DNA of 64,000 nucleotides from Bartonella sp. M0177 (GTDB taxonomy: Bacteria > Pseudomonadota > Alphaproteobacteria > Rhizobiales > Rhizobiaceae), in contig NZ_JACFOY010000002.1 in the NCBI RefSeq assembly GCF_016102285.1, forward strand, positions 1-64,000. The letters run 5' to 3'. Numbering within the stretch: the first letter of the stretch is position 1; every line of letters begins with the position of its first letter. Positions 1 through 64,000 of this stretch are shown in pieces. The position numbers were made by a program, and so were the translations under genes. The notes under the pieces are model-generated. The model did no database searches, had not been told where the DNA came from, and worked only from the letters and a program-made list of their open reading frames with translations.

Positions 1-3
1 TGG

Positions 4-1406
<1,403 letters not shown>

Positions 1407-4184
1407 ATGCGGCTAAGTTGGAATGAAATACGTAGCAGGGCTGCTAACTTTTCGAATGAATGGTCGGATGCAACCTATGAGCGTGGAGAATCGCAAAGTT
1501 TTTATAATGATTTTTTTAATATTTTTGGGGTTAAGCGGCGCAAGGTTGCCAGCTTTGAAGAACCCGTAAAAAAGTTAGGCGATAAGCGGGGCTTTATTGA
1601 TTTATTCTGGAAAGGCGTTTTGCTAGTTGAACAAAAGAGCGGAGGACGCGATTTAACAAAAGCTAAGGAGCAAGCTTTTGATTATTTTCCCGGCTTAAAA
1701 GATGTGGAACTACCGCGTTATATTCTTTTATCAGATTTTCAGACGTTTGAACTTTATGATTTGGACGAAGACACTGAAATTAAGTTTCCACTTCATGAAT
1801 TATCCAAAAATATCGAGCATTTTGGTTTTATTCTAGGACTTGAAAAACGAGTATTTACAGATCAAGACCCTGTTAATATCAAAGCCTCAGAACTTATGGG
1901 CAAGTTGCATGATAAGTTAAAGGAATCGGGGTATGAGGGGGATGACCTGGAGCGCCTTTTGGTCCGGTTAGTTTTTTGTCTTTTTGCCGATGATACAGGT
2001 ATTTTTGAACGCGGCATCTTCTTGGATCTTATCAATCAGCGTTCATCCGAGGATGGAGCAGATCTAGGGCGTTTATTGATCGAGCTTTTTGGCGTATTGA
2101 ATACAGCAAAAGAAAAGCGTCAAAAAACACTTGATGAACAATTGAATGCTTTTGATTACATTAATGGTGAATTATTTGCTGGTTATCTTCCAACCCCAGC
2201 TTTTAATACAAAAATGCGACAAGCCTTAATTGAGGCTTGTGAATTTGATTGGGGCGCAATATCACCGGCGATTTTTGGCTCTTTATTTCAATCGGTGATG
2301 AAACCAGATGAACGGCGCAAAGTAGGAGCTCATTATACAACTGAAAAAAATATCATGAAAGTGATTGAACCGCTTTTTTTAGATGAATTGCGTAACCAGT
2401 TTGAAGTGATAAATAAAAAAAATGGAGCGGTAAAAAAACGAGAATTGCAAGCTTTTCACCATCGGTTGACACAATTACGCTTTTTTGACCCTGCTTGTGG
2501 CTGCGGCAACTTTTTGATTATTGCCTATCGTGAATTGCGTAAACTTGAAACACAAATCTTATTAGAACTTTTTGATCGCGACGCGCCGGTACTTGATGTG
2601 GCATCCTTGTCAAAAATTAATGTTAACCAATTTTATGGCATCGAAATTGGGGAGTTTCCCGCTCGCATAGCCGAAGTTGCCTTATGGATGATGGATCATA
2701 TCATGAATGTGGAGTTAGGGCAGGCATTGGGTATTGTATTTACCCGTATTCCATTAAAAGCATCACCCCATATCCATCATGGCGATGCGCTAGAGCTTGA
2801 TTGGCAAACAGTTTTACCCTCTAGTGAGTGTAGCTATGTTTTAGGAAACCCCCCCTTTATTGGTGCTAAGATGCAATCCTCACATCAACGCCGGCAGTTG
2901 CGAAATATTGCAAAACTGCCAGGTAATGGCGGTACACTTGACTACGTCTGCGCGTGGTTTTTAAAAGCTGGTGATTATGTCCAACGAGGCAAGGCCGAGA
3001 TTGCATTTGTTTCCACCAATTCTATTACGCAGGGTGAACAAGTAGCTCAATTATGGCCGCTTTTATTTGAACGCTATCACCTGGAAATTACTTTTGCCCA
3101 TCGCACCTTTGCATGGGGATCAGATGCACGGGGTATGGCACATGTTCATGTAGTTATTATTGGTCTTGTTAAACAGGATTTTGAACCAGCACAAAAAAGG
3201 CTCTTTTCCTATCATGATATAAAAGGAGACCCAACTGAGACAAAGCACGCGAAACTAACTGCTTATCTATTCGATGGTAGCAATTTGGCAAATCATCATC
3301 TTGTTATAAATGAGAGAAAAGACACCATCAATGGAGCAAGGCGTTTGAAAACGGGTGTCCAAATGATTGACAATGGTTTATATACTTTTTCTAAATTAGA
3401 AAAAATTGAATTTTTAGATAATGAGCCCAGTGCGCATGATTTATTTAGAAAATTTATTGGCGGGGACGAATATATAAATGGTTATTATCGTTGGATACTA
3501 TATTTGCGGGACGTGGATCCGGGGCGACTGAAATCTCTTCCATACGTGCTTGATTTGGTCAGAAAAGTCAAAGATTATCGTTCCTCAAGCAAGAGGGTTA
3601 CTACCAAAAAAATGGCATTACAGCCTACTATATTAGGAGTCGATGAAAGATTAAGTGAAGATTTTTTAGTTATTCCTAATACGAGTTCAGAACGTAGAGA
3701 ATATATCCCTATCGGGTGGCTGACACCTGATGTTATAGCAAATCAGAAGTTGAGAATATTACCTAATGCCAGTCTTTCAGAATTTGCTGTTTTAACATCT
3801 GCAATGCATATGGCTTGGATGCGAGCCGTTACCGGACGCATGAAAAGTGATTATATGTATTCAGTTGGGGTGGTTTACAATCCGTTTCCTTGGCCGCAAT
3901 TGGATCATAAAGCAAGGTTACGATTGGAAAAGTTAGCGCAAGCTGTACTAGATGCGCGAGCAGCTTATCCAGATGCAACGCTAGCAGATCTTTATGACCC
4001 CGATTTAATGCCCCCTATATTGCGCAAGGCACATAATGCGCTTGATAAAGCAGTCGATAAATTATATCGGCCAACAACTTTTAACAATGAGCGCGAGCGG
4101 GTGGAACATCTTTTTGCTTTATATGAAAAATTAACAGATCCACTTTTGGCTAATGATAAAAAGACAAAACGGAAAATAAAATAA
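1407..4184 (+). CDS. MmeI-family type IIL restriction-modification enzyme
   Basis: Single-chain enzyme that should both cut DNA and methylate adenine at its target, with one specificity domain. The protein aligns along its whole length with MmeI as I remember it, including the N-terminus (LSWNEIR). Visible parts: a D-X9-E-X-K nuclease motif (D65, E75, K77), the SAM-binding motif DPACGCGNF at about 361-369, the catalytic NPPF at 481-484, and a C-terminal target-recognition region at about 690-840. I chose the ATG at 1407 because GGAGGT lies just upstream (1391-1396) and because the protein then starts like MmeI; a TTG at 1389 in the same frame is less likely. At the two positions known in MmeI (E806, R808) to read the last base of the site, this protein has K813 and D815. 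Flanking DNA is AT-rich and no partner gene is needed. The frame is intact, so it is probably active. Confidence 0.93.
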   Translation: MRLSWNEIRSRAANFSNEWSDATYERGESQSFYNDFFNIFGVKRRKVASFEEPVKKLGDKRGFIDLFWKGVLLVEQKSGGRDLTKAKEQAFDYFPGLKDVELPRYILLSDFQTFELYDLDEDTEIKFPLHELSKNIEHFGFILGLEKRVFTDQDPVNIKASELMGKLHDKLKESGYEGDDLERLLVRLVFCLFADDTGIFERGIFLDLINQRSSEDGADLGRLLIELFGVLNTAKEKRQKTLDEQLNAFDYINGELFAGYLPTPAFNTKMRQALIEACEFDWGAISPAIFGSLFQSVMKPDERRKVGAHYTTEKNIMKVIEPLFLDELRNQFEVINKKNGAVKKRELQAFHHRLTQLRFFDPACGCGNFLIIAYRELRKLETQILLELFDRDAPVLDVASLSKINVNQFYGIEIGEFPARIAEVALWMMDHIMNVELGQALGIVFTRIPLKASPHIHHGDALELDWQTVLPSSECSYVLGNPPFIGAKMQSSHQRRQLRNIAKLPGNGGTLDYVCAWFLKAGDYVQRGKAEIAFVSTNSITQGEQVAQLWPLLFERYHLEITFAHRTFAWGSDARGMAHVHVVIIGLVKQDFEPAQKRLFSYHDIKGDPTETKHAKLTAYLFDGSNLANHHLVINERKDTINGARRLKTGVQMIDNGLYTFSKLEKIEFLDNEPSAHDLFRKFIGGDEYINGYYRWILYLRDVDPGRLKSLPYVLDLVRKVKDYRSSSKRVTTKKMALQPTILGVDERLSEDFLVIPNTSSERREYIPIGWLTPDVIANQKLRILPNASLSEFAVLTSAMHMAWMRAVTGRMKSDYMYSVGVVYNPFPWPQLDHKARLRLEKLAQAVLDARAAYPDATLADLYDPDLMPPILRKAHNALDKAVDKLYRPTTFNNERERVEHLFALYEKLTDPLLANDKKTKRKIK

Positions 4185-4622
4185 AGCTTGAAGCAATATA
4201 CAAGAACCGTAATGTTTTTGTCGCACTGCTATTAAAAGCCATTTTCTTGAGAAACAATTATCATAACGAAAACGTGCTAATGATAATCACTGCAATGGCT
4301 TTTAAGCATGTTGCAGTGATAACCATCATAGCTATAGGAATAAGATTAAAATTAAATGGTTATAAAAGCGGCTGCTAACAAGAACAATATTTTTTAAATT
4401 TAGTTTTTTGCAACCAGCGCACTTGAAAAACAGTAGCTTGAATCAAAAAACTTTTTAATACGAAGAATGCCACCGATAACAAAGCAAAGAACCGTAATAG
4501 CTTTATTAAGGTTGTTTCAATCAATATCATCTAAGCGCAAAATATTTAGGGGATTAGCTGGTGGATTAGAGCTGAACTTAAAAGGCTAATTCATTTATTT
4601 TATTGACAATAATAGAGTGTGA
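4185..4622. other. AT-rich intergenic region
   Basis: About 440 bases between the restriction-modification gene and tRNA-Phe, with no reading frame worth calling. It contains a loose inverted repeat, AAAAGCCATT near 4234 and AATGGCTTTT near 4293. This could fold as a long-armed hairpin but has no clear T-tract. Nothing else was recognised. Confidence 0.45.
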
Positions 4623-4698
<76 letters not shown>

Positions 4699-4861
4699 AA
4701 ATCCGATTTTTTAACCGGAGCGGTTGGGTTTATAACATTAAAATTCCGAGTGTCTAGCCTCCAAAACAAAAATAATCAAAATTTGCCCTGATAAGTTCAT
4801 TTTTTTGGGGATTTGGCATTGCTCTTTGAGTAAACAAGGCTTATTAGCGGCTCTACACCGT

Positions 4862-4936
4862 GCGCCTATCGTCTAGCGGTTAGGACGCCGCCCTCTCACG
4901 GCGGAAACAGGGGTTCAATTCCCCTTAGGCGTACCA
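4862..4936 (+). tRNA. tRNA-Glu (CTC)
   Basis: A 75-nt cloverleaf with anticodon CTC at 4895-4897 between CCGCC and GGCGG, a GGTTCAATTCC T-arm and encoded CCA at 4934-4936. The acceptor stem GCGCCTA/TAGGCGT has a G1:T72 wobble, followed by A73. It reads the GAG codon. Confidence 0.94.
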
Positions 4937-5056
4937 ATTTTTTCGACTATATCTCTCGTGGAAACTTTATAGAAAAATTCTGGCAAATAGTGTTTTGCCT
5001 TCGGATAAGCCCTTCGAAGTCAACAGCTTTGTTTATGCGGCAATCAAAATTTTTAA

Positions 5057-5083
5057 GCCGTGAAAACCGTTTTTCATATCGGC
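5057..5083 (-). terminator. Probable terminator of the urease operon
   Basis: Just past the ureG stop, the minus strand reads GCCG...TGAAAA...TTTTCA...CGGC followed by TTAAAAATTTTG. This is a two-part stem with small internal loops and a moderately T-rich tail. It fits the end of the ure operon but is not a textbook intrinsic terminator. Confidence 0.42.
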
Positions 5084-5093
5084 GTTTGCTTAT

Positions 5094-5720
5094 TTATCTG
5101 CTAAAACCGCCTGCCTGTTCGATAAATCGAATAATATCCTGAAGCCCTTCGCGGCGTAGCATATCCGTGAAAACGAAAGGTTTGTCGCCACGCTGGATTT
5201 TGGCATCATGTTTCATCACATCAAGATCGGCATGAACATATGGAGCAAGATCTTTCTTGTTGATGATAAGCAAATCAGAGCGCGTAATCGCCGGACCGCC
5301 TTTGCGCGGTATTTTTTCACCTTCTGCTACCGAAATAACGTAAAGTGTCAAATCGGCAAGGTCGGGGGAAAATGTTGCCGCAAGATTGTCTCCGCCTGAT
5401 TCGATAAATATCATATCAAGGTCGGGATGCCGGATTAAAAGCTCGTCAATAGCTTGCAAGTTGACAGTTGCATCCTCGCGAATAGCGGTGTGCGGGCAAC
5501 CACCTGTTTCCACGCCGATGATGCGGTCTTCTGGCAGTGCCTGAACTCGATTGAGAATCAGCGCATCTTCTTTTGTGTAAATATCATTAGTAACAACGGC
5601 GACCGAATAATGATCGCGCAAGGCCTTGCATAGCATTTCCGTCAAAGTTGTTTTTCCGGACCCGACAGGGCCTCCGATACCGATACGTAACGGGCCGTTT
5701 GGTGAATAAGAAGATGTCAT
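5094..5720 (-). CDS. ureG: Urease accessory GTPase UreG
   Basis: GTPase that drives nickel delivery into apo-urease in the UreDFG complex. The 208-residue protein has the P-loop GPVGSGKTT near residue 15, the metal-binding CPH motif in [11 protein letters not shown], the ESGGDNL segment, and an NKKDL guanine-specificity motif. Length is normal for UreG. The start at 5720 is chosen because it gives the usual short N-terminus and because its ATG overlaps the ureF stop (ATGA), typical of translational coupling. A frame extends further upstream but lies inside ureF. Last gene of the urease operon. Confidence 0.96.
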
Positions 5721-6376
5721 GAACGGAAAATCCTTGAATAAAGTGTTTCGTGGCGCATTGCCATGATGTCGGATAGAAAACAGCAAGAACCAAGATTATC
5801 AAGTGTAAGCTTATCGCTATTCTTGGTGATAGCAAGAATTGTATTTTCGAGCTTTGCCATTAGTTTGACCCCGTCGCTTTGGCCAAGTGGAACGAGTCTT
5901 ATTGCTGCCTGCACCAGATTTGACAGGAATGTGTGGAGATAGGCCGTCAGGACAGATGGCAATGAAATTTCCATTTGATGTCCGAGAACGCCCACAGCAA
6001 CCGGATAGGGAAGAGCCTTATAAATTTCTTTTGAAAAACCGGTTTGGGCAACTGAGGTACAAAAAGCACGGCCTTGTAAATCAATTTCCAGAAAGCGTTC
6101 TTTCGAGGCAGCGTTTGAATTGGCTATTTCGACAAGCGCAATAATGGATTGCCCTTGATCGGTTGATCTCCACGCTTCGGCAATCAAAACCGCGTCATTA
6201 TGGAGAGATCCGTGATTGGCAAGAGCATCAAGCCAATCAAACAAATCTTCGGCATTTGTGATAAAATTTTCATGGACTGCCTGTTCGAGACCATGGCTAT
6301 AGGCAAAGCCTCCGACCGGAAAGACCGGCGAAAAAAGCGTCATCAAACGCAGTAAAGAGGCATCACCCTGCAACAT
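5717..6376 (-). CDS. ureF: Urease accessory protein UreF
   Basis: A 219-residue, mostly helical protein that bridges UreD and UreG on the apo-urease and acts as gate for nickel incorporation. Recognisable family features are the N-terminal [19 protein letters not shown] segment, which is strongly conserved in UreF, and a C-terminal [13 protein letters not shown] that matches the family's usual ending. The ATG shares one base with the ureE stop (TAATG) and the gene's own stop overlaps the ureG start, so E, F and G are probably translated together. Confidence 0.95.
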
Positions 6377-6840
6377 TAATGATGGTGCCCCGCATGGTCG
6401 TGATAAGCTCCGTGGAGAGGTTGGAAAGGAGCTTCGATCTCTTCTATGGTTGCTCCTAAACCTTCAAGCATAGCGCGAATAACCGGGTCGCGAGAGACAA
6501 GAATCGTATTTTCTTTAATTTCGACTGTTTGATGACGGTTGCCCAAATGCCAGGCAAGTTGGGTAAGCTCAAGGGGAGTTGCCGCTTTGACAGAATAAAG
6601 TGGTTCATTGGCTGCGTGGATGAGAAAATATTCACCGTTTTCAGCTTCAAGAACATCCCCTTCTTTGAGATGGACGGGTTCTTTCAAATCCACCATAATC
6701 ATGTCGCCATTCACAAAATGAAGTAATTTCCGGCGGATATGGCGCTCGTCATGGGAAAGTGAAAGCGCACCTGAAGTTTCAACCCCTTTGGCATCGGACG
6801 CCGGTATATATTTTGTTGATCGAAAAGTTTTATAGGACAT
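6376..6840 (-). CDS. ureE: Urease nickel chaperone UreE
   Basis: Metallochaperone that carries Ni(II) to the urease activation complex. At 154 residues it has the two-domain UreE layout: an N-terminal peptide-binding half with HDERHIRRKLLHF, and a C-terminal metal-binding half with the conserved GNRHQTVEI, where the histidine binds metal at the dimer interface. It ends in a short histidine-rich tail (HGAYHDHAGHHH), which adds nickel capacity, though far less than the long tail of the Klebsiella protein. Seven bases separate it from ureC, and the stop overlaps the ureF start. Confidence 0.95.
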   Translation of the reverse strand: MSYKTFRSTKYIPASDAKGVETSGALSLSHDERHIRRKLLHFVNGDMIMVDLKEPVHLKEGDVLEAENGEYFLIHAANEPLYSVKAATPLELTQLAWHLGNRHQTVEIKENTILVSRDPVIRAMLEGLGATIEEIEAPFQPLHGAYHDHAGHHH

Positions 6841-6847
6841 TTAAACC

Positions 6848-8557
6848 TCAATAAAGGAAATAGCGTTGTGCCATCGGAAGTATCTTCGCCGGTTCGCAGG
6901 TCAATAATTCACCATCTGCGCGCACTTCGTAGGTTTCAGGGTCAACGTCGATATGCGGCGTTGCCGAATTGAGTTTCATGGATTTTTTGGAAATAGTGCG
7001 GGTGTTTTTGACAGCAACGAGTTCCTTTTCAAGTCCTAGCTTTTCAGCTAGCCCATTATCAATGGCGGCTTTGCTGGTAAAGGTGAGAGATGTGTGTTTG
7101 ACAGCCTTTCCGAGAGCGCCGAACATTGGCCGGAAGTGAACCGGTTGCGGTGTTGCAATCGATGCATTGGGGTCGCCCATTGGAGCCGCCGCGATCATTC
7201 CGCCAAGCAAAATCATATCCGGTTTTACACCGAAAAAGGCTGGCGACCAGATAACAATATCGGCACGTTTACCGGTTTCTATCGAACCGGTGACATGACC
7301 GATTCCTTGTGCAATGGCCGGATTGATTGTGTATTTTGCAATATAGCGTTTCACTCGTTCATTATCGTTGAACCCGCTATCTTTCCCCAAATAACCACGT
7401 TGTTTTTTCATTTTATCGGCAGTCTGCCATGTGCGGATAATGACTTCGCCAACTCGTCCCATCGCCTGACTATCCGACGAGATGATAGAAAAAGCGCCGA
7501 GGTCATGCAGAATATCTTCTGCCGCAATTGTTTCCTTGCGTATACGGCTTTCGGCAAAAGCAACATCTTCGGGTATTTTTGCCGACAAGTGGTGACAGAC
7601 CATGAGCATATCAAGATGTTCGGCAATGGTGTTTTTCGTATAGGGGCGTGTGGGGTTGGTGGAGGCAGGCAATACATTTTCAAACCCGCAAACACGGATA
7701 ATATCGGGAGCATGGCCACCGCCGGCACCTTCTGTATGAAAGGCGTGGATTGTTCGGCCTTTGAATGCCGCGATTGTATCTTCGACAAACCCCGCTTCAT
7801 TCAATGTATCGGTGTGGATCATAACTTGCACGTCATAATCATCGGCAACACTCAAACAATTGTCGATTGCCGCAGGAGTGGACCCCCAATCTTCATGAAG
7901 TTTGAGCGAAGAAGCACCGGCATTGACCATTTCGATCAACGCTTCCGGTGAGGATGAATTGCCTTTACCGGCAAGACCAATATTCATTGGCAAGCTGTCT
8001 ACCGCCTGTATCATGCGCGCCAAGTGCCAGGGTCCCGGTGTGCAGGTGGTCGCAAGCGTTCCGTGCGCTGGCCCTGTGCCACCGCCAAACATTGTTGTGA
8101 CGCCGGAATAGAGTGCTTCATTGACCTGCTGGGGGCAAATGAAATGGATATGCGAATCAATTCCGCCAGCAGTTACAATTTTCCCTTCCGCGGCAATAAT
8201 TTCGGTTGCAGGACCAATGATGATATCGACATTCGGTTGAATATCGGGATTGCCGGCTTTACCGATTTTTTCGATAAGCCCGTCTTTCAAACCGATATCG
8301 GCTTTGTAGATGCCGGTATAATCGACAATAAGAGCATTGGTGATAACTGTATCCATAGCCCCTTGTTCACGTGAATACTGGCTTTGCCCCATCCCGTCGC
8401 GGATAACTTTACCGCCGCCGAATTTGACTTCTTCGCCATAAGTTGTCTTGTCATCTTCGACAGTTACGAAAAGGTCTGTATCGGCAAGGCGGATATGGTC
8501 ACCTTTTGTAGGCCCGAACATTTGCGCATAAGCAGCACGCGAAATTTTGTGGCTCAT
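6848..8557 (-). CDS. ureC: Urease alpha subunit UreC (catalytic)
   Basis: Nickel-dependent subunit that hydrolyses urea to ammonia and carbamate in the cytoplasm. The 569-residue sequence keeps all expected active-site parts: the HIH nickel ligands in SHIHFICPQ, the lysine to be carbamylated in SLKLHEDWG, nickel-ligand histidines in MIHTDTL and [10 protein letters not shown], the flap histidine in VCHHL, the arginine in AESRIR, and the aspartate in SSDSQAMGR. The ATG at 8557 overlaps the ureB stop (TGATG); a TTG one codon earlier is less likely. Length and layout match enzymes with separate alpha, beta and gamma subunits. No damage is seen, so the urease should be functional. Confidence 0.98.
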
Positions 8558-8865
8558 CAAAGATCCCCCTGAATTTTTGCACGAAAACCGAAAATGCGAC
8601 GTTTTCCCGCTAATGGTATGAGAAAAACATCTTTTTCCTGCCCCGGTTCAAACCGGACTGCGGTACCGGCCGGAATATCGAGGCGCATTCCACGGGCTTT
8701 TTCACGGTCGAATTGAAGGGCAGGATTGGCTTCATAAAAATGATAATGCGACCCCACTTGAATAGGGCGGTCGCCGCTATTGCCGACTTTGAGTTTTATC
8801 GCACTACGGCCGACATTCATTTCAATATTGCCTGCCTCTGTAATAATTTCTCCGGGAACCATCAT
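8557..8865 (-). CDS. ureB: Urease beta subunit UreB
   Basis: A small structural subunit (102 residues) of the UreABC trimer. It begins MVPGEI and holds the conserved [11 protein letters not shown] segment and the [13 protein letters not shown] stretch. Two ATG codons stand in tandem at the start. The stop overlaps the ureC start by one base. It is separated from ureA by an inserted hupE/ureJ gene, so the operon is not the simple ureABC block of enteric bacteria. Confidence 0.96.
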
Positions 8866-8906
8866 ATTTCTTTCCGATTGTTAGAACAAGTGGCGGGAAT
8901 TCGATT

Positions 8907-9512
8907 TCATGCGACAGCAAATGCCAGATAGAGACCTGCAAGAGTGGTCGCAACACCGCCGATTCTGATTGCGGTTGCGCCATTTGACTGTCCGAAAATT
9001 TTGCCTGCTCCCAAGCCGATTGTAATACCGACACCGTGAAGCAATGCTGTGGCAATAGAAAAACCAATTCCGTAAGCATAGGCTTCGGAATTTTCGAGCT
9101 CGAGACCATGAGCATAACCATGAAAAAGTGCAAAAGCACCGACGACGAGCATGGCGGGCATAATGGGAAGATGAATAGCCATTGCTGCAAAGAGCCCCAT
9201 CGCAATCACGGAAGCAAGAATGACCGGTTCAACATAAGGTAAGGCAATGCCTTTTGTGGCAAGCCAAAAACCGATTGCCATACACACAACAAAACTTGTC
9301 GGAACCGCGAGGATCGATTTTCCGCCGAGTTGAGCTGCCCATAGGCCGACTGCAACCATGACAAGAATATGATCGAATCCGGTTAACGGGTGTAAAAAAC
9401 CGCTTGTAAAAGAGCTATGGTCATGTGGAACGCCGGTAAGGTGGGCAAAAGCCGGTGTGGATGTGAAAATCATCAAAGCAGTTATGGTTGTCGATTTTGA
9501 CAAGAATTTCAT
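8907..9512 (-). CDS. HupE/UreJ-family membrane protein, probable nickel importer
   Basis: Membrane protein of about 201 residues. It has an N-terminal signal peptide ending near TPAFA, then about six hydrophobic spans. The family's histidine motifs are present: HPLTGFDHILVM in the first span and HGYAHGLE in the middle. HupE/UreJ proteins are known or predicted to bring nickel into the cell. The position between ureA and ureB, inside the urease operon, supports a nickel supply role (inference from context). The start at 9512 is chosen because AGGGGA stands six bases upstream and gives a clean signal peptide; an upstream in-frame start would add ten residues. Confidence 0.88.
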   Translation of the reverse strand: MKFLSKSTTITALMIFTSTPAFAHLTGVPHDHSSFTSGFLHPLTGFDHILVMVAVGLWAAQLGGKSILAVPTSFVVCMAIGFWLATKGIALPYVEPVILASVIAMGLFAAMAIHLPIMPAMLVVGAFALFHGYAHGLELENSEAYAYGIGFSIATALLHGVGITIGLGAGKIFGQSNGATAIRIGGVATTLAGLYLAFAVA

Positions 9513-9551
9513 GAGAGTTCCCCTCAGTTTTATATTTTTCAATTGTCGGGC

Positions 9552-9854
9552 TTAACGGATCGGATGGTGGACAGTGACAAGTTTTGTGCCGTCGGGAAAT
9601 GTTGCTTCGACCTGAATTTCTTCAATCATTTCAGGAATGCCTTCCATGACTTGATCGCGGCGCAATACGTAAGCCCCTTGTTCCATGAGATCGGCAACAG
9701 TGCGACCATCGCGCGCACCTTCCACGACAAAATCGCTAATCAGTGCAACAGCTTCCGGATGGTTGAGCTTCACTCCCCGTTCGAGTCGTTTGCGAGCAAC
9801 CATGGCAGCCATCGAGATCAACAATTTGTCTTTCTCTCTTTCGGTAAGTATCAT
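9552..9854 (-). CDS. ureA: Urease gamma subunit UreA
   Basis: A 100-residue structural subunit of urease. It starts [13 protein letters not shown] (family pattern LTPREKDKL) and contains [13 protein letters not shown] and the ending LVTVHHPIR, all typical. A good ribosome binding site (GAAGGTGA) precedes the ATG. It follows ureD by 13 bases and is followed by the hupE/ureJ gene after 39 bases. Confidence 0.96.
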
Positions 9855-9867
9855 TGTTCACCTTCAC

Positions 9868-10692
9868 CTAAATTGACCAAAATTTCGGCACGTCTGCCCC
9901 TTTTGTTAGCAGTTTTATCAAAGGAACAAGTTTTTCCCTCAAAGAATAGGAGTCCTTTTCAATTATCCTTGCAAGAAGCTTGCCATTCCACGCAGAGACC
10001 CCTCCGGATTGTCCGATAATCTCTCTCGCGGCCGTTTCGTGGCTTTGATAATCATCGGCAATGTAAAGAATTGTGGCAATGGCCTGATTGCCGTTGAAAA
10101 TTGCAGGGCGGATTGATTGCTTTAAAATATCGCCATTGATTTTAAAGGCTTCAAAATGGACAAGCTTGTTTTCAAGACGCACTTGCCACTCGTCATCAAT
10201 AAAGCCGTTGGCAACTTTCTCTCCCATTAGTTTTCTTCCGAAAACAAAAGCTTCTACCAGAAGCAGGGATGCACCTTCTTCCATTTCGACGGTAATTTTG
10301 CGTTTTAGAGCGCCACGATTGAAAAAAATTGTCTCCTGAGGGAGCCAGAACAATGTAGAGTTTTTTCTTAACGTTAGTGAAACATCGATCCCGGCCGGCA
10401 GGCCATCAAGCGAGCGATATATTTTTTCAGCCGCTTGTGTGGTGATTGTTGCTTTGGTTTTTTCGCCGAGCTCGCATTTCCAGAAAAGCTTGTCGCCACC
10501 GGTCACGCCGCCTGCCGTATTGATCTGGACGGCCTCGAAATGGTTGTCGGAATAAAGCGGAAAACGTAATTTCAACGAGCCGGATTGATAAAGCTTTTCT
10601 AAAGATGACCGTTGATCTTTATAGACCGTGCTTAACGAAGCGCAGCCTTCCATGCGCTGCATCACGGCTTTTTTTAAAGACGAATTTTGCAA
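9868..10692 (-). CDS. ureD: Urease accessory protein UreD
   Basis: A 274-residue scaffold that binds apo-urease and passes nickel from UreG through UreF to the active site. Family marks are LRFPLYSDNHFEAVQINTAGG followed by the GGVTGGD turn, the TTQAAEKIYR segment, and FWLPQETIFFNRGAL. The start is a TTG at 10692 with GGCGGAAA just upstream; an ATG ten codons later is the alternative. It is the first gene of the operon, with about 120 bases of possible promoter region behind it. Ammonia or urea control cannot be judged from the sequence. Confidence 0.93.
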   Translation of the reverse strand: MQNSSLKKAVMQRMEGCASLSTVYKDQRSSLEKLYQSGSLKLRFPLYSDNHFEAVQINTAGGVTGGDKLFWKCELGEKTKATITTQAAEKIYRSLDGLPAGIDVSLTLRKNSTLFWLPQETIFFNRGALKRKITVEMEEGASLLLVEAFVFGRKLMGEKVANGFIDDEWQVRLENKLVHFEAFKINGDILKQSIRPAIFNGNQAIATILYIADDYQSHETAAREIIGQSGGVSAWNGKLLARIIEKDSYSLREKLVPLIKLLTKGADVPKFWSI

Positions 10693-10813
10693 ATTATTTC
10701 CGCCCCCTAGTTTTGATAAAACTAATGGTTTCTCTAACCGCTATATGACAGCAGTTTTTCTATAAAACGCAATTTTTATCTTGAACTTGAAGCGACCAAC
10801 TTGTTGAAAACAA

Positions 10814-11251
10814 CTATTTGGAAATAACCTCGGTCACATCATAAACTTTGGTCGATTGTGCTTCGGGCGTATGCATCATGGTGACAACCCAATGGATGCG
10901 CCGCGTATTCAACGGTAAATTCATCGAAATTCCGCCCCCTGTACTGTCGGCACCGGGATCGGAAAAGCCGTAAGGATCGCGTCCGTAATTGATGCCGATC
11001 GTCGGCATTTTTGAAGTCTGGGCACCTTCAGATGTATCACTGATTGTAAAATAACGATAGCCGCGACGTTCTGCCGTAAAAGCGGCACGCCTCAGGACAT
11101 CGGCCGGAATGCCAACTTCATTTGTCGGGCGAGTGTTGAACTCGTAAACATTATCGGGTGATTTGAGCTTGGGAACTGATTGGCAACCGCTTAAAAACAA
11201 AAGCGGAATGATCATAAGGCTCAAGCTTTTTTTCCAATGCAATTGTTTCAT
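10814..11251 (-). CDS. Small putative lipoprotein, function unknown
   Basis: A 145-residue protein with a lipoprotein signal peptide: basic MKQLHWKK, a hydrophobic core, and the lipobox LFLSGC with the lipidated cysteine near residue 23. The mature part holds RRAAFTAERRGYRYFTI followed by an extended beta-rich region ending VYDVTEVISK. The pattern, in which a predicted core starts with an alanine-rich helix and then GYRYF, recalls small alphaproteobacterial envelope lipoproteins of the CC0125/CC1285 type. I do not know a function. It stands alone, divergent from the NmrA-like gene. Confidence 0.82.
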   Translation of the reverse strand: MKQLHWKKSLSLMIIPLLFLSGCQSVPKLKSPDNVYEFNTRPTNEVGIPADVLRRAAFTAERRGYRYFTISDTSEGAQTSKMPTIGINYGRDPYGFSDPGADSTGGGISMNLPLNTRRIHWVVTMMHTPEAQSTKVYDVTEVISK

Positions 11252-11357
11252 CCTTCACCCGTCCCGTTTTAAAGCTCATCATAGTTTCATTAGTCCTTTC
11301 CGACAAGAATGATTATCGTTATCTGATGGCTAACGGTTTTTGAAAGAGAGGTGACTT

Positions 11358-12224
11358 ATGTTTGTCGTGATGGGTGCAACCGGCCATATCGGTTCGGAGC
11401 TCACAAAAAATCTGCTGCGTTCGGGGAGGGATGTGACGGTGATAACCCGTTCTAAAAAACGCGCTGAAAATCTCGTCAATCTTGGCGCCAGACTCGCAGA
11501 AATCGATATTTTTGACTACCATTTGCTCCATGAGGTTTTGAAACAGGCAAGCGGTGTTTATATCCTTAATCCTCCCGCTAATCCTGTTTATGATGTCGAT
11601 GTTGAAGAGCGCAAAACAATTGCAGCGATTACGCATGCACTCGAAAACACGAATCTTGAAAAAGTCATTGTGCAGTCGACTTATGGAGCTCAAGAAGGTG
11701 ACCATATAGGAGATTTAGGCAGCCTTTATCTATTGGAGAAAAAGGTTAAAGAGATTTATCAGGAAGCAATGATTGTTCGGGCAGCTTTTTATATGTCCAA
11801 TTGGGATTTTGCACTGAATGATATTGTCGAAAAAGGATGTTTGACCACTATTTATCCCTCTCATTCTATCATTCCGATGGTCGCTCCCCGCGATATTGCC
11901 GATTATCTGACAGGGCTTGTCGAATATGGAAAGGCTGGCATTCATTATGTTGAAGGGCCGCAACGTTACACGGTTCAAGATGTCGCATCCGCCTTTCAAA
12001 CGGCGCTTGGAAAACCGGTAAAACTTGTAGAAGTAAAGCGGGAAGATATTGAAAATTATTATCTTTCTCTTACTTTCTCAAAATCAAGTGCAATGTCATT
12101 CGCTGCGATGGCATTCAAGACAATAAGTGGTGATTGGCCGCCATTGAATAAAATAGAGAGAGGAAAAATAACACTTCAACAATACATCGAAAAACTCTGT
12201 CTAAAAGTGGTTCCGGTTAAATAA
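11358..12224 (+). CDS. NmrA-like NAD(P)-binding oxidoreductase
   Basis: A 288-residue atypical short-chain dehydrogenase. The N-terminal Rossmann motif GATGHIGSEL (residues 6-15) and the TRSKKR segment after the second strand suggest NADP preference. The YxxxK catalytic pair of classical SDRs is not evident, as in the NmrA group, whose members act as quinone reductases or redox sensors. The substrate is unknown. A ribosome binding site (AAAGAGAGG) precedes the ATG. It is divergent from the lipoprotein gene and lies in front of the serC leader. Confidence 0.8.
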   Translation: MFVVMGATGHIGSELTKNLLRSGRDVTVITRSKKRAENLVNLGARLAEIDIFDYHLLHEVLKQASGVYILNPPANPVYDVDVEERKTIAAITHALENTNLEKVIVQSTYGAQEGDHIGDLGSLYLLEKKVKEIYQEAMIVRAAFYMSNWDFALNDIVEKGCLTTIYPSHSIIPMVAPRDIADYLTGLVEYGKAGIHYVEGPQRYTVQDVASAFQTALGKPVKLVEVKREDIENYYLSLTFSKSSAMSFAAMAFKTISGDWPPLNKIERGKITLQQYIEKLCLKVVPVK

Positions 12225-12259
12225 TTTGTGATAATCTATTTTTTTACTTGTACTGAAAG

Positions 12260-12333
12260 CGCCTTTCGGATAATCACGTCAGCGGGCCACCTCTTCCCAA
12301 CGAGAGGCGAGCTATCTGAAAGGGTAGAATATT
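12260..12333 (+). ncRNA. serC leader RNA motif (cis-regulatory)
   Basis: The leader of serC folds as an outer 9-bp stem, CTTTCGGAT (12263-12271) with ATCTGAAAG (12314-12322). It encloses a hairpin CCTCT (12290-12294)/AGAGG (12303-12307) with loop TCCCAACG. Layout and position match the serC motif described upstream of serC in alphaproteobacteria. The 3' arm of the outer stem contains part of the serC ribosome binding site (GAAAGGG, ATG at 12334), so folding should hide it and lower translation. The ligand or signal is not known to me. Confidence 0.82.
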
Positions 12334-13497
12334 ATGACAAATCTAAACGAGCCGGGCGTGCGCCCGAACAATCCCAATTTCTCTTCTGGTCCCTGTGCAA
12401 AGCGTCCCGGTTGGACGGTTGAAGCGCTTGCTAATGCGCCGGTTGGCCGTTCACATCGTGCAAAAATTGGTAAAGCCAAGCTGGCAGATGCAATCAACCT
12501 CACCCGCGAAGTGCTGGAAGTTCCTGCAAATTATCGTATCGGCATTGTTCCCGCATCCGATACCGGTGCTGTTGAAATGGCACTGTGGTCGCTCCTTGGA
12601 GCACGCGGCGTTGACATGCTGGCATGGGAAAGCTTCGGTTCCGGCTGGGTAACAGATGTTGTCAAACAATTGAAATTGACCGATGTGCGCAAGTTGGAAG
12701 CGCCTTACGGTGAATTACCGGATTTGACCAAAGTCGATTTTGATCGCGATGTTGTTTTCACATGGAATGGAACAACCTCCGGCGTGCGCGTTCCCAATGC
12801 CGATTTTATTCCGGCTGATCGTAAGGGGCTTACGATTTGCGACGCAACGTCTGCCGCATTTGCACAAAATCTCGATTTCTCGAAACTTGATGTTGTCACA
12901 TTCTCCTGGCAGAAAGTGCTGGGTGGTGAGGGTGCCCACGGTGTGCTTATTCTGGGGCCACGCGCGGTCGAGCGTCTTGAAACCTATACGCCGGCATGGC
13001 CGCTTCCAAAAATTTTCCGCATGAGAAAAGGCGGAAAACTCATTGAAGGTATTTTCGAAGGCGCAACAATCAATACGCCGTCTATGCTTTGTGTTGAGGA
13101 TTACCTTGATGCATTGAAATGGGCAAAGTCGATTGGCGGCTTGAAAACACTCATGAAACGGGCTGACGAGAACTTTGCTGTTCTTGACAAATTCGTTGCA
13201 AAAACTCCGTGGATCGAATTTCTGGCCACGGATCCGGCGACCCGCTCGAACACTTCCGTGTGCTTCAAAATTGTCGATCCTGCCGTGGTTAAACTTGATG
13301 CCGACAAGCAGGCAGCATTTGCCAAGGCTATTGTCAACCGTCTGGAAAAAGCCGGTGTTGCCCATGACATAGGTGCTTATCGTGATGCACCGTCAGGTTT
13401 GCGCATCTGGGCCGGTGCCACGATTGAAGCTCGCGATCTTCAGGCATTGACGGAATGGCTTGACTGGGCTTTCAAGGCTGAAAAAGCAGCTCTTTAA
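12334..13497 (+). CDS. serC: Phosphoserine aminotransferase SerC
   Basis: PLP enzyme that turns 3-phosphohydroxypyruvate and glutamate into phosphoserine, the second step of serine synthesis; it can also serve pyridoxal phosphate synthesis. At 387 residues it is the longer alphaproteobacterial form of class V aminotransferases. It begins with the typical [17 protein letters not shown], and the PLP-binding lysine lies in [14 protein letters not shown]. It is preceded by the serC leader RNA and followed by serA in the same direction after about 70 bases, so the pair is a serine operon under leader control. Confidence 0.96.
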
Positions 13498-13566
13498 AAA
13501 TTCCCCTGTAGCGGCTTGTTTCAAGGCCGCTCGTTCCCCCATTTTACAAAATTTTTGGAGGCCATA

Positions 13567-15171
13567 ATGGCACCTCGTGTACTCGTATCTGATAAACTAT
13601 CCCCGACTGCTGTCCAGATTTTCAAAGATCGCGGCGTTGAGGTCGATTACAAACCGGAACTCGGTAAAGACAAAGAAAAGCTTCTCGAAGTTATTGATCA
13701 ATATGATGGTCTGGCTATCCGCTCGGCAACCAAGGTAACGGAGAAACTGATTGCTGCCGCGAAAAATCTGAAAGTTGTCGGTCGTGCCGGTATCGGTGTT
13801 GACAATGTTGATATTCCGGCCGCTTCACGGCGCGGTATTATCGTTATGAATACGCCGTTTGGCAATTCGATCACAACAGCAGAACATGCCATTGCATTGA
13901 TGTTTGCTGTTGCCCGTGAATTGCCTGCCGCTGATAAATCAACCAAGGCAGGCAAATGGGAAAAAAGCCGCTTTATGGGTGTTGAAATTACCGGCAAAAC
14001 TCTTGGTATTATCGGCTGTGGCAATATCGGTTCGATTGTCGCAACCCGCGGTGTCGGATTGAAGATGAAAGTCATTGCCTATGACCCGTTCCTTTCGGAT
14101 GCCCGTGCCAAGGAACTCGGTGTTGAAAAGGTCGAATTGGACGATTTGTTGAAGCGCGCCGATTTTATCACTTTACACACACCGCTTACCGATAAGACCC
14201 GCCATATCATCAATGCCGAAACCATCGCCAAGATGAAGAAAGGCGTAAGACTTATCAATTGTGCACGTGGTGCGCTGGTTGTTGAAAAAGACCTCGTCGA
14301 CGCTTTGAAATCGGGCAAAATTGCAGGGGCTGCGGTTGACGTTTATGAAGTCGAGCCACCGGCTGCCGATGATCCACTTTTCAGCCTTGATAATGTTGTT
14401 TGCACACCGCACCTTGGCGCGTCGACAACCGAGGCGCAGGAAAACGTGGCCATTCAGGTTGCCGAACAAATGTCGGATTATCTCATCAACGGTGCTGTCA
14501 GCAATGCGATCAATATGCCTTCAATTACGGCAGAAGAAGCACCACGCTTGAAGCCGTTTGTCAAACTTGCCGAAGTTCTTGGAGCCTTTGTTGGCCAATC
14601 GACAGAGGAAGACATCAAGGAAGTCGAAATTCTGTTTGACGGTTCAACCGCTGCCATGAATACGCGTGCGCTTATCAGTGCTGCATTGGCCGGTCTCATT
14701 CGTCCGCAACTTGCCGATGTCAACATGGTATCGGCACCGGTTCTCGTTAAGGAGCGCGGTATTATTCTTTCCGAGGTCAAGCGCGATAAATCCGGTATTT
14801 TTGACGGCTATATCAAGCTGACTGTCAAAACATCGAAGCGCACACGCTCCATTGCCGGAACCTGCTTTGTTGACGGCAAGCCGCGCTTTATCCAGATCAA
14901 GGGTATCAATCTTGATGCCGAGGTCGGCCCGCATATGCTTTATATCACCAACACCGATACACCGGGAATTATCGGTACAATCGGGACAATTTGCGGAAAA
15001 TCCGGCGTTAATATCGCAAACTTCGCTTTGGGACGCAATGAACCGGGTGGTGACGCGATTGCGCTTCTTTACCTTGATGCACGCATTCCCGATAAAGTGC
15101 TTGATGAATTGCGCAAGATAAAGGGTATCAAACACACTCAACCTCTGGAATTCGATGTTGCAAACGGTTGA
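13567..15171 (+). CDS. serA: D-3-phosphoglycerate dehydrogenase SerA
   Basis: First enzyme of serine synthesis, oxidising 3-phosphoglycerate with NAD. The 534-residue protein is the long form. Substrate-binding and Rossmann domains come first (GRAGIGVDNVD; NAD motif GIIGCGNIGSIVA; catalytic HLGAST segment), followed by an intervening domain and a C-terminal ACT domain (NTDTPGIIGTIGTI) that can sense serine. The ATG at 13567 has a perfect GGAGG at 13557-13561 and matches the family start (PRVLVSDKLS); the frame stays open further upstream. A hairpin, GCGGCTTG...CAAGGCCGC, lies in the serC-serA gap at about 13511-13530 without a T-tract. Confidence 0.97.
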   Translation: MAPRVLVSDKLSPTAVQIFKDRGVEVDYKPELGKDKEKLLEVIDQYDGLAIRSATKVTEKLIAAAKNLKVVGRAGIGVDNVDIPAASRRGIIVMNTPFGNSITTAEHAIALMFAVARELPAADKSTKAGKWEKSRFMGVEITGKTLGIIGCGNIGSIVATRGVGLKMKVIAYDPFLSDARAKELGVEKVELDDLLKRADFITLHTPLTDKTRHIINAETIAKMKKGVRLINCARGALVVEKDLVDALKSGKIAGAAVDVYEVEPPAADDPLFSLDNVVCTPHLGASTTEAQENVAIQVAEQMSDYLINGAVSNAINMPSITAEEAPRLKPFVKLAEVLGAFVGQSTEEDIKEVEILFDGSTAAMNTRALISAALAGLIRPQLADVNMVSAPVLVKERGIILSEVKRDKSGIFDGYIKLTVKTSKRTRSIAGTCFVDGKPRFIQIKGINLDAEVGPHMLYITNTDTPGIIGTIGTICGKSGVNIANFALGRNEPGGDAIALLYLDARIPDKVLDELRKIKGIKHTQPLEFDVANG

Positions 15172-15178
15172 TTGAACC

Positions 15179-15685
15179 GTGAAATATTGGCGTCCAATGA
15201 AAGAAAGCGATCTGGCAGATGTCTGCCAGATCGCTTCAGTTTGTCATCCGGATTTTCCGGAAGAGGATGCAGTGCTTGAAGAAAAGTTTAATCTTTCTCC
15301 TTTGTCCTGCTTTATATTATCCGATAATGAATCAAGCTCGGGGAGCGTTTATGGCTATTGCCTTGCCCATCCGTACAAAATGAATTCCATTCCTGCTCTT
15401 GATTGCCTGCTTCATAAACTTCCGGAAAAATGTGATACGCTCTATATTCACGATCTTGCTTTACTGCCTGAAGCGCAAGGCGGGGGAAATGGCAAAAAAG
15501 CGGTTGAACTTCTGTTCTCGGTCGCAGAGCGGGAAAAATTTGAAACACTTTCCCTTGTTGCGGTTCATGGGTCACAACCCTTTTGGCAGAAGAACGGTTT
15601 TAAACTGGTGGAAGTTTCAGAAATGTTGCAACAGAAATTGCTGACTTATAGCGAAGATGCCCGTTATATGATGTACCACCGCTGA
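15179..15685 (+). CDS. GNAT-family N-acetyltransferase
   Basis: A 168-residue acetyltransferase of unknown substrate. The GNAT acetyl-CoA motif is seen as LYIHDLALLPEAQGGGNGKKAVELL, which is the R/Q-x-x-G-x-G/A loop with flanking strand and helix. A later FWQKNGFKLV matches the fold's usual C-terminal strand. It starts with GTG eight bases after the serA stop, so it is probably read from the serine operon transcript. A role linked to serine is not supported by anything else. Confidence 0.85.
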   Translation: MKYWRPMKESDLADVCQIASVCHPDFPEEDAVLEEKFNLSPLSCFILSDNESSSGSVYGYCLAHPYKMNSIPALDCLLHKLPEKCDTLYIHDLALLPEAQGGGNGKKAVELLFSVAEREKFETLSLVAVHGSQPFWQKNGFKLVEVSEMLQQKLLTYSEDARYMMYHR

Positions 15686-16372
15686 AATTGTGGGTAAGAC
15701 CTATTTTCAGCTTTAGCAGCACTGTCCGGCCCCGCGATGATCCAAGTCCATTTTTCAAGTTTTATTTTCTATTTTTAAATTTAAAATCCTGATTATATTT
15801 TAAAATGAAACTATTTAATTATCCGAAATTTTAAAAATTCCATAGAGTTACTTTATTTGTTCACTGAGTTTTCTCAATGCGGAAAATGATTAGTGGGTAC
15901 AAATAGCGGTCTCGCTCCATAACAAAGAAAAATGATGCTTTAACACTTGGAGACGGTATGCATTGGCCGCATTTTCGATAAAATATTTGTTTTTTTAAAG
16001 AGTAAGATAATCTAAATTCTTGATAGAGAAAAAATAAAAGAAAATTGCGCTTTCAAAGCGTCGTTTATCGGAAGCTATCCGGTTGAAGTAAGAAATCTCG
16101 AAACGAAATTGCAGCAGCGGGAAAGGTTATTGTTTATGAAACGCTTTGAAATGACAAAAGCGTATGTACCCGCACGACCATCCATTTAAGGATTGGTGTT
16201 AAGAAAAGTGTGATAGATTTAACAAACGCTCCAACGGTTATGCAACAACCGTTATCGGGAAGAGTGGAGCCAGATGAAACGCGTGTAAGAGAATTCAAAA
16301 TCAGGAACAGATGGGATGAGCGTTTCAAATCTTTTGATAATCATAACAAAAAGATATTTGATTAAGCGAGGA
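15686..16372. other. AT-rich intergenic region
   Basis: Nearly 700 bases between the convergent GNAT and glpQ genes. Early on, GCTGAAA (15682) and TTTCAGC (15709) could pair as a weak hairpin ending the serine transcript. The remainder is AT-rich with only short frames that lack ribosome binding sites. I see no gene or RNA I can support. Confidence 0.45.
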
Positions 16373-16398
16373 GATTTCCCATAGTTTGATGGGAAATC
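16373..16398 (-). terminator. Perfect 10-bp hairpin at the end of glpTQ
   Basis: GATTTCCCAT (16373-16382), loop AGTTTG, then ATGGGAAATC (16389-16398), lying 16 bases beyond the glpQ stop. The plus strand continues with CTTTCTTTT, the minus strand with TCCTCGCTT, so the T-rich side faces the other way. It may end transcripts from both sides, or stabilise the 3' end of the glpTQ mRNA. Confidence 0.5.
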
Positions 16399-16414
16399 CT
16401 TTCTTTTATAAACA

Positions 16415-17515
16415 TCACGGATGTGAGTGGAGATAGCTAACCGCTTTATCAGGAAAGTCTGTGAACAATCCGTCGACATCGGCCTGATGATACAAAGCAT
16501 CGTAAAGCTCGTTCACATCTTTAGCGTAAGGTGGCAACTGGTCGGCTCTTACTGTGAAAGGATGGACTTCCAGTTGATGCTCGTGTGCTTCCTTGACCAT
16601 TCCGTTTATGATTATATGTCCAATGGTAGAACTATCGGCTATCAACATATGATAATCGGGACCAATTCCATCAGCATATTGCGCAATTTTTTCCATGGCA
16701 CCGGGTTCCAACATCCAGTCATAGCTGTAGTTTACCCATTTGCCATCGGGCTGTTGCTCCTCGGTCTCATTCCATTTTGTATAGGCGATGAGCTGCACCA
16801 GCTTTAAATTCATACCCATTTTGGGCTCGAGTTCGTTGCGAATACGCTTCAACTCGTTGGCATCAAAACATTGAAGATAAATTTTGTCAGTTTTGCTGGT
16901 ATAACCATATTTTTTCAAAACTTCCAAAACCCGCGTGGCTATATCCTTGCCTTCCTGATGATGAAACCAGGGCGCTTTGATTTCAGGATAGAGCCCGATA
17001 TTTTTTCCGGTAGAATGATTAAGTCCCTGAATGAATTCGATTTCTTCCTCGAAAGTGTGAACCCGAAAATCGGATTTTCCCATCGGGAAACGGCCCGGAA
17101 AAGTTTGCACTTTCTTGCCGTTTTCGACCGTGAAACCTTCGCTGAATTTCAGTGATTTGATTTCGGCCAATGTGAAATCGATCGCATAATAACGTCCATC
17201 CTTTCGGGCGCGGTCGGGAAAACGTTCTGCAACGTCTGTTACGCGATCAAGGTAATGGTCATGCAAGACCACCAACTGGTCATCCTTTGTCATGACCAGA
17301 TCCTGCTCGAGATAATCTGCTCCTTGTGCAAAAGCCATTGCTTTTGCCGGAAGCGTATGTTCGGGCAGGTAACCGCTGGCACCACGGTGTGCAATAACAA
17401 CTTTGTCATCAGCATTGGCGGTGGTGCTGAAGGTTGCCCCCATCAGCACCAGCCCGGCCATCAACATGCCTAATAGTGTTTTCAAAATGCACTTTCTTTC
17501 TGTGACTGACGTCAC
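16415..17515 (-). CDS. glpQ: Periplasmic glycerophosphodiester phosphodiesterase GlpQ
   Basis: Cleaves glycerophosphodiesters in the periplasm to glycerol-3-phosphate and an alcohol. An N-terminal signal peptide ends near TTANA. The mature protein begins VVIAHRGASGYLPEHT, with the catalytic HRG and the metal-binding glutamate, and continues with YLEQDLVMTKD and VVLHDHYLDR (second histidine), all typical of GlpQ. The longest frame starts at a GTG (17515); a TTG at 17485 giving MKTLLGML is more natural for a signal peptide, so the first ten residues are doubtful. It lies 19 bases after glpT, and the two form an operon in which GlpQ makes the substrate that GlpT imports. Confidence 0.94.
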   Translation of the reverse strand: MTSVTERKCILKTLLGMLMAGLVLMGATFSTTANADDKVVIAHRGASGYLPEHTLPAKAMAFAQGADYLEQDLVMTKDDQLVVLHDHYLDRVTDVAERFPDRARKDGRYYAIDFTLAEIKSLKFSEGFTVENGKKVQTFPGRFPMGKSDFRVHTFEEEIEFIQGLNHSTGKNIGLYPEIKAPWFHHQEGKDIATRVLEVLKKYGYTSKTDKIYLQCFDANELKRIRNELEPKMGMNLKLVQLIAYTKWNETEEQQPDGKWVNYSYDWMLEPGAMEKIAQYADGIGPDYHMLIADSSTIGHIIINGMVKEAHEHQLEVHPFTVRADQLPPYAKDVNELYDALYHQADVDGLFTDFPDKAVSYLHSHP

Positions 17516-17534
17516 TTTATCAAGTTAACGCCGA

Positions 17535-18881
17535 TCAGTGTGCCTGCTCTTTAGCATGCTGCTTGCGTTCGCCAATCATTTCGATAGCAAGAAGGATGAC
17601 AGCTACGACACCACCACCGATCATGAGAAGGAAACCACCGTTCCAGCCGAAATAGTCGACGGTGTAGCCAACGATCGCGCTAGCAGCAACCGAACCACCA
17701 AGGTAACCGAAAAGACCGGTGAAACCGGCAGCAGTACCGGCAGCTTTCTTCGGCGCCAATTCAAGTGCGTGAAGGCCAATCAGCATAACAGGGCCGTAAA
17801 TCAAAAAGCCGATAACGATCATGCAGATCATGTCGATATTGGGGTGGCCTTGCGGGTTAAGCCAGTAAATAACAGTGGCAATGGTCACCAATGTCATGAA
17901 GAAAACGCCGGTTGCACCACGATTGCCCTTGAATACTTTATCGGACATCCAGCCGCACAGAAGTGTGCCGGGGATACCTGCATATTCATAGAAGAAATAA
18001 GCCCAGGACGATTGGTCGACTGCAAAGTGCTTGACTTCTTTCAAGTAAGTCGGTGACCAATCAAGAACGCCATAGCGCAAGAGATAAACAAAAACATTGG
18101 CAAAAGCGATATACCAGAGCAGCTTGTTCGGCAAAACATATTGGGTAAAGATCTGCTTGGTTGTGAGTTCAACCTCGTTCTTTTCCGAATAGTTTTCAGG
18201 ATAATCGTTTTTGTATTCTTCAATTGGCGGCAAGCCGCAAGATTGCGGTGTATCGCGCATCATTGCAAAGGCGAAAATGGCAACCAGAATGGCGGCAAAA
18301 GCCGGCATATAAAAGGCTGCATGCCAATCATTGAACCATGCCATACCAAGCATGAAGAGGATCGGAGGAAGACCACCACCGACATTGTGGGCGCAGTTCC
18401 ACAAAGAAACGATACTGCCACGTTCTTTTTGTGACCACCAGTGCACCATTGTGCGCCCGCATGGAGGCCAACCCATTCCCTGGAACCAGCCGCAAATGAA
18501 CAGCAACACGAACATGACGGCAATGCTTGATGTTGCCCACGGAACAAAGCCCATAATCAGCATGACAACTGCCGCAAGAATCAAACCGACAGGCAGGAAA
18601 ACACGCGGATTGGAACGGTCGGATACCGCCCCCATAATGAATTTTGAAAAACCGTAGGCGATAGAGACAGCCGATAAGGCAAAACCCAAATCACCACGGG
18701 TAAATCCTTGTTCGACCAGAGAAGGCATAGCCAGAGTAAAGTTTTTCCGTACGAGATAATAAGCTGCGTAACCGAAGAATATCCCGAAAAAAATCTGCCA
18801 ACGCAGACGACGATAAAGCGGGTCGATTTCCGCTTCAGGGACACGCGGCTTGTTTGGCGCGTGTTTAAAAATGTTTAGCAT
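17535..18881 (-). CDS. glpT: Glycerol-3-phosphate transporter GlpT
   Basis: Inner-membrane antiporter of the organophosphate:phosphate family (major facilitator superfamily), about 448 residues with 12 predicted spans. Recognisable stretches are [14 protein letters not shown] in the first span, the conserved [12 protein letters not shown], and [21 protein letters not shown]. The arginines in LVRKN and near LLRYGVLDW match the phosphate-binding pair of E. coli GlpT. The ATG at 18881 is preceded by GGGAGG six bases away; the frame itself is open eleven codons further up. It is the first gene of glpTQ, with a long AT-rich upstream region that may hold the promoter. Confidence 0.95.
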
Positions 18882-20069
18882 GAACTGCCTCCCATAGATA
18901 TCGACAGAACGCAACCTGAAAAACCAAAGCGTCTCATGTTCAAGCAGTCGAAGCCCCCAACAGATGGACAGGAAAACGTTGCACAGATGTTACATTCCAA
19001 TGACAATGTGATCCGATTAGTGATCAGTAACACGTTATATTTTTATTGTGAGTCCAATGAAGATGATTATTGAACAATCCACAATTGTTCTCGAATAAAT
19101 GGTTAATACGGAAAACACAATACTGATTAGCCGCTAACGACTATAATCGGGCTTTAAAACAAAACCAAAAAAATCATAGAAATTTAATAACATGTTGTTT
19201 TTTAAGGTGTTTTTCGATATAAAAATTAAATTGAAAAGATAAAATTTTTAAAAATTTGTTTTTTCACATCTTCGTTAGAAAAAACTCAATCCCGAAAAAA
19301 TTTTTGTGATCGCTTTTATGTTAATTCCTGAAAAGAAAAATAACGTTTATTATCAATAGGATAAGCTGCAAATCCGGTCCTTTTACAAAACCATAAAAAT
19401 TGTTGAACAATTTAAAAATTTTACGTGATTAAAGGCTTTGTGCAGTCCGGAGAATGTGTTTTCGAACAATAAAGTGCAAGTTTGGAAACCGGTTGACCTC
19501 TTTTGATCCATTGATTGGAGAATCACTTGCGTTTATATCCGGTATTTAATTAAATCGATTTAAAAAACATAAAGATTATCCCAGAATTTTAATAATAAAA
19601 GCGGTTTGATGGTCTTGATTTGGTTAATTGATAGACTTGGCCTTTTGCCTTGACGTTCTCGTCTGCAAAAATGAACCGGATAGAAGGAAAGCCGGAAACC
19701 AAAGACACCTTTCCATAGAGATAATGACACCTTCTGGTGGGGATGGTGATACTCTTTGATAGGGATATAGTCGGATTGAAGGAGCAGTGCCGATTGCTTT
19801 TAAAATGCAGCGAATGACCAAAAGAATTTTTCAACAATACTTTCATTCAAAACAAGGTTCTGGATTTCAAACGGTTTTGGTCTTTTATCCTTTAATCGGT
19901 TTTGGTGGTTTATGGTGGGGCGCGAAATTGACTTTGATCGGGAAAATTCAAAATTTTTTTGGCGTAAAAGCGCAAAAGAGGAGTCGCACTCGACAGGAGA
20001 GTCCGGTATAAGAAACTCGTTTATTGCTGAAAGAAGGCTGGAAAACCTTCAAATTGGACGGAGAATATT
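18882..20069. other. Long AT-rich intergenic region between glpT and purA
   Basis: Nearly 1.2 kb between two divergent genes, and one of the largest non-coding stretches here. It must hold the promoters of glpTQ and purA. Base composition is strongly AT-rich from 19020 to 19600. Frames of up to 85 codons exist (19589-19846 minus, 19787-20011 plus), but none has a convincing start or recognisable sequence. A small RNA gene is possible in such a gap, but I could not identify one. Confidence 0.5.
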
Positions 20070-21362
20070 ATGGCCAATGTAGTGGTTGTCGGTGCACAGT
20101 GGGGTGACGAGGGAAAAGGCAAGATTGTTGACTGGTTATCCGAACGTGCAGATGTAGTGGTGCGTTATCAGGGCGGGCATAATGCCGGTCATACATTGGT
20201 TATAGATGGAACAAGTTATAAATTGTCGCTGTTTCCCTCAGGGGTTGTTCGTGGCAAATTGTCAATTATCGGCAATGGTGTTGTTGTTGACCCGCATCAC
20301 TTTGTGGAAGAGCTGAAAAAACTCCGCGGGCAGGGGATTAAAATTACTCCGGAAAATCTGCGTATTGCAGAAAATGCACCGCTTATTCTTTCTCTTCACC
20401 GTGATCTTGATGCCGCACGGGAAGATGCCACATCAAGTCTTAAAATCGGTACAACCAAGCGCGGCATAGGGCCGGCTTATGAAGACAAAGTCGGCCGTCG
20501 TTCAATTCGCGTGATGGATCTCGCCGAACCCGATACTTTGATGAAAAAGATCGAACGGTTACTTGCCCACCACAATCCGCTCCGTCGCGGCATGGGAAAA
20601 CCGGAGATCGATCCAAAAACGCTTTATGACGAGCTGATGGAAGTAGCAGGCGATATTCTTCCCTTTATGGACCGCACATGGAAATTGCTTGATGAACAAC
20701 GCCGTGCCGGTTCACGCATTCTTTTTGAAGGTGCGCAAGGTGCGCTTCTCGATAATGATTTCGGTACATATCCTTATGTGACCTCATCCAATACAATTGC
20801 AGGTCAGGCCGCAACGGGTTCGGGCATGGGGCCGGGGGCAATCAACTATGTCCTCGGTATTGCCAAGGCCTATACCACGCGCGTTGGCGAAGGACCGTTT
20901 CCGACCGAACAGAAAAATGAAGCGGGTGAATATCTTGGAACACACGGACATGAATATGGTGTCGTCACCGGACGCAAGCGCCGTTGTGGCTGGCTTGATG
21001 CGGTATTGTTGCGTCAGATGATTGCTGTCTGTGGCATTAACGGTATTGCACTTACCAAGCTTGATGTTCTTGACGGACTGGATGAAATCAAGATTTGTGT
21101 CGCCTATGAGCTTGATGGCAAAAAGATTGATTATATGCCATCTTCAATGGGAGCACAGGCGCGTTTGAAGCCGATTTATGAAACCATGGAAGGCTGGAAA
21201 GAAACCACTGCCGGCGCAAGGAGCTGGGCGGAGTTGCCTGCCAAAGCGGTCAAATATGTCCGACATATTGAAGAATTGATCGGCGCACCGGTTGCGCTTT
21301 TATCAACAAGTCCGGAACGTCAGGACACAATTCTTGTTACCGATCCGTTTGAAGACAGGTAA
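20070..21362 (+). CDS. purA: Adenylosuccinate synthetase PurA
   Basis: Joins IMP and aspartate with GTP to give adenylosuccinate, the first committed step to AMP. At 430 residues it is standard length. It starts [18 protein letters not shown], the P-loop, followed by [11 protein letters not shown] with the catalytic histidine; [14 protein letters not shown] and the C-terminal [11 protein letters not shown] guanine-recognition region are also intact. A ribosome binding site (GGACGGAG) precedes the ATG. It stands alone in its direction, with a hypothetical membrane protein gene following after about 190 bases. Confidence 0.97.
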
Positions 21363-21556
21363 AAGTTTGGGCAATGCTTCCAAGGTCTGAAGTTTAGTCC
21401 GGATTTGACGATTGTTTTCCAAGACTATATTTATTCTAGGCTTGGAGAATAAATTTACCGGATAGCGTTGTTACAAACAATATCGGTCAACAATCCGAAG
21501 CAACTTGGAAAACAACTTGCTTACTGGTTGTTAAGGATGTGAGAAAGCAAAAGCCG

Positions 21557-23560
21557 ATGGCGAATTTCGCAGGTTTGTTAAAAAAAACGATTGATGCTCA
21601 GGAAAATCCGACACCGGAATTGCGGGCGCGGGTTTATGCCCGTGCTCGTGAAACTGTCGTGCGGAAACTTGCCGAAACTAATGTTTCTCCAAGTGTCGCC
21701 GAAGCACAACTTCAGGCACTTGATGACGCGATCAAAAGTGTTGAAGCCGATTATGTCGCTGTCGAACAGGAGCTTCTTTCAAATATTCTGGTCAAAAAAC
21801 CGGAGGAGCAATCTTCAATTCCGCTCAATCCGGTTTCACCATCTGACAAACTTTCAAGACATGAGCCGGAACCGGAAATACAGGAATCCGGAATGGGAAA
21901 ATCGGAATTCGGGGAATCCGGTTTAAAAGCGCCCGAAAAGACTGCCCCATCAACCGCTCCAATATTTCCTGCCGGAAACAATGCTGATAATCCTGGCAGG
22001 CTTGGTGGCGAAGCTTCGAATAAGACTGGTGAACAAACTGCTTTAGAGCCGGAAACAGGCTCATCCGCCGCCGTTGAAATCGGGCGGACACAGAATTTTG
22101 AAAGGAATAATCATCACACTTCCGGTCATCCGGTCGGAAACGAAGATAATAATGGTGATGTCCGTGAAGGAGCACCTGCTTTTTCTCGAAAGTCGGTTTT
22201 TGAGCACGACAAAACACCGCTTTCAACCGATTATGAAAGGGAACAAAAGCTCCAAGAGGGTGAGGCAGCTCATTCCAGTTTCCATCAACAAGTACCGGAT
22301 GCCGAACCGGTCAATATGGAAGATATTATAGCTGCCGAAAAAGAGGCTGAAAAGGAAAAGGCTGAACAAGAACTCCAGTCAGCAAAGGCCTTGGGCAATA
22401 ATCAGCAAAACGGTGATTATGATATTGTTTCCGATATATTTGTACAGGCCGCTCGCCGTACAGAGAGGCGCGCCGCACGAAAGAAGGCAATTGTCATCGG
22501 CTTATCAAGTGCTGTGGTGATTATTGTTGTTGTTGGTGTTCTTTTGACAGCCTGGTCATTTCTTTCAGGCCGGAACAAGTCACATGACGCGGAACAACAT
22601 GTCGCCGGAAATACGAACGCAAACGAGTTGCCGAAAGAAAAATTCACCCAGCGTTTGCTGGCTGACGGTAGTGAGGTTGACGAAGGGCCGGCGCAAAGCC
22701 CGATGAAGCCCGGCGAGGGAACATCAACATCGGCCGGAACATTAGACGCAACAACGCCGCAAGAACAACCCGGCGAAGCAACTTTTTATCAAGCGCGTAC
22801 CGATCAACAGGATGAAAAAGTAGAGACCGGTAAAGTTCAATGGTCGATTGTCAAAGACAAAGCCAATTCGCAAGGTCCGGAAGAAATTGCGGTGCGCGGC
22901 AATGTGACAATTCCCGACGAGAAGCTTTCTTTGAGGTTGACTCTTAGGCGCAACACCGATCCATCTTTGCCTGCTGCCTATCTCATCGAGGCGATATTTA
23001 TCGTTCCGGATGATTTTGAAGGCAAGGCGATTGATAATGTGCATGAATTGACATTCAAGGACAGTGAACAGGCGCCCGGCCAACAGCTAACCGGTACTGT
23101 CGAAGCAAAAATCGACGATGATTTCTTTCTCTTTGCGTTAAGCGGGGCAAATCCGTTCCGTGATCGCAATTTACAACTTATGAAACAATTGGGATGGATC
23201 CGGCTTGTCATTACCGATAAAAACAAACGGGTTTCGGAACTGACTTTTTCAAAAGGGCCAAACGGGGAAGCTGTTTTTAATCAGGTTATTGATAGCTGGC
23301 TGAACCAGAACAATAAACCCACTCTATATGATCAGAAGCAGACTTCGGACAAAGAAAATTCATCTGCTCCATCTGGTGATAATGCGGAAAATAATAATGC
23401 CTTGCCACAAGACAATCCGGAAAACGACGGACAAAGTGGCGATAATGCGGACGTAAATTCTGCAAGCCCCACAAATGCAACGCAAGCACCAGAGAGCGGC
23501 GGGCAAAATTCTACCAATGACGATCAATCCGGCGATGCCGGTGAAGAAGACACCGAATAG
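21557..23560 (+). CDS. Large single-span membrane protein with disordered flanks, function unknown
   Basis: A protein of about 667 residues with a small folded-looking N-terminus (MANFAGLLKKTIDAQ to about 80, helical, including RARVYARARETVVRKL). A long low-complexity linker rich in E, P, N and Q runs to about 300. One membrane span follows at roughly 311-336 (AIVIGLSSAVVIIVVVGVLL). A beta-rich globular part with WSIVKDKAN and RLTLRRNTDPSLPAAYLIEA lies beyond it, and the tail is very rich in N, D, S and G. Similar N-termini occur in hypothetical proteins of rhizobial relatives, as far as I recall. The topology implies an outside C-terminal domain. Earlier annotations sometimes give such proteins CheA-like names; I see no kinase motif. 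Start chosen at the ATG with the conserved N-terminus; a GTG at 21539 is also in frame. Confidence 0.72.
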   Translation: MANFAGLLKKTIDAQENPTPELRARVYARARETVVRKLAETNVSPSVAEAQLQALDDAIKSVEADYVAVEQELLSNILVKKPEEQSSIPLNPVSPSDKLSRHEPEPEIQESGMGKSEFGESGLKAPEKTAPSTAPIFPAGNNADNPGRLGGEASNKTGEQTALEPETGSSAAVEIGRTQNFERNNHHTSGHPVGNEDNNGDVREGAPAFSRKSVFEHDKTPLSTDYEREQKLQEGEAAHSSFHQQVPDAEPVNMEDIIAAEKEAEKEKAEQELQSAKALGNNQQNGDYDIVSDIFVQAARRTERRAARKKAIVIGLSSAVVIIVVVGVLLTAWSFLSGRNKSHDAEQHVAGNTNANELPKEKFTQRLLADGSEVDEGPAQSPMKPGEGTSTSAGTLDATTPQEQPGEATFYQARTDQQDEKVETGKVQWSIVKDKANSQGPEEIAVRGNVTIPDEKLSLRLTLRRNTDPSLPAAYLIEAIFIVPDDFEGKAIDNVHELTFKDSEQAPGQQLTGTVEAKIDDDFFLFALSGANPFRDRNLQLMKQLGWIRLVITDKNKRVSELTFSKGPNGEAVFNQVIDSWLNQNNKPTLYDQKQTSDKENSSAPSGDNAENNNALPQDNPENDGQSGDNADVNSASPTNATQAPESGGQNSTNDDQSGDAGEEDTE

Positions 23561-24051
23561 CCGTTTGATCACTTGAAAACGGCTTGCCGAATGCGAAGTA
23601 ATGCCGTTGGACTTGTTTGCATTGGTTACCAATGCTTCGGGAAAAGAGCGGGGTCGTGAAGTGCGGTATCTCGCAAGAACAACCGTGTAATAAAGCTCAT
23701 CGGCGATTGCCTTTTCATAGTCTTCTCGGGGGGGGAGGAGCAAAAATATGTGCAGGAAAAACGGTAGCAGTTAAAAAGCTGGCTGACCAAAATTTTTGCT
23801 CGCGGTCTAACAAAAAATAATCGAATGCCGGAACGGGCGTCGATCAAACTCCTGATACCTCATTAAAAAGAAGATTGGCAGAAAAACCTTGCCGATATGC
23901 GGGAGATCAAAATATCGCTGAGCCGAACGCGTTGAATAGAAACCGATATGTTCAAGTTTTTCGAAAACTTCGTAAAAGAACCGGACATTCCTATCAAGCC
24001 GCTTTCTGTCACGAAATTTTTAAAAGCCAAAAAAGGAATAGGAAAATGAGA

Positions 24052-24073
24052 AAAAGGCTCTTTCGAGCCTTTT
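24052..24073 (-). terminator. Probable intrinsic terminator downstream of rpoH
   Basis: AAAAGGCTC, loop TTTC, GAGCCTTTT gives a 9-bp stem. On the minus strand it is followed by TTTCTCATTTTC, and on the plus strand by GATTTTATTTTTTT, so it may stop transcription from both sides. It lies about 130 bases past the rpoH stop. Confidence 0.6.
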
Positions 24074-24177
24074 GATTTTATTTTTTTGAGGTTTCGCAAG
24101 AATTGATTTTTTTGTTTCGTCCAAAATTCTTGCTGTTCCACCAGCAAAATTTCACGTTATGCAATCAACTGTCGACA

Positions 24178-24201
24178 ATAACCGGAATGCTTTCCGGTTA
24201 T
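24178..24201 (-). terminator. Stem-loop directly after the rpoH stop
   Basis: ATAACCGGAA (24178-24187), loop TGCT, TTCCGGTTAT (24192-24201) forms a perfect 10-bp hairpin that begins two bases beyond the rpoH stop codon. On the minus strand only TTGTCG follows, which is weak for a terminator. It may protect the mRNA end or act with the second hairpin at 24052. Confidence 0.5.
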
Positions 24202-24203
24202 GT

Positions 24204-25133
24204 TTATTTGTTTGCCGCAGGTGCAAGTTTTTTGGGCGTGGTTGGCAGCAGAGCATGTTTCTGCGCAATGGCTTCAGCTCTCACAGCGTTTTGCACTTTC
24301 TCGAAAGCGCGTACTTCAATTTGACGAACACGTTCGCGGCTAATGCCAAATTCTGTCGAAAGTTCTTCAAGAGTGACCGGATCGTCCGACAAACGGCGGG
24401 CTTTAAAAATCCGTTTCTCACGATCATTGAGACCTTCCATTGCTTTTTCAAGCATGGCACGGCGATTTTCAAGCTCGTCTTCTTCAATCAGCAATTGCTC
24501 CTGACTGCTTGAATCATCAACGAGCCAATCCTGCCATTCTCCGCTTTCACCTTCACTCGCACGGATTGGCGCATTAAGTGACGTGTCGCCTGACAAGCGC
24601 CGGTTCATCGAAATGACATCATCTTCGCTGACATTAAGACGGGTTGCAATTTCCTTGACCTGTTCGGGGTTAAGGTCGCCATCATCCAAAGCCTGAATCT
24701 TGCTTTTGACTTTTCTCAAATTGAAAAACAGGCGCTTCTGATTGGCCGTGGTGCCCATTTTTACAAGGCTCCACGAACGCAAAACATATTCCTGAATAGA
24801 GGCTTTGATCCACCACATAGCATAAGTGGCAAGCCTGAAGCCACGTTCCGGTTCAAACCGTTTGACGGCCTGCATCAGTCCGACATTGCCTTCGGAAATA
24901 ACTTCACCGATTGGCAGACCATAGCCACGATAACCCATTGCAATTTTTGCAACGAGTCTTAAATGACTGGTAACGAGTTTATGAGCTGCCTTCGGGTCGT
25001 TATGCTCGCGGTAACGTTTCGCAAGCATATATTCTTCCTGTGGCTCCAGCATAGGAAACCGGCGTATCTCTTCCAGATAGCGGGTAAGTCCCCCATCACC
25101 GTTAGCAACTGATGGTAAATTTGTCTGGGCCAT
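24204..25133 (-). CDS. rpoH: Heat-shock sigma factor RpoH (sigma-32)
   Basis: A 309-residue sigma-70 family factor. Region 2 shows RLVAKIAMGYRGYGLPIGE and FRLATYAMWWIKASIQEYVL; the RpoH box QKRLFFNLR, which marks this subfamily, follows at about 132-140. Region 4 has the helix-turn-helix TLEELSTEFGISRERVRQIE. It should direct RNA polymerase to heat-shock promoters. The ATG at 25133 has GGAGGG eight bases upstream. A TATAAT-like box (minus strand, 25162-25167) stands about 30 bases before the start, without a convincing -35 element. The gene next to it, rluD, is read in the same direction behind it. Confidence 0.95.
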   Translation of the reverse strand: MAQTNLPSVANGDGGLTRYLEEIRRFPMLEPQEEYMLAKRYREHNDPKAAHKLVTSHLRLVAKIAMGYRGYGLPIGEVISEGNVGLMQAVKRFEPERGFRLATYAMWWIKASIQEYVLRSWSLVKMGTTANQKRLFFNLRKVKSKIQALDDGDLNPEQVKEIATRLNVSEDDVISMNRRLSGDTSLNAPIRASEGESGEWQDWLVDDSSSQEQLLIEEDELENRRAMLEKAMEGLNDREKRIFKARRLSDDPVTLEELSTEFGISRERVRQIEVRAFEKVQNAVRAEAIAQKHALLPTTPKKLAPAANK

Positions 25134-25300
25134 AAAGCACCCTCCTTTAGCGCGTTCTCCCATTATAGGCGAAAACGAAAAATATCCTTTTCCGATCAGG
25201 ATGTAACAAGCACATTACACCTTCTATATGGCCTTTTTAAGAAATATGCGGATGTCCGGTTGACGTTCAATCAAACAAACCCGCCAAAGCCAGAATAGTT

Positions 25301-26299
25301 TCACCTAAATTTCCGAAATGCCCCGATAAGTTCGAGCATATCAGTTGGCAGGCTGCTCGTAAAGCGCATGATTTTTCCGGTAGAGGGATGTTCGAAGACA
25401 AGTGTCGCAGCATGGAGCGCTTGACGCGGGAAAAGAGCGACGATTGTTTTCAAGTCATCGGGCAACATATTGGCTTTTGTCTTGAAAGCACTGCCATAAA
25501 CCTGATCGCCGACAAGCGGGTGGCCAATGTGAGCCATATGCACACGGATCTGGTGTGTACGTCCTGTTTCCAATCGGCATTCAATCAGACTTGCAATCGC
25601 TTCCTTTTCATTTGTTTTCCCGAAAGACTCCAATAATTGATAATGTGTTATTGCGTGACGGGCATCCATCTGGGTGGGCGAAACAACGGCTCTTTTTATA
25701 CGATCCCGTGAGGAACGCCCGAGATAGGTGTCAACGACACCGGCCTTTTGTGACAAAGCGCCCCACACAACAGCCTGATAGCTGCGTTCGAGAGGGCCTT
25801 GCCGGCCATGATCAGCAAACTGGCGGCTTAAAACATTATGAGCATGGTCATTTTTGGCAACAACCATAACACCGCTTGTATCCTTGTCGAGGCGGTGCAC
25901 GATTCCTGGACGTTTGACGCCCCCGATGCCCGAAAGCGATGAACCGCAGTGGTAGATCAGGGCGTTAACCAGTGTTCCTGTCTCGTTGCCATTGCCGGGA
26001 TGGACAACAAGGCCTGCCGGTTTGTTGATAACTATAAGATCATCATCTTCATAGAGAATATCAAGGTCTATTGCTTCTCCCCGTGGTTGTGCGGCAACGG
26101 GTTCCGGCAAAGAAACTTCAATCGAATCGCCGGTTTTTAACCGCGTTTTCGGTTCGCGTATAACAAGTTGATTTATTTTCAACTGTCCTTCACGAATGAG
26201 AGCTTGAAGACGCGAACGCGACATTTCAGGACAATTCTTTGCCAGCCATTGATCGACGCGTTGACCTTCGGCCGTGCCATCACTTACCAGTCTGATCAA
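25301..26299 (-). CDS. rluD: RluD-family 23S rRNA pseudouridine synthase
   Basis: A 332-residue enzyme that should change uridines to pseudouridine in 23S rRNA helix 69 or a similar site. An S4-like RNA-binding domain fills the N-terminus (VDQWLAKNCPEMSRSRLQALI). The catalytic domain carries HRLDKDTSG, with the essential aspartate, and later the family motifs RTHQIRVHMAHIGHPLVGD. The start is a TTG at 26299 with AGGG upstream; no better start is in frame. The 5' part of this gene is repeated about 2.2 kb away as a decayed copy. The assignment as RluD rather than RluC or another RluA-family member rests on the gene neighbourhood with rpoH and overall look. Confidence 0.9.
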   Translation of the reverse strand: MIRLVSDGTAEGQRVDQWLAKNCPEMSRSRLQALIREGQLKINQLVIREPKTRLKTGDSIEVSLPEPVAAQPRGEAIDLDILYEDDDLIVINKPAGLVVHPGNGNETGTLVNALIYHCGSSLSGIGGVKRPGIVHRLDKDTSGVMVVAKNDHAHNVLSRQFADHGRQGPLERSYQAVVWGALSQKAGVVDTYLGRSSRDRIKRAVVSPTQMDARHAITHYQLLESFGKTNEKEAIASLIECRLETGRTHQIRVHMAHIGHPLVGDQVYGSAFKTKANMLPDDLKTIVALFPRQALHAATLVFEHPSTGKIMRFTSSLPTDMLELIGAFRKFR

Positions 26300-26388
26300 A
26301 TGAAGCCCTATCGACGTTTAAAGTTTACGAAATTGAGCCGCTCCGGCAAGAGGAAATGTTCCCTTTGCCGGGACAGATCATCATTATA

Positions 26389-27819
26389 TTACCATTCAGA
26401 GATGGCTTTTGTATCAAGAAATTGCTTGATTCCCCAGATACTACCTTCACGGGCATGGCCGGAATATTTGACACCACCGAAGAAGCTTTCCTTCGGCAAG
26501 CTCTTACCGTTAACTTCAACCATGCCGGAACGCAAGGCCGTTGCAACGCGGTGGCATTTTTCCTTGTCGCCGGATTGGACATAGTTCGTCAGCCCATAAT
26601 CCGTGTCATTGGCCATTGCTATCGCTTCTTCTTCACTGTCAAAAGGAATCATCGACAGAACCGGCCCGAAAATTTCCTGACGGAAAATTCTCATAGCCGG
26701 TTTGACATCGGCAAAAACGGTCGGGCGGACAAAATAGCCGCGCTTGAAACCGTCAGCCAAGCCCGTTCCACCGGCAATAAGCGTTGCACCCTCGTCGATA
26801 CCCGATTGGATAAGGCCTTGGATTTTGTCAAACTGGGCTTTTGATACGACCGGTCCCAAATGGTCTCCGCGCTCGCTTGCAACAGCAAGTTTGACATTAT
26901 TTGCTACTTCTTTAGCAATTTTCTTGGCTTTTTCATAAATGGAACGCTCGACAAACATACGGGTTGGTGCATTGCAGCTCTGGCCGCTATTGTTGAAGCA
27001 GGCCAGAACGCTCCATTTGATAGCATCTTCACGGGCATCGGCAAAAACCAGATTGGCTCCTTTACCACCAAGCTCCAGATCAACATGTTTTAATGTGTCG
27101 GAAGCATTTTTGGAAATTGCTTTGCCAACGCGGGTAGAACCGGTAAAGCTTATCATAGCAATGTCCGGATGGCCGGAAAGACATGTTCCAACACCCGCAC
27201 CATCACCATTGACAAGGTTGAACACACCCTTGGGAAGACCCGCCTCATCAATAATATCGGCATATAATAGGCCGGAAAGCGGAGCAATTTCAGAAGGCTT
27301 CAAGACCATCGTACAACCGGCAAGCAATGCCGGAATAACCTTCAGGTTGATCAGGTTCATTGGCCAGTTCCATGGCGTAATGAGACCGACGACACCGACC
27401 GGTTCATATTGAAGCGCACTATCTTTATGACCTTTTACAAGATCGGTCTTAAAAGAAAAATGCTTGAAACTATCAATAAAGCCTTCGATAAAGTAAGCGC
27501 CGCCTCCCACTTGTTGTTCCAAGGCCATATCGATGGGGGCACCCATTTCGGTTGAAATGGCTTTTGCCATTTCACCTCTGCGCCGGTTATAGATGGCCAA
27601 TATTTTTTCAACAAAAGCTAAACGCTTTTGCGGGTCGGTGTGCTTCCATCCCTCAAAGGCTGCTTTTGCAGCTGCAACTGCACGATCGACATCCTTTGAC
27701 GTGCCATTGCTGATGACAGCACAAGCTTCTTCCGTGGACGGGTCAATTACTTTGAGGTCATGTGCCTCGACAGGTTCAACCCAGGCGCCATTTATATAAA
27801 ATTTGCGTTTATCTAACAT
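26389..27819 (-). CDS. NAD(P)-dependent aldehyde dehydrogenase, copy A
   Basis: A 476-residue aldehyde dehydrogenase of undefined substrate. The catalytic cysteine sits in NNSGQSCNAPTRM, the general-base glutamate in LELGGKGANLVF, the cofactor-binding part in TPWNWPMN and FTGSTRVGKAI, and the conserved EIFGPVLS further on. The protein looks fully functional. The start at 27819 (MLDKRKFYINGAW) matches its twin; the open frame goes ten codons further up. It shares the length and most residues with copy B, but differs in a cluster around the segment GGGAYFIEGFIDSFKHF, where six of about 26 positions change. That lies near the substrate entrance in related enzymes. It precedes rluD on the minus strand by 90 bases. 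Confidence 0.93.
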   Translation of the reverse strand: MLDKRKFYINGAWVEPVEAHDLKVIDPSTEEACAVISNGTSKDVDRAVAAAKAAFEGWKHTDPQKRLAFVEKILAIYNRRRGEMAKAISTEMGAPIDMALEQQVGGGAYFIEGFIDSFKHFSFKTDLVKGHKDSALQYEPVGVVGLITPWNWPMNLINLKVIPALLAGCTMVLKPSEIAPLSGLLYADIIDEAGLPKGVFNLVNGDGAGVGTCLSGHPDIAMISFTGSTRVGKAISKNASDTLKHVDLELGGKGANLVFADAREDAIKWSVLACFNNSGQSCNAPTRMFVERSIYEKAKKIAKEVANNVKLAVASERGDHLGPVVSKAQFDKIQGLIQSGIDEGATLIAGGTGLADGFKRGYFVRPTVFADVKPAMRIFRQEIFGPVLSMIPFDSEEEAIAMANDTDYGLTNYVQSGDKEKCHRVATALRSGMVEVNGKSLPKESFFGGVKYSGHAREGSIWGIKQFLDTKAISEW

Positions 27820-28124
27820 ATTTATCCTTTTAAAGCCCACGCAGGGCAATTTTTATCGGCTCTTCTTTTTCCCGAAGCCCCAAGATGTCCATATTGGAAA
27901 AACGTCTGTCGTTCGAAAAATGGAAGAGCCGGCATTTCCGTGCAAACGGCTTTTTAAAAATACGATTGCCCCTATTATTTAAAATGCGATCGTAGCTATT
28001 AAAGTGTTGTCATTTATTTTTTTAAAAAGTCGCGAGAAGACAAGACTCAAGAAAGCCCTGTTGAAACACTATAAATCCAATAAGTTTTGAACGCTCTTAT
28101 AAGCCGAACGATCTTTTAAAGAGA
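27820..28124 (-). promoter_or_regulatory. Upstream region of aldehyde dehydrogenase copy A
   Basis: Non-coding stretch of about 300 bases with likely promoter elements. Part of it (about 27960-28110) is recognisable again upstream of copy B (about 30225-30390), including TTATTTAAAAT and ATAAGCCRAACG. The shared parts mark retained control signals or simply the common origin. No operator could be picked with confidence. Confidence 0.4.
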
Positions 28125-28518
28125 GCCAATATCGGAAAGCGAAAAACCGGACGAGTAGACCACGGCATTGACCATTGTTCCGGTCTCGTTCCCGTTGTCG
28201 GGATGGATAACAAGGCCTGCCGGTTTGTTGATAACTAAAAGATCATCATCTTCATAGAAAAATATCACGGTTTATTGCTTCTCGTTGCAAGTGTGCAGTA
28301 ACGGGTTATGGCAAAGAAACCTCAATCGAATCTCCGATTTTCAATCGGGTTTTTGGTCCTAAAATCAAATTTTGATTGATTTTCAACGGCCCTTCACGGA
28401 TGAGCGTTTAAAGACGCGCGCGACATTTCCAACAATTTTAGCTTCTGACAATTTTTCGTCAGCCATTGGCCGATATGTTGACCCTCGGTCGTGTCATCAC
28501 TTACCGGTCTGATCAAAT
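28125..28518 (-). pseudogene. Decayed 5' fragment of rluD
   Basis: Minus-strand sequence that matches the first third of rluD. From the equivalent TTG start it reads MIRPVSDDTTEGQ, against MIRLVSDGTAEGQ in the intact gene. It then gains extra codons before an ATGTCGCGC block, loses the frame and meets TGA. Further on, nucleotide similarity continues (for example AGGCCTGCCGGTTTGTTGAT) to about 28125, where the copy ends inside the gene. No product is expected. It is the left part of duplication copy B and proves that the duplication carried a piece of rluD along with the neighbouring gene. Confidence 0.88.
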
Positions 28519-28602
28519 TTTATTCTGCTCACATGCAAAAGTCATAAATTTGCATTTCCGGCAAAAAGGAAACGGCTTTTTGCCGGAAAGAGTAATCTTG
28601 TT

Positions 28603-30033
28603 TTACCACTCGGAAATGGCTTTGGTGTCAAGAAATTCCTTGATTCCCCAGATGCCACCTTCACGGGCATGGCCGGAATATTTGACGCCGCCGAAATAGC
28701 TTCCTTTCGGCAAGCTCAAACCGTTGACTTCAACCATGCCGGACCGCAATGCCGTTGCAATACGGTGACATTTTTCCTTGTCTTCGGATTGGACATAGTT
28801 CGTTAAGCCATAATCGGTATCACTCGCCATAGCCAAGGCTTCTTCTTCTGTATCAAAAGGTATCATCGACAGAACCGGCCCGAAAATTTCTTCACGGAAA
28901 ATTCTCATATTCGGTTTGACATCGGCAAAAACAGTCGGGCGGACAAAATAGCCATGATTGATACCTTCGGGCAGACCCGTTCCACCGGCGATAAGCGTTG
29001 CACCTTCGTCGATACCCGATTGGATAAGGCCTTCAATCTTGTCAAATTGTGCTTTCGATACAACCGGTCCCAAATGGTTTCCGTGTTCGCTTGCCACAGC
29101 AAGTTTGACATTATTTGCTACTTCTTTTGCTGTTTTTTTGGCTTTTTCATAAATGGAACGCTCGACAAACATACGCGTCGGTGCATTGCAGCTCTGACCG
29201 CTATTATTGAAACACCTTAAAACGCTCCATTTGACAGCATCTTCACGGGCATCGGCGAAAACCAGATTGGCCCCCTTGCCGCCAAGTTCCAGTCCTACAC
29301 GTTTCAGTGTATCGGCTGCATTTTTGGAAATTGCCTTACCTGCGCGGGTGGAACCGGTAAAGCTTATCATGGCAATGTCCGGATGGCCGGAAATACATGT
29401 TCCAACACCGGCACCATCACCATTGACGAGATTGAACACACCCTTCGGAACCCCGGCCTGATCGATAATATCGGCAAATAATAAAGCGGAAAGCGGGGCA
29501 ATTTCCGATGGCTTCAAAACCATGGTACAACCGGCGAGCATTGCCGGAATGACCTTCAAAGTAATCTGGTTCATTGGCCAGTTCCATGGCGTAATGAGAC
29601 CGACGACGCCGACCGGTTCATATTGTAGCGCACTATCCTTATGACCTTTGACGAGATCGGTCTGAAAAGAAAAATGCAAAAAGCTATCAATGAAAGTTTC
29701 GATATGGCGAGCACCGGCTCCAACCTGTTGTTCAATAGCCATATCAATAGGCGCACCCATTTCGGTTGAAATGGCTTTTGCCATTTCGCCTTGGCGCTGG
29801 TTATAGATAGCCAATATTTTTTCAACAAAGGTTAAACGCTTTTGCGGGTCGGTGTGCTTCCATCCGTCAAAGGCGGCTTTTGCAGCTGCAACTGCACGAT
29901 CAACATCTTTTGATGTGCCATTGCTGATGACAGCACAAACTTCTTCGGTTGAAGGATTAATCACCTCGAGGTCGTGCGCTTCGACAGGCTCGACCCAGGC
30001 GCCATTTATATAAAATTTGCGTTTCTCTAACAT
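28603..30033 (-). CDS. NAD(P)-dependent aldehyde dehydrogenase, copy B
   Basis: Twin of the 26389-27819 gene, also 476 residues, starting MLEKRKFYINGAW and ending DTKAISEW. Catalytic cysteine (NNSGQSCNAPTRM), glutamate (LELGGKGANLVF) and the EEIFGPVLS motif are intact. Differences from copy A include GAGARHIETFIDSFLHF in place of GGGAYFIEGFIDSFKHF, an arginine before CFNNSG, and PEGINHG in place of ADGFKRG, so the pair may have different substrates or regulation. The substrate is unknown; with proline and polyamine genes in the region, amino-aldehydes are a guess only. The rluD fragment lies just downstream. Confidence 0.93.
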   Translation of the reverse strand: MLEKRKFYINGAWVEPVEAHDLEVINPSTEEVCAVISNGTSKDVDRAVAAAKAAFDGWKHTDPQKRLTFVEKILAIYNQRQGEMAKAISTEMGAPIDMAIEQQVGAGARHIETFIDSFLHFSFQTDLVKGHKDSALQYEPVGVVGLITPWNWPMNQITLKVIPAMLAGCTMVLKPSEIAPLSALLFADIIDQAGVPKGVFNLVNGDGAGVGTCISGHPDIAMISFTGSTRAGKAISKNAADTLKRVGLELGGKGANLVFADAREDAVKWSVLRCFNNSGQSCNAPTRMFVERSIYEKAKKTAKEVANNVKLAVASEHGNHLGPVVSKAQFDKIEGLIQSGIDEGATLIAGGTGLPEGINHGYFVRPTVFADVKPNMRIFREEIFGPVLSMIPFDTEEEALAMASDTDYGLTNYVQSEDKEKCHRIATALRSGMVEVNGLSLPKGSYFGGVKYSGHAREGGIWGIKEFLDTKAISEW

Positions 30034-30475
30034 AATCTATCCCTTTAAGTCCTCGTCATGTGATTTTATACCTCTTTTCATTCTATCCAAAGCAATAAGA
30101 CGTATAGATTGCCAAAACTTTTTGTCATTGGAAAATTTACGGGGAAAAAACCGACGGGGGAAAACTGATGGGGGAATGGACGGGGCAAAATAGCCAAGGA
30201 AAAAGCGAGTGCAACAGGTGTTTAGAAACACGATCGCACTGATTATTTAAAATACGATCATACTTGTTAAAACCGGCATTGTTCGGTTTCTTGAAACTGG
30301 CGGAAGACAAGACCAATGAAAGCAATGTTGCCGCAATAAAAATCTGGCAGCCCCGACCAGTCCTACCCGAACGGTTTTATAAGCCAAACGGTTTTATAAA
30401 AGGGCGCGTTTAAAAAGCCGCATTTTGAACAGTAAGTTTTTCGAGCTTTTTCGGCCATTGTTTTCCAAAAGCTCT
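30034..30475. other. Upstream region of copy B and spacer
   Basis: About 440 bases. The part up to about 30405 belongs to duplication copy B and is partly alike with the upstream region of copy A. It includes the motif CGAACGGTTTTATAAGCC and a near repeat AAACGGTTTTATAAAAG at 30380-30410. No gene is supported; short minus-strand frames here lack starts and known sequence. Confidence 0.5.
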
Positions 30476-31120
30476 TTATTTATCCGTTTCGGGATTTTGA
30501 GATTTATCTGTTTCGGGATTTTCGGATTTATCCGGTTCCGAGCTTGTAGCCGCTTTATCCGTGCAGCTTGATACCGGAATTTCCATCTTGGCGCTTTTAT
30601 CCCCATCAATAAACTTGACGTAATAGGATTTGATCGTCAAATCGAAATATCGCTGATTGGTCTTTCGATATGGTAGCTCTTGTTCTGCATTGAGTATTTC
30701 ACAATAATCGGCGAGCTTCTTATTCAGATAAGAATTGGCATAGGCCTCAAGATCGTCTTTTGTGGATCCTTCGGGCAACGGCGTGTTGTTTTTTAAAGTG
30801 AGTGTAAGCGAATGGGCGCGCACTTTGACACGGGTGAATGTCACAGTTTCGAATTTTAATGGATTTTTTTCGAATTGTTGATCGAGCTGCTTTTGCCTTT
30901 GGGCGAGGTTTATCAAAGGTTGTATCGGACTGGGGCCGTCAGTCTGGAAAGTCATATAGATGCTCATAGCAAGAGCGCCGGTCGCAATGACCATAAGTTT
31001 CTGGGGCACTTTCAAAAGCCGCATGACAATAGAGAACAAGACCAGTCCTACTATAAGAATTGTAACGACAATCTCGATACCGTGCAGATCAAATGGTAAT
31101 ATGTAGATCAGTTCTTCCAT
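30476..31120 (-). CDS. Membrane-anchored protein of unknown function
   Basis: A 214-residue protein with two hydrophobic spans near the N-terminus (about 14-34 and 41-60, VVTILIVGLVLFSIVMRLL and LMVIATGALAMSIYMTF). A soluble domain of about 130 residues follows, with FETVTFTRVKVRAHSLTLTLKNN and a DLTIKSYYVKF strand pattern. The last 20 residues are a short repeat, SENPETDK/SQNPETDK, encoded by a tandem repeat of about 24 bases, so the tail length may vary between strains. I do not recognise the family. It is read away from proP and stands alone. Confidence 0.68.
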   Translation of the reverse strand: MEELIYILPFDLHGIEIVVTILIVGLVLFSIVMRLLKVPQKLMVIATGALAMSIYMTFQTDGPSPIQPLINLAQRQKQLDQQFEKNPLKFETVTFTRVKVRAHSLTLTLKNNTPLPEGSTKDDLEAYANSYLNKKLADYCEILNAEQELPYRKTNQRYFDLTIKSYYVKFIDGDKSAKMEIPVSSCTDKAATSSEPDKSENPETDKSQNPETDK

Positions 31121-31610
31121 GGCTCAATCAGTTTAACAATCACCAGACTAAATTATAAAACATATGTGTTAATCAAAAGATGACGCCTTTAACGGCATCC
31201 GCTTTCATCGGTTGAACTCAAAAGATATATCCACATCAAAAGTTCCACAGCGCAATGCGGGTTGTTATTTTCGATTTTTCTCACTATACTGTACCCCTCA
31301 TATGTGATTTTGGTTGACGGTTATTGATCTGGCCCTAATTTCAAAATGGTCATTATCGTTGTTGTGGGCAAATGTTCAACCGTCTTTAGCCCTTTATCAG
31401 TTTTTCGTTTATTTTTAACCGCAGAACTGATGGAAGCAAGTCGTTAATTGACTTTTTTAAACGGGGGAAGGGCAAACCGCGACATCGTGAGATTTGGTAA
31501 TGAAACAGTCTTCATTTGCGTAGTATTTTGCGCTTATCGAAGAGATATGTCTTTTGTCTCAAAGAGGCGGAGGCTTTTGGCAAAGACGTATCAGGAATAA
31601 GGAAGAACAT
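31121..31610. other. Divergent intergenic region upstream of proP
   Basis: About 490 bases between the membrane protein gene and proP, with a frame in the last part that lacks its own ribosome binding site. It should hold promoters for both. I saw no strong palindrome or riboswitch. Confidence 0.4.
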
Positions 31611-33101
31611 ATGTCAGAAACGACACCGCAACCACTTACTGTCAAAGATATTCCAATTGTCGGAAATAAAGAGCTGCGAAAAGTTATATGCGCCGCCGGT
31701 CTTGGAAATGCCATTGAGTGGTTCGATTTCAGTGTCTACGGTTTTCTGGCAGTCATTATCGGACACACGTTTTTTGCTTCCGCTCCCCAATCGGTTCAGT
31801 TGATCGCTTCTCTTGCCACTTTTTCCATTCCGTTTCTGTTCAGGCCGATGGGCGGCGCCATTTTCGGTTATCTTGGCGATAAATATGGTCGTAAAAACAT
31901 TCTGTCCTTTACAATCATTTTGATGTCGGCAAGCACATTTGCCATCGGCCTCATTCCCTCTTATGCGACAATCGGGGTATTTGCGCCGCTTTTGCTGCTT
32001 CTCGCGAAAATCATTCAAGGCCTTTCCGTTGGTGGCGAATATGCCGGTGCGGTGGTTTTCGTGAGCGAATATTCACCGGATAGAAAACGCGGCTTTATGG
32101 CAAGCTGGCTCGATTTCGGCTCCATTGCCGGTTTTCTTGTGGGGGCCTTGGTCGTGTCGACAATTTCTATTGCGATCGGGCAGGATGCAATGGGGGATTG
32201 GGGCTGGCGTATTCCCTTCTTTATTTCATTGCCACTGGGATTGATCGGCCTTTATTTAAGAAAATCACTCGATGAATCACCCACTTATGAAGCACAGAAT
32301 AACAATTCGGCCGAGGCAGAAGAACAGGAAAAGGTCGAGACAACATCTGTCGGTACCATCATCAAGGAAAACCTTAACGGCATTGTTATCAGTTGTCTGC
32401 TGGTGATTGCCGTAAATTCGACCTATTATATGTTGCTCACCTATATGCCGAACTTTTTATCCGTCAATCTCGGTTACAGCTATGACCATGGTGTTCTCAT
32501 TATCATTGTTGTCATGGCCTTCATGCTTCTGGTGCAACCGCTTGTCGGTTTTTTAAGCGATAAAATCGGTCGCAAACCTTTCCTGTTTCTTGGCTCGGTG
32601 GGACAGTTCTTTCTGGCAATTCCCGCTTTTTATATGGTGATGCATCACAATGTGTTTATGATCGCGGGGGGAATTGCCATTCTTGCGGTTCTTCTTTGTT
32701 GTTTCATCGGCGTTATGGCCTCAATCCTTCCGGCACTTTTCCCGACCGATGTTCGCTTCAGAACGCTTGCCATCTGTTTTAATATTGCGGTGCTGATTGC
32801 AGGTCTTACGCCACCTATCGCAGCCTGGCTTGTTGAAACTTTACAATCCCTTTATATGCCGGCCTATTATCTTATGGTGGTTGCGGTTTTCGGCTTTATT
32901 GCAGCCGTCAAAATGCCGGAAACAGCCAATCGTCCGCTCAAGGATGCAACACCTGTCGCCTCTTCGAAAACCGAGGCAAAAGAAGTTTTGCAGGAACATT
33001 TCGATTATATCGAAGATCAGGTCAACGAAATTGAAAACAAAATTTCCGACCTTGAGGAACAGAGACAAAATCTCGTCGACCAGCATCCGAAACTCAATTG
33101 A
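31611..33101 (+). CDS. ProP-like proline/betaine:proton symporter (MFS, MHS family)
   Basis: A 496-residue secondary transporter with 12 predicted spans. The metabolite:H+ symporter signature is clear: ICAAGLGNAIEWFDFSVYG at the first span, RPMGGAIFGYLGDKYGRKN after the second, and IQGLSVGGEYAGAVVFV further on. After the last span comes a charged tail of about 60 residues. Its end, from EHFDYIEDQVNEIEN to LEEQRQNLV, has heptad spacing typical of a coiled coil, as in osmosensing E. coli ProP. The ATG at 31611 has AAGGAAG upstream. It stands beside an Lrp-type regulator and putA, so proline is the likely substrate, with betaine or osmotic control possible. Confidence 0.86.
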   Translation: MSETTPQPLTVKDIPIVGNKELRKVICAAGLGNAIEWFDFSVYGFLAVIIGHTFFASAPQSVQLIASLATFSIPFLFRPMGGAIFGYLGDKYGRKNILSFTIILMSASTFAIGLIPSYATIGVFAPLLLLLAKIIQGLSVGGEYAGAVVFVSEYSPDRKRGFMASWLDFGSIAGFLVGALVVSTISIAIGQDAMGDWGWRIPFFISLPLGLIGLYLRKSLDESPTYEAQNNNSAEAEEQEKVETTSVGTIIKENLNGIVISCLLVIAVNSTYYMLLTYMPNFLSVNLGYSYDHGVLIIIVVMAFMLLVQPLVGFLSDKIGRKPFLFLGSVGQFFLAIPAFYMVMHHNVFMIAGGIAILAVLLCCFIGVMASILPALFPTDVRFRTLAICFNIAVLIAGLTPPIAAWLVETLQSLYMPAYYLMVVAVFGFIAAVKMPETANRPLKDATPVASSKTEAKEVLQEHFDYIEDQVNEIENKISDLEEQRQNLVDQHPKLN

Positions 33102-33191
33102 TTGAGAAATTTGGCTGTTGCACTTTGTCGGTGACTGACCGGTTTTTTGCCTTTTAAAGCCCATTGGTGGGTCTGACAAATAAAGGGCAGG

Positions 33192-33209
33192 TGCCGGAGG
33201 TTTCCGGCA
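33192..33209 (-). terminator. Hairpin between convergent proP and the Lrp-type gene
   Basis: TGCCGGA, loop GGTT, TCCGGCA forms a 7-bp GC-rich stem a few bases beyond the regulator's stop. Neither side has a strong T-tract (plus TATTGG; minus CCTGCCCTTTATTTG). It could act for both genes as a weak terminator. Confidence 0.4.
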
Positions 33210-33215
33210 TATTGG

Positions 33216-33686
33216 TTAGCGTCTGAAACCGGAATCTACAACATTTTGCATAACCACAAAGGTCGATGTACTCGCAACATAGGGCAAGGCTGAAATTTTT
33301 TCGCCAAGGACAATGCGGTAGCGCTTGATATCACTGGTTCGCACTTTCAACAGATAATCGAAGGAGCTTGCAATCATGTGACATTCTTCCACTTCCCGTA
33401 TTTTTTTAACGGCAGCATTGAAAGCCCGTAAAGCTTCTTCTCGTGTGTCGGAAAGTTTCACTTCTGCAAAAGCGATGTGTTCAAGTCCCATTTTTGCAGG
33501 ATTGAGCACCGCGCGAAAGCCGGTAATATAGCCTTCATTCATGAGCCTTTTCAAACGCAATTGGCAAGGCGTTTTGGAAAGGCCGACTTTCTCGGAAAGT
33601 TCGGTAATAGAAATACGGCCATTTTCAACAAGCGCATCAATAATACGATTATCGATGCGGTCAATTTCACTATTTTTTTCTTCCAT
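33216..33686 (-). CDS. Lrp/AsnC-family regulator, probable PutR
   Basis: A 156-residue regulator with an N-terminal helix-turn-helix (IDRIDNRIIDALVENGRISITELSEKVGLSKTP) and a C-terminal RAM/ligand-binding domain (VLNPAKMGLEHIAFAEV ... VEECHMIASSFDYLL). Divergent placement beside putA is the same as for PutR of Brucella, Agrobacterium and Rhodobacter, which activates putA in response to proline. Function is thus inferred from family and context. The start at 33686 (MEEKNSEID) gives the normal Lrp length; the frame is open 12 codons further. The shared upstream region contains a strong palindrome, listed separately. Confidence 0.88.
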   Translation of the reverse strand: MEEKNSEIDRIDNRIIDALVENGRISITELSEKVGLSKTPCQLRLKRLMNEGYITGFRAVLNPAKMGLEHIAFAEVKLSDTREEALRAFNAAVKKIREVEECHMIASSFDYLLKVRTSDIKRYRIVLGEKISALPYVASTSTFVVMQNVVDSGFRR

Positions 33687-33764
33687 TAATGTAAAAAAAC
33701 CTAATTTTAAGGTAGAAAACAAGAAAAATCGCTAAAAAATACCGTTTTTTTTGCGAGAAGTAAA

Positions 33765-33803
33765 CTATAGCCGGTGATATTATCACCCGATAATAAGCTA
33801 TAG
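33765..33803. promoter_or_regulatory. Palindromic operator between the Lrp-type regulator and putA
   Basis: The core GGTGATATTATCACC (33773-33787) is a perfect 7-1-7 inverted repeat. It is flanked by two CTATAG boxes (33765-33770 and 33798-33803), each itself palindromic. Lrp-type proteins bind such AT-centred dyads, and the position between the divergent genes suits control of both. The binding itself is inferred. Confidence 0.6.
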
Positions 33804-33862
33804 ACGCATCTTTTCCAATTTTTATCGAATTCAAGAATTTTTATCCAGAGTGGAATGAAATC

Positions 33863-36800
33863 ATGACCAGAACACAAAAGCCTTTTGCCGAATTTGCACC
33901 TCCGATTTCCAAGCAGAGCGAACTTCGCAAAAAAATCACCGCAGCCTATCGCCGTGCGGAAACCGAATGTCTGAAACCGCTTCTCGAGGCCGCAACAATT
34001 GACGAGAAAACCAAAAAAGACATTGCTGCTACAGCCCGTCACCTTATCGAAACGATGCGGGCAAAATATAAGGGCAATGGTGTTGAAGGTCTGGTTCACG
34101 AATATTCCTTGTCGTCGCAGGAAGGTGTGGCGCTTATGTGTCTGGCAGAAGCGCTGTTGCGCATTCCCGACAAAGCAACCCGTGATGCCCTTATTCGCGA
34201 CAAGGTAGCAGGTGGTGACTGGAAAGCGCATTTGGGTGGCGGAAAATCGCTTTTTGTCAATGCTGCAACCTGGGGACTTGTAGTGACCGGCAAACTATCG
34301 TCGAGTGTCAGGGAAGGGGAACTGTCTTCCTCTTTGACAGGTCTTATCGCACGTTGTGGCGAGCCGGTTATCCGCAAAGGAATGGATATGGCCATGCGCA
34401 TGATGGGCGAGCAATTTGTGCGCGGCGAAACCATTGATGAAGCGCTGGAGCGCTCGAAACCGCTGGAAGCACGCGGATTTCGTTATTCCTATGACATGTT
34501 GGGGGAGGCCGCCACAACGGCTGACGATGCCGATCGCTATTATCGCGATTACGAGATGGCAATTCATGCTATTGGTAAAGCCTCGAACGGGCGTGGCGTC
34601 TATGAGGGACCGGGTATTTCCATTAAACTGTCGGCACTTCATCCTCGTTATTTTCGCTCGCAAGCCGACCGTGTCATGAGCGAACTCATGCCACGCGTCA
34701 AACAATTGGCTTTGCTGTGCAAAAATTACAATATTGGCCTCAATATAGATGCCGAGGAGGCCGACCGGCTCGAACTTTCACTCGATATTATGGACAGTCT
34801 TTGTTTTGACACTGATCTTGACGGGTGGAACGGTATCGGCTTTGTTGTGCAAGCTTACGGTCGTCGCTGCCCGTTTGTACTTGATTATCTCATTGATCTT
34901 GCCCGCCGCAGTCATCATCGTTTGATGGTGCGCCTTGTCAAAGGCGCCTATTGGGATGCTGAAATCAAACGCGCGCAGGTTGACGGACTTGAGAGTTTTC
35001 CCGTCTATACCCGTAAAGTTTATACAGATGTTTCCTATGTTGCCAATGCCCGAAAACTTCTTTCGGCTCCCGATGCCGTTTTCCCGCAATTTGCAACGCA
35101 TAATGCGCAAACCATGGCAACAATCTATCATCTGGCGGGGCCTGATAAATATACTATTGAGCAATTCGAGTTCCAGTGCCTCCACGGCATGGGCGAACCG
35201 CTTTATGACGAGGTCGTAGGCAAAGATAAAATGCAGCGTCCGGCGCGCCTTTATGCACCGGTCGGAACCCATGAAACCTTGCTCGCTTATCTGGTGCGGC
35301 GGTTGTTGGAAAATGGTGCCAATTCTTCTTTTGTCAATCGCATTACCGACAAGTCTATCTCGGTTGATGAACTTGTTGTTGATCCGGTTGATGTGGTGCG
35401 TAATATGCCCGTTCCCGGTGCCCAGCATGACAAGATTGCTTCACCTGCCGATCTTTTCGGAAAAGACCGCCGCAATTCCGACGGCTATGATTTATCGAAT
35501 GAAATAGTGCTTGCAGAACTGACGAAAGAATTTGAGAAAAGTTCGGCAACAGACTGGCAAGCAGCACCGGAAAATGTCGAAAAGGGCGCAAAATCACGCC
35601 CAATCGCCAATCCCGGCGACCATCGCGACAAAGTGGGCGAGGTTATCGAGATTGATGAAAGTGAAGCCAGGAAGATGGTCTCTCATGCTGAAAAAGCGTT
35701 TTCATCATGGGCAAAGACTTCCCATCAATCGCGTGCGGAGATTCTTGAAAAAGCGGCTGATCTTATGCAGGCGCGTATGCCTTCACTTCTAGCGCTTGCG
35801 GCGCGGGAAGCCGGAAAATCGATTCCGAATTCTATTGCCGAAGTGAGAGAAGCAATCGATTTCTTGCGCTTTTATGCCGGACAGTTGCGCACGACTTTTA
35901 AAGGCAATGAACAACCTTTGGGGCCGATTGTTTGTATCAGCCCGTGGAATTTCCCGTTGTCGATTTTTATCGGTCAAATATCGGCTGCATTGGCGGCGGG
36001 CAATACCGTTTTGGCAAAGCCTGCCGAAGAAACACCGCTTATTGCTGCTGAAGGCGTGCGCATATTGCATGAAGCGGGAATCCCGAAGGACGTCTTACAA
36101 TTCTGTCCGGGAGACGGAAAAATCGGCGCGGCACTTATTGGCGAGAAAGCGACTTCGGGGGTTATGTTTACCGGTTCGACAGAAGTGGCGCGGCTCATCC
36201 AGAAAGAGCTTTCAACCCGCTTGAGCAAAGATCAGAAACCCATTCCGCTTATTGCCGAAACCGGCGGGCAGAATGCCATGATTGTCGATTCGTCAGCACT
36301 TGCCGAACAGGTTGTGGGCGATGTTATTGCCTCGGCTTTTGACAGTGCAGGCCAGCGTTGTTCGGCTTTGCGGGTTTTGTGTTTACAGGAAGAGGTGGCC
36401 GACCGCATTCTGGACATGCTCAAAGGCGCAATGCAGGAATTGCGTATCGGACGCACCGATTTTATCGGTACCGATATTGGTGCGGTTATTACCGCAGAAG
36501 CCAAAGATAATATCGAAACGCATATCGAAACAATGCGCGCTATGGGGCATAAAGTAACGCAAACTCCCCTTCCCGATATTGCGAAAGAGGGAACATATGT
36601 AAGCCCCACGCTTATCGAGATCGATTCGATCGGCGAATTGAAGCGCGAAGTCTTCGGGCCGGTCTTGCATGTTGTACGTTATAAACGCAAAGATATTGAA
36701 AAGCTTATCAACGAAATCAATTCGACAGGATATGGTCTGACATTCGGGCTTCATACAAGACTGGATGATTTTGTCGATTATGTTTCAAGCCATATTCGGG

Positions 36801-37531
36801 TAGGCAATATCTATATCAACCGCAATATTATCGGCGCGGTTGTCGGCTCGCAACCATTCGGCGGAAGGGGATTATCCGGAACCGGTCCGAAAGCCGGTGG
36901 GCCCTTATATATCGGCCGCCTCGTCAAACAGGCTCCAGCCCCACAATTTTCTGTCGGGGCAAGAAAAAATGAACTCATCGACAGTTTTGTCGATTGGCTT
37001 CAACAACATGGAGACTCATCGGATGCAGCCTTTGCAAAATCATTAAACGGCAAGTCACCGCTTGGCGTCTCCGTCAATTTGCCGGGGCCGGTGGGGGAAA
37101 GCAATGTCTATTCCCTTCATAGTCGCGGAAAAATTCTCTTGTTTCCGCAAACAAAAAGCGGGCTTTACCGGCAGCTTGCAGCGACATTTGCAACCGGCAA
37201 TATTGCCGTGATTGACGCAGCTTGCAAATTGCAACAATCGCTTTCGGATTTGCCGGAACCGGTTGCCCGCAACGTCAAATGGTCAGAAAATTTGAATGCC
37301 GACGGTCCTTATGCGGGTGCGCTCATTGAAGGCGATGAAAATAGCATTCTCGAAAAACAAAAGATTATAGCAGCCCTTTCGGGTCCTATAATTCTCACCC
37401 AAGCAGCTACAAGCGAGGAGCTTACATCTGGTGAACTCCCCTATAATCTCGGTTATCTTAGCGAAGAAGTCTCGACTTCGGTGAATACCGCCGCAGCCGG
37501 AGGCAATGCAAGCCTGATGACAATCGGCTGA
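33863..37531 (+). CDS. putA: Bifunctional proline dehydrogenase / pyrroline-5-carboxylate dehydrogenase PutA
   Basis: Oxidises proline to glutamate in two steps in one 1222-residue protein. There is no N-terminal ribbon-helix-helix DNA-binding domain, so it cannot repress itself, which fits the separate Lrp-type regulator. FAD-dependent proline dehydrogenase fills about 130-470 (barrel with YEGPGISIKLSALHPRY, NIDAEEADRLE, VRLVKGAYWDAEIKRAQ). An aldehyde dehydrogenase part follows at about 590-1040 with SPWNFPLSIF and the catalytic cysteine near residue 833 (AGQRCSALR). The last 150 residues form the aldehyde dehydrogenase-like C-terminal domain of long PutA proteins. A strong terminator follows. 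Confidence 0.96.
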   Translation: MTRTQKPFAEFAPPISKQSELRKKITAAYRRAETECLKPLLEAATIDEKTKKDIAATARHLIETMRAKYKGNGVEGLVHEYSLSSQEGVALMCLAEALLRIPDKATRDALIRDKVAGGDWKAHLGGGKSLFVNAATWGLVVTGKLSSSVREGELSSSLTGLIARCGEPVIRKGMDMAMRMMGEQFVRGETIDEALERSKPLEARGFRYSYDMLGEAATTADDADRYYRDYEMAIHAIGKASNGRGVYEGPGISIKLSALHPRYFRSQADRVMSELMPRVKQLALLCKNYNIGLNIDAEEADRLELSLDIMDSLCFDTDLDGWNGIGFVVQAYGRRCPFVLDYLIDLARRSHHRLMVRLVKGAYWDAEIKRAQVDGLESFPVYTRKVYTDVSYVANARKLLSAPDAVFPQFATHNAQTMATIYHLAGPDKYTIEQFEFQCLHGMGEPLYDEVVGKDKMQRPARLYAPVGTHETLLAYLVRRLLENGANSSFVNRITDKSISVDELVVDPVDVVRNMPVPGAQHDKIASPADLFGKDRRNSDGYDLSNEIVLAELTKEFEKSSATDWQAAPENVEKGAKSRPIANPGDHRDKVGEVIEIDESEARKMVSHAEKAFSSWAKTSHQSRAEILEKAADLMQARMPSLLALAAREAGKSIPNSIAEVREAIDFLRFYAGQLRTTFKGNEQPLGPIVCISPWNFPLSIFIGQISAALAAGNTVLAKPAEETPLIAAEGVRILHEAGIPKDVLQFCPGDGKIGAALIGEKATSGVMFTGSTEVARLIQKELSTRLSKDQKPIPLIAETGGQNAMIVDSSALAEQVVGDVIASAFDSAGQRCSALRVLCLQEEVADRILDMLKGAMQELRIGRTDFIGTDIGAVITAEAKDNIETHIETMRAMGHKVTQTPLPDIAKEGTYVSPTLIEIDSIGELKREVFGPVLHVVRYKRKDIEKLINEINSTGYGLTFGLHTRLDDFVDYVSSHIRVGNIYINRNIIGAVVGSQPFGGRGLSGTGPKAGGPLYIGRLVKQAPAPQFSVGARKNELIDSFVDWLQQHGDSSDAAFAKSLNGKSPLGVSVNLPGPVGESNVYSLHSRGKILLFPQTKSGLYRQLAATFATGNIAVIDAACKLQQSLSDLPEPVARNVKWSENLNADGPYAGALIEGDENSILEKQKIIAALSGPIILTQAATSEELTSGELPYNLGYLSEEVSTSVNTAAAGGNASLMTIG

Positions 37532-37571
37532 AGACCGGCAATTATTGCCGCTCGTTACAGATATATTGATG

Positions 37572-37603
37572 ACCACCGGAATTTTTTTTCCGGTGGTTTT
37601 TTT
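37572..37603 (+). terminator. Intrinsic terminator of putA
   Basis: ACCACCGGAA (37572-37581), loop of six T, TTCCGGTGGT (37588-37597), then a T-tract to 37603. A perfect 10-bp stem with T-run, about 40 bases after the stop codon. Confidence 0.92.
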
Positions 37604-37716
37604 GTTGATAAAGCGACTTTGGCAAAAGGTTATTAACTTTCGCACTTTAACGTTGAAAAAATGAGTTTTGTTAAGAGGCAATCTTTAAAAAATTGCCGCA
37701 ATCTAGTTTGAGTGCC

Positions 37717-40700
37717 ATGCGTAATCTGAAAACAAATCCGGTCTCTTTAAATCCTGATGCCAAGCCCGTTTCTGGTGCAAATGCAAAGCCAGACGAAACG
37801 GTTGCTGGCGCATCATCACAAACGCAATATCCAACCATATGGAAGAAAGCCTTCGCTCTCGGACAGAATGTACGTTTCACACGCACACCGGAAGTCGAAA
37901 TCGTCCGCAAACGGGTTGAAAGTGATCCGGATTTTGCCGAAAAGCTGAAAGCTTTCGAAGAGGAGCAAAGGCAAAAGCGTGAAAACGTGGCCTTGAAAGA
38001 GGATCTTTCAGAAAATAAAGAACCGGTGACACTTGCAGGAACCACGCCCTTGGAGCAGGGAAAGACACAAGTTCGCTCGTTGCAAGACGAGGTGATTGCT
38101 TCTGTCCAGCGCAAAAATATCGAACAGAATTACAGCGTCAAATCTGTTTATATGCGCCCTCAAAATAATAGTGCCGCTCAAATCCGGAACGAAACATCTA
38201 CACAAGAAGTGGTGAGCGAGGTAGAAAAACAGGTTCCCGAAATCAATAAGCCTACCGATATCAAGCCGTTTTATCTTTCCGATTCGGCCTTTTTTGAATG
38301 CGGGCCGGATATTCTGGAAAATCTTGCAACACTCATGCCGCAAAATGAAAGCAAGCCGCAGCCGGTTGAAACGCCGCTTGCAAGTGAAAACGCTATCGCT
38401 CCGGAAACAAGCGCGAACATTATAGCGCCGGAAATGGATACAACTCCTGTTGCCGTTGAAAAAAAGCCCGTTGTAACTGTACAAAAAATGTCGCTTGATG
38501 GCGCGCCAATGTCGGGTGCGTCGCAATTGCCGCCTGTGGCTTCGAGTTTGTTGGCGGATAATGCAAGCGAAGAAAAAAGCACTGCCAAAATTGAGGAAAA
38601 ATCCATTGCCGACCTTTATCGGGTGCTGGAATGCCGTTTCCCTCAAAAAGGTGCAAATGTTTCCGAAAAACCGACAGAAAAAGCGGAAGAATCAATAGAA
38701 CAACAGGTGGTAACGCCCGTTGTCACTCAGCCGACAAGTAGTACTGAACCAGCGGCTGCAACTTCGGCTGCACATGACGAAGCGGTTCGAGCGCCTGAAA
38801 TGTTGGCGAGAGCCGTTGTAGAAAATACAAATACAGTTATCTTTGACGCGGCACCGCAATCAATCATCAATCAGACGGCGGTAACGGAAAGTGTATCCTT
38901 ATCACGTGTTAGTCCGGCAATCACTCCCCGACTGACTGAAACACCTGTTCTACAAGTCGTAACACCATTGCCCGACAATTCTGTTGTCACCAGTTTCAAT
39001 AATCAGGGGCAGGTGGTTATCGAAAATGCGGGTATTGAGAAAAATACCGAGAATACGGCGGGTGACGCACAAACGGGTAAATCTGTTGGCGTCCCTCTAT
39101 CCCAAGAGGCACCTCAAAATCCGGTTAATGTTTCCCCATCGGGGCAGCAAAAGCCGGTTGCTCCATCTGCCGGAATTATCGAGGATATCGAACCGGTAAA
39201 AACCGCCAATCTTCCCTCCGGTCAATCGCTGTCACAGGCTGTAACACCTCAACAGAGCGGAGAAGAAAAGGCTCCCGAACAAAAGGAAAAATCGCAAGCT
39301 GTTGCGCAAAATGCCATAACTACGCAAAATGCAACACCTGCGCCGGTCGCAACTAAAGCGACGATTTCTGCGCCGTTCCGCACGCTCAATCCGGCTTTTA
39401 TTCCGAGCCCGAAATCGCAAAGTGATGATTCTTATATTTTCCCTTCAATCGACCTTTTGCAGGAACCGGAACATAAAGATGGTGCGGTGATTTCTCAGGA
39501 AACACTCGAACGCAGCGCCGGACTTCTTGAAAGTGTGCTGGAAGATTTCGGTATAAAAGGCGAAATTATCCATGTCCGTCCGGGGCCGGTTGTCACCATG
39601 TATGAATTCGAGCCGGCAGCCGGTGTCAAATCATCGCGCGTTATCAGTCTTTCTGATGATATTGCCCGTTCGATGTCGGCCATTTCCGCACGTGTTGCGG
39701 TTATTCCGGGGCGTAATGTTATCGGCATAGAATTGCCGAATAAAGTGCGCGAGACCGTTTATTTACGCGAGATTATCCAGTCCAAGACATTTCAGGATAG
39801 CAATTACAAGCTTCCGCTTGCTCTGGGTAAAAATATCGGCGGTGAACCGGTCATTGTAGAACTTGCAAAAATGCCGCATCTGCTTGTTGCCGGTACCACG
39901 GGTTCGGGTAAATCGGTGGCAATCAACGCCATGATTTTGTCTCTGCTTTATCGTTTGAAACCGGAGCAATGCCGCCTCATCATGGTTGATCCGAAAATGC
40001 TTGAACTGTCTATCTATGACGGCATACCGCATCTTCTAACCCCAGTTGTTACCGACCCTAAAAAGGCTGTAACGGCGTTGAAATGGGCGGTGCGCGAAAT
40101 GGAAGACCGCTATCGCAAAATGGCAAAACTCGGTGTGCGCAATATTGACGGCTTCAACCAGCGTGTCAGTGCGGCAGCCGAAAAAGGCGAAACCATTACC
40201 TGTCGTGTCCAGTCCGGCTTCGACAAGGAAACCGGCGAAATGCTTTATCATGAAGAGGCAATGGATCTTTCGCGCCTTCCGTATATCGTCATTATTGTTG
40301 ATGAAATGGCCGACCTGATGATGGTTGCTGGTAAAGAAATCGAAAGTGCAATTCAGCGTTTGGCACAAATGGCACGTGCTGCGGGAATTCACCTTATCAT
40401 GGCAACGCAACGCCCCTCGGTTGATGTTATTACTGGCACAATCAAAGCGAATTTCCCGACCCGTATTTCATTTCAGGTTACCTCCAAGATTGATAGCCGT
40501 ACGATTCTCGGCGAACAAGGTGCAGAAACATTGCTGGGGCAGGGCGATATGCTCCACATGGTAGGCGGCGGCCGGATTGTTCGTGTTCATGGCCCCTTTG
40601 TTTCGGATGAAGAAGTCGAACATGTTGTGGCACATCTGAAGACTCAAGGCACACCCGATTATCTTGCAACGGTGACGGATGGCGAAGACGAAGAAGAAAC

Positions 40701-40959
40701 CATCGAGGATGCCGATTCCATTGCCGATATTGTGGCCGCAGGCAGTGCGGGAGAAAATGTCGAAGAACTCTATTTGCAAGCGGTCAAAGTTGTCATGCGC
40801 GACAAAAAATGCTCAACATCCTATATCCAGCGCCGTTTGAGTATCGGCTATAACAAGGCAGCAACACTGGTTGAACGCATGGAGGCTGAAGGCATTGTCG
40901 GTCCGGCCAACCATGTGGGAAAACGTGAAATTCTATTAAACCATGGCCATGAATTTTGA
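37717..40959 (+). CDS. FtsK/SpoIIIE-type DNA translocase without N-terminal membrane domain
   Basis: ATP-driven motor that moves along double-stranded DNA, probably in chromosome segregation or dimer resolution. The C-terminal third is a full FtsK motor: alpha domain with [16 protein letters not shown], Walker A GTTGSGKS at about 726-733, Walker B with DEMAD at about 862, then a winged-helix gamma domain ([23 protein letters not shown]) that reads KOPS-like sites. The first 590 residues hold no membrane span and are mostly low-complexity sequence rich in P, Q, E and V. The genome may thus have a second, membrane-bound FtsK, as in Brucella relatives (inference). ATG at 37717 preferred; an upstream TTG at 37693 is in frame. 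A terminator follows. Confidence 0.9.
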
Positions 40960-40987
40960 TAATCGGTTGAACCAACCAACCCAAGAG

Positions 40988-41020
40988 AAGGTGTAGACAG
41001 TAATGTCTGCACCTTTTTGC
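40988..41020 (+). terminator. Intrinsic terminator after the FtsK-type gene
   Basis: AAGGTGTAGACA (40988-40999), loop GTAA, TGTCTGCACCTT (41004-41015) pairs over 12 bp with one T:G wobble, then TTTGCTTTTT. Strong. Confidence 0.9.
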
Positions 41021-41258
41021 TTTTTAGAGTTCAAATTGCTTCGTTTTTAAAAAACGGATAGCACCGTTTCAGATATTAGGGATGATTGATAAACTCCCCA
41101 AAAAAACGACGGAATTCGGCGTATGTTTGAAAGATAACTGGAGTGAGAGGCCAAAAATTTATAAACGCCGATAACGATATTTCCCGATTCCTTTTGAAAC
41201 TTTTTGCTCTTTCCTGTAAAAGATCGAATTAACATTTCTTTAACCGGTGGAGCAATCC

Positions 41259-43814
41259 TTGGCATTTCTGGATTTTCTATCTGAAAGTACAATCAGAAAC
41301 GCTTTTTTGAGCGGCAAGTGTTCTTTCGTGCTTGACCGCAACGCATCGGTTTTATTGTGGCTAGATGGTGCTGCTCTCAGGTTTTTCGGCTTTTCATCAC
41401 TTACCGATGCGCTTGATCGGGAAGAGATTTTCGATAGTGCAGTCAAACGCCAGATCGAAAATGGCATCAAAAGCGGCCGTCCGGTTCATTTGCGCGGAAA
41501 AAGCGGAACGGCACGTTCTTTCAATCTGTCACTCATATCCGGCGAGGCTCATGAATCAAATGAAACGAAGGGGGAAAATGCGCCAGACGAACAGAAACAG
41601 TTTATTTTTGCCTCGGAAGTCAATTCGACCGGAAAAACAAACAGGTCGCGCAAAGCGGCAAATGATATAAATCGGAATCTTTTGGTCACTCATCCGGAAG
41701 CACTTCTTGAAGGACTGGAAGACAAGAATATTTCGGCTGCTATTTTTGGTGACGGGAACAAAATCCTTGTACAGACAGGAAATTTTCAGCCTCTTGGCGA
41801 TGCGCTGCAAATTTTCCTTTCCTCTATTGACGGTTTTTCAACCGTTAAAACTTTGATGAAAAATGGCGAAGGAAAAGTACAGGTCAATGCTATTCACTTA
41901 AGTGAAATGCCGCAAAGCTTTCTCGTTCTTTGCTTCAATATCGCGTCTATAGATGAAAACGTGGCCGATCAGAACAATCAGAAGACAAATGAAAGGCCAG
42001 CCCATTTTACATGGCAAATGGACAAAAACGGCAAGTTCAGCAATTTTTCCGGCGCGTTTTATGATCTTGATGGTGACGCTGAAAAATTGCTTGGCCGTTC
42101 GCTTGCCGATCTTGATAATGAATATAAGAATGCCGGTTTTTTAAAACTTGAAGAAAAAATTTCGCAATGCACAGCCTTTCAAGACGAAATTGTTCGTTTC
42201 CCAACAAAAAGGGAGCAGGCGAATTTGGAAGTCTCTTTGTCAGGCCTTCCCGTTTTGTCGCTTGATGGAAAACTGGACGGGTTTCGCGGCTTTGGCACGA
42301 TGAAAGCTCCGGTCGACAGGCAGCCAAATCCAAAGAATGAAAATCAGAATGTTGCTGCTGTTACAACTGTCGAAAAGAAGTTAGCACCAGTACCGGAAAA
42401 GCCGGTCGAAAACGAAATAGTTCAAACGCGAGTATTGCCTGATCATATTGCACCGGATGATGCAGGCAAAACGGCTCTTGGGGGGCAAGAAAAACAAGCT
42501 GGACAGTCTCCGCGAGAGCAAGATACCGGCTCGGCTTTGAACAGTTCGGAACGCTCGGCTTTTCGTGAAATTGCCGAACGTTTGCGCAGTGAATTACAAT
42601 TGCCCGCCGTGGAGCGGCCGCTTTCAAAAGCTTCAAAAACCGATAAAACAGCTTATGATGAACAGTTGTCCGGAGAAAGCAAGTTTACCCCCGAAAAGTC
42701 TTCCCTTCTCAATTTGCTGGATACAGCAACAGACGGCTTTGTTTTTCTCAATAATGACGGGCTTATAGAAGGTTTTAGTGCAGCCGCATCGGCACTTACC
42801 GGCTATGATAAAGAGGATGTAGCAGGTCGTCCTTTTAAAAGCTTGTTCCGGCCGACCTCCGAAGAAGCGATCAATAATTATCTTGCAGCACTTAAAAGCG
42901 GTGGCGCAAACCGGTTATTCAATCGTGGTCAATCGGCCGATATTCAAACAAAAAGTGGTGATGACATTCGGGTTTTTGTCACACTCGTACCGCTTACCAA
43001 TCAAAAAGGATATGCCGGTCTCTTGCGCGATATGACGAATGTGTCGGCTCCAAGCCAGCCGATTTATGATAACGAAGTTTTTGCACAAACCATCCACGAG
43101 ATCAGAACACCGCTTAATGCCATGATCGGTTTTGCCGATATTATGCGGGAAGAACGGTTCGGCCGTATCGAAAACGAACGTTATCGTGGCTATTTGCGCG
43201 ACATTGTTTCTTCCGGAAAACATATATTGACCCTCGTTAACTCCTTTCTTGAAAAGGCAAAATCGCGTTACGAGGAAAAAACGCGCTCTGGAGAAGCAAA
43301 TGGCGAAAAGGCAATAGACAACCGCCAATCTTTAGTGCCGAGTTTTGACGTTATCCAGCAATTGAGGAAATCGGTTGCATTGTTTGAAAATCAGGCAAAC
43401 GAGAACGGCATTATCATTCGCATTACCATGCCGCCAAAAATACCGGCAATCGGAATTGATGCGCAGGAATTCAGGCAAATTATTTTCAATCTTCTGTCAA
43501 ATGCTATCCGTTTTACTCAAAGTGGCGGGCAAATTGTGGTGCATCTTTCAACCACAGACAAGAATTATGTAAAATTATCGGTGAGCGATAATGGTATCGG
43601 TATGAACGAGGAAGAAATGGCGCGCGCCCTTCAACCTTATGGACAGGTTGCAAGAAAAGACGGTCGTATCGGAGATGCAGTCTTTACCGGTACCGGTCTT
43701 GGCCTGCCGACGACAAAAGGTCTTGCCGAAAAAATTGGCGGAAGGCTCATCCTGCTATCAAAACCGGGGCAGGGAACAACAGTAGAAGTATTTTTTCCCG
43801 TTCGCCGTTCGTGA
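41259..43814 (+). CDS. PAS-domain sensor histidine kinase, PdhS/PleC-like
   Basis: Cytoplasmic histidine kinase of about 850 residues with no membrane span. A weak PAS-like region opens the protein, a long linker follows, and a clear PAS domain lies at about 480-595 (LLDTATDGFVFLNNDGLIEGFS). Then comes the phosphorylation site H613 in HEIRTPLNAMIGFADIM, followed by an ATPase domain with N box LLSNAIRF, G1 DNGIGM and G2 GTGLGL. The HisKA segment MREERFGRIENERYRGYLRDI strongly resembles PdhS/PleC/DivJ kinases, which steer cell polarity and division through DivK. I use the TTG at 41259 because GGTGGAG lies six bases upstream; a GTG at 41247 is in frame but would overlap that site. It follows the FtsK-type gene, another cell-cycle link. 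Confidence 0.87.
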   Translation: MAFLDFLSESTIRNAFLSGKCSFVLDRNASVLLWLDGAALRFFGFSSLTDALDREEIFDSAVKRQIENGIKSGRPVHLRGKSGTARSFNLSLISGEAHESNETKGENAPDEQKQFIFASEVNSTGKTNRSRKAANDINRNLLVTHPEALLEGLEDKNISAAIFGDGNKILVQTGNFQPLGDALQIFLSSIDGFSTVKTLMKNGEGKVQVNAIHLSEMPQSFLVLCFNIASIDENVADQNNQKTNERPAHFTWQMDKNGKFSNFSGAFYDLDGDAEKLLGRSLADLDNEYKNAGFLKLEEKISQCTAFQDEIVRFPTKREQANLEVSLSGLPVLSLDGKLDGFRGFGTMKAPVDRQPNPKNENQNVAAVTTVEKKLAPVPEKPVENEIVQTRVLPDHIAPDDAGKTALGGQEKQAGQSPREQDTGSALNSSERSAFREIAERLRSELQLPAVERPLSKASKTDKTAYDEQLSGESKFTPEKSSLLNLLDTATDGFVFLNNDGLIEGFSAAASALTGYDKEDVAGRPFKSLFRPTSEEAINNYLAALKSGGANRLFNRGQSADIQTKSGDDIRVFVTLVPLTNQKGYAGLLRDMTNVSAPSQPIYDNEVFAQTIHEIRTPLNAMIGFADIMREERFGRIENERYRGYLRDIVSSGKHILTLVNSFLEKAKSRYEEKTRSGEANGEKAIDNRQSLVPSFDVIQQLRKSVALFENQANENGIIIRITMPPKIPAIGIDAQEFRQIIFNLLSNAIRFTQSGGQIVVHLSTTDKNYVKLSVSDNGIGMNEEEMARALQPYGQVARKDGRIGDAVFTGTGLGLPTTKGLAEKIGGRLILLSKPGQGTTVEVFFPVRRS

Positions 43815-43984
43815 AATAAAGCCGGAATTTCAAGTGTTTTCAAGCGGGCTGGCACACTCCGGTTTCTGGAATGGCCAGCGCTTTGTATAATTTCTCAGGC
43901 AGTTCTGATGCCTGAATGATCGCTCTAATGAGCTTTTGAGTTTTATTGGAAATTGCGCTTTATCAAAATGCGCATTTACAAATA

Positions 43985-44398
43985 TTATTTTTTGGCAGCC
44001 AGCAGATCACGTATTTCTGTCAGCAATACCTCGTCACGGGGAACCGGCTTTGGTTCAGGGGCTTGTTGCTCTTTACGGTGCATTGCATTGATTGCTTTAA
44101 CGACAATGAAGAGCACCCATGCAATAATAAGAAAATTGATGAGCAAGGTAATAAAATGGCCATAGGCGATCGTTGCTCCGGCTTCGCGCGCGGCTGCAAG
44201 AGTTGTCTGTTTTTGACCGGCAAGCTGGATGAACATGTTGGAAAAGTCTATGCCACCGGTGATGAGCCCGATAACCGGCATGAGCAAATCGTTGACAATA
44301 GAATTGACAAGGCCGCCAAAGGCACCGCCGATAATAACACCGATGGCCAGATCAATCATATTGCCCTTTAATGCAAATTCCCGAAATTCTTTGAGCAT
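43985..44398 (-). CDS. mscL: Large-conductance mechanosensitive channel MscL
   Basis: A 137-residue pore protein that opens under membrane tension and saves cells from osmotic downshock. It starts [28 protein letters not shown], the conserved amphipathic helix plus first span with the gate glycines; the second span is [20 protein letters not shown]; the C-terminal [13 protein letters not shown] forms the cytoplasmic bundle. ATG at 44398 has AAAGG just upstream. The frame extends to 44449, but without family support. Confidence 0.97.
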
Positions 44399-44556
44399 TA
44401 GCCTTTTCCTCGCCTCTTCATGGTCGTTTTCAATTCTCACAATAATCAATGCTGATTATGCTACGACCCTAAAATATGGCACTATAACGGGAAGAAAAGG
44501 CTTTTATTATTATTTCCTGCAAGAAGCTAAAAAACATCGTGCAGAATTTTCAGGAA

Positions 44557-44952
44557 TTAAAGTTTATCGGCGCCATTATCCGGCGAAGTCTGATTATCTT
44601 TAAAGTCGTTTTTAAACTTGTCGAAGAAATATTTCATTGTGTCATAAGCCTGATCCATATCCTGTTTGCTAGGCAGACCTGTTGTGGCTTTATTTTGCTG
44701 AAGCTCGGCAATTTTATCTTTCAACGTCTTGATTTCCTGCTCGTAACGCGCGCGTTCGTCACCGGAAATAGCGCAGGTTATTTTCCCGTCCTTATCAAGA
44801 CATTTGTCGATACTGCCGGTATCGGTATCAAGACGCAAATAACCGTCATCGACTTTTTGAAATTCAAAACGATGATCGGATGCAGAACCGATTGTTGTCA
44901 AACCGATGGCACAGCAGGATGCGAGAACAAGTGTTTTAAGAAAAGTCGACAT
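44557..44952 (-). CDS. Small exported protein, function unknown
   Basis: A 131-residue protein with a cleavable signal peptide (TFLKTLVLASCCAIGLTTIGSAS, cleavage near residue 25). A short domain follows with two cysteines in CLDKDGKITCAI that could form a disulfide. A predicted coiled coil (ERARYEQEIKTLKDKIAELQQ) and a charged tail complete it. It should sit in the periplasm or at the outer membrane. I do not recognise a family. Convergent or divergent neighbours give no hint. Confidence 0.72.
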   Translation of the reverse strand: MSTFLKTLVLASCCAIGLTTIGSASDHRFEFQKVDDGYLRLDTDTGSIDKCLDKDGKITCAISGDERARYEQEIKTLKDKIAELQQNKATTGLPSKQDMDQAYDTMKYFFDKFKNDFKDNQTSPDNGADKL

Positions 44953-45061
44953 TTTTATTCCTTGGTTGAAACTCTCCTATTCATTATATAGGGATGAATG
45001 AAAATATTTCCCATTCAATGGATTCCGATTTCCAGCGAAATAGCATATTGGCTCGAAAGTT

Positions 45062-45409
45062 ATGGCCTTGATTTATAAGATTGTGTCGAAAGACGAATGG
45101 AAAAAAGCCGAAGATTCAGGTGTTTTTTCTGGTGCTGCGGTCGATATTGCCGACGGTTTTATCCATTTTTCAACCGCCGAACAGGTGGCAGAGACGGCAA
45201 ACAAGCATTTTAAAGGCCAAACCGGTCTCTTGCTTGTCGCTGTTGACGAAGATCAACTTGATGAAGAGCTACTGCGTTATGAAGTGTCTCGCGGGGACGC
45301 ATTTTTCCCTCATCTTTATGGTGACTTATCGCTTGACGCTGTTGTCGGTGTCAGTCCTTTCGAGGCTGACGAAAACGGCCTATTCGAGTTCAGCGAGGTT
45401 CTGCCATGA
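45062..45409 (+). CDS. DUF952 family protein
   Basis: A 115-residue cytoplasmic protein. The opening [15 protein letters not shown] and the middle [20 protein letters not shown] are the hallmarks of DUF952, whose members resemble the ADP-ribosyltransferase/RNA 2'-phosphotransferase-like fold in predictions; no activity is established to my knowledge. Its stop overlaps the pyrD start by four bases (ATGA), so the two genes are translationally coupled. The DUF952-pyrD pairing is, as far as I recall, common in this order. Confidence 0.87.
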
Positions 45410-46494
45410 ACTTTTATCGTTCTTTTTTACGCCCGTTGGTTTTCTGCCTGTCGCCGGAAAAAGCCCACAAGCTTTCTATCCTAGCATTGAAAGCGGGCTT
45501 CGGTTCGGGGGCGGTAATCCATGACCAACGTTTGAGCGTGAACATAGCCGGACTGGAATTTCCGAATTTTTTAGGCTTGGCTGCCGGTTTTGATAAAAAT
45601 GCCGAAGTTCCCGATCAAATATTGCGTTTGGGCTTCGGCTTTAGCGAAGTTGGTACAATCACGCCGCGTCCGCAAGCGGGTAACCCTCAACCCCGTCTCT
45701 TTCGTCTTCGTGAAGACGAAGCTGTTATCAATCGCATGGGGTTTAACAATGAGGGGCATGAAGCTGCCCATAAACGGCTCGCCAAGCGTAAAAAGCAGGG
45801 CATTGTCGGGGTCAATATCGGCGCGAACAAGGATTCGGATGATCGTATTCTCGACTATTCGCGCGGCATCCATTGTTTTTATGATGTTGCAAGCTTTTTC
45901 ACCATCAATATTTCATCACCGAACACACCGGGCTTACGGAATTTGCAAGCCCGTGACAGTTTGAAGGAATTGCTCCTCTCGGTGAGCGGGGCAAGAACGG
46001 AAGAAAAGCAAAAGACGGGTGTGCATGTTCCGGTCTTTTTAAAGATAGCACCTGATTTGACCGAAGAAGGGCTTGATGATGTCGCCGCCGAGCTTCTCGC
46101 CTCGGATGTTGACGGGCTTATTGTTTCCAATACGACACTTTCCAGAACAGGTCTTGAAAATAAAAGCTTCAGTGGCGAATCGGGCGGGCTTTCCGGCAAG
46201 CCGCTATTTGAACGCTCGACAATCATTCTTGCGAAAATGCGCAAGAGATTGCAGCAACAAAAACCGATTATCGGGGTCGGCGGTGTTTATGACGCGAAAA
46301 CAGCGCTGGAAAAAATCAAAGCCGGTGCCGATCTTGTCGAACTTTATAGCGCGATGGTTTATGAGGGTGCTGGGCTTGCGAGACACATTCTGGAAAATGT
46401 GCTTGAAACCATGAAAAAAGATGGTGTGAAAAAGATAGAGGAGTATCGCGACCTGTCTTTGGATGAATGGGCAAACCGCAAAATTCCTGATTAA
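45406..46494 (+). CDS. pyrD: Dihydroorotate dehydrogenase, class 2 (quinone-linked) PyrD
   Basis: Oxidises dihydroorotate to orotate in pyrimidine synthesis and passes electrons to quinone. At 362 residues it is class 2, with the N-terminal membrane-associating helices ([18 protein letters not shown]). FMN and substrate segments [23 protein letters not shown] and [15 protein letters not shown] are present, with the catalytic serine of class 2 enzymes near SPNTPGLR, and later IVSNTTLSR and [16 protein letters not shown]. No damage seen. Confidence 0.96.
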
Positions 46495-46851
46495 GCGCGT
46501 TTACTAAAAACTTGGTTCCCCAAAAGTACCCAAGCAGCGCCTGAAAAGTACGACGCGGTTTTCTTAAAAAAACATCGCAATAGAGAGAAAGTCTGATTTT
46601 CAAAAACTGTTGATTGCGCGTTTTGGGGGACAGGAAAGGAAAGGCTTTTTCTGGCGTGTTTTATCTCGCATCGATTGCCAATTTAATAAGCTCCATTATG
46701 CGGGCGGAATAAAAGTTTCAGTGATTTTGCAGTCTATCGCAGACAAAAATCCAATGAAAATGCCAATAAATAGAGTTTAAATGCGCTAAGGCACTTGCAA
46801 AATTGTTCGATCTTCCGTATGTCACCCGTCAGAATGTTTCATTCTGGCGAT
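46495..46851. other. Intergenic region before tRNA-His
   Basis: About 360 bases with no gene. It should hold the tRNA-His promoter in its last 60 bases. No hairpin terminator for pyrD stands out. Confidence 0.4.
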
Positions 46852-46928
46852 GCGGTTGTAGCTCAGTTGGTTAGAGCGCTGGTTTGTGGCACCAGAGGTC
46901 GTAGGTTCAACTCCCACCAACCGTACCA
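46852..46928 (+). tRNA. tRNA-His (GTG)
   Basis: A 77-nt cloverleaf with anticodon GTG in the loop TTTGTGGC, T-arm GGTTCAACTCC and encoded CCA at 46926-46928. The base before G1 is T, so no G-1 is encoded, and the discriminator is A. Most bacteria encode G-1 and C73; this exception is an established trait of alphaproteobacteria. Confidence 0.95.
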
Positions 46929-47572
46929 TTTTCCCTCAAGCTTTTCGGTTGTTTTAAAAAGTGTGCACTTTTGCATAAGCGCTTTCATCTACGTAAAAGC
47001 AGAAGAAAGATGACCGGCTTTGCGCGGTTTAAAAAAATTCGAATAGAGACGCGCTGACAGCTTAAAAAAGAGCCTGAAGTACCATGTTCGGACAAAGAAA
47101 CGGCTTCGAATTTCCGGTGATTTTTGTTGGAAACCGGAGTCTTGAATAATTTGCGTTATGAACCGATGATTTTTATGTCCGACGGGCTTTTTATTCGGCA
47201 ACCGGCAAGCCAAATGGCAAGATCGGCTAATGGCTTGAAATAACATTTTGCTGCCAAATTCTTAAAACCCGTCCGATTTGCAAATCGGAATATCGGCTAA
47301 AGATTGACGTAATAAAAGCTTTGCAAGGTCTTTATTCCATGAGGTAATATGAACTCATGCGGCCAAGGCTTAAGACGGGCAGGGGGAAATAAAATAAGAA
47401 GATCAAGATCAGCTTGGGGCAAGACGGGACGAATAGATTATATCCGGTTTCGATAAATTGATAATCTGACGGGAGCGACAAACGTCCGGTTGACAAAAGA
47501 CGGTGGTCGTCACAATTTTTGAAACTCGATAGCCGATATCTATAGACCATAGAAACTTCAATTTGGTGTTTT
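46929..47572. other. Intergenic region upstream of the puuA-like gene
   Basis: About 640 bases without a supported gene. It contains the perfect 16-base palindrome CCGATTTGCAAATCGG at 47273-47288, about 285 bases before the puuA-like start. No other structure was seen. Confidence 0.5.
47273..47288. promoter_or_regulatory. 16-base perfect palindrome, possible operator
   Basis: CCGATTTG/CAAATCGG is a perfect dyad. Length and position upstream of a catabolic pair suggest a repressor site, but it could also be a small hairpin without function. No matching regulator gene is in the window. Confidence 0.35.
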
Positions 47573-49000
47573 ATGACGTTAAAAAAAACAAAAAAGACAA
47601 AAGATAAGAGCACAAAGCTGCAACATGCTTATCTCAAGAATATTTATGGCGTAAAAAATTGGCACGAAGCCTCGGAGTGGCTGGCTTTTCGCGGTATTGA
47701 AGACATTGAATGTATTACCCCCGATCAGGCCGGTGTCGCTCGCGGCAAAATGATGCCGTCGAACAAATTTACGTCCGATACGTCGCTTGCTCTGCCTTCG
47801 GCTGTGTTTATGGCAACAATTTCCGGCGATTATCCCGAAGATGGCAACGGTTTCCATTATCCGGCCGATGATGGTGATTTACGATTGGAACCCGATCTTG
47901 CAACTTTAAGCGTTGTCCCGTGGGAAGATGATCCGACCGCACAAGTTATTTGCGATATTGTTTACCAGAGCGGTAAAAGGGTTGAATTTACGCCGCGCAA
48001 TGTTTTGCGCAATGTTGTGGAAGAATACACAAAACTGGGGTTGAAACCGGTGGTGGCACCGGAAATAGAATTTTATCTTGTCCAGAAAAATCCTGATCCC
48101 GATTATCCTTTAACACCTCCTGTCGGCCGCTCCGGTCGCGCTATTGGTGGCGGGCAGGGCTATTCTATTGCCGGTGTTAACGAATTTGACGAACTGATCG
48201 ACGATATGTACCATTTTTCCGAGGCGCAAGGCTTGGAAATCGACACATTGATTCATGAAGAAGGGGCAGGCCAGCTCGAAATCAATTTGCGTCACGGCGA
48301 TCCGATCGAACTTGCCGATCAGGTTTTTCTGTTCAAACGCACCATACGAGAAGCGGCATTCAAGCATGATATGTATGCCACCTTTATGGCAAAACCCATA
48401 GAGGGGCAGCCCGGTTCAGCCATGCATATCCATCAATCTATTGTCGACGTGAAGACCGGCAACAATATTTTTACGCGTTCCGACGGGAGTGAAAGCGAGG
48501 CCTTCCGGCATTTTCTGGGTGGCTTACAAAAGCATATGGCAAGTGCAATGGTTATGCTTGCCCCATATGTCAATTCCTATCGCCGGTTGGTGCCGGATCT
48601 TTCGGCACCGGTCAACCTCCATTGGGGCTATGACAACCGGACCACGGCCTTCCGTGTTCCCCGTTCGGCACCTCAAGCGCGACGTGTTGAAAATCGCCTT
48701 CCATCATCCGATGCCAATCCCTATCTTGCACTTGCAGCATCACTCGCCTGCGGCCTTATCGGTCTTGTCGACAAACTTAAGCCTGACGAGCCATCGTCAA
48801 AGACTGTTAATGCTGATCATGTAGATTTGCCCCGTGGTCTTGTCGAGGCGGTGGCGTTGTTTGACGAGAATAAACGGTTACGTTCGGTGCTGGGGGACAC
48901 ATTCGTTAACACTTATGCGGCTATAAAACGGCAAGAATTCGAAACGTTTATGGAAGTTATCAGTCCTTGGGAGCGGGAATATTTGCTGCTCAATGTGTAG
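47573..49000 (+). CDS. Glutamine synthetase-like gamma-glutamylpolyamine synthetase (PuuA-like)
   Basis: A 475-residue member of the glutamine synthetase superfamily. It has PEIEFYLVQ (first metal glutamates), HEEGAGQLEINL, MHIHQSI with the ATP-site histidine, and WGYDNRTTAFRVP. The sequence and size are those of the PuuA/GlnA3-type group that joins glutamate to putrescine or other amines, not housekeeping GlnA: there is no adenylylation-site tyrosine segment. The start has a lysine-rich N-terminus (MTLKKTKKTKDKS). The next gene is a PuuB-like oxidase 11 bases later, so the pair should work in polyamine breakdown. The amine substrate is not certain. Confidence 0.86.
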   Translation: MTLKKTKKTKDKSTKLQHAYLKNIYGVKNWHEASEWLAFRGIEDIECITPDQAGVARGKMMPSNKFTSDTSLALPSAVFMATISGDYPEDGNGFHYPADDGDLRLEPDLATLSVVPWEDDPTAQVICDIVYQSGKRVEFTPRNVLRNVVEEYTKLGLKPVVAPEIEFYLVQKNPDPDYPLTPPVGRSGRAIGGGQGYSIAGVNEFDELIDDMYHFSEAQGLEIDTLIHEEGAGQLEINLRHGDPIELADQVFLFKRTIREAAFKHDMYATFMAKPIEGQPGSAMHIHQSIVDVKTGNNIFTRSDGSESEAFRHFLGGLQKHMASAMVMLAPYVNSYRRLVPDLSAPVNLHWGYDNRTTAFRVPRSAPQARRVENRLPSSDANPYLALAASLACGLIGLVDKLKPDEPSSKTVNADHVDLPRGLVEAVALFDENKRLRSVLGDTFVNTYAAIKRQEFETFMEVISPWEREYLLLNV

Positions 49001-49011
49001 GATATCAATTT

Positions 49012-50295
49012 ATGTTTCACGAAAACAATATATCACCGGGGCTATCCTGGTATGAATTCAGTGTAGCCGAACGCCCGACCTATCCTTCTCTCCATGAAAA
49101 AAAAGATTGTGATGTCGCGATAATCGGTGGCGGCTTCACCGGACTTTCCGCAAGCTATCATCTGGCAAAAGCGGGCTTGAGTGTTGTGCTCGTCGACGCG
49201 GCGCGGTTTGGTGACGGAGCGTCCGGCCGCAATGGTGGACAACTTGGAACAGGTCAGCGTCAATGGGTGGAAAAGCTTGAAAAAACACTGGGGTTCGAAC
49301 GGACAAAAGCTCTGTTCGATCTCGCTGAAGAAGCCAAGAAAGATATATTGGACTTTCAAGAGAAAGGCATAATCGATCTCGATTATGTTCCCGGACAACT
49401 GTCTCTTGCTTATAAAAAACGCGAGATTGGCGCCTATCAGGAGCATGTCGCCAATATGCTCCGTTATGGCTATGACAAATTGTCTTTTATGGACAGCAAG
49501 GAGACACATGAGCGTTTGGGGGCGGATTTTTATTATGGAGGAATTCGCGATACCGGTACCGGCCACATCAATCCGCTAAAACTTGTTGTCGGGCTTGCCA
49601 ATCTTGCTTCGAAAGCAGGTGTGCAACTTTATGAAAAAACCCGTGCTACGGCAGTTCGCACCGAAGGCGATAAATGTATTGTTACGACGAACGAGGGATA
49701 TATCGTAGCCAAGCAGGTTTTGCTTGCTACCAATGGTTATGATCTGGGTTTGCAACGTTTCGTCGAAAAATATATTGTGCCGATACGTTCCTATATCGGA
49801 GCAACCGCCCCTTTACCAATCGATAGCGAAATTTTGCGTGGCGGCGAAGCTGTTGATGATTCGCGTTTTGTTGTGCGCTATTTCAGAAAAAGTGCCGATA
49901 ACCGTTTATTATTCGGAGGGGTTGAAAGCTATGACCGTTCGGTTATTGACCATCTTGCCGAACGTATTCGTGCCCAGATTGTAGAGATTTTCCCGAAATT
50001 GGGTCAAATCGAACTCACCCATTGCTGGGGAGGGACAGTTGGCATTACCGTCGAACGCATGCCTTATATCCGTGACATTATGCAAAATGTTACGTATTGC
50101 GGCGGTTATTCCGGTCATGGTGTGATGCTGGCGCCTTTTATGGGTAAGCTTTATGCAGAATCTCTTCTTGGAAAGGGCGACCGGCTTTCTCTCTTCAAAG
50201 AATTGAAAATTTCTTCTTTTCCGGGTGGAACAGCATTGAAGGCGCCACTTCTTTGGATGGCAATGCGGTTTTTTGCCTTGATGGATCGATTCTAA
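49012..50295 (+). CDS. FAD-dependent gamma-glutamylpolyamine oxidase (PuuB-like)
   Basis: A 427-residue flavoprotein of the DAO family. The N-terminal FAD motif is IIGGGFTGLSASYHLAKAGLSVVLVDA, followed by GDGASGRNGGQ, which is typical of PuuB/OrdL oxidases; the C-terminal part has CGGYSGHGVMLAPFMG, the second flavin-binding stretch. It should oxidise the gamma-glutamyl polyamine to an aldehyde, with release of hydrogen peroxide and ammonia. The ATG at 49012 follows the puuA-like stop by 11 bases. PuuC and PuuD are not beside it; an aldehyde dehydrogenase elsewhere would be needed. Confidence 0.88.
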   Translation: MFHENNISPGLSWYEFSVAERPTYPSLHEKKDCDVAIIGGGFTGLSASYHLAKAGLSVVLVDAARFGDGASGRNGGQLGTGQRQWVEKLEKTLGFERTKALFDLAEEAKKDILDFQEKGIIDLDYVPGQLSLAYKKREIGAYQEHVANMLRYGYDKLSFMDSKETHERLGADFYYGGIRDTGTGHINPLKLVVGLANLASKAGVQLYEKTRATAVRTEGDKCIVTTNEGYIVAKQVLLATNGYDLGLQRFVEKYIVPIRSYIGATAPLPIDSEILRGGEAVDDSRFVVRYFRKSADNRLLFGGVESYDRSVIDHLAERIRAQIVEIFPKLGQIELTHCWGGTVGITVERMPYIRDIMQNVTYCGGYSGHGVMLAPFMGKLYAESLLGKGDRLSLFKELKISSFPGGTALKAPLLWMAMRFFALMDRF

Positions 50296-50616
50296 AAATA
50301 GTGATTGTTAATTCGTCGCCTTGAAGAATGAAGCGGCTAGCGCAAAATTGATGAATGACAATATTTGCGCTTGAACGCATCGGATGCGCATTGTCTTCCA
50401 TTGGAAACGCCTCTTGGAAGCACCGGAATTGACGGGAAAATTGTGTTTCTCCAAAGGGGAAACGCCGGATTGCTTGTTTTTGATTGCCCGTACAATAAAT
50501 TTAATGGTGAAGTAACCGGCAAATTAACAGCTTATTCAGCACCTCAAGGCATATATATCGTGATATAAATAAGATTTAAGACTAGAGGTAAAGCGTCTGA
50601 GGACTTTGGTATTTCT
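50296..50616. other. Intergenic region upstream of zwf
   Basis: About 320 bases. It should contain the promoter for zwf-pgl-edd. A small plus-strand frame (50365-50568) has no recognisable sequence or ribosome binding site. No operator was identified. Confidence 0.4.
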
Positions 50617-52095
50617 ATGGTAAGTAAAATAATTCCTATTCCCCCGTTTGATTGCATTGTTTTTGGCGGTGCGGGCGATCTTGCCGAAAGAAAGCTCTTA
50701 CCTGCACTCTATCACCGCCAATGCACAGGACAATTCAGTGAACCGACTCGCATTATCGGTACATCACGCTCGAAACTGACGGATGAAGAATATCGCAATT
50801 TTGCGCGCCAGGCGATCGAGAAACATGTTTCGTCCGCCGATATAGACAAAGGTGAAGTTGACCGTTTTCTCGAAAGGCTGAGTTACGTTCCCGTTGACGC
50901 TACAAGCGATGACGGTTGGGACAAATTGAAAAAAGCAATCGAGATTTCTTCGAAGAACACGATCAGAGCCTTTTATCTGGCGGTCAGTCCGGCACTTTTC
51001 GGCAGTATTGCCGAACATTTGGGAAAAAATGGGCTGGTCACCGATGAAACCCGTATCATCGTTGAAAAACCGATCGGACGGGATCGTGAAACTGCAACCA
51101 AGCTTAATGATACATTGGCACGGGTTTTTCACGAGAAGCAGATTTTCAGAATCGACCATTATTTGGGCAAAGAGACTGTCCAGAATTTGATGGCATTGCG
51201 CTTTGCCAATGCGCTTTATGAACCATTATGGAATTCTGCCCACATTGACCATGTCCAGATAACAGTGGCCGAATCAGTCGGGCTTGAGGGACGTGCCGGT
51301 TATTATGACAATGCAGGCGCTCTTCGCGACATGGTGCAAAACCATATGTTGCAACTTTTGTGTCTGGTTGCGATGGAACCGCCTTCAGCCAATACGGCCG
51401 ATGTTGTCCGTGACGAGAAGCTTAAAGTTCTTCATTCACTTTCCCGCATTGATAGCCATAATGTAACAACCCGCACCGTACGCGGCCAATATAAAGCCGG
51501 TGCTTCGACAAGCGGGCCTGTCGGTTCCTATCTTGATGATCTTAAAAAAGACAAAAGCAATACCGAAACATTTGTTGCTTTGAAAGTTGACATTAACAAT
51601 TGGCGTTGGGCAGGTGCACCCTTTTATTTACGCACCGGCAAACGACTGGCGACCCGCATGTCGGAAATTGTGGTGACGTTCAAACCCATTCCTTATAACA
51701 TTTTCGGCAGCGAGGCTGGCGAGATTGTACCGAACCGGCTGGTTATCCGTTTGCAGCCTGACGAGGGTGTCAAACAATGGCTGATGATCAAGGATCCGGG
51801 GCCAGGTGGAATGCGGCTTCATCATGTGCCACTTGATATGACATTTGCCGATTCATTTCAGGTTCGCAATCCCGACGCTTATGAACGTTTGTTGATGGAT
51901 GCCGTACGTGGCAACCAGACATTGTTCATGCGGCGTGATGAAGTCGAAGCTGCGTGGAGCTTTGTTGACCCGATCGAAGAAGGTTGGGAAGCAACAAATA
52001 TGCCGGTTCAAGGTTATACGGCAGGAACATGGGGGCCATCAAAATCGATTGCCCTGATCGAGCGGGATGGTCGTACATGGAACGACACAGTTTAG
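50617..52095 (+). CDS. zwf: Glucose-6-phosphate 1-dehydrogenase Zwf
   Basis: Oxidises glucose-6-phosphate to 6-phosphogluconolactone with NAD(P). The 492-residue protein has the nucleotide motif VFGGAGDLAERKLLPALY and the catalytic RIDHYLGKETVQN near residue 175; EKPIGRD is also conserved. It is the first gene of a three-gene operon with pgl (10-base gap) and edd. Ribosome binding sequence GAGG is about 15 bases upstream of the ATG, rather far. There is no other candidate start. Confidence 0.96.
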   Translation: MVSKIIPIPPFDCIVFGGAGDLAERKLLPALYHRQCTGQFSEPTRIIGTSRSKLTDEEYRNFARQAIEKHVSSADIDKGEVDRFLERLSYVPVDATSDDGWDKLKKAIEISSKNTIRAFYLAVSPALFGSIAEHLGKNGLVTDETRIIVEKPIGRDRETATKLNDTLARVFHEKQIFRIDHYLGKETVQNLMALRFANALYEPLWNSAHIDHVQITVAESVGLEGRAGYYDNAGALRDMVQNHMLQLLCLVAMEPPSANTADVVRDEKLKVLHSLSRIDSHNVTTRTVRGQYKAGASTSGPVGSYLDDLKKDKSNTETFVALKVDINNWRWAGAPFYLRTGKRLATRMSEIVVTFKPIPYNIFGSEAGEIVPNRLVIRLQPDEGVKQWLMIKDPGPGGMRLHHVPLDMTFADSFQVRNPDAYERLLMDAVRGNQTLFMRRDEVEAAWSFVDPIEEGWEATNMPVQGYTAGTWGPSKSIALIERDGRTWNDTV

Positions 52096-52105
52096 GGTAT
52101 TTGCT

Positions 52106-52873
52106 ATGAGCTTGATGGATACAAACCGGCTGAATTTCGACACGCCTTCGGCATTGGCTTCAGCTTTGGCTGATCGGGTTGCAGCGGAATTGAGCGTTGC
52201 TATTGTTGAACGCAAACAGGCAGTGCTCGCAGTATCAGGTGGTAAAACGCCAGAACTTTTTTTCCATTATCTCGCCAAGGCGGATATTGATTGGAAAAAC
52301 ATTCTTGTCACTCTGGTCGATGAACGTTTTGTGCCCGTGACAGATGATCGTTCCAACGAACGTCTGGTGCGTTCAAGCCTCTTACAGAATTTTGCTTCAA
52401 AAGCCCGCTTTTATGGCCTTTATAACCCGTCGATTACCGCGGAACTTGCGGCCTTTTCCGCGGCAAGTCGCATTAACGGCCTGCCACGGCCTTTTGATGT
52501 GATCGTTCTTGGCATGGGAACCGACGGGCATACAGCTTCGTTCTTCCCCGGTGGTGATCGTTTGAAACAGGCTATTGACCCGGAATCGCGTGCGCTGGTT
52601 TTACCGATTCATGCACGTGGCTTGAAGGAAGCCCGTTTAACGCTTACATTGCCCGTTATTGTCGAAGCACGCTTTATCGCTCTTCATATTGAAGGTCAGA
52701 CAAAACTGGATGTTTTCGAACGGGCTTTACAAGACGGACCGGTTGAAGAATTGCCTATTCGTGCAGTGTTGAAAAATACACGCCATCCGGTTCAGGTCTA
52801 CTGGTCGCCGAATGAAGAGGAAAAGCAGATAACGGATGGAACCCATTCGTTATTTGATACAGTTTCAGTTTAG
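52106..52873 (+). CDS. pgl: 6-Phosphogluconolactonase Pgl
   Basis: Hydrolyses the lactone made by Zwf to 6-phosphogluconate. The 255-residue protein is of the NagB-like DevB type: [13 protein letters not shown] near the start, LVDERFVP in the middle, and [14 protein letters not shown] as the substrate loop. ATG at 52106 chosen because AGGG lies upstream and the family starts here; the frame overlaps the zwf end if extended. It is 14 bases before edd. Confidence 0.95.
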
Positions 52874-52887
52874 GAGAAATAGAGAAC

Positions 52888-54723
52888 ATGTCTCTTTCAG
52901 GCACAATTGCTGCCGTGACAGACCGGATTCGTGAACGGTCCAAAAAAAGTCGCGAAATCTATCTTGACCGCATCACCCATGCAGCACGAAATCGCCCGCG
53001 TCGCAGCTTTTTTGCCTGTGCCAATCAGGCGCACAGCTTTGCCGCCTGCGCACCGCTTGATAAAGAACGGTTGAAAGAAGATGTCGTCGGTAATATCGGC
53101 ATTATTACAGCCTATAATGACATGTTGTCTGCGCATCAGCCCTTTGAAGCTTTTCCGAAAATTATCAGGGAAGCAGCACGTGAAGCTGGCGGTGTAGCCG
53201 AAGTTGCAAGCGGTGTTCCGGCGATGTGCGATGGTATTACCCAAGGTTATACCGGCATGGAACTGTCGCTTTTTTCACGTGATGTGATTGCTATGGCAGC
53301 AGCTGTCGGTCTTTCGCATGATGTGTTTGATGCTGCACTTTATCTCGGCATCTGCGACAAGATTGTCCCGGGACTTTTGATAGCCGCGTTGACGTTCGGG
53401 CATATCCCCGCAATTTTTGTGCCGTCGGGCCCGATGACAACCGGTCAGGGCAACGACAAGAAAGCGGAAATCCGCCAGCTTTATGCCGAAGGCAAGGTCG
53501 ACCGCAAAGCGTTGCTGCAATCGGAAGCGACATCCTATCATGCACCGGGAACGTGCACTTTCTATGGAACGGCCAATTCCAACCAGATGATGATGGAAAT
53601 GATGGGGCTTCATATGCCAGGAGCCGCATTCATCAACCCTAATACTCCGTTACGCGATGCATTAACGCGCGAAGCCACCAGACGCGCCCTCAAGATTACC
53701 GCCCTTGGCAATGAATATACGCCGGTCGGTGCGATGATCGACGAAAGGTCGTTTGTTAACGCCATTGTCGGATTGAATGCGACTGGTGGTTCAACGAACC
53801 ATACAATCCATTTGATCGCTATGGCTCATGCCGCAGGTATTGATCTCAACTGGGCAGATATTGCCGAAATTTCGTCGGTCGTTCCGCTTATTGCGAGGGT
53901 TTATCCCAACGGTCTTGCCGATGTGAACTATTTCCATGCCGCTGGCGGTATGGGCTTTGTGATTAAACAATTGATTGAAGCGGGTCTCGTTCATGAAGAT
54001 GTCCGCACAGTCGTCGGCGAGGGCTTGGATGCTTATGCAACCGAACCGAAACTTGGAAGTGACGGGCAAGTTGTGCGTGAACCGGCACCGGAAAAAAGTG
54101 GCGATGAAAAGGTGCTCACCGGCTGGCGGAAACCCTTCCAACCGGATGGTGGCATTCGTGTGCTTTCCGGCAATATGGGCGCTGCCATTATCAAAGTGTC
54201 GGCAGTCAAACCCGAACGCTGGTTGATCGAAGCACCGGCTCTGGTTTTCAATGACCAACTGGAGCTTCAAGATGCTTTCAAAGCAGGCAAACTTGATGGC
54301 AAGGATTTTGTTGCCGTTGTGCGCTATCAGGGGCCAAAAGCCAATGGTATGCCGGAATTGCATAAACTGACGACAGTTCTTGGCGTGTTGCAGGATCGCG
54401 GGCAGAAGATTGCCCTTGTCACCGATGGCCGTATGTCCGGCGCATCCGGCAAAATTCCGGCTGCAATCCATGTCACACCGGAGGCACTTGATAATGGGCC
54501 GATTGCACGGTTGAAAGACGGCGATATGATCCGGCTTGATGCCAATGAGGGAACATTGACAATTCTTGTCGACGAACAGGAGTTCAACAACAGACCGATT
54601 GAACATCCTGATCTTTCAGCCCATGAATTCGGTACCGGACGCGAGCTTTTCCGTGTTTTCCGCGAATTTGTCGGGCGGGCTGATCAAGGAGCAAGCGTTG
54701 TTGTTGGTCCTTTACGCAAATAG
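52888..54723 (+). CDS. edd: Phosphogluconate dehydratase Edd
   Basis: Dehydrates 6-phosphogluconate to KDPG, the first dedicated step of the Entner-Doudoroff pathway. The 611-residue protein belongs to the IlvD/Edd family with an Fe-S cluster; cysteines are in [18 protein letters not shown] and [11 protein letters not shown], and [16 protein letters not shown] ends the core. Ribosome binding site GGAGAAATAG precedes the ATG. The aldolase Eda, which must follow, is not in the window. A strong bidirectional hairpin ends the operon. Confidence 0.96.
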
Positions 54724-54751
54724 CTGTTTTAAAGCTTTTTAGAGTCACAAA

Positions 54752-54786
54752 AACGCTCCGGATTTGATTGTTCTGGAGCGTTTTTT
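54752..54786. terminator. Bidirectional intrinsic terminator between edd and folD
   Basis: AACGCTCCGGA (54752-54762) pairs with TCTGGAGCGTT (54772-54782) with one G:T. A T-run follows on the plus strand to 54786, and five A before the stem give a T-run on the minus strand. It serves convergent edd and folD. Confidence 0.9.
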
Positions 54787-54846
54787 ATTGATTTTCTGAA
54801 ATGACATTCAATCAGTAAATGTTTTGAAGGAAATATCGCATCCCTA

Positions 54847-55746
54847 TCAGAATTTTGGCAATGGCAAATTATTTGCCTTGCAAGCCGCTTTCAAAGTATT
54901 TGCCATTAACATGGCAATTGTCATAGGCCCGACACCACCCGGAACAGGGGTGATGAAGCCTGCCACTTTTTCTGCGGTTTTATATTCGACATCACCGACA
55001 AGACGGGTTTTCCCCTGACCTTTTTCAGGAGCGGGAATGCGGTTGATGCCGACATCAATGACGGTGGCACCGGGTTTTATCCAGTCACCTTTGATCATTT
55101 CGGGTTTACCGACAGCCGCTACAAGAATATCGGCACTACGGCAGACATCATCAATTTCGCGGGTGCGGCTATGGGCAATCGTGACTGTTGCATTGGCCGC
55201 AAGAAGGAGCGCTGCAACCGGTTTTCCAACGATATTCGAACGGCCGACAACCACTGCATCAAGGCCGGAAAGATCTTTACCCAAACCATGTTTGATCATG
55301 TACATGATACCGGCGGGCGTGCAGGGAATAAATGCGTCTTCAATTGCACCGGTCATAAGTTTTCCGGCATTGATATAGTGGAAGCCGTCAACATCTTTAT
55401 CCGGTGAAATTGTCTGGATGACATGATCGGCATTGATATGTGCAGGTAATGGCAATTGCACCAGAATGCCGTGGATATTTTTGTCTTCATTCAGTTCCTT
55501 GACAAGGGCAAGCAAATCCGACTCGCTGGTTTTCTCATCCAGTTCATATTTGTTGGATAGAAAACCGCATTCTTCGGCGCGTTTTTCCTTGGATGCAACA
55601 TAAACCTTGCTGGCAGAATCCTCTCCGACAATAATCACCGCAATACCCGGTTGAATATCGTGTTGTTCACGTAAAACAGCAGTTCCCTGTTTTACCTTGG
55701 CAAGGATGTCTTCAGAAAGTTTTTTCCCGTCGATCACATTGGCCAT
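54847..55746 (-). CDS. folD: Methylenetetrahydrofolate dehydrogenase/cyclohydrolase FolD
   Basis: Two-step enzyme that interconverts 5,10-methylene-, methenyl- and 10-formyl-tetrahydrofolate. The 299-residue protein shows the catalytic [13 protein letters not shown] (tyrosine and lysine), [10 protein letters not shown], the NADP site [17 protein letters not shown] and the end motif [17 protein letters not shown]. The start codon at 55746 has AGGA upstream. Alone on its strand; it shares a terminator with edd. Confidence 0.97.
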
Positions 55747-56159
55747 AGAGGAATCCTTTCACTCGGCTTTTTGTTCTGCTTTAAAGCATTTTCCTGAAAT
55801 AAAACAGGTCATTGTGTCAAGATTGTACGCATTTGACACAGAGGAGTTGGAAAATAGCGAGTTGAGCTGCAAGAGCAAGAGAAAATAGGCTTTTGTCTGT
55901 TAAAGCCGCAAAATATTCAAACGATGCTCTTCGACGGTGGAAATTCGAATGGAGATTTTCGCGTATTTTGAGCTGACGGAAAGCTTTTTTATCAAAAAAA
56001 TTGCGGAATAAGCGGGGGGGGCACAAAGGAGGCGCGTCACCGGAACAGCCAATCCCCTTATCAAGGTGTCTTGCAATAATGAAAAACTGTGTGACCGGAT
56101 AAAAATGCGGGGCAAAAAGATTATATGCGGTTTTAATCAAGAACCGCATATAGTCTGTT
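55747..56159. other. Intergenic region between folD and the lrgBA pair
   Basis: About 410 bases with no supported gene. A minus-strand frame of 110 codons (55817-56149) crosses it, but has no likely start and includes a run of eight G (56014-56021). It should hold the folD promoter. Confidence 0.45.
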
Positions 56160-56903
56160 CTATTTCAGAAGCCACCCCAAAATCGGGGCAAGCAGAACAT
56201 TGACAATGCCAACCATCACCATAACGAGGCCGGCAATCGACCCTTCCTGGCGCCCCATCTGGTGGGCACGGGCAACGCCTGCTCCATGTGCACCCATACC
56301 GAAAAGCGCACCACGAGCAAGGGACGAGCGTAGCGGCAGATATTTGACAATCACTTCACCGAGTGCAGCGCCCATAACACCCGTCAGAACAACAAAAATG
56401 GCTGTCAAATCCGGAATGCCGCCAATATCGCCCGAAACCTCCATCGCAAAAGGTGTGCTGATCGAACGCGGCATAAGACTGAGCCGCAAAGTCGGATCAA
56501 GTTGCATAAGCGTTGCAAGCCCCCAAGCCGACAACATCGAGGCAAAAGAACCGACGATGATACCGATTGTCAGAATAAACCAGTTTTTAACGATGATGCG
56601 GCGTTGCTGCCAGATTGGTACGGCAAAGGCAACGGTGACCGGTCCCAGAATGGCAACCAGCCAATGGGTGGCCTTGATGTAATGGGCGTAGTCACCTTTA
56701 AGCAAGACGACAACAATCATCAAAAGAAGCGGTGTCACCGCCAATGGTGTCAGCCACCAATAAGAAAAACGGCGGTAAAATGCTTTAGCCGCCATATAGA
56801 GAAGGATGGTAACAAGCGACCAGAAAACCGTTTTGAAAACCGGATTGGTATAAAGCTCGATATCGGCAAGATATTGTTCAAGATTTGCTTCAATGTTTGA
56901 CAT
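56160..56903 (-). CDS. LrgB/CidB-family membrane protein
   Basis: A 247-residue integral membrane protein with about seven spans. The family core is present as SLMPRSISTPFAMEVSGDIGGIPDLTAIFVVLTGVMGA, followed by GAHGAGVARAHQMG. LrgB/CidB-type proteins act with LrgA/CidA-type small holin-like proteins, in autolysis or, in recent views, in the export and import of small organic acids such as pyruvate or glycolate. Fourteen bases overlap with the upstream lrgA-type gene. A LysR regulator is divergent, as in cidABC of Gram-positives, so CidB-like may be the better term. Confidence 0.9.
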   Translation of the reverse strand: MSNIEANLEQYLADIELYTNPVFKTVFWSLVTILLYMAAKAFYRRFSYWWLTPLAVTPLLLMIVVVLLKGDYAHYIKATHWLVAILGPVTVAFAVPIWQQRRIIVKNWFILTIGIIVGSFASMLSAWGLATLMQLDPTLRLSLMPRSISTPFAMEVSGDIGGIPDLTAIFVVLTGVMGAALGEVIVKYLPLRSSLARGALFGMGAHGAGVARAHQMGRQEGSIAGLVMVMVGIVNVLLAPILGWLLK

Positions 56904-57297
56904 GGCGCATTAACATCCAGCGGTAACAAAGATCTATTGTCAAAGCGGTGATACTCATAACAACAAAGGTGCCGCCAAGAATAACAACCAGAATTTTAAT
57001 ACCCAACAAGCCGATAAATTCTTTGTGATTGAGCAGGGCAAGAACTGCCGGAACAAAAAACAGGAGCATTTCGGCAATGAGCCAATCGGCACCGCGTTTC
57101 ATGCTTAATATGCTGAGTTTGTGGCTGGCAAGCGCAAGAAGTGCCAGAACCATACCGATAATTGCGCCCGGAATCGGTAGGTTCAGTGCCCGGCTAATGA
57201 CCTCGCCAATAATCCAGAATGCGCACAAAAGTCCCATCTGTGCAAATATGTTGCGATGGAAAAGCCGGCGTGTTTGAATAGTAAGACGATGTATCAT
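56890..57297 (-). CDS. LrgA/CidA-family holin-like membrane protein
   Basis: A 135-residue protein with four spans. Family features are the stretch FWIIGEVISRALNLPIPGAIIGMVLALLAL with its glycine-proline turn, and AEMLLFFVPAVLALLNHKEF. It overlaps the LrgB-type gene by 14 bases, and the pair is likely cotranscribed. The region upstream carries two inverted repeats and a divergent LysR-type regulator. Confidence 0.9.
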   Translation of the reverse strand: MIHRLTIQTRRLFHRNIFAQMGLLCAFWIIGEVISRALNLPIPGAIIGMVLALLALASHKLSILSMKRGADWLIAEMLLFFVPAVLALLNHKEFIGLLGIKILVVILGGTFVVMSITALTIDLCYRWMLMRHVKH

Positions 57298-57349
57298 TTA
57301 ATTTACTCCTGACAAAACGTTAGATAAGTGATGCTGTGTCATTCGTAAA

Positions 57350-57389
57350 ATGAATTGAATTCATGTAGACTATTCCTATATAGAATAGT
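57350..57389. promoter_or_regulatory. Tandem inverted repeats, likely LysR-type operator
   Basis: Two perfect dyads lie between the divergent genes: ATGAATT-G-AATTCAT (57350-57364) and ACTATTC-CTATATA-GAATAGT (57369-57389). The second includes TTC-N7-GAA, that is the T-N11-A box bound by LysR regulators, directly before the regulator start (57391), so it may also serve in autorepression. Confidence 0.65.
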
Positions 57390-57390
57390 T

Positions 57391-58299
57391 ATGCAAATAA
57401 GAACGCTTGAAGCCTTTGTCGAAATTATACGCCAGAACGGCTTTTCCTCGGCCGCGAAAGTTCTGAACTCGACGCAATCGACGGTCAGTAAATCTCTGGC
57501 CCAGCTCGAAAGCCAGTATGGAACCAAATTAATCAATCGAAACAAAGAAAAAATGCAGCTTACAGCGGCAGGCGAATATGTCTTTCGCCATGCCCAACGC
57601 ATTCTTGCCGAAGAATCGGCAATGGAGCGCGAAATCGCCGAATTGAAGGGACTAAAACGCGGTATTCTGAAAATAGGACTTCCGCCTATTGGCAGTTCGG
57701 AGCTTTTTGCTCCGGTTCTTGCCCGCTATACGTCCGCCCACCCGCAGATCGATATCAATATTGTTGAACACGGGAGCAAAAAACTGGAGGAGCTGGTGCG
57801 GCAGGGAGAAATCGAACTTGCCGGTTCTCTGGTACCGATTGCGAGCGGCTTCGATTATCAGGATGTTCGTAATGATCCTGTTGTTGCGCTCATGCCGGCC
57901 AGTCTTGCCGGAGAGCGAACCACAATCACAGCCAAAGAGCTTGTTGAATATCCGTTTGTGCTTTTTGCCAGTCAATTTGCTCTGACACCGCTTGTTATTG
58001 AAACATTTCATAAAAAAGGACTGTCACCCGTCGTTTCGGCGCGCTCGAGTCAGATCGACTTTTTATTTGGTTTGGTGGCAGCGGGAATGGGGGTTGGCTT
58101 TTTACCCCGTATGATTGCCGAAAAACGGAATGTCAAAAATGTCAAAATGGTTGAAATGACCGACACAATCATTGAATGGCATATGGCATTGATTTGGCGT
58201 AGCAATAGTCACCTTTCCTATGCGGCTCGCGAATGGTTGCGGCTGTCGGGAGAATACCATGATGAAACATTGAAAGTAAATAACAGCGTAAAATCATGA
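57391..58299 (+). CDS. LysR-family regulator of the lrgBA pair (CidR-like)
   Basis: A 302-residue regulator. The winged helix lies in the first 60 residues (MQIRTLEAFVEIIRQNGFSSAAKVLNSTQSTVSKSL), followed by a linker helix and an effector-binding domain beginning near GILKIGLPPIGSSELFAPVL. The divergent position towards the lrgA/lrgB pair is as for CidR, which responds to acetate or other organic acids; the effector here is unknown. The ATG at 57391 is preferred as it gives the standard length; an upstream in-frame ATG at 57355 would run through the operator. Confidence 0.88.
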   Translation: MQIRTLEAFVEIIRQNGFSSAAKVLNSTQSTVSKSLAQLESQYGTKLINRNKEKMQLTAAGEYVFRHAQRILAEESAMEREIAELKGLKRGILKIGLPPIGSSELFAPVLARYTSAHPQIDINIVEHGSKKLEELVRQGEIELAGSLVPIASGFDYQDVRNDPVVALMPASLAGERTTITAKELVEYPFVLFASQFALTPLVIETFHKKGLSPVVSARSSQIDFLFGLVAAGMGVGFLPRMIAEKRNVKNVKMVEMTDTIIEWHMALIWRSNSHLSYAAREWLRLSGEYHDETLKVNNSVKS

Positions 58300-58492
58300 T
58301 CCGTTTTTTTCGGGCCCCAAGAAAAAAAGGTGCAGAAGCAACATAGTGTAAAATTCTCTTGAAATATTGGCGATTAGTTCTTGCGTCCGACAATTAAATT
58401 TCTATTATTCTGCCATTTGAAACAGTAAATTACCGCTTGTGTGCGGTCATTTAAAAGCGGGGACGTGAAGCGTCAAACTTGGGAATGGTTTT

Positions 58493-59116
58493 ATGGGTAC
58501 TCAAAAAAGACGACTCATCGTTGTTGGAAATGCCGATTTACCGAGAGATTTGTCGGAAGAGATAGATAGCGCAGACTATGTTTTACGCTTCAATCGTCCT
58601 AGACTTCTTGACGGCTGGAGTGGTTCAAAGACCAGTTGTCTGATGATGTGTAACTCCGGCAAGCCAATGCAGCAGAAACTTGAAGATCATTCTTTTCTGG
58701 AATACAAATTTTTTAAACAGGCCGAGCTCATTACACTGGTCTATCATCCCTATATTATGAAGACTTATTTCGCCCGTCCCCGCTTAAGTTCGCAATTATT
58801 AAAACACCGAAGGCTCGACTGGACCGACAAGGCAATCAAAATTTTTGGCGGGGCGAGCAAGGATGTGGTTATAAAATCCGCGCAGTTCTATCTTGAAGCT
58901 TGTGCTGAAATCGGCATTGAAGGCCATAAACTCAAGGAATGGTTTCCATCGACCGGCTATCTCGGCATTTGGGATTGTTTGAAACAGTTCGATTTGTCGG
59001 AATGGGAAATTTTCATCTGCGGTTTTACCTGGCAGGGGTGGAAGCACCATGCCTGGTCAACAGAAGAAAAATGGGTGCGTGAGCGAATAGCCGAGGGAAC
59101 TTGCCATTTCTTGTAA
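58493..59116 (+). CDS. GT29 (sialyltransferase-like) family protein
   Basis: A 207-residue protein with the pattern of family GT29. Near the N-terminus, VVGNADL (10-16), EIDSADYVLRFN (23-34) and SGSKTS (43-48) match the large sialylmotif; PSTGYLG (152-158) up to ICGF (175-178) matches the small sialylmotif; H186 and E191 give the H-x4-E of motif VS. There is no signal peptide or span, so it should be cytoplasmic. GT29 is best known from animal sialyltransferases and plant relatives; a bacterial protein of this type may move sialic acid, Kdo or another nonulosonate-like sugar (inference). Relatives in rhizobia sometimes have the name urease operon accessory protein, which has no visible basis. 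It is followed by GT25 and deacetylase genes, in one direction. Confidence 0.78.
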   Translation: MGTQKRRLIVVGNADLPRDLSEEIDSADYVLRFNRPRLLDGWSGSKTSCLMMCNSGKPMQQKLEDHSFLEYKFFKQAELITLVYHPYIMKTYFARPRLSSQLLKHRRLDWTDKAIKIFGGASKDVVIKSAQFYLEACAEIGIEGHKLKEWFPSTGYLGIWDCLKQFDLSEWEIFICGFTWQGWKHHAWSTEEKWVRERIAEGTCHFL

Positions 59117-59208
59117 CAAGCGTGATTGATCGCCGTTGTTTTCTTTTCATGCAATCCGTATTATGACAAAAAACTTGTCGGTTCCGCTGTCGGATTTTCA
59201 GGATAACT

Positions 59209-59949
59209 ATGAACGGCTCATTAAAAACCATTAAAGCACTTGTTATTCATCTTGAACGGGCAAATGAGCGGGAAAGTCAGGTAGCGCTTCTGAAGAAATG
59301 TCTCCCATGTCCGACAATTATTTTAAACGCGATAGATAGTCTTTCTCTTGATGATCAAACAATTCATCACTTTTATCAAAAAAAGCTCTATCGTCCTTAT
59401 TATCCTTTCACATTATCAAAAAATGAAATTGCATGTTTTCTATCTCACAGGCTCGCCTGGCAAAAAATAATTGATGAGAGGTTGGATGCCGGTTTTGTTG
59501 TTGAAGACGATGTTGCCCTCGACGAGCGATTTGATGAAGTTTTCCGTTTCGCAGTTGATAACGGTAATTGCGACAGTTTCATCCGTTTTCCTTTCCGGTT
59601 GCGCGAGACCGGTAAAATAATTGCCGAAAAAGGCGACATCAAACTGATCAGGCCAACAGAAACCGGTTTGGGGCAGGTTGCCCAGCTAGTGGGCCGGAAT
59701 GCCGCCAAAAAACTTCTTGATGCAACCGGAATATTCGATCGGCCGGTTGACACAAGCGAGCAACTTTATTGGAAAACCGGTGTTCATCCGGAGGTTATTC
59801 TACCGCCAGTGGTTCGCGAAATTTCTGCAAAGCTGGGCGGCTCGACAATAAAAAGTAAACATTCATTTTTTGCCCGCCTTTACCGTGAAATAGCACGTCC
59901 GCTTTATCGGCATCGTATCAGGGCTTTATCAAAACGTCAGGAAGGTTGA
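59209..59949 (+). CDS. Glycosyltransferase family 25 protein (LPS-type)
   Basis: A 246-residue glycosyltransferase. It opens with IKALVIHLERANERESQVALL, the GT25 start. The motif NEIACFLSHRLAW at about 72-84 and the metal-binding VVEDDV at 98-102 are standard for LgtB/LpsA-type galactosyl- or glucosyltransferases of LPS. The C-terminal part is basic (HRIRALSKRQEG) and may touch the membrane. One base separates it from the deacetylase gene, so the two are coupled. The acceptor is presumably a cell-surface glycan. Confidence 0.87.
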   Translation: MNGSLKTIKALVIHLERANERESQVALLKKCLPCPTIILNAIDSLSLDDQTIHHFYQKKLYRPYYPFTLSKNEIACFLSHRLAWQKIIDERLDAGFVVEDDVALDERFDEVFRFAVDNGNCDSFIRFPFRLRETGKIIAEKGDIKLIRPTETGLGQVAQLVGRNAAKKLLDATGIFDRPVDTSEQLYWKTGVHPEVILPPVVREISAKLGGSTIKSKHSFFARLYREIARPLYRHRIRALSKRQEG

Positions 59950-59950
59950 G

Positions 59951-60649
59951 ATGGCTGTCCCCATTCTTCTCTATCATCACATTGGAATGCCACCCAAGGC
60001 AGGAATTCCGGGGCGCTCGAATTATGTAACTGTTAAAAATTTTGCCAAACAGATGCGCGTTCTGAAACGGCTTGGCTTTAAAGGTTTGTCTCTCAGAGAG
60101 GCAATGCCCTATATTCGTGGTGAGAAAAAAGACAGAGTTGCAGCTATTACTTTCGACGACGGTTTTTTATCTGTCTATCAGGACGCTATGCCTATTCTCG
60201 ACGAATTGGGGTTCAGTGCCACGAATTTTTTTGTCTCCTCCCATATGGGACTTGATAATTCATGGGATAACGAGCGTTCCGAACGCAATAAAATCATGAC
60301 ATTTGACGAAATGAGAGACTGGGCCGCCCATGGACATGAAGTGGGGGGCCACACGAATGACCACCTGCATTTGAAAGATATTCCGCTTCAAGAAGCAAAA
60401 CGTCAGATCGTCGAAAACAAGCAAAAGCTTGAGGAAGAGCTCGGGGCGCCACTTGTCTCTTTTGCCTATCCATTTGGTGATGAAAATGAAGCGATACGCA
60501 AAATAGTGCGAGATGCCGGTTATCATTTTGCTGTAACAACCATTAAATCACGAGCTCGTGGAAATGAAGGGGATTACGAACTGCCAAGACACAGCATTCG
60601 CCGCAATGACACAATTTTGCATTTTTTAGCCAAATGTCTATTGCGCTAA
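59951..60649 (+). CDS. Polysaccharide deacetylase (NodB-type)
   Basis: A 232-residue carbohydrate esterase of family 4. It has the catalytic TFDDG (67-71), the zinc-binding HTNDH (134-138), and AYPFGDENEAI as the third motif. No signal peptide is visible, so it acts in the cytoplasm or on a lipid-linked precursor facing the cytoplasm. Its start follows the GT25 stop by one base, which suggests the product deacetylates the sugar that GT25 or the GT29-like protein handles (inference). Confidence 0.88.
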   Translation: MAVPILLYHHIGMPPKAGIPGRSNYVTVKNFAKQMRVLKRLGFKGLSLREAMPYIRGEKKDRVAAITFDDGFLSVYQDAMPILDELGFSATNFFVSSHMGLDNSWDNERSERNKIMTFDEMRDWAAHGHEVGGHTNDHLHLKDIPLQEAKRQIVENKQKLEEELGAPLVSFAYPFGDENEAIRKIVRDAGYHFAVTTIKSRARGNEGDYELPRHSIRRNDTILHFLAKCLLR

Positions 60650-60735
60650 TCAGATGTTTCTTGCGCTAATCGGGGCATAAAGGCGGGTTTTTAACCATTG
60701 TTATTGTCGTACGGTCAAAATTCATCTAAAAAAAT

Positions 60736-60755
60736 GCCGGGCAAAAAGACCCGGC
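60736..60755. terminator. GC-rich hairpin after the glycan cluster
   Basis: GCCGGG, loop CAAAAAGA, CCCGGC. On the minus strand a run ATTTTTTT follows; on the plus strand AAAAATTT. By its T-tract it looks like a minus-strand terminator, though no minus-strand gene is near. It lies 86 bases after the deacetylase stop. Confidence 0.42.
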
Positions 60756-60856
60756 AAAAATTTAAACAAGGGCATTTCAGAAACAAGCTTTTCACTGGAA
60801 GCCGAAATGTAATTCGGTTTTATACTTTTATGGTTAATAGAGAGTAAAGGGACGAG

Positions 60857-62752
60857 GTGCACAAAAAAATCGCAAAATATGTCGGCGCTCTGATTTTTTT
60901 GCTGGTTATTGTCGGCGTGGCAATTTTCCTGTTATTGCCGCTTGTTGTCTCGACCGATGCTATCCGCATTCGTCTGGCGCAGGATCTGAGTGCCTGGACC
61001 GGCTATAATGTGCAATTGCGTGAAGCACCGCATCTTGATCTTTTTCCCTATCCCAAAGCGTCGCTTTCCGGTGTTACGCTCACACCGATGAACGATGAAG
61101 CCGCTCCACTTATGGAGGCAGAGCGTATCGAGGTCGATTTATCACTCTTTGATGCGTTACTCGGGCATATTTCGTTTTCGCAGACCCGCATTATCAATCC
61201 GCATTTTGTTATGGAAGAACCGGTCAAAACAGTTGCGGATTTTTTCGACACTCTTTCCCGTTCGCAAGGCAGCTTCGGATCAGCGGTTCGTGAAGCACGC
61301 GAAATTGTGGGAAAAAATCCCGATCATCCGGATACGACACGCCTTCTCAACCAGCCTTTCGGCAGGATTGTTATCGAAAATGGCGAACTTCTTTATCGCG
61401 AAAGTCTTGGCGGGATGGCTGAAAAAATCACTGCTCTTAATGCCGTTGTCGAATGGCCGGAATCAACAAGGGCGGCAAGTTTTCGCGCCAATGCAATCTG
61501 GCACGGGCAGGCGACCGATTTACGTATCGATGCCATGCAGGCGCTGATATTGTTGTCCGGCGGTACGAGTAATCTCAGAGCCAGTCTCAATTCTTTAAGT
61601 GGCGGTATTACGTTTGAAGGGAAGGGGCGGCTTTCGGACAATTATATTTTCGACGGCAGGCTTTCCGCCCGTTCGCCAGGCTGGAATAAAACTCTGGATT
61701 GGTTGGGCTATCACCAGTTATTGGGACAGGGCTTGAAGGCTCCGCTGGTTTGGGAATCGGATTTTTCTGCCCAACCCGGACACATGCAATTCAACAATGT
61801 CATTTTCAGTTTTGACAAGGACAATGCGCGTGGCGCTTTGGCCACCGGCTATCAGGACGACTTGCCGCTTGTAAGCGGTTCTCTTGCTTTCGATAGGCTC
61901 AATCTTGATACATTGATTGCGACGTTTTTTCCCGATGAAGAGAAAAACGAATTTCTTGATCTTTCGGTTCTTGACCGCATCGGCCTTGATATACGCATGT
62001 CGGCACCGGAAGCAAAACTCGGCAATGTCACTCTCAATAATCTTGCTGCCGCTATCCAGATCAGAAATGGAAAAGGCATATTCGATCTTGGTAATGCCAA
62101 CGCTTTTGGCGGAGCCATACAATCAAATATCCAGATCAGTCACGAAAATGACAAAGCCAGTATTGAAGGGCGCATATCGGGAAACTCGCTTGATCTCCAG
62201 TCAATAGCCCAAGCATTTCAACGCCCCTTTCCGGTCAATGCCAAAACCGGTTTCATATTGACAATGCATGCGCCATTCACCCGTTGGCCGGACGTACTCT
62301 CCAAAATGCAGGGGCATTTGACGTTGAATATGTCATCGGGAACTCTTAAAGGTTATGACATTCATTCGATCCGCACAGCCATAAGCTCTGACGATAAAAC
62401 CCACATAGAAAAATCCGATAATGTTTCCACCGGTTTCGACCGCTGGGATATCGAGTCAGAAATTACCGATGAAAATCTGCTTATCGACAAATCTTCTATG
62501 TCTATCGGCAACTGGCGACTTCTGGCAAAAGGAAAAGCCGATCTGCAACATGATGACGGTAATAAAAAGGGCTATCAGGTCAAGCTTTATTCGGTACTTG
62601 AAAAAGTTCCCCGTTCCGACGCCGCATGTCAGGATGTCACCTGCGTTGCAAATAGCTTGGTTAAACCTCTGAATTTTGTGTTATCGGGAAATGATTTTCC
62701 TGATAACGGGATTGATCTTAAAAAAGATAACGAAATCGATGAAGATCGATAA
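60857..62752 (+). CDS. AsmA-like inner-membrane protein
   Basis: A 631-residue protein with an N-terminal membrane anchor (YVGALIFLLVIVGVAIFLLLPL) and a large periplasmic part. The sequence AIRIRLAQDLSAWTGYNVQL followed by PKASLSGVTL is the AsmA N-terminal domain, and RPFPVNAKTGFILTMHAPFTRWPDVLSKMQGHLTLNMSSGTLKGYDI is the AsmA C-terminal region. Such repeating-groove proteins are thought to move phospholipids between membranes. The start is GTG at 60857 with AAAGGGA upstream. Whether it serves the glycan genes before it is unclear; a hairpin lies between. Confidence 0.88.
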   Translation: MHKKIAKYVGALIFLLVIVGVAIFLLLPLVVSTDAIRIRLAQDLSAWTGYNVQLREAPHLDLFPYPKASLSGVTLTPMNDEAAPLMEAERIEVDLSLFDALLGHISFSQTRIINPHFVMEEPVKTVADFFDTLSRSQGSFGSAVREAREIVGKNPDHPDTTRLLNQPFGRIVIENGELLYRESLGGMAEKITALNAVVEWPESTRAASFRANAIWHGQATDLRIDAMQALILLSGGTSNLRASLNSLSGGITFEGKGRLSDNYIFDGRLSARSPGWNKTLDWLGYHQLLGQGLKAPLVWESDFSAQPGHMQFNNVIFSFDKDNARGALATGYQDDLPLVSGSLAFDRLNLDTLIATFFPDEEKNEFLDLSVLDRIGLDIRMSAPEAKLGNVTLNNLAAAIQIRNGKGIFDLGNANAFGGAIQSNIQISHENDKASIEGRISGNSLDLQSIAQAFQRPFPVNAKTGFILTMHAPFTRWPDVLSKMQGHLTLNMSSGTLKGYDIHSIRTAISSDDKTHIEKSDNVSTGFDRWDIESEITDENLLIDKSSMSIGNWRLLAKGKADLQHDDGNKKGYQVKLYSVLEKVPRSDAACQDVTCVANSLVKPLNFVLSGNDFPDNGIDLKKDNEIDEDR

Positions 62753-62807
62753 ACCGCACTATCGGGCTTGTTAAAAGGCCTTTTTACGGAATTGGCGGGG
62801 TTAAAAA

Positions 62808-63491
62808 ATGGTAAAACTTTTGGCACTCTCTGTCGGCCCAATCAAGTCTATCGGGCCGGACAATTTACAAAGCGGAATTGACAAAAAACCGATCGACAGG
62901 CCGCTTTTGCTCACCAAAACCGGTTTTGTCGGTGATGAGCAGGCAGACAAGAAACATCATGGTGGTCCGGAAAAGGCAGTCCATCATTATGATTTCGACC
63001 ATTATGCATATTGGAAGAAGGAATTGGGGCATAAAGCGGTGTTTGACACGCCGACTGCCTTTGGAGAAAACCTTTCAACGTCAGGCTTGAGTGAAAAAAA
63101 TATTGCCGTCGGTGATATTTATCGTCTCGGAAATGCGATTATCGAGGTTTCTCAAGGGAGACAACCGTGTTTTCGGCTCAATGTAAGGTTCGGCGTTCCG
63201 GATATGTCACTGCGCACACAAAAGAGCGGGCGAACAGGCTGGTATTATCGGGTTTTAGAGGAGGGTGAAGTCACGCTGCAAGACGAGCTTGAACTCCTCG
63301 AACGACGTCACGAAGATTGGACTATTTACCGGCTATGGAAAGCTTTTTACGTGACCCGCAATGATTATGATGAATTATCACAAATTGCGTCCCTTGAAGA
63401 ATTATCGCCGAGCTGGCGATCTCTTGCACAAAAGCGGTTGGATAGCCATGAGATAGAAGACTGGACGAAAAGATTGACCGGAGCAGCATGA
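62808..63491 (+). CDS. MOSC-domain protein, YiiM-like
   Basis: A 227-residue protein with the MOSC fold. GFVGDEQADKKHHGGPEKAVHHYD and AFGENLSTSGLSEKNIAVGD are the YiiM core, and the conserved cysteine lies in QGRQPCFRLN, the likely ligand of the molybdenum cofactor. A three-helix C-terminal tail from about 165 on (TIYRLWKAFY) matches YiiM, which reduces N-hydroxylated bases such as 6-hydroxylaminopurine. Read behind the asmA-like gene after 55 bases. Confidence 0.9.
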   Translation: MVKLLALSVGPIKSIGPDNLQSGIDKKPIDRPLLLTKTGFVGDEQADKKHHGGPEKAVHHYDFDHYAYWKKELGHKAVFDTPTAFGENLSTSGLSEKNIAVGDIYRLGNAIIEVSQGRQPCFRLNVRFGVPDMSLRTQKSGRTGWYYRVLEEGEVTLQDELELLERRHEDWTIYRLWKAFYVTRNDYDELSQIASLEELSPSWRSLAQKRLDSHEIEDWTKRLTGAA

Positions 63492-63893
63492 GAAGCTCAT
63501 TCCGGCTTTTGACGAAGCTCGGTTAAGTCTTCTAGGCAGTTTTCCAAAAATTCCCGGTTTTATGATTGTTTGTGTCAGGCTTTAATGGCTGTCACTGCAA
63601 ATAGGTCCAAGAATTCCGGTATTGATAAAAACTATCGATGGTCACCGGCAATATGTGCAATTTGATAATTGCCATAAATATCCTTCCAGAAATAAGTTCC
63701 TTTCAGAAATATTGGCGCGTGCCATTTTGAAAGGGCGTTTATATCAGCTTTGTTATCGACCCGTTGTCGCAACCGGATAAATGATTTTGCCGGTAAAGTA
63801 GCTCCGGCAGAAAATAAACGGATTGGTGCGATTTTTCGAATTTGAATTGATTGTTAGAGCTTTTTGAAATCAGGCTTTGAAGCCCTTCAGAAG
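63492..63893. other. Intergenic region between convergent genes
   Basis: About 400 bases between the YiiM-like gene and the end of a minus-strand kinase gene. It contains no gene that I can support. Small imperfect dyads near 63865-63885 (GGCTTTGAAGCC) may belong to a terminator. Confidence 0.4.
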
Positions 63894-64000
63894 TCAAGGG
63901 CAAGCAAGTGGAAATTCGATTTCGACACAAAAACCGGCAGGATGATCGATGTCTTCAAACTTTATCGTGCCGCCATGGGCTTTGACAACCTGAAGTGCAA
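63894..64000 (-). CDS. C-terminal end of a sensor histidine kinase (cut by window edge)
   Basis: Only the last 35 residues are in the window: LQVVKAHGGTIKF followed by a beta-strand end EIEFPL, then TGA (minus strand, 63896-63894). V-x-A-H-G-G-x-I is the typical end of a HATPase_c domain after the G2 box. The rest of the gene, and so its input domain and partner, lies beyond 64000. Confidence 0.75.
   Translation of the reverse strand, partial: ALQVVKAHGGTIKFEDIDHPAGFCVEIEFPLACP

Follow-up and report, generated by a model that had tools for sequence, protein, structure and literature searches.

A short-loop GT29-like gene conserved beside GT25 and NodB-type deacetylase genes in Bartonella

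The window, which is the whole stretch of 64,000 nucleotides analyzed from Bartonella sp. M0177, carries three adjacent forward-strand genes that encode a GT29-like protein, a GT25-family glycosyltransferase, and a polysaccharide deacetylase. The genome holding the window (G000) is of the Bartonella type, more closely that of the honeybee gut, and comprises 2.62 Mb in 3 contigs. The genes, and the sialylmotif-like blocks within the first of them, are as follows.

58493..59116, + strand: GT29-like short-loop glycosyltransferase gene, 207 amino acids, without a strongly hydrophobic 19-residue stretch
58517..58594, + strand: sialylmotif L-like block, residues 9 to 34 (VVGN ... EIDSADYVLRFN), from profile alignment
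58946..59026, + strand: sialylmotif S-like block, residues 152 to 178 (PSTG ... GF), from profile alignment
59048..59065, + strand: sialylmotif VS-like block, residues 186 to 191 (H-x4-E), with the putative catalytic base H186
59209..59949, + strand: GT25-family glycosyltransferase gene, 246 amino acids, EDD motif, PF01755 at 80.9 bits
59951..60649, + strand: NodB-type polysaccharide deacetylase gene, 232 amino acids, FDDG and HxxxH motifs, PF01522 at 89.4 bits

All three reading frames lie where the preliminary description had placed them, and the reality of the gene and of its gene cluster is well supported. The two downstream proteins score above the Pfam cut-offs of their families (24 bits for PF01755 and 23.1 bits for Polysacc_deac_1), and the metal-site motifs of the deacetylase are found at residues 68 (FDDG) and 134 (HTNDH). 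NCBIfam assigns no family to the GT29-like protein or the GT25 protein, and PADLOC matched none of the three proteins, so a link to defence was not found. The GT25 and deacetylase genes had been described as starting one base apart, which is wrong: the ATG of the deacetylase lies one base past the stop codon of GT25. By match coordinates, the gap between these two genes is four bases (the stop codon plus one) in all 13 trio-bearing genomes of the genus. The GT29-like gene ends 92 bp before the GT25 start, a distance that makes a common transcript likely, and the three genes are thus predicted to be transcribed together. Their GC contents (0.449, 0.437, and 0.449) are close to that of the window (0.458), and the flanking genes, named LysR, AsmA, and MOSC by Pfam and FolD, CidA, and CidB by eye, are unchanged at every Bartonella locus long enough to display them; on these two grounds, a recent foreign island was rejected. 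The dN/dS ratios of 0.07 to 0.12 in the three window pairs with unsaturated dS indicate purifying selection, and four further window pairs had saturated dS and gave no ratio. Conservation and dN/dS also led to the rejection of a chance reading frame. The closest named relatives found for the 207-residue protein are those of B. apihabitans (97% identity) and B. choladocola (92% identity). Both are species of the honeybee gut.

The sole Pfam match of the 207-residue protein is GT29 (PF00777; E value of 8.2e-5). The profile check suggested earlier thus returned the expected family, but at 22.6 bits, which is 0.4 below the cut-off of 23. PF00777 also matches 12 of the 13 bacterial relatives from which a profile named A2 was built (E value of ≤10; best, 3.3e-8), and it is rare in the order, being found in 10 of 297 genomes (8 over the cut-off) and in none of 14 control genomes. 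In a search of A2 against PDB sequences, the six best are all GT29 (1.8e-6 to 0.0057), with matches to ST3Gal1 (1.8e-6), ST6GalNAc2 (1.4e-4), and ST6Gal1 (1.3e-3 to 5.7e-3), and YoeB chains follow at 0.82. Profiles of the glycosyltransferase-cluster group (A5) and of the Rhizobium/Bartonella group (A6) also place ST3Gal1 first, at 4e-5 and 2.9e-4, respectively, and the three bacterial proteins L056 to L058, all above the Pfam cut-off, yield a profile (A8) that reaches GT29 structures at 1.2e-8. Against the same database, the profile of the urease clade (A4) matched no GT29 structure, and the single window protein matched no sialyltransferase. An hhalign comparison of the Bartonella rows with A8 covers motif L only, over 48 columns, with a probability of 92.7.

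A first structure prediction, based on 6 close sequences, was discarded with a pLDDT of 47.9. The second AlphaFold2 model, from 7 sequences, has a pLDDT of 77.4 and a pTM of 0.78; it leans on one remote sequence (L059, 27% identical), and the means of the five models range from 53.9 to 77.4. This model matches human ST6GalNAc2 in Foldseek at an E value of 6.2e-5. The top 14 rows of the VIA-align search are GT29 structures (Z of 10.1 to 11.5, rmsd of 3.3 to 4.1, and 164 to 182 residues) and span the ST3Gal, ST6Gal, ST6GalNAc, and ST8Sia enzymes, which are all four animal types, so the comparison with ST6Gal and ST3Gal folds came out as the preliminary description anticipated. They are followed by a Pasteurella sialyltransferase, whose Z of 10.0 ties with the lower GT29 rows (Z of 10.1), then by Campylobacter CstI and CstII (Z of 8.9 to 9.5) and by the best unrelated row at 8.4, with kinases from there down. 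A PDB family absent from the fold-search list was not counted as excluded. The computed model thus has the modified GT-A fold of GT29. CstI and CstII of GT42 share the overall fold class, but their Z values are below those of the best GT29 rows, and in the profile search of the PDB, GT29 was matched and GT42 was not; membership in GT42 was therefore rejected. The A2, A5, and A6 profiles and the predicted fold agree, and the relationship of the protein to GT29 by sequence and predicted fold is supported.

The sialylmotif L-, S-, and VS-like blocks that had been read from the sequence are present and in order, with VVGN at residues 10 to 13, EIDSADYVLRFN at 23 to 34, PSTG at 152 to 155, GF at 177 and 178, and H186-x4-E191. 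Residues G12, N13, R32, N34, S153, G155, G177, F178, H186, and E191 are kept in all 35 aligned family rows, and P152 is kept in 34, so the H-x4-E and PSTG blocks also hold in the homologs. These rows comprise 32 short-family and 3 A8 sequences; gt_G153 was left out, and its in-frame locus keeps the same residues. N13 and N34 align with N150 and N173 of pig ST3Gal1. The available part of the ST3Gal1 source states that human N147 and N170 touch the CMP phosphate (PMC6884586), and this donor-contacting pair is present in 35 of 35 rows. Motif L with its donor Asn, motif S, and motif VS are thus all found, and the donor-site residues retained in the protein are N13, N34, and S153-T154-G155.

A separate motif III (H-Y-Y/F/W/H-E/D...) was not found in the family rows, in which no separate second His is conserved (7 of the 35 have a His at position 185); the absence of motif III had escaped the first reading. 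In human ST3Gal1, motif III supplies the catalytic acid, H299, and motif VS the base, H316, according to the accessible text (PMC6884586). The distance from the G of GF to the invariant His is exactly 9 residues in 32 of 32 short-family rows and 19 to 20 residues in the three A8 proteins, and it is 28 in pig ST3Gal1 by profile alignment and the human/pig numbering given in that text (PMC6884586). As judged from these alignments, the spacing of 9 versus 28 indicates that the motif III loop is lost from the short-loop family together with the catalytic-acid His. The fold alignment matches residue 207 of the model to residue 340 of 2wml. Counting back 21 residues from this point leads to H186 in the model and, in the pig enzyme, to H319, the equivalent of the human base H316 in the same partial source (PMC6884586). 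Because the two His share this end-point register, the retained H186 is most likely the VS catalytic base. H186-x-W188 is also motif III-like, and the 13-row profile alignment pairs H186 with the motif III His, which suggests that motifs III and VS may be fused at H186. The disulphide of the GT29 family joins the cysteines of motifs L and S, exemplified by C142-C281 of human ST3Gal1 in the available text (PMC6884586). All nine Bartonella rows have a leucine (L8) five positions ahead of N13, and the absence of the motif L cysteine might be expected of a cytosolic protein.

Within the genus Bartonella, the GT29-like gene is present in 13 of 71 genomes, and close matches to the GT25 and deacetylase genes are each present in 14. 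The trio has the same gene order in all 13 GT29-bearing genomes and recurs in another genus of the same family (G816) at 43%, 50%, and 47% identity, so the linkage noticed in the window is that of a conserved module. The fourteenth genome (G003) has the GT25-deacetylase pair with the same flanks and no GT29 beside it. The slot between LysR and GT25 in this genome is occupied by a Stealth-family gene (PF11380, 93.1 bits; L113:10867-11880, - strand), as if swapped in for another surface-glycan enzyme. The pair is also found without an adjoining GT29 in R. tropici CIAT 899 and Rhizobium CCGE532, which have GT29 relatives elsewhere. One trio genome (G021) has a disrupted GT25 frame. In the B. apihabitans BBC0178 record (L001:8717-9453), the frame is disrupted by either gene loss or a sequencing error, and related genomes have intact copies. 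Genome G361 has two tandem GT29 copies with a partial LysR copy in between (L114:7678-9537); a DNA identity of 86% over about 1.2 kb indicates a local duplication, and the dN of 0.15 and dS of 0.97 between the copies indicate purifying selection.

Outside the genus, a Bartonella-only profile matched 10 of 398 genomes of the phylum, and A2 matched 37 of 397 genomes of the order, many over motif-sized stretches only. Three relatives (L047, L048, and L052) lie near GT2, GT4, or GT28-type genes, and L048 and L052 represent a further GT29-like clade. In L052, a PIG-L-type deacetylase gene is also found at a distance of about 2 kb, a second case of a GT29-like gene near a deacetylase. In L056, the GT29 gene (8533-9111, - strand), whose protein scores above the Pfam cut-off, shares part of its length with an ABC-transporter-like gene, and directly next to it is a gene that by eye resembles a polysaccharide pyruvyl transferase. 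Scans of viral contigs with A4, A5, A6, and A8 gave no further relatives, the scan with A2 gave one, and no phage record was matched. The L059 relative (5956-6594) comes from an IMG/VR contig, where it is flanked by an endolysin gene on one side and by tail fibre genes on the other; this setting suggests that it belongs to a prophage and might modify the surface of the host.

Phylogenetic relationships were analyzed in a 35-row maximum-likelihood tree, which is midpoint rooted for drawing and carries a long-branch warning that includes the canonical rows. The nine Bartonella rows group together (support of 100/99), and their sister rows are from Rhizobium, Phyllobacterium, and G816, including its trio copy (weaker support of 91/68), with 99/95 for the branch above both. 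A second group contains eight urease-operon rows and three others (99/99). The A2 scan of the order matched seven non-Bartonella genomes of the same family, and in six of them the GT29-like gene lies immediately upstream of ureC, behind ureA, ureB, and an LprI-like gene. The urease-operon loci, all between ureB and ureC, are L079:5989-6639, L084:5998-6630, L085, L086, L088, L089, L090, and L092. The same ure site holds a GT29-like gene in Shinella, where no LprI-like gene was detected, and on S. meliloti pSymB, whose annotation calls the product a "urease accessory protein." A relative on a Rhizobium plasmid is named "Urease operon accessory protein," and no urease genes lie within 7 kb of it. 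In the 35-row alignment, the donor-site and VS residues of the urease rows are all intact.

The preliminary description had called GT29 chiefly a eukaryotic family. This needs qualifying, as GT29-like sequences with motifs L, S, III, and VS were reported from alpha-, gamma-, and epsilonproteobacteria by Petit et al. in 2018, who suggested a proteobacterial origin of eukaryotic GT29; neither Bartonella nor Rhizobium is mentioned in the available portion of their main text (PMC5811610). In contrast to that set, as described in this portion, the short-loop family has no motif III (PMC5811610). The eukaryotic enzymes (ST3Gal1, ST6GalNAc2, ST6Gal1, and ST8SiaIII) have in common with the Bartonella protein the order of motif L and S residues, H-x4-E, and the predicted fold (Z of 10.1 to 11.5), whereas the latter is only 207 residues long, has no membrane anchor that was seen, no separate motif III, and no conserved motif L cysteine, and has a shorter distance from GF to His than pig ST3Gal1. 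The bacterial L056 to L058 proteins are likewise short (183 to 197 residues) and have the same conserved residues but differ in the length of this loop. Among the open-licence literature matches listed, no title or start of abstract pointed to GT29 in Bartonella or in urease operons, nothing was found for "urease operon accessory protein," and GT29 appeared together with urease in one paper, on bacteriocins. Bacterial GT29 is therefore already known, and the short-loop subfamily, the trio, and the urease-operon sister clade, as predicted from sequence, appear to be new among the literature matches listed.

The locus had been proposed to put a sialic-acid-like or Kdo-like sugar on the cell surface, perhaps as host mimicry. 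NeuB (PF03102) is found in none of the 71 genomes of the genus and in 9 of the 14 controls. The two CTP_transf_3 (PF02348) matches in G000 are KdsB (419 bits, cut-off of 281) and GlmU, and no CMP-sialic acid synthetase was found among them. The survey of CMP-sugar genes thus turned up the Kdo branch in G000 and no NeuB-type synthase in the 71 genomes of the genus, no evidence for host mimicry was found, and a role in sialic acid transfer or mimicry is unsupported. KdsB is the sole CMP-ulosonate synthetase found in G000, and therefore CMP-Kdo is the only CMP-ulosonate donor visible. G000 also has one match to PF04413, which we take to be the WaaA Kdo-transferase family, so the GT29-like enzyme would be an additional Kdo transferase. 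Bacterial Kdo transferases beyond WaaA do exist, such as Acinetobacter KdoT, for which a GT-B fold is proposed in the text available (PMC12856342). The plant GT29 RCKT1 is required for Kdo in RG-II, as shown with mutants and not yet in vitro in the accessible part of its source (PMC11288761). According to this part, plant RCKT1/MGP2 is similar to the Bartonella protein in its GT29 motifs, in a host with little or no sialic acid, and in a proposed CMP-Kdo donor, and it differs as a Golgi membrane enzyme acting on the pectin RG-II; the likeness is by description and not by sequence (PMC11288761).

These observations point to a minimal GT29-fold protein that would transfer Kdo from CMP-Kdo and, jointly with the GT25 enzyme and the deacetylase, modify a surface glycan; we give this reading about an even chance. 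From its family, the protein is predicted to act in the cytosol as an inverting glycosyltransferase and to bind a keto-sugar acid activated by CMP, by elimination CMP-Kdo; H186 would deprotonate the acceptor hydroxyl, leaving the sugar in an alpha linkage. The acid His of motif III is absent, and therefore the leaving group would need other help. From gene order, GT25 would put a sugar, perhaps HexNAc, onto a lipid-linked surface glycan, the deacetylase would then free the amino group of this sugar, and the GT29-like enzyme would attach Kdo to this glycan as well; the product would be a charged oligosaccharide of the outer core or of another part of the cell surface. GT25 and a deacetylase together can yield a free-amine sugar in LPS cores. 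The GT29 relatives that occur without the GT25-deacetylase pair, and the pairs that occur without an adjoining GT29 in G003, R. tropici, and CCGE532, count against this reading of the trio, as does the disrupted GT25 frame of G021. Also against it are the Pfam score under the cut-off, the PDB searches with the single protein and with A4, the restriction of the A8 alignment to motif L, and the small set of sequences behind the fold model.

The same surface glycan could be modified from a different donor, such as a UDP-hexose or an unrecognised CMP-sugar, which is doubtful but possible. With the motif III loop and its acid His missing, the donor chemistry may differ, and a plant GT29 named GALT29A is listed in the available text (PMC11288761); this name implies a galactosyl donor, and by analogy GT29 folds may not all be CMP-sugar users. 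The invariance of the Asn pair that contacts the CMP phosphate in ST3Gal1, as given in the partial source (PMC6884586), argues the other way. The loss of motif III and the position of the rhizobial sister clade between ureB and ureC, with no obvious glycan role, could instead be explained by a nonenzymatic or repurposed GT29 fold, such as an accessory or regulatory protein. This seems improbable, given that the donor-site and VS residues are invariant in every clade examined, the Bartonella branch adjoins GT25 and deacetylase genes, and L047, L048, and L052 lie near glycosyltransferase genes. The presence of sialylmotifs L, S, and VS would also suit a sialyltransferase whose sialic acid is taken up from the surroundings, a reading that the assignment of both CTP_transf_3 matches in G000 to KdsB and GlmU and the lack of NeuB in the genus make very unlikely indeed. 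A broader extension of the CMP-Kdo reading is quite speculative and has a slim chance of being correct: the short-loop clades (the Bartonella/Rhizobium trio, the urease-operon clade, and the glycosyltransferase-cluster clade) would form a one-His Kdo-transferase subfamily of GT29, Kdo transfer would be older than sialic acid transfer, and in one branch a modification of the Kdo type, on the surface or on protein, would be linked to rhizobial urease expression.

In animal cells, the sialic acid caps are made by GT29 enzymes. The 2018 study, which reports no tested bacterial GT29 enzyme in its available portion, traced the family to proteobacteria (PMC5811610). Soluble relatives of 207 residues that lack motif III lend themselves well to probing the activity of the bacterial ancestors and the use of a Kdo donor. 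Such a result would name an unstudied surface-glycan module of the bee-gut Bartonella and would give a glycosyltransferase fold to a rhizobial gene labelled as a urease (operon) accessory protein.
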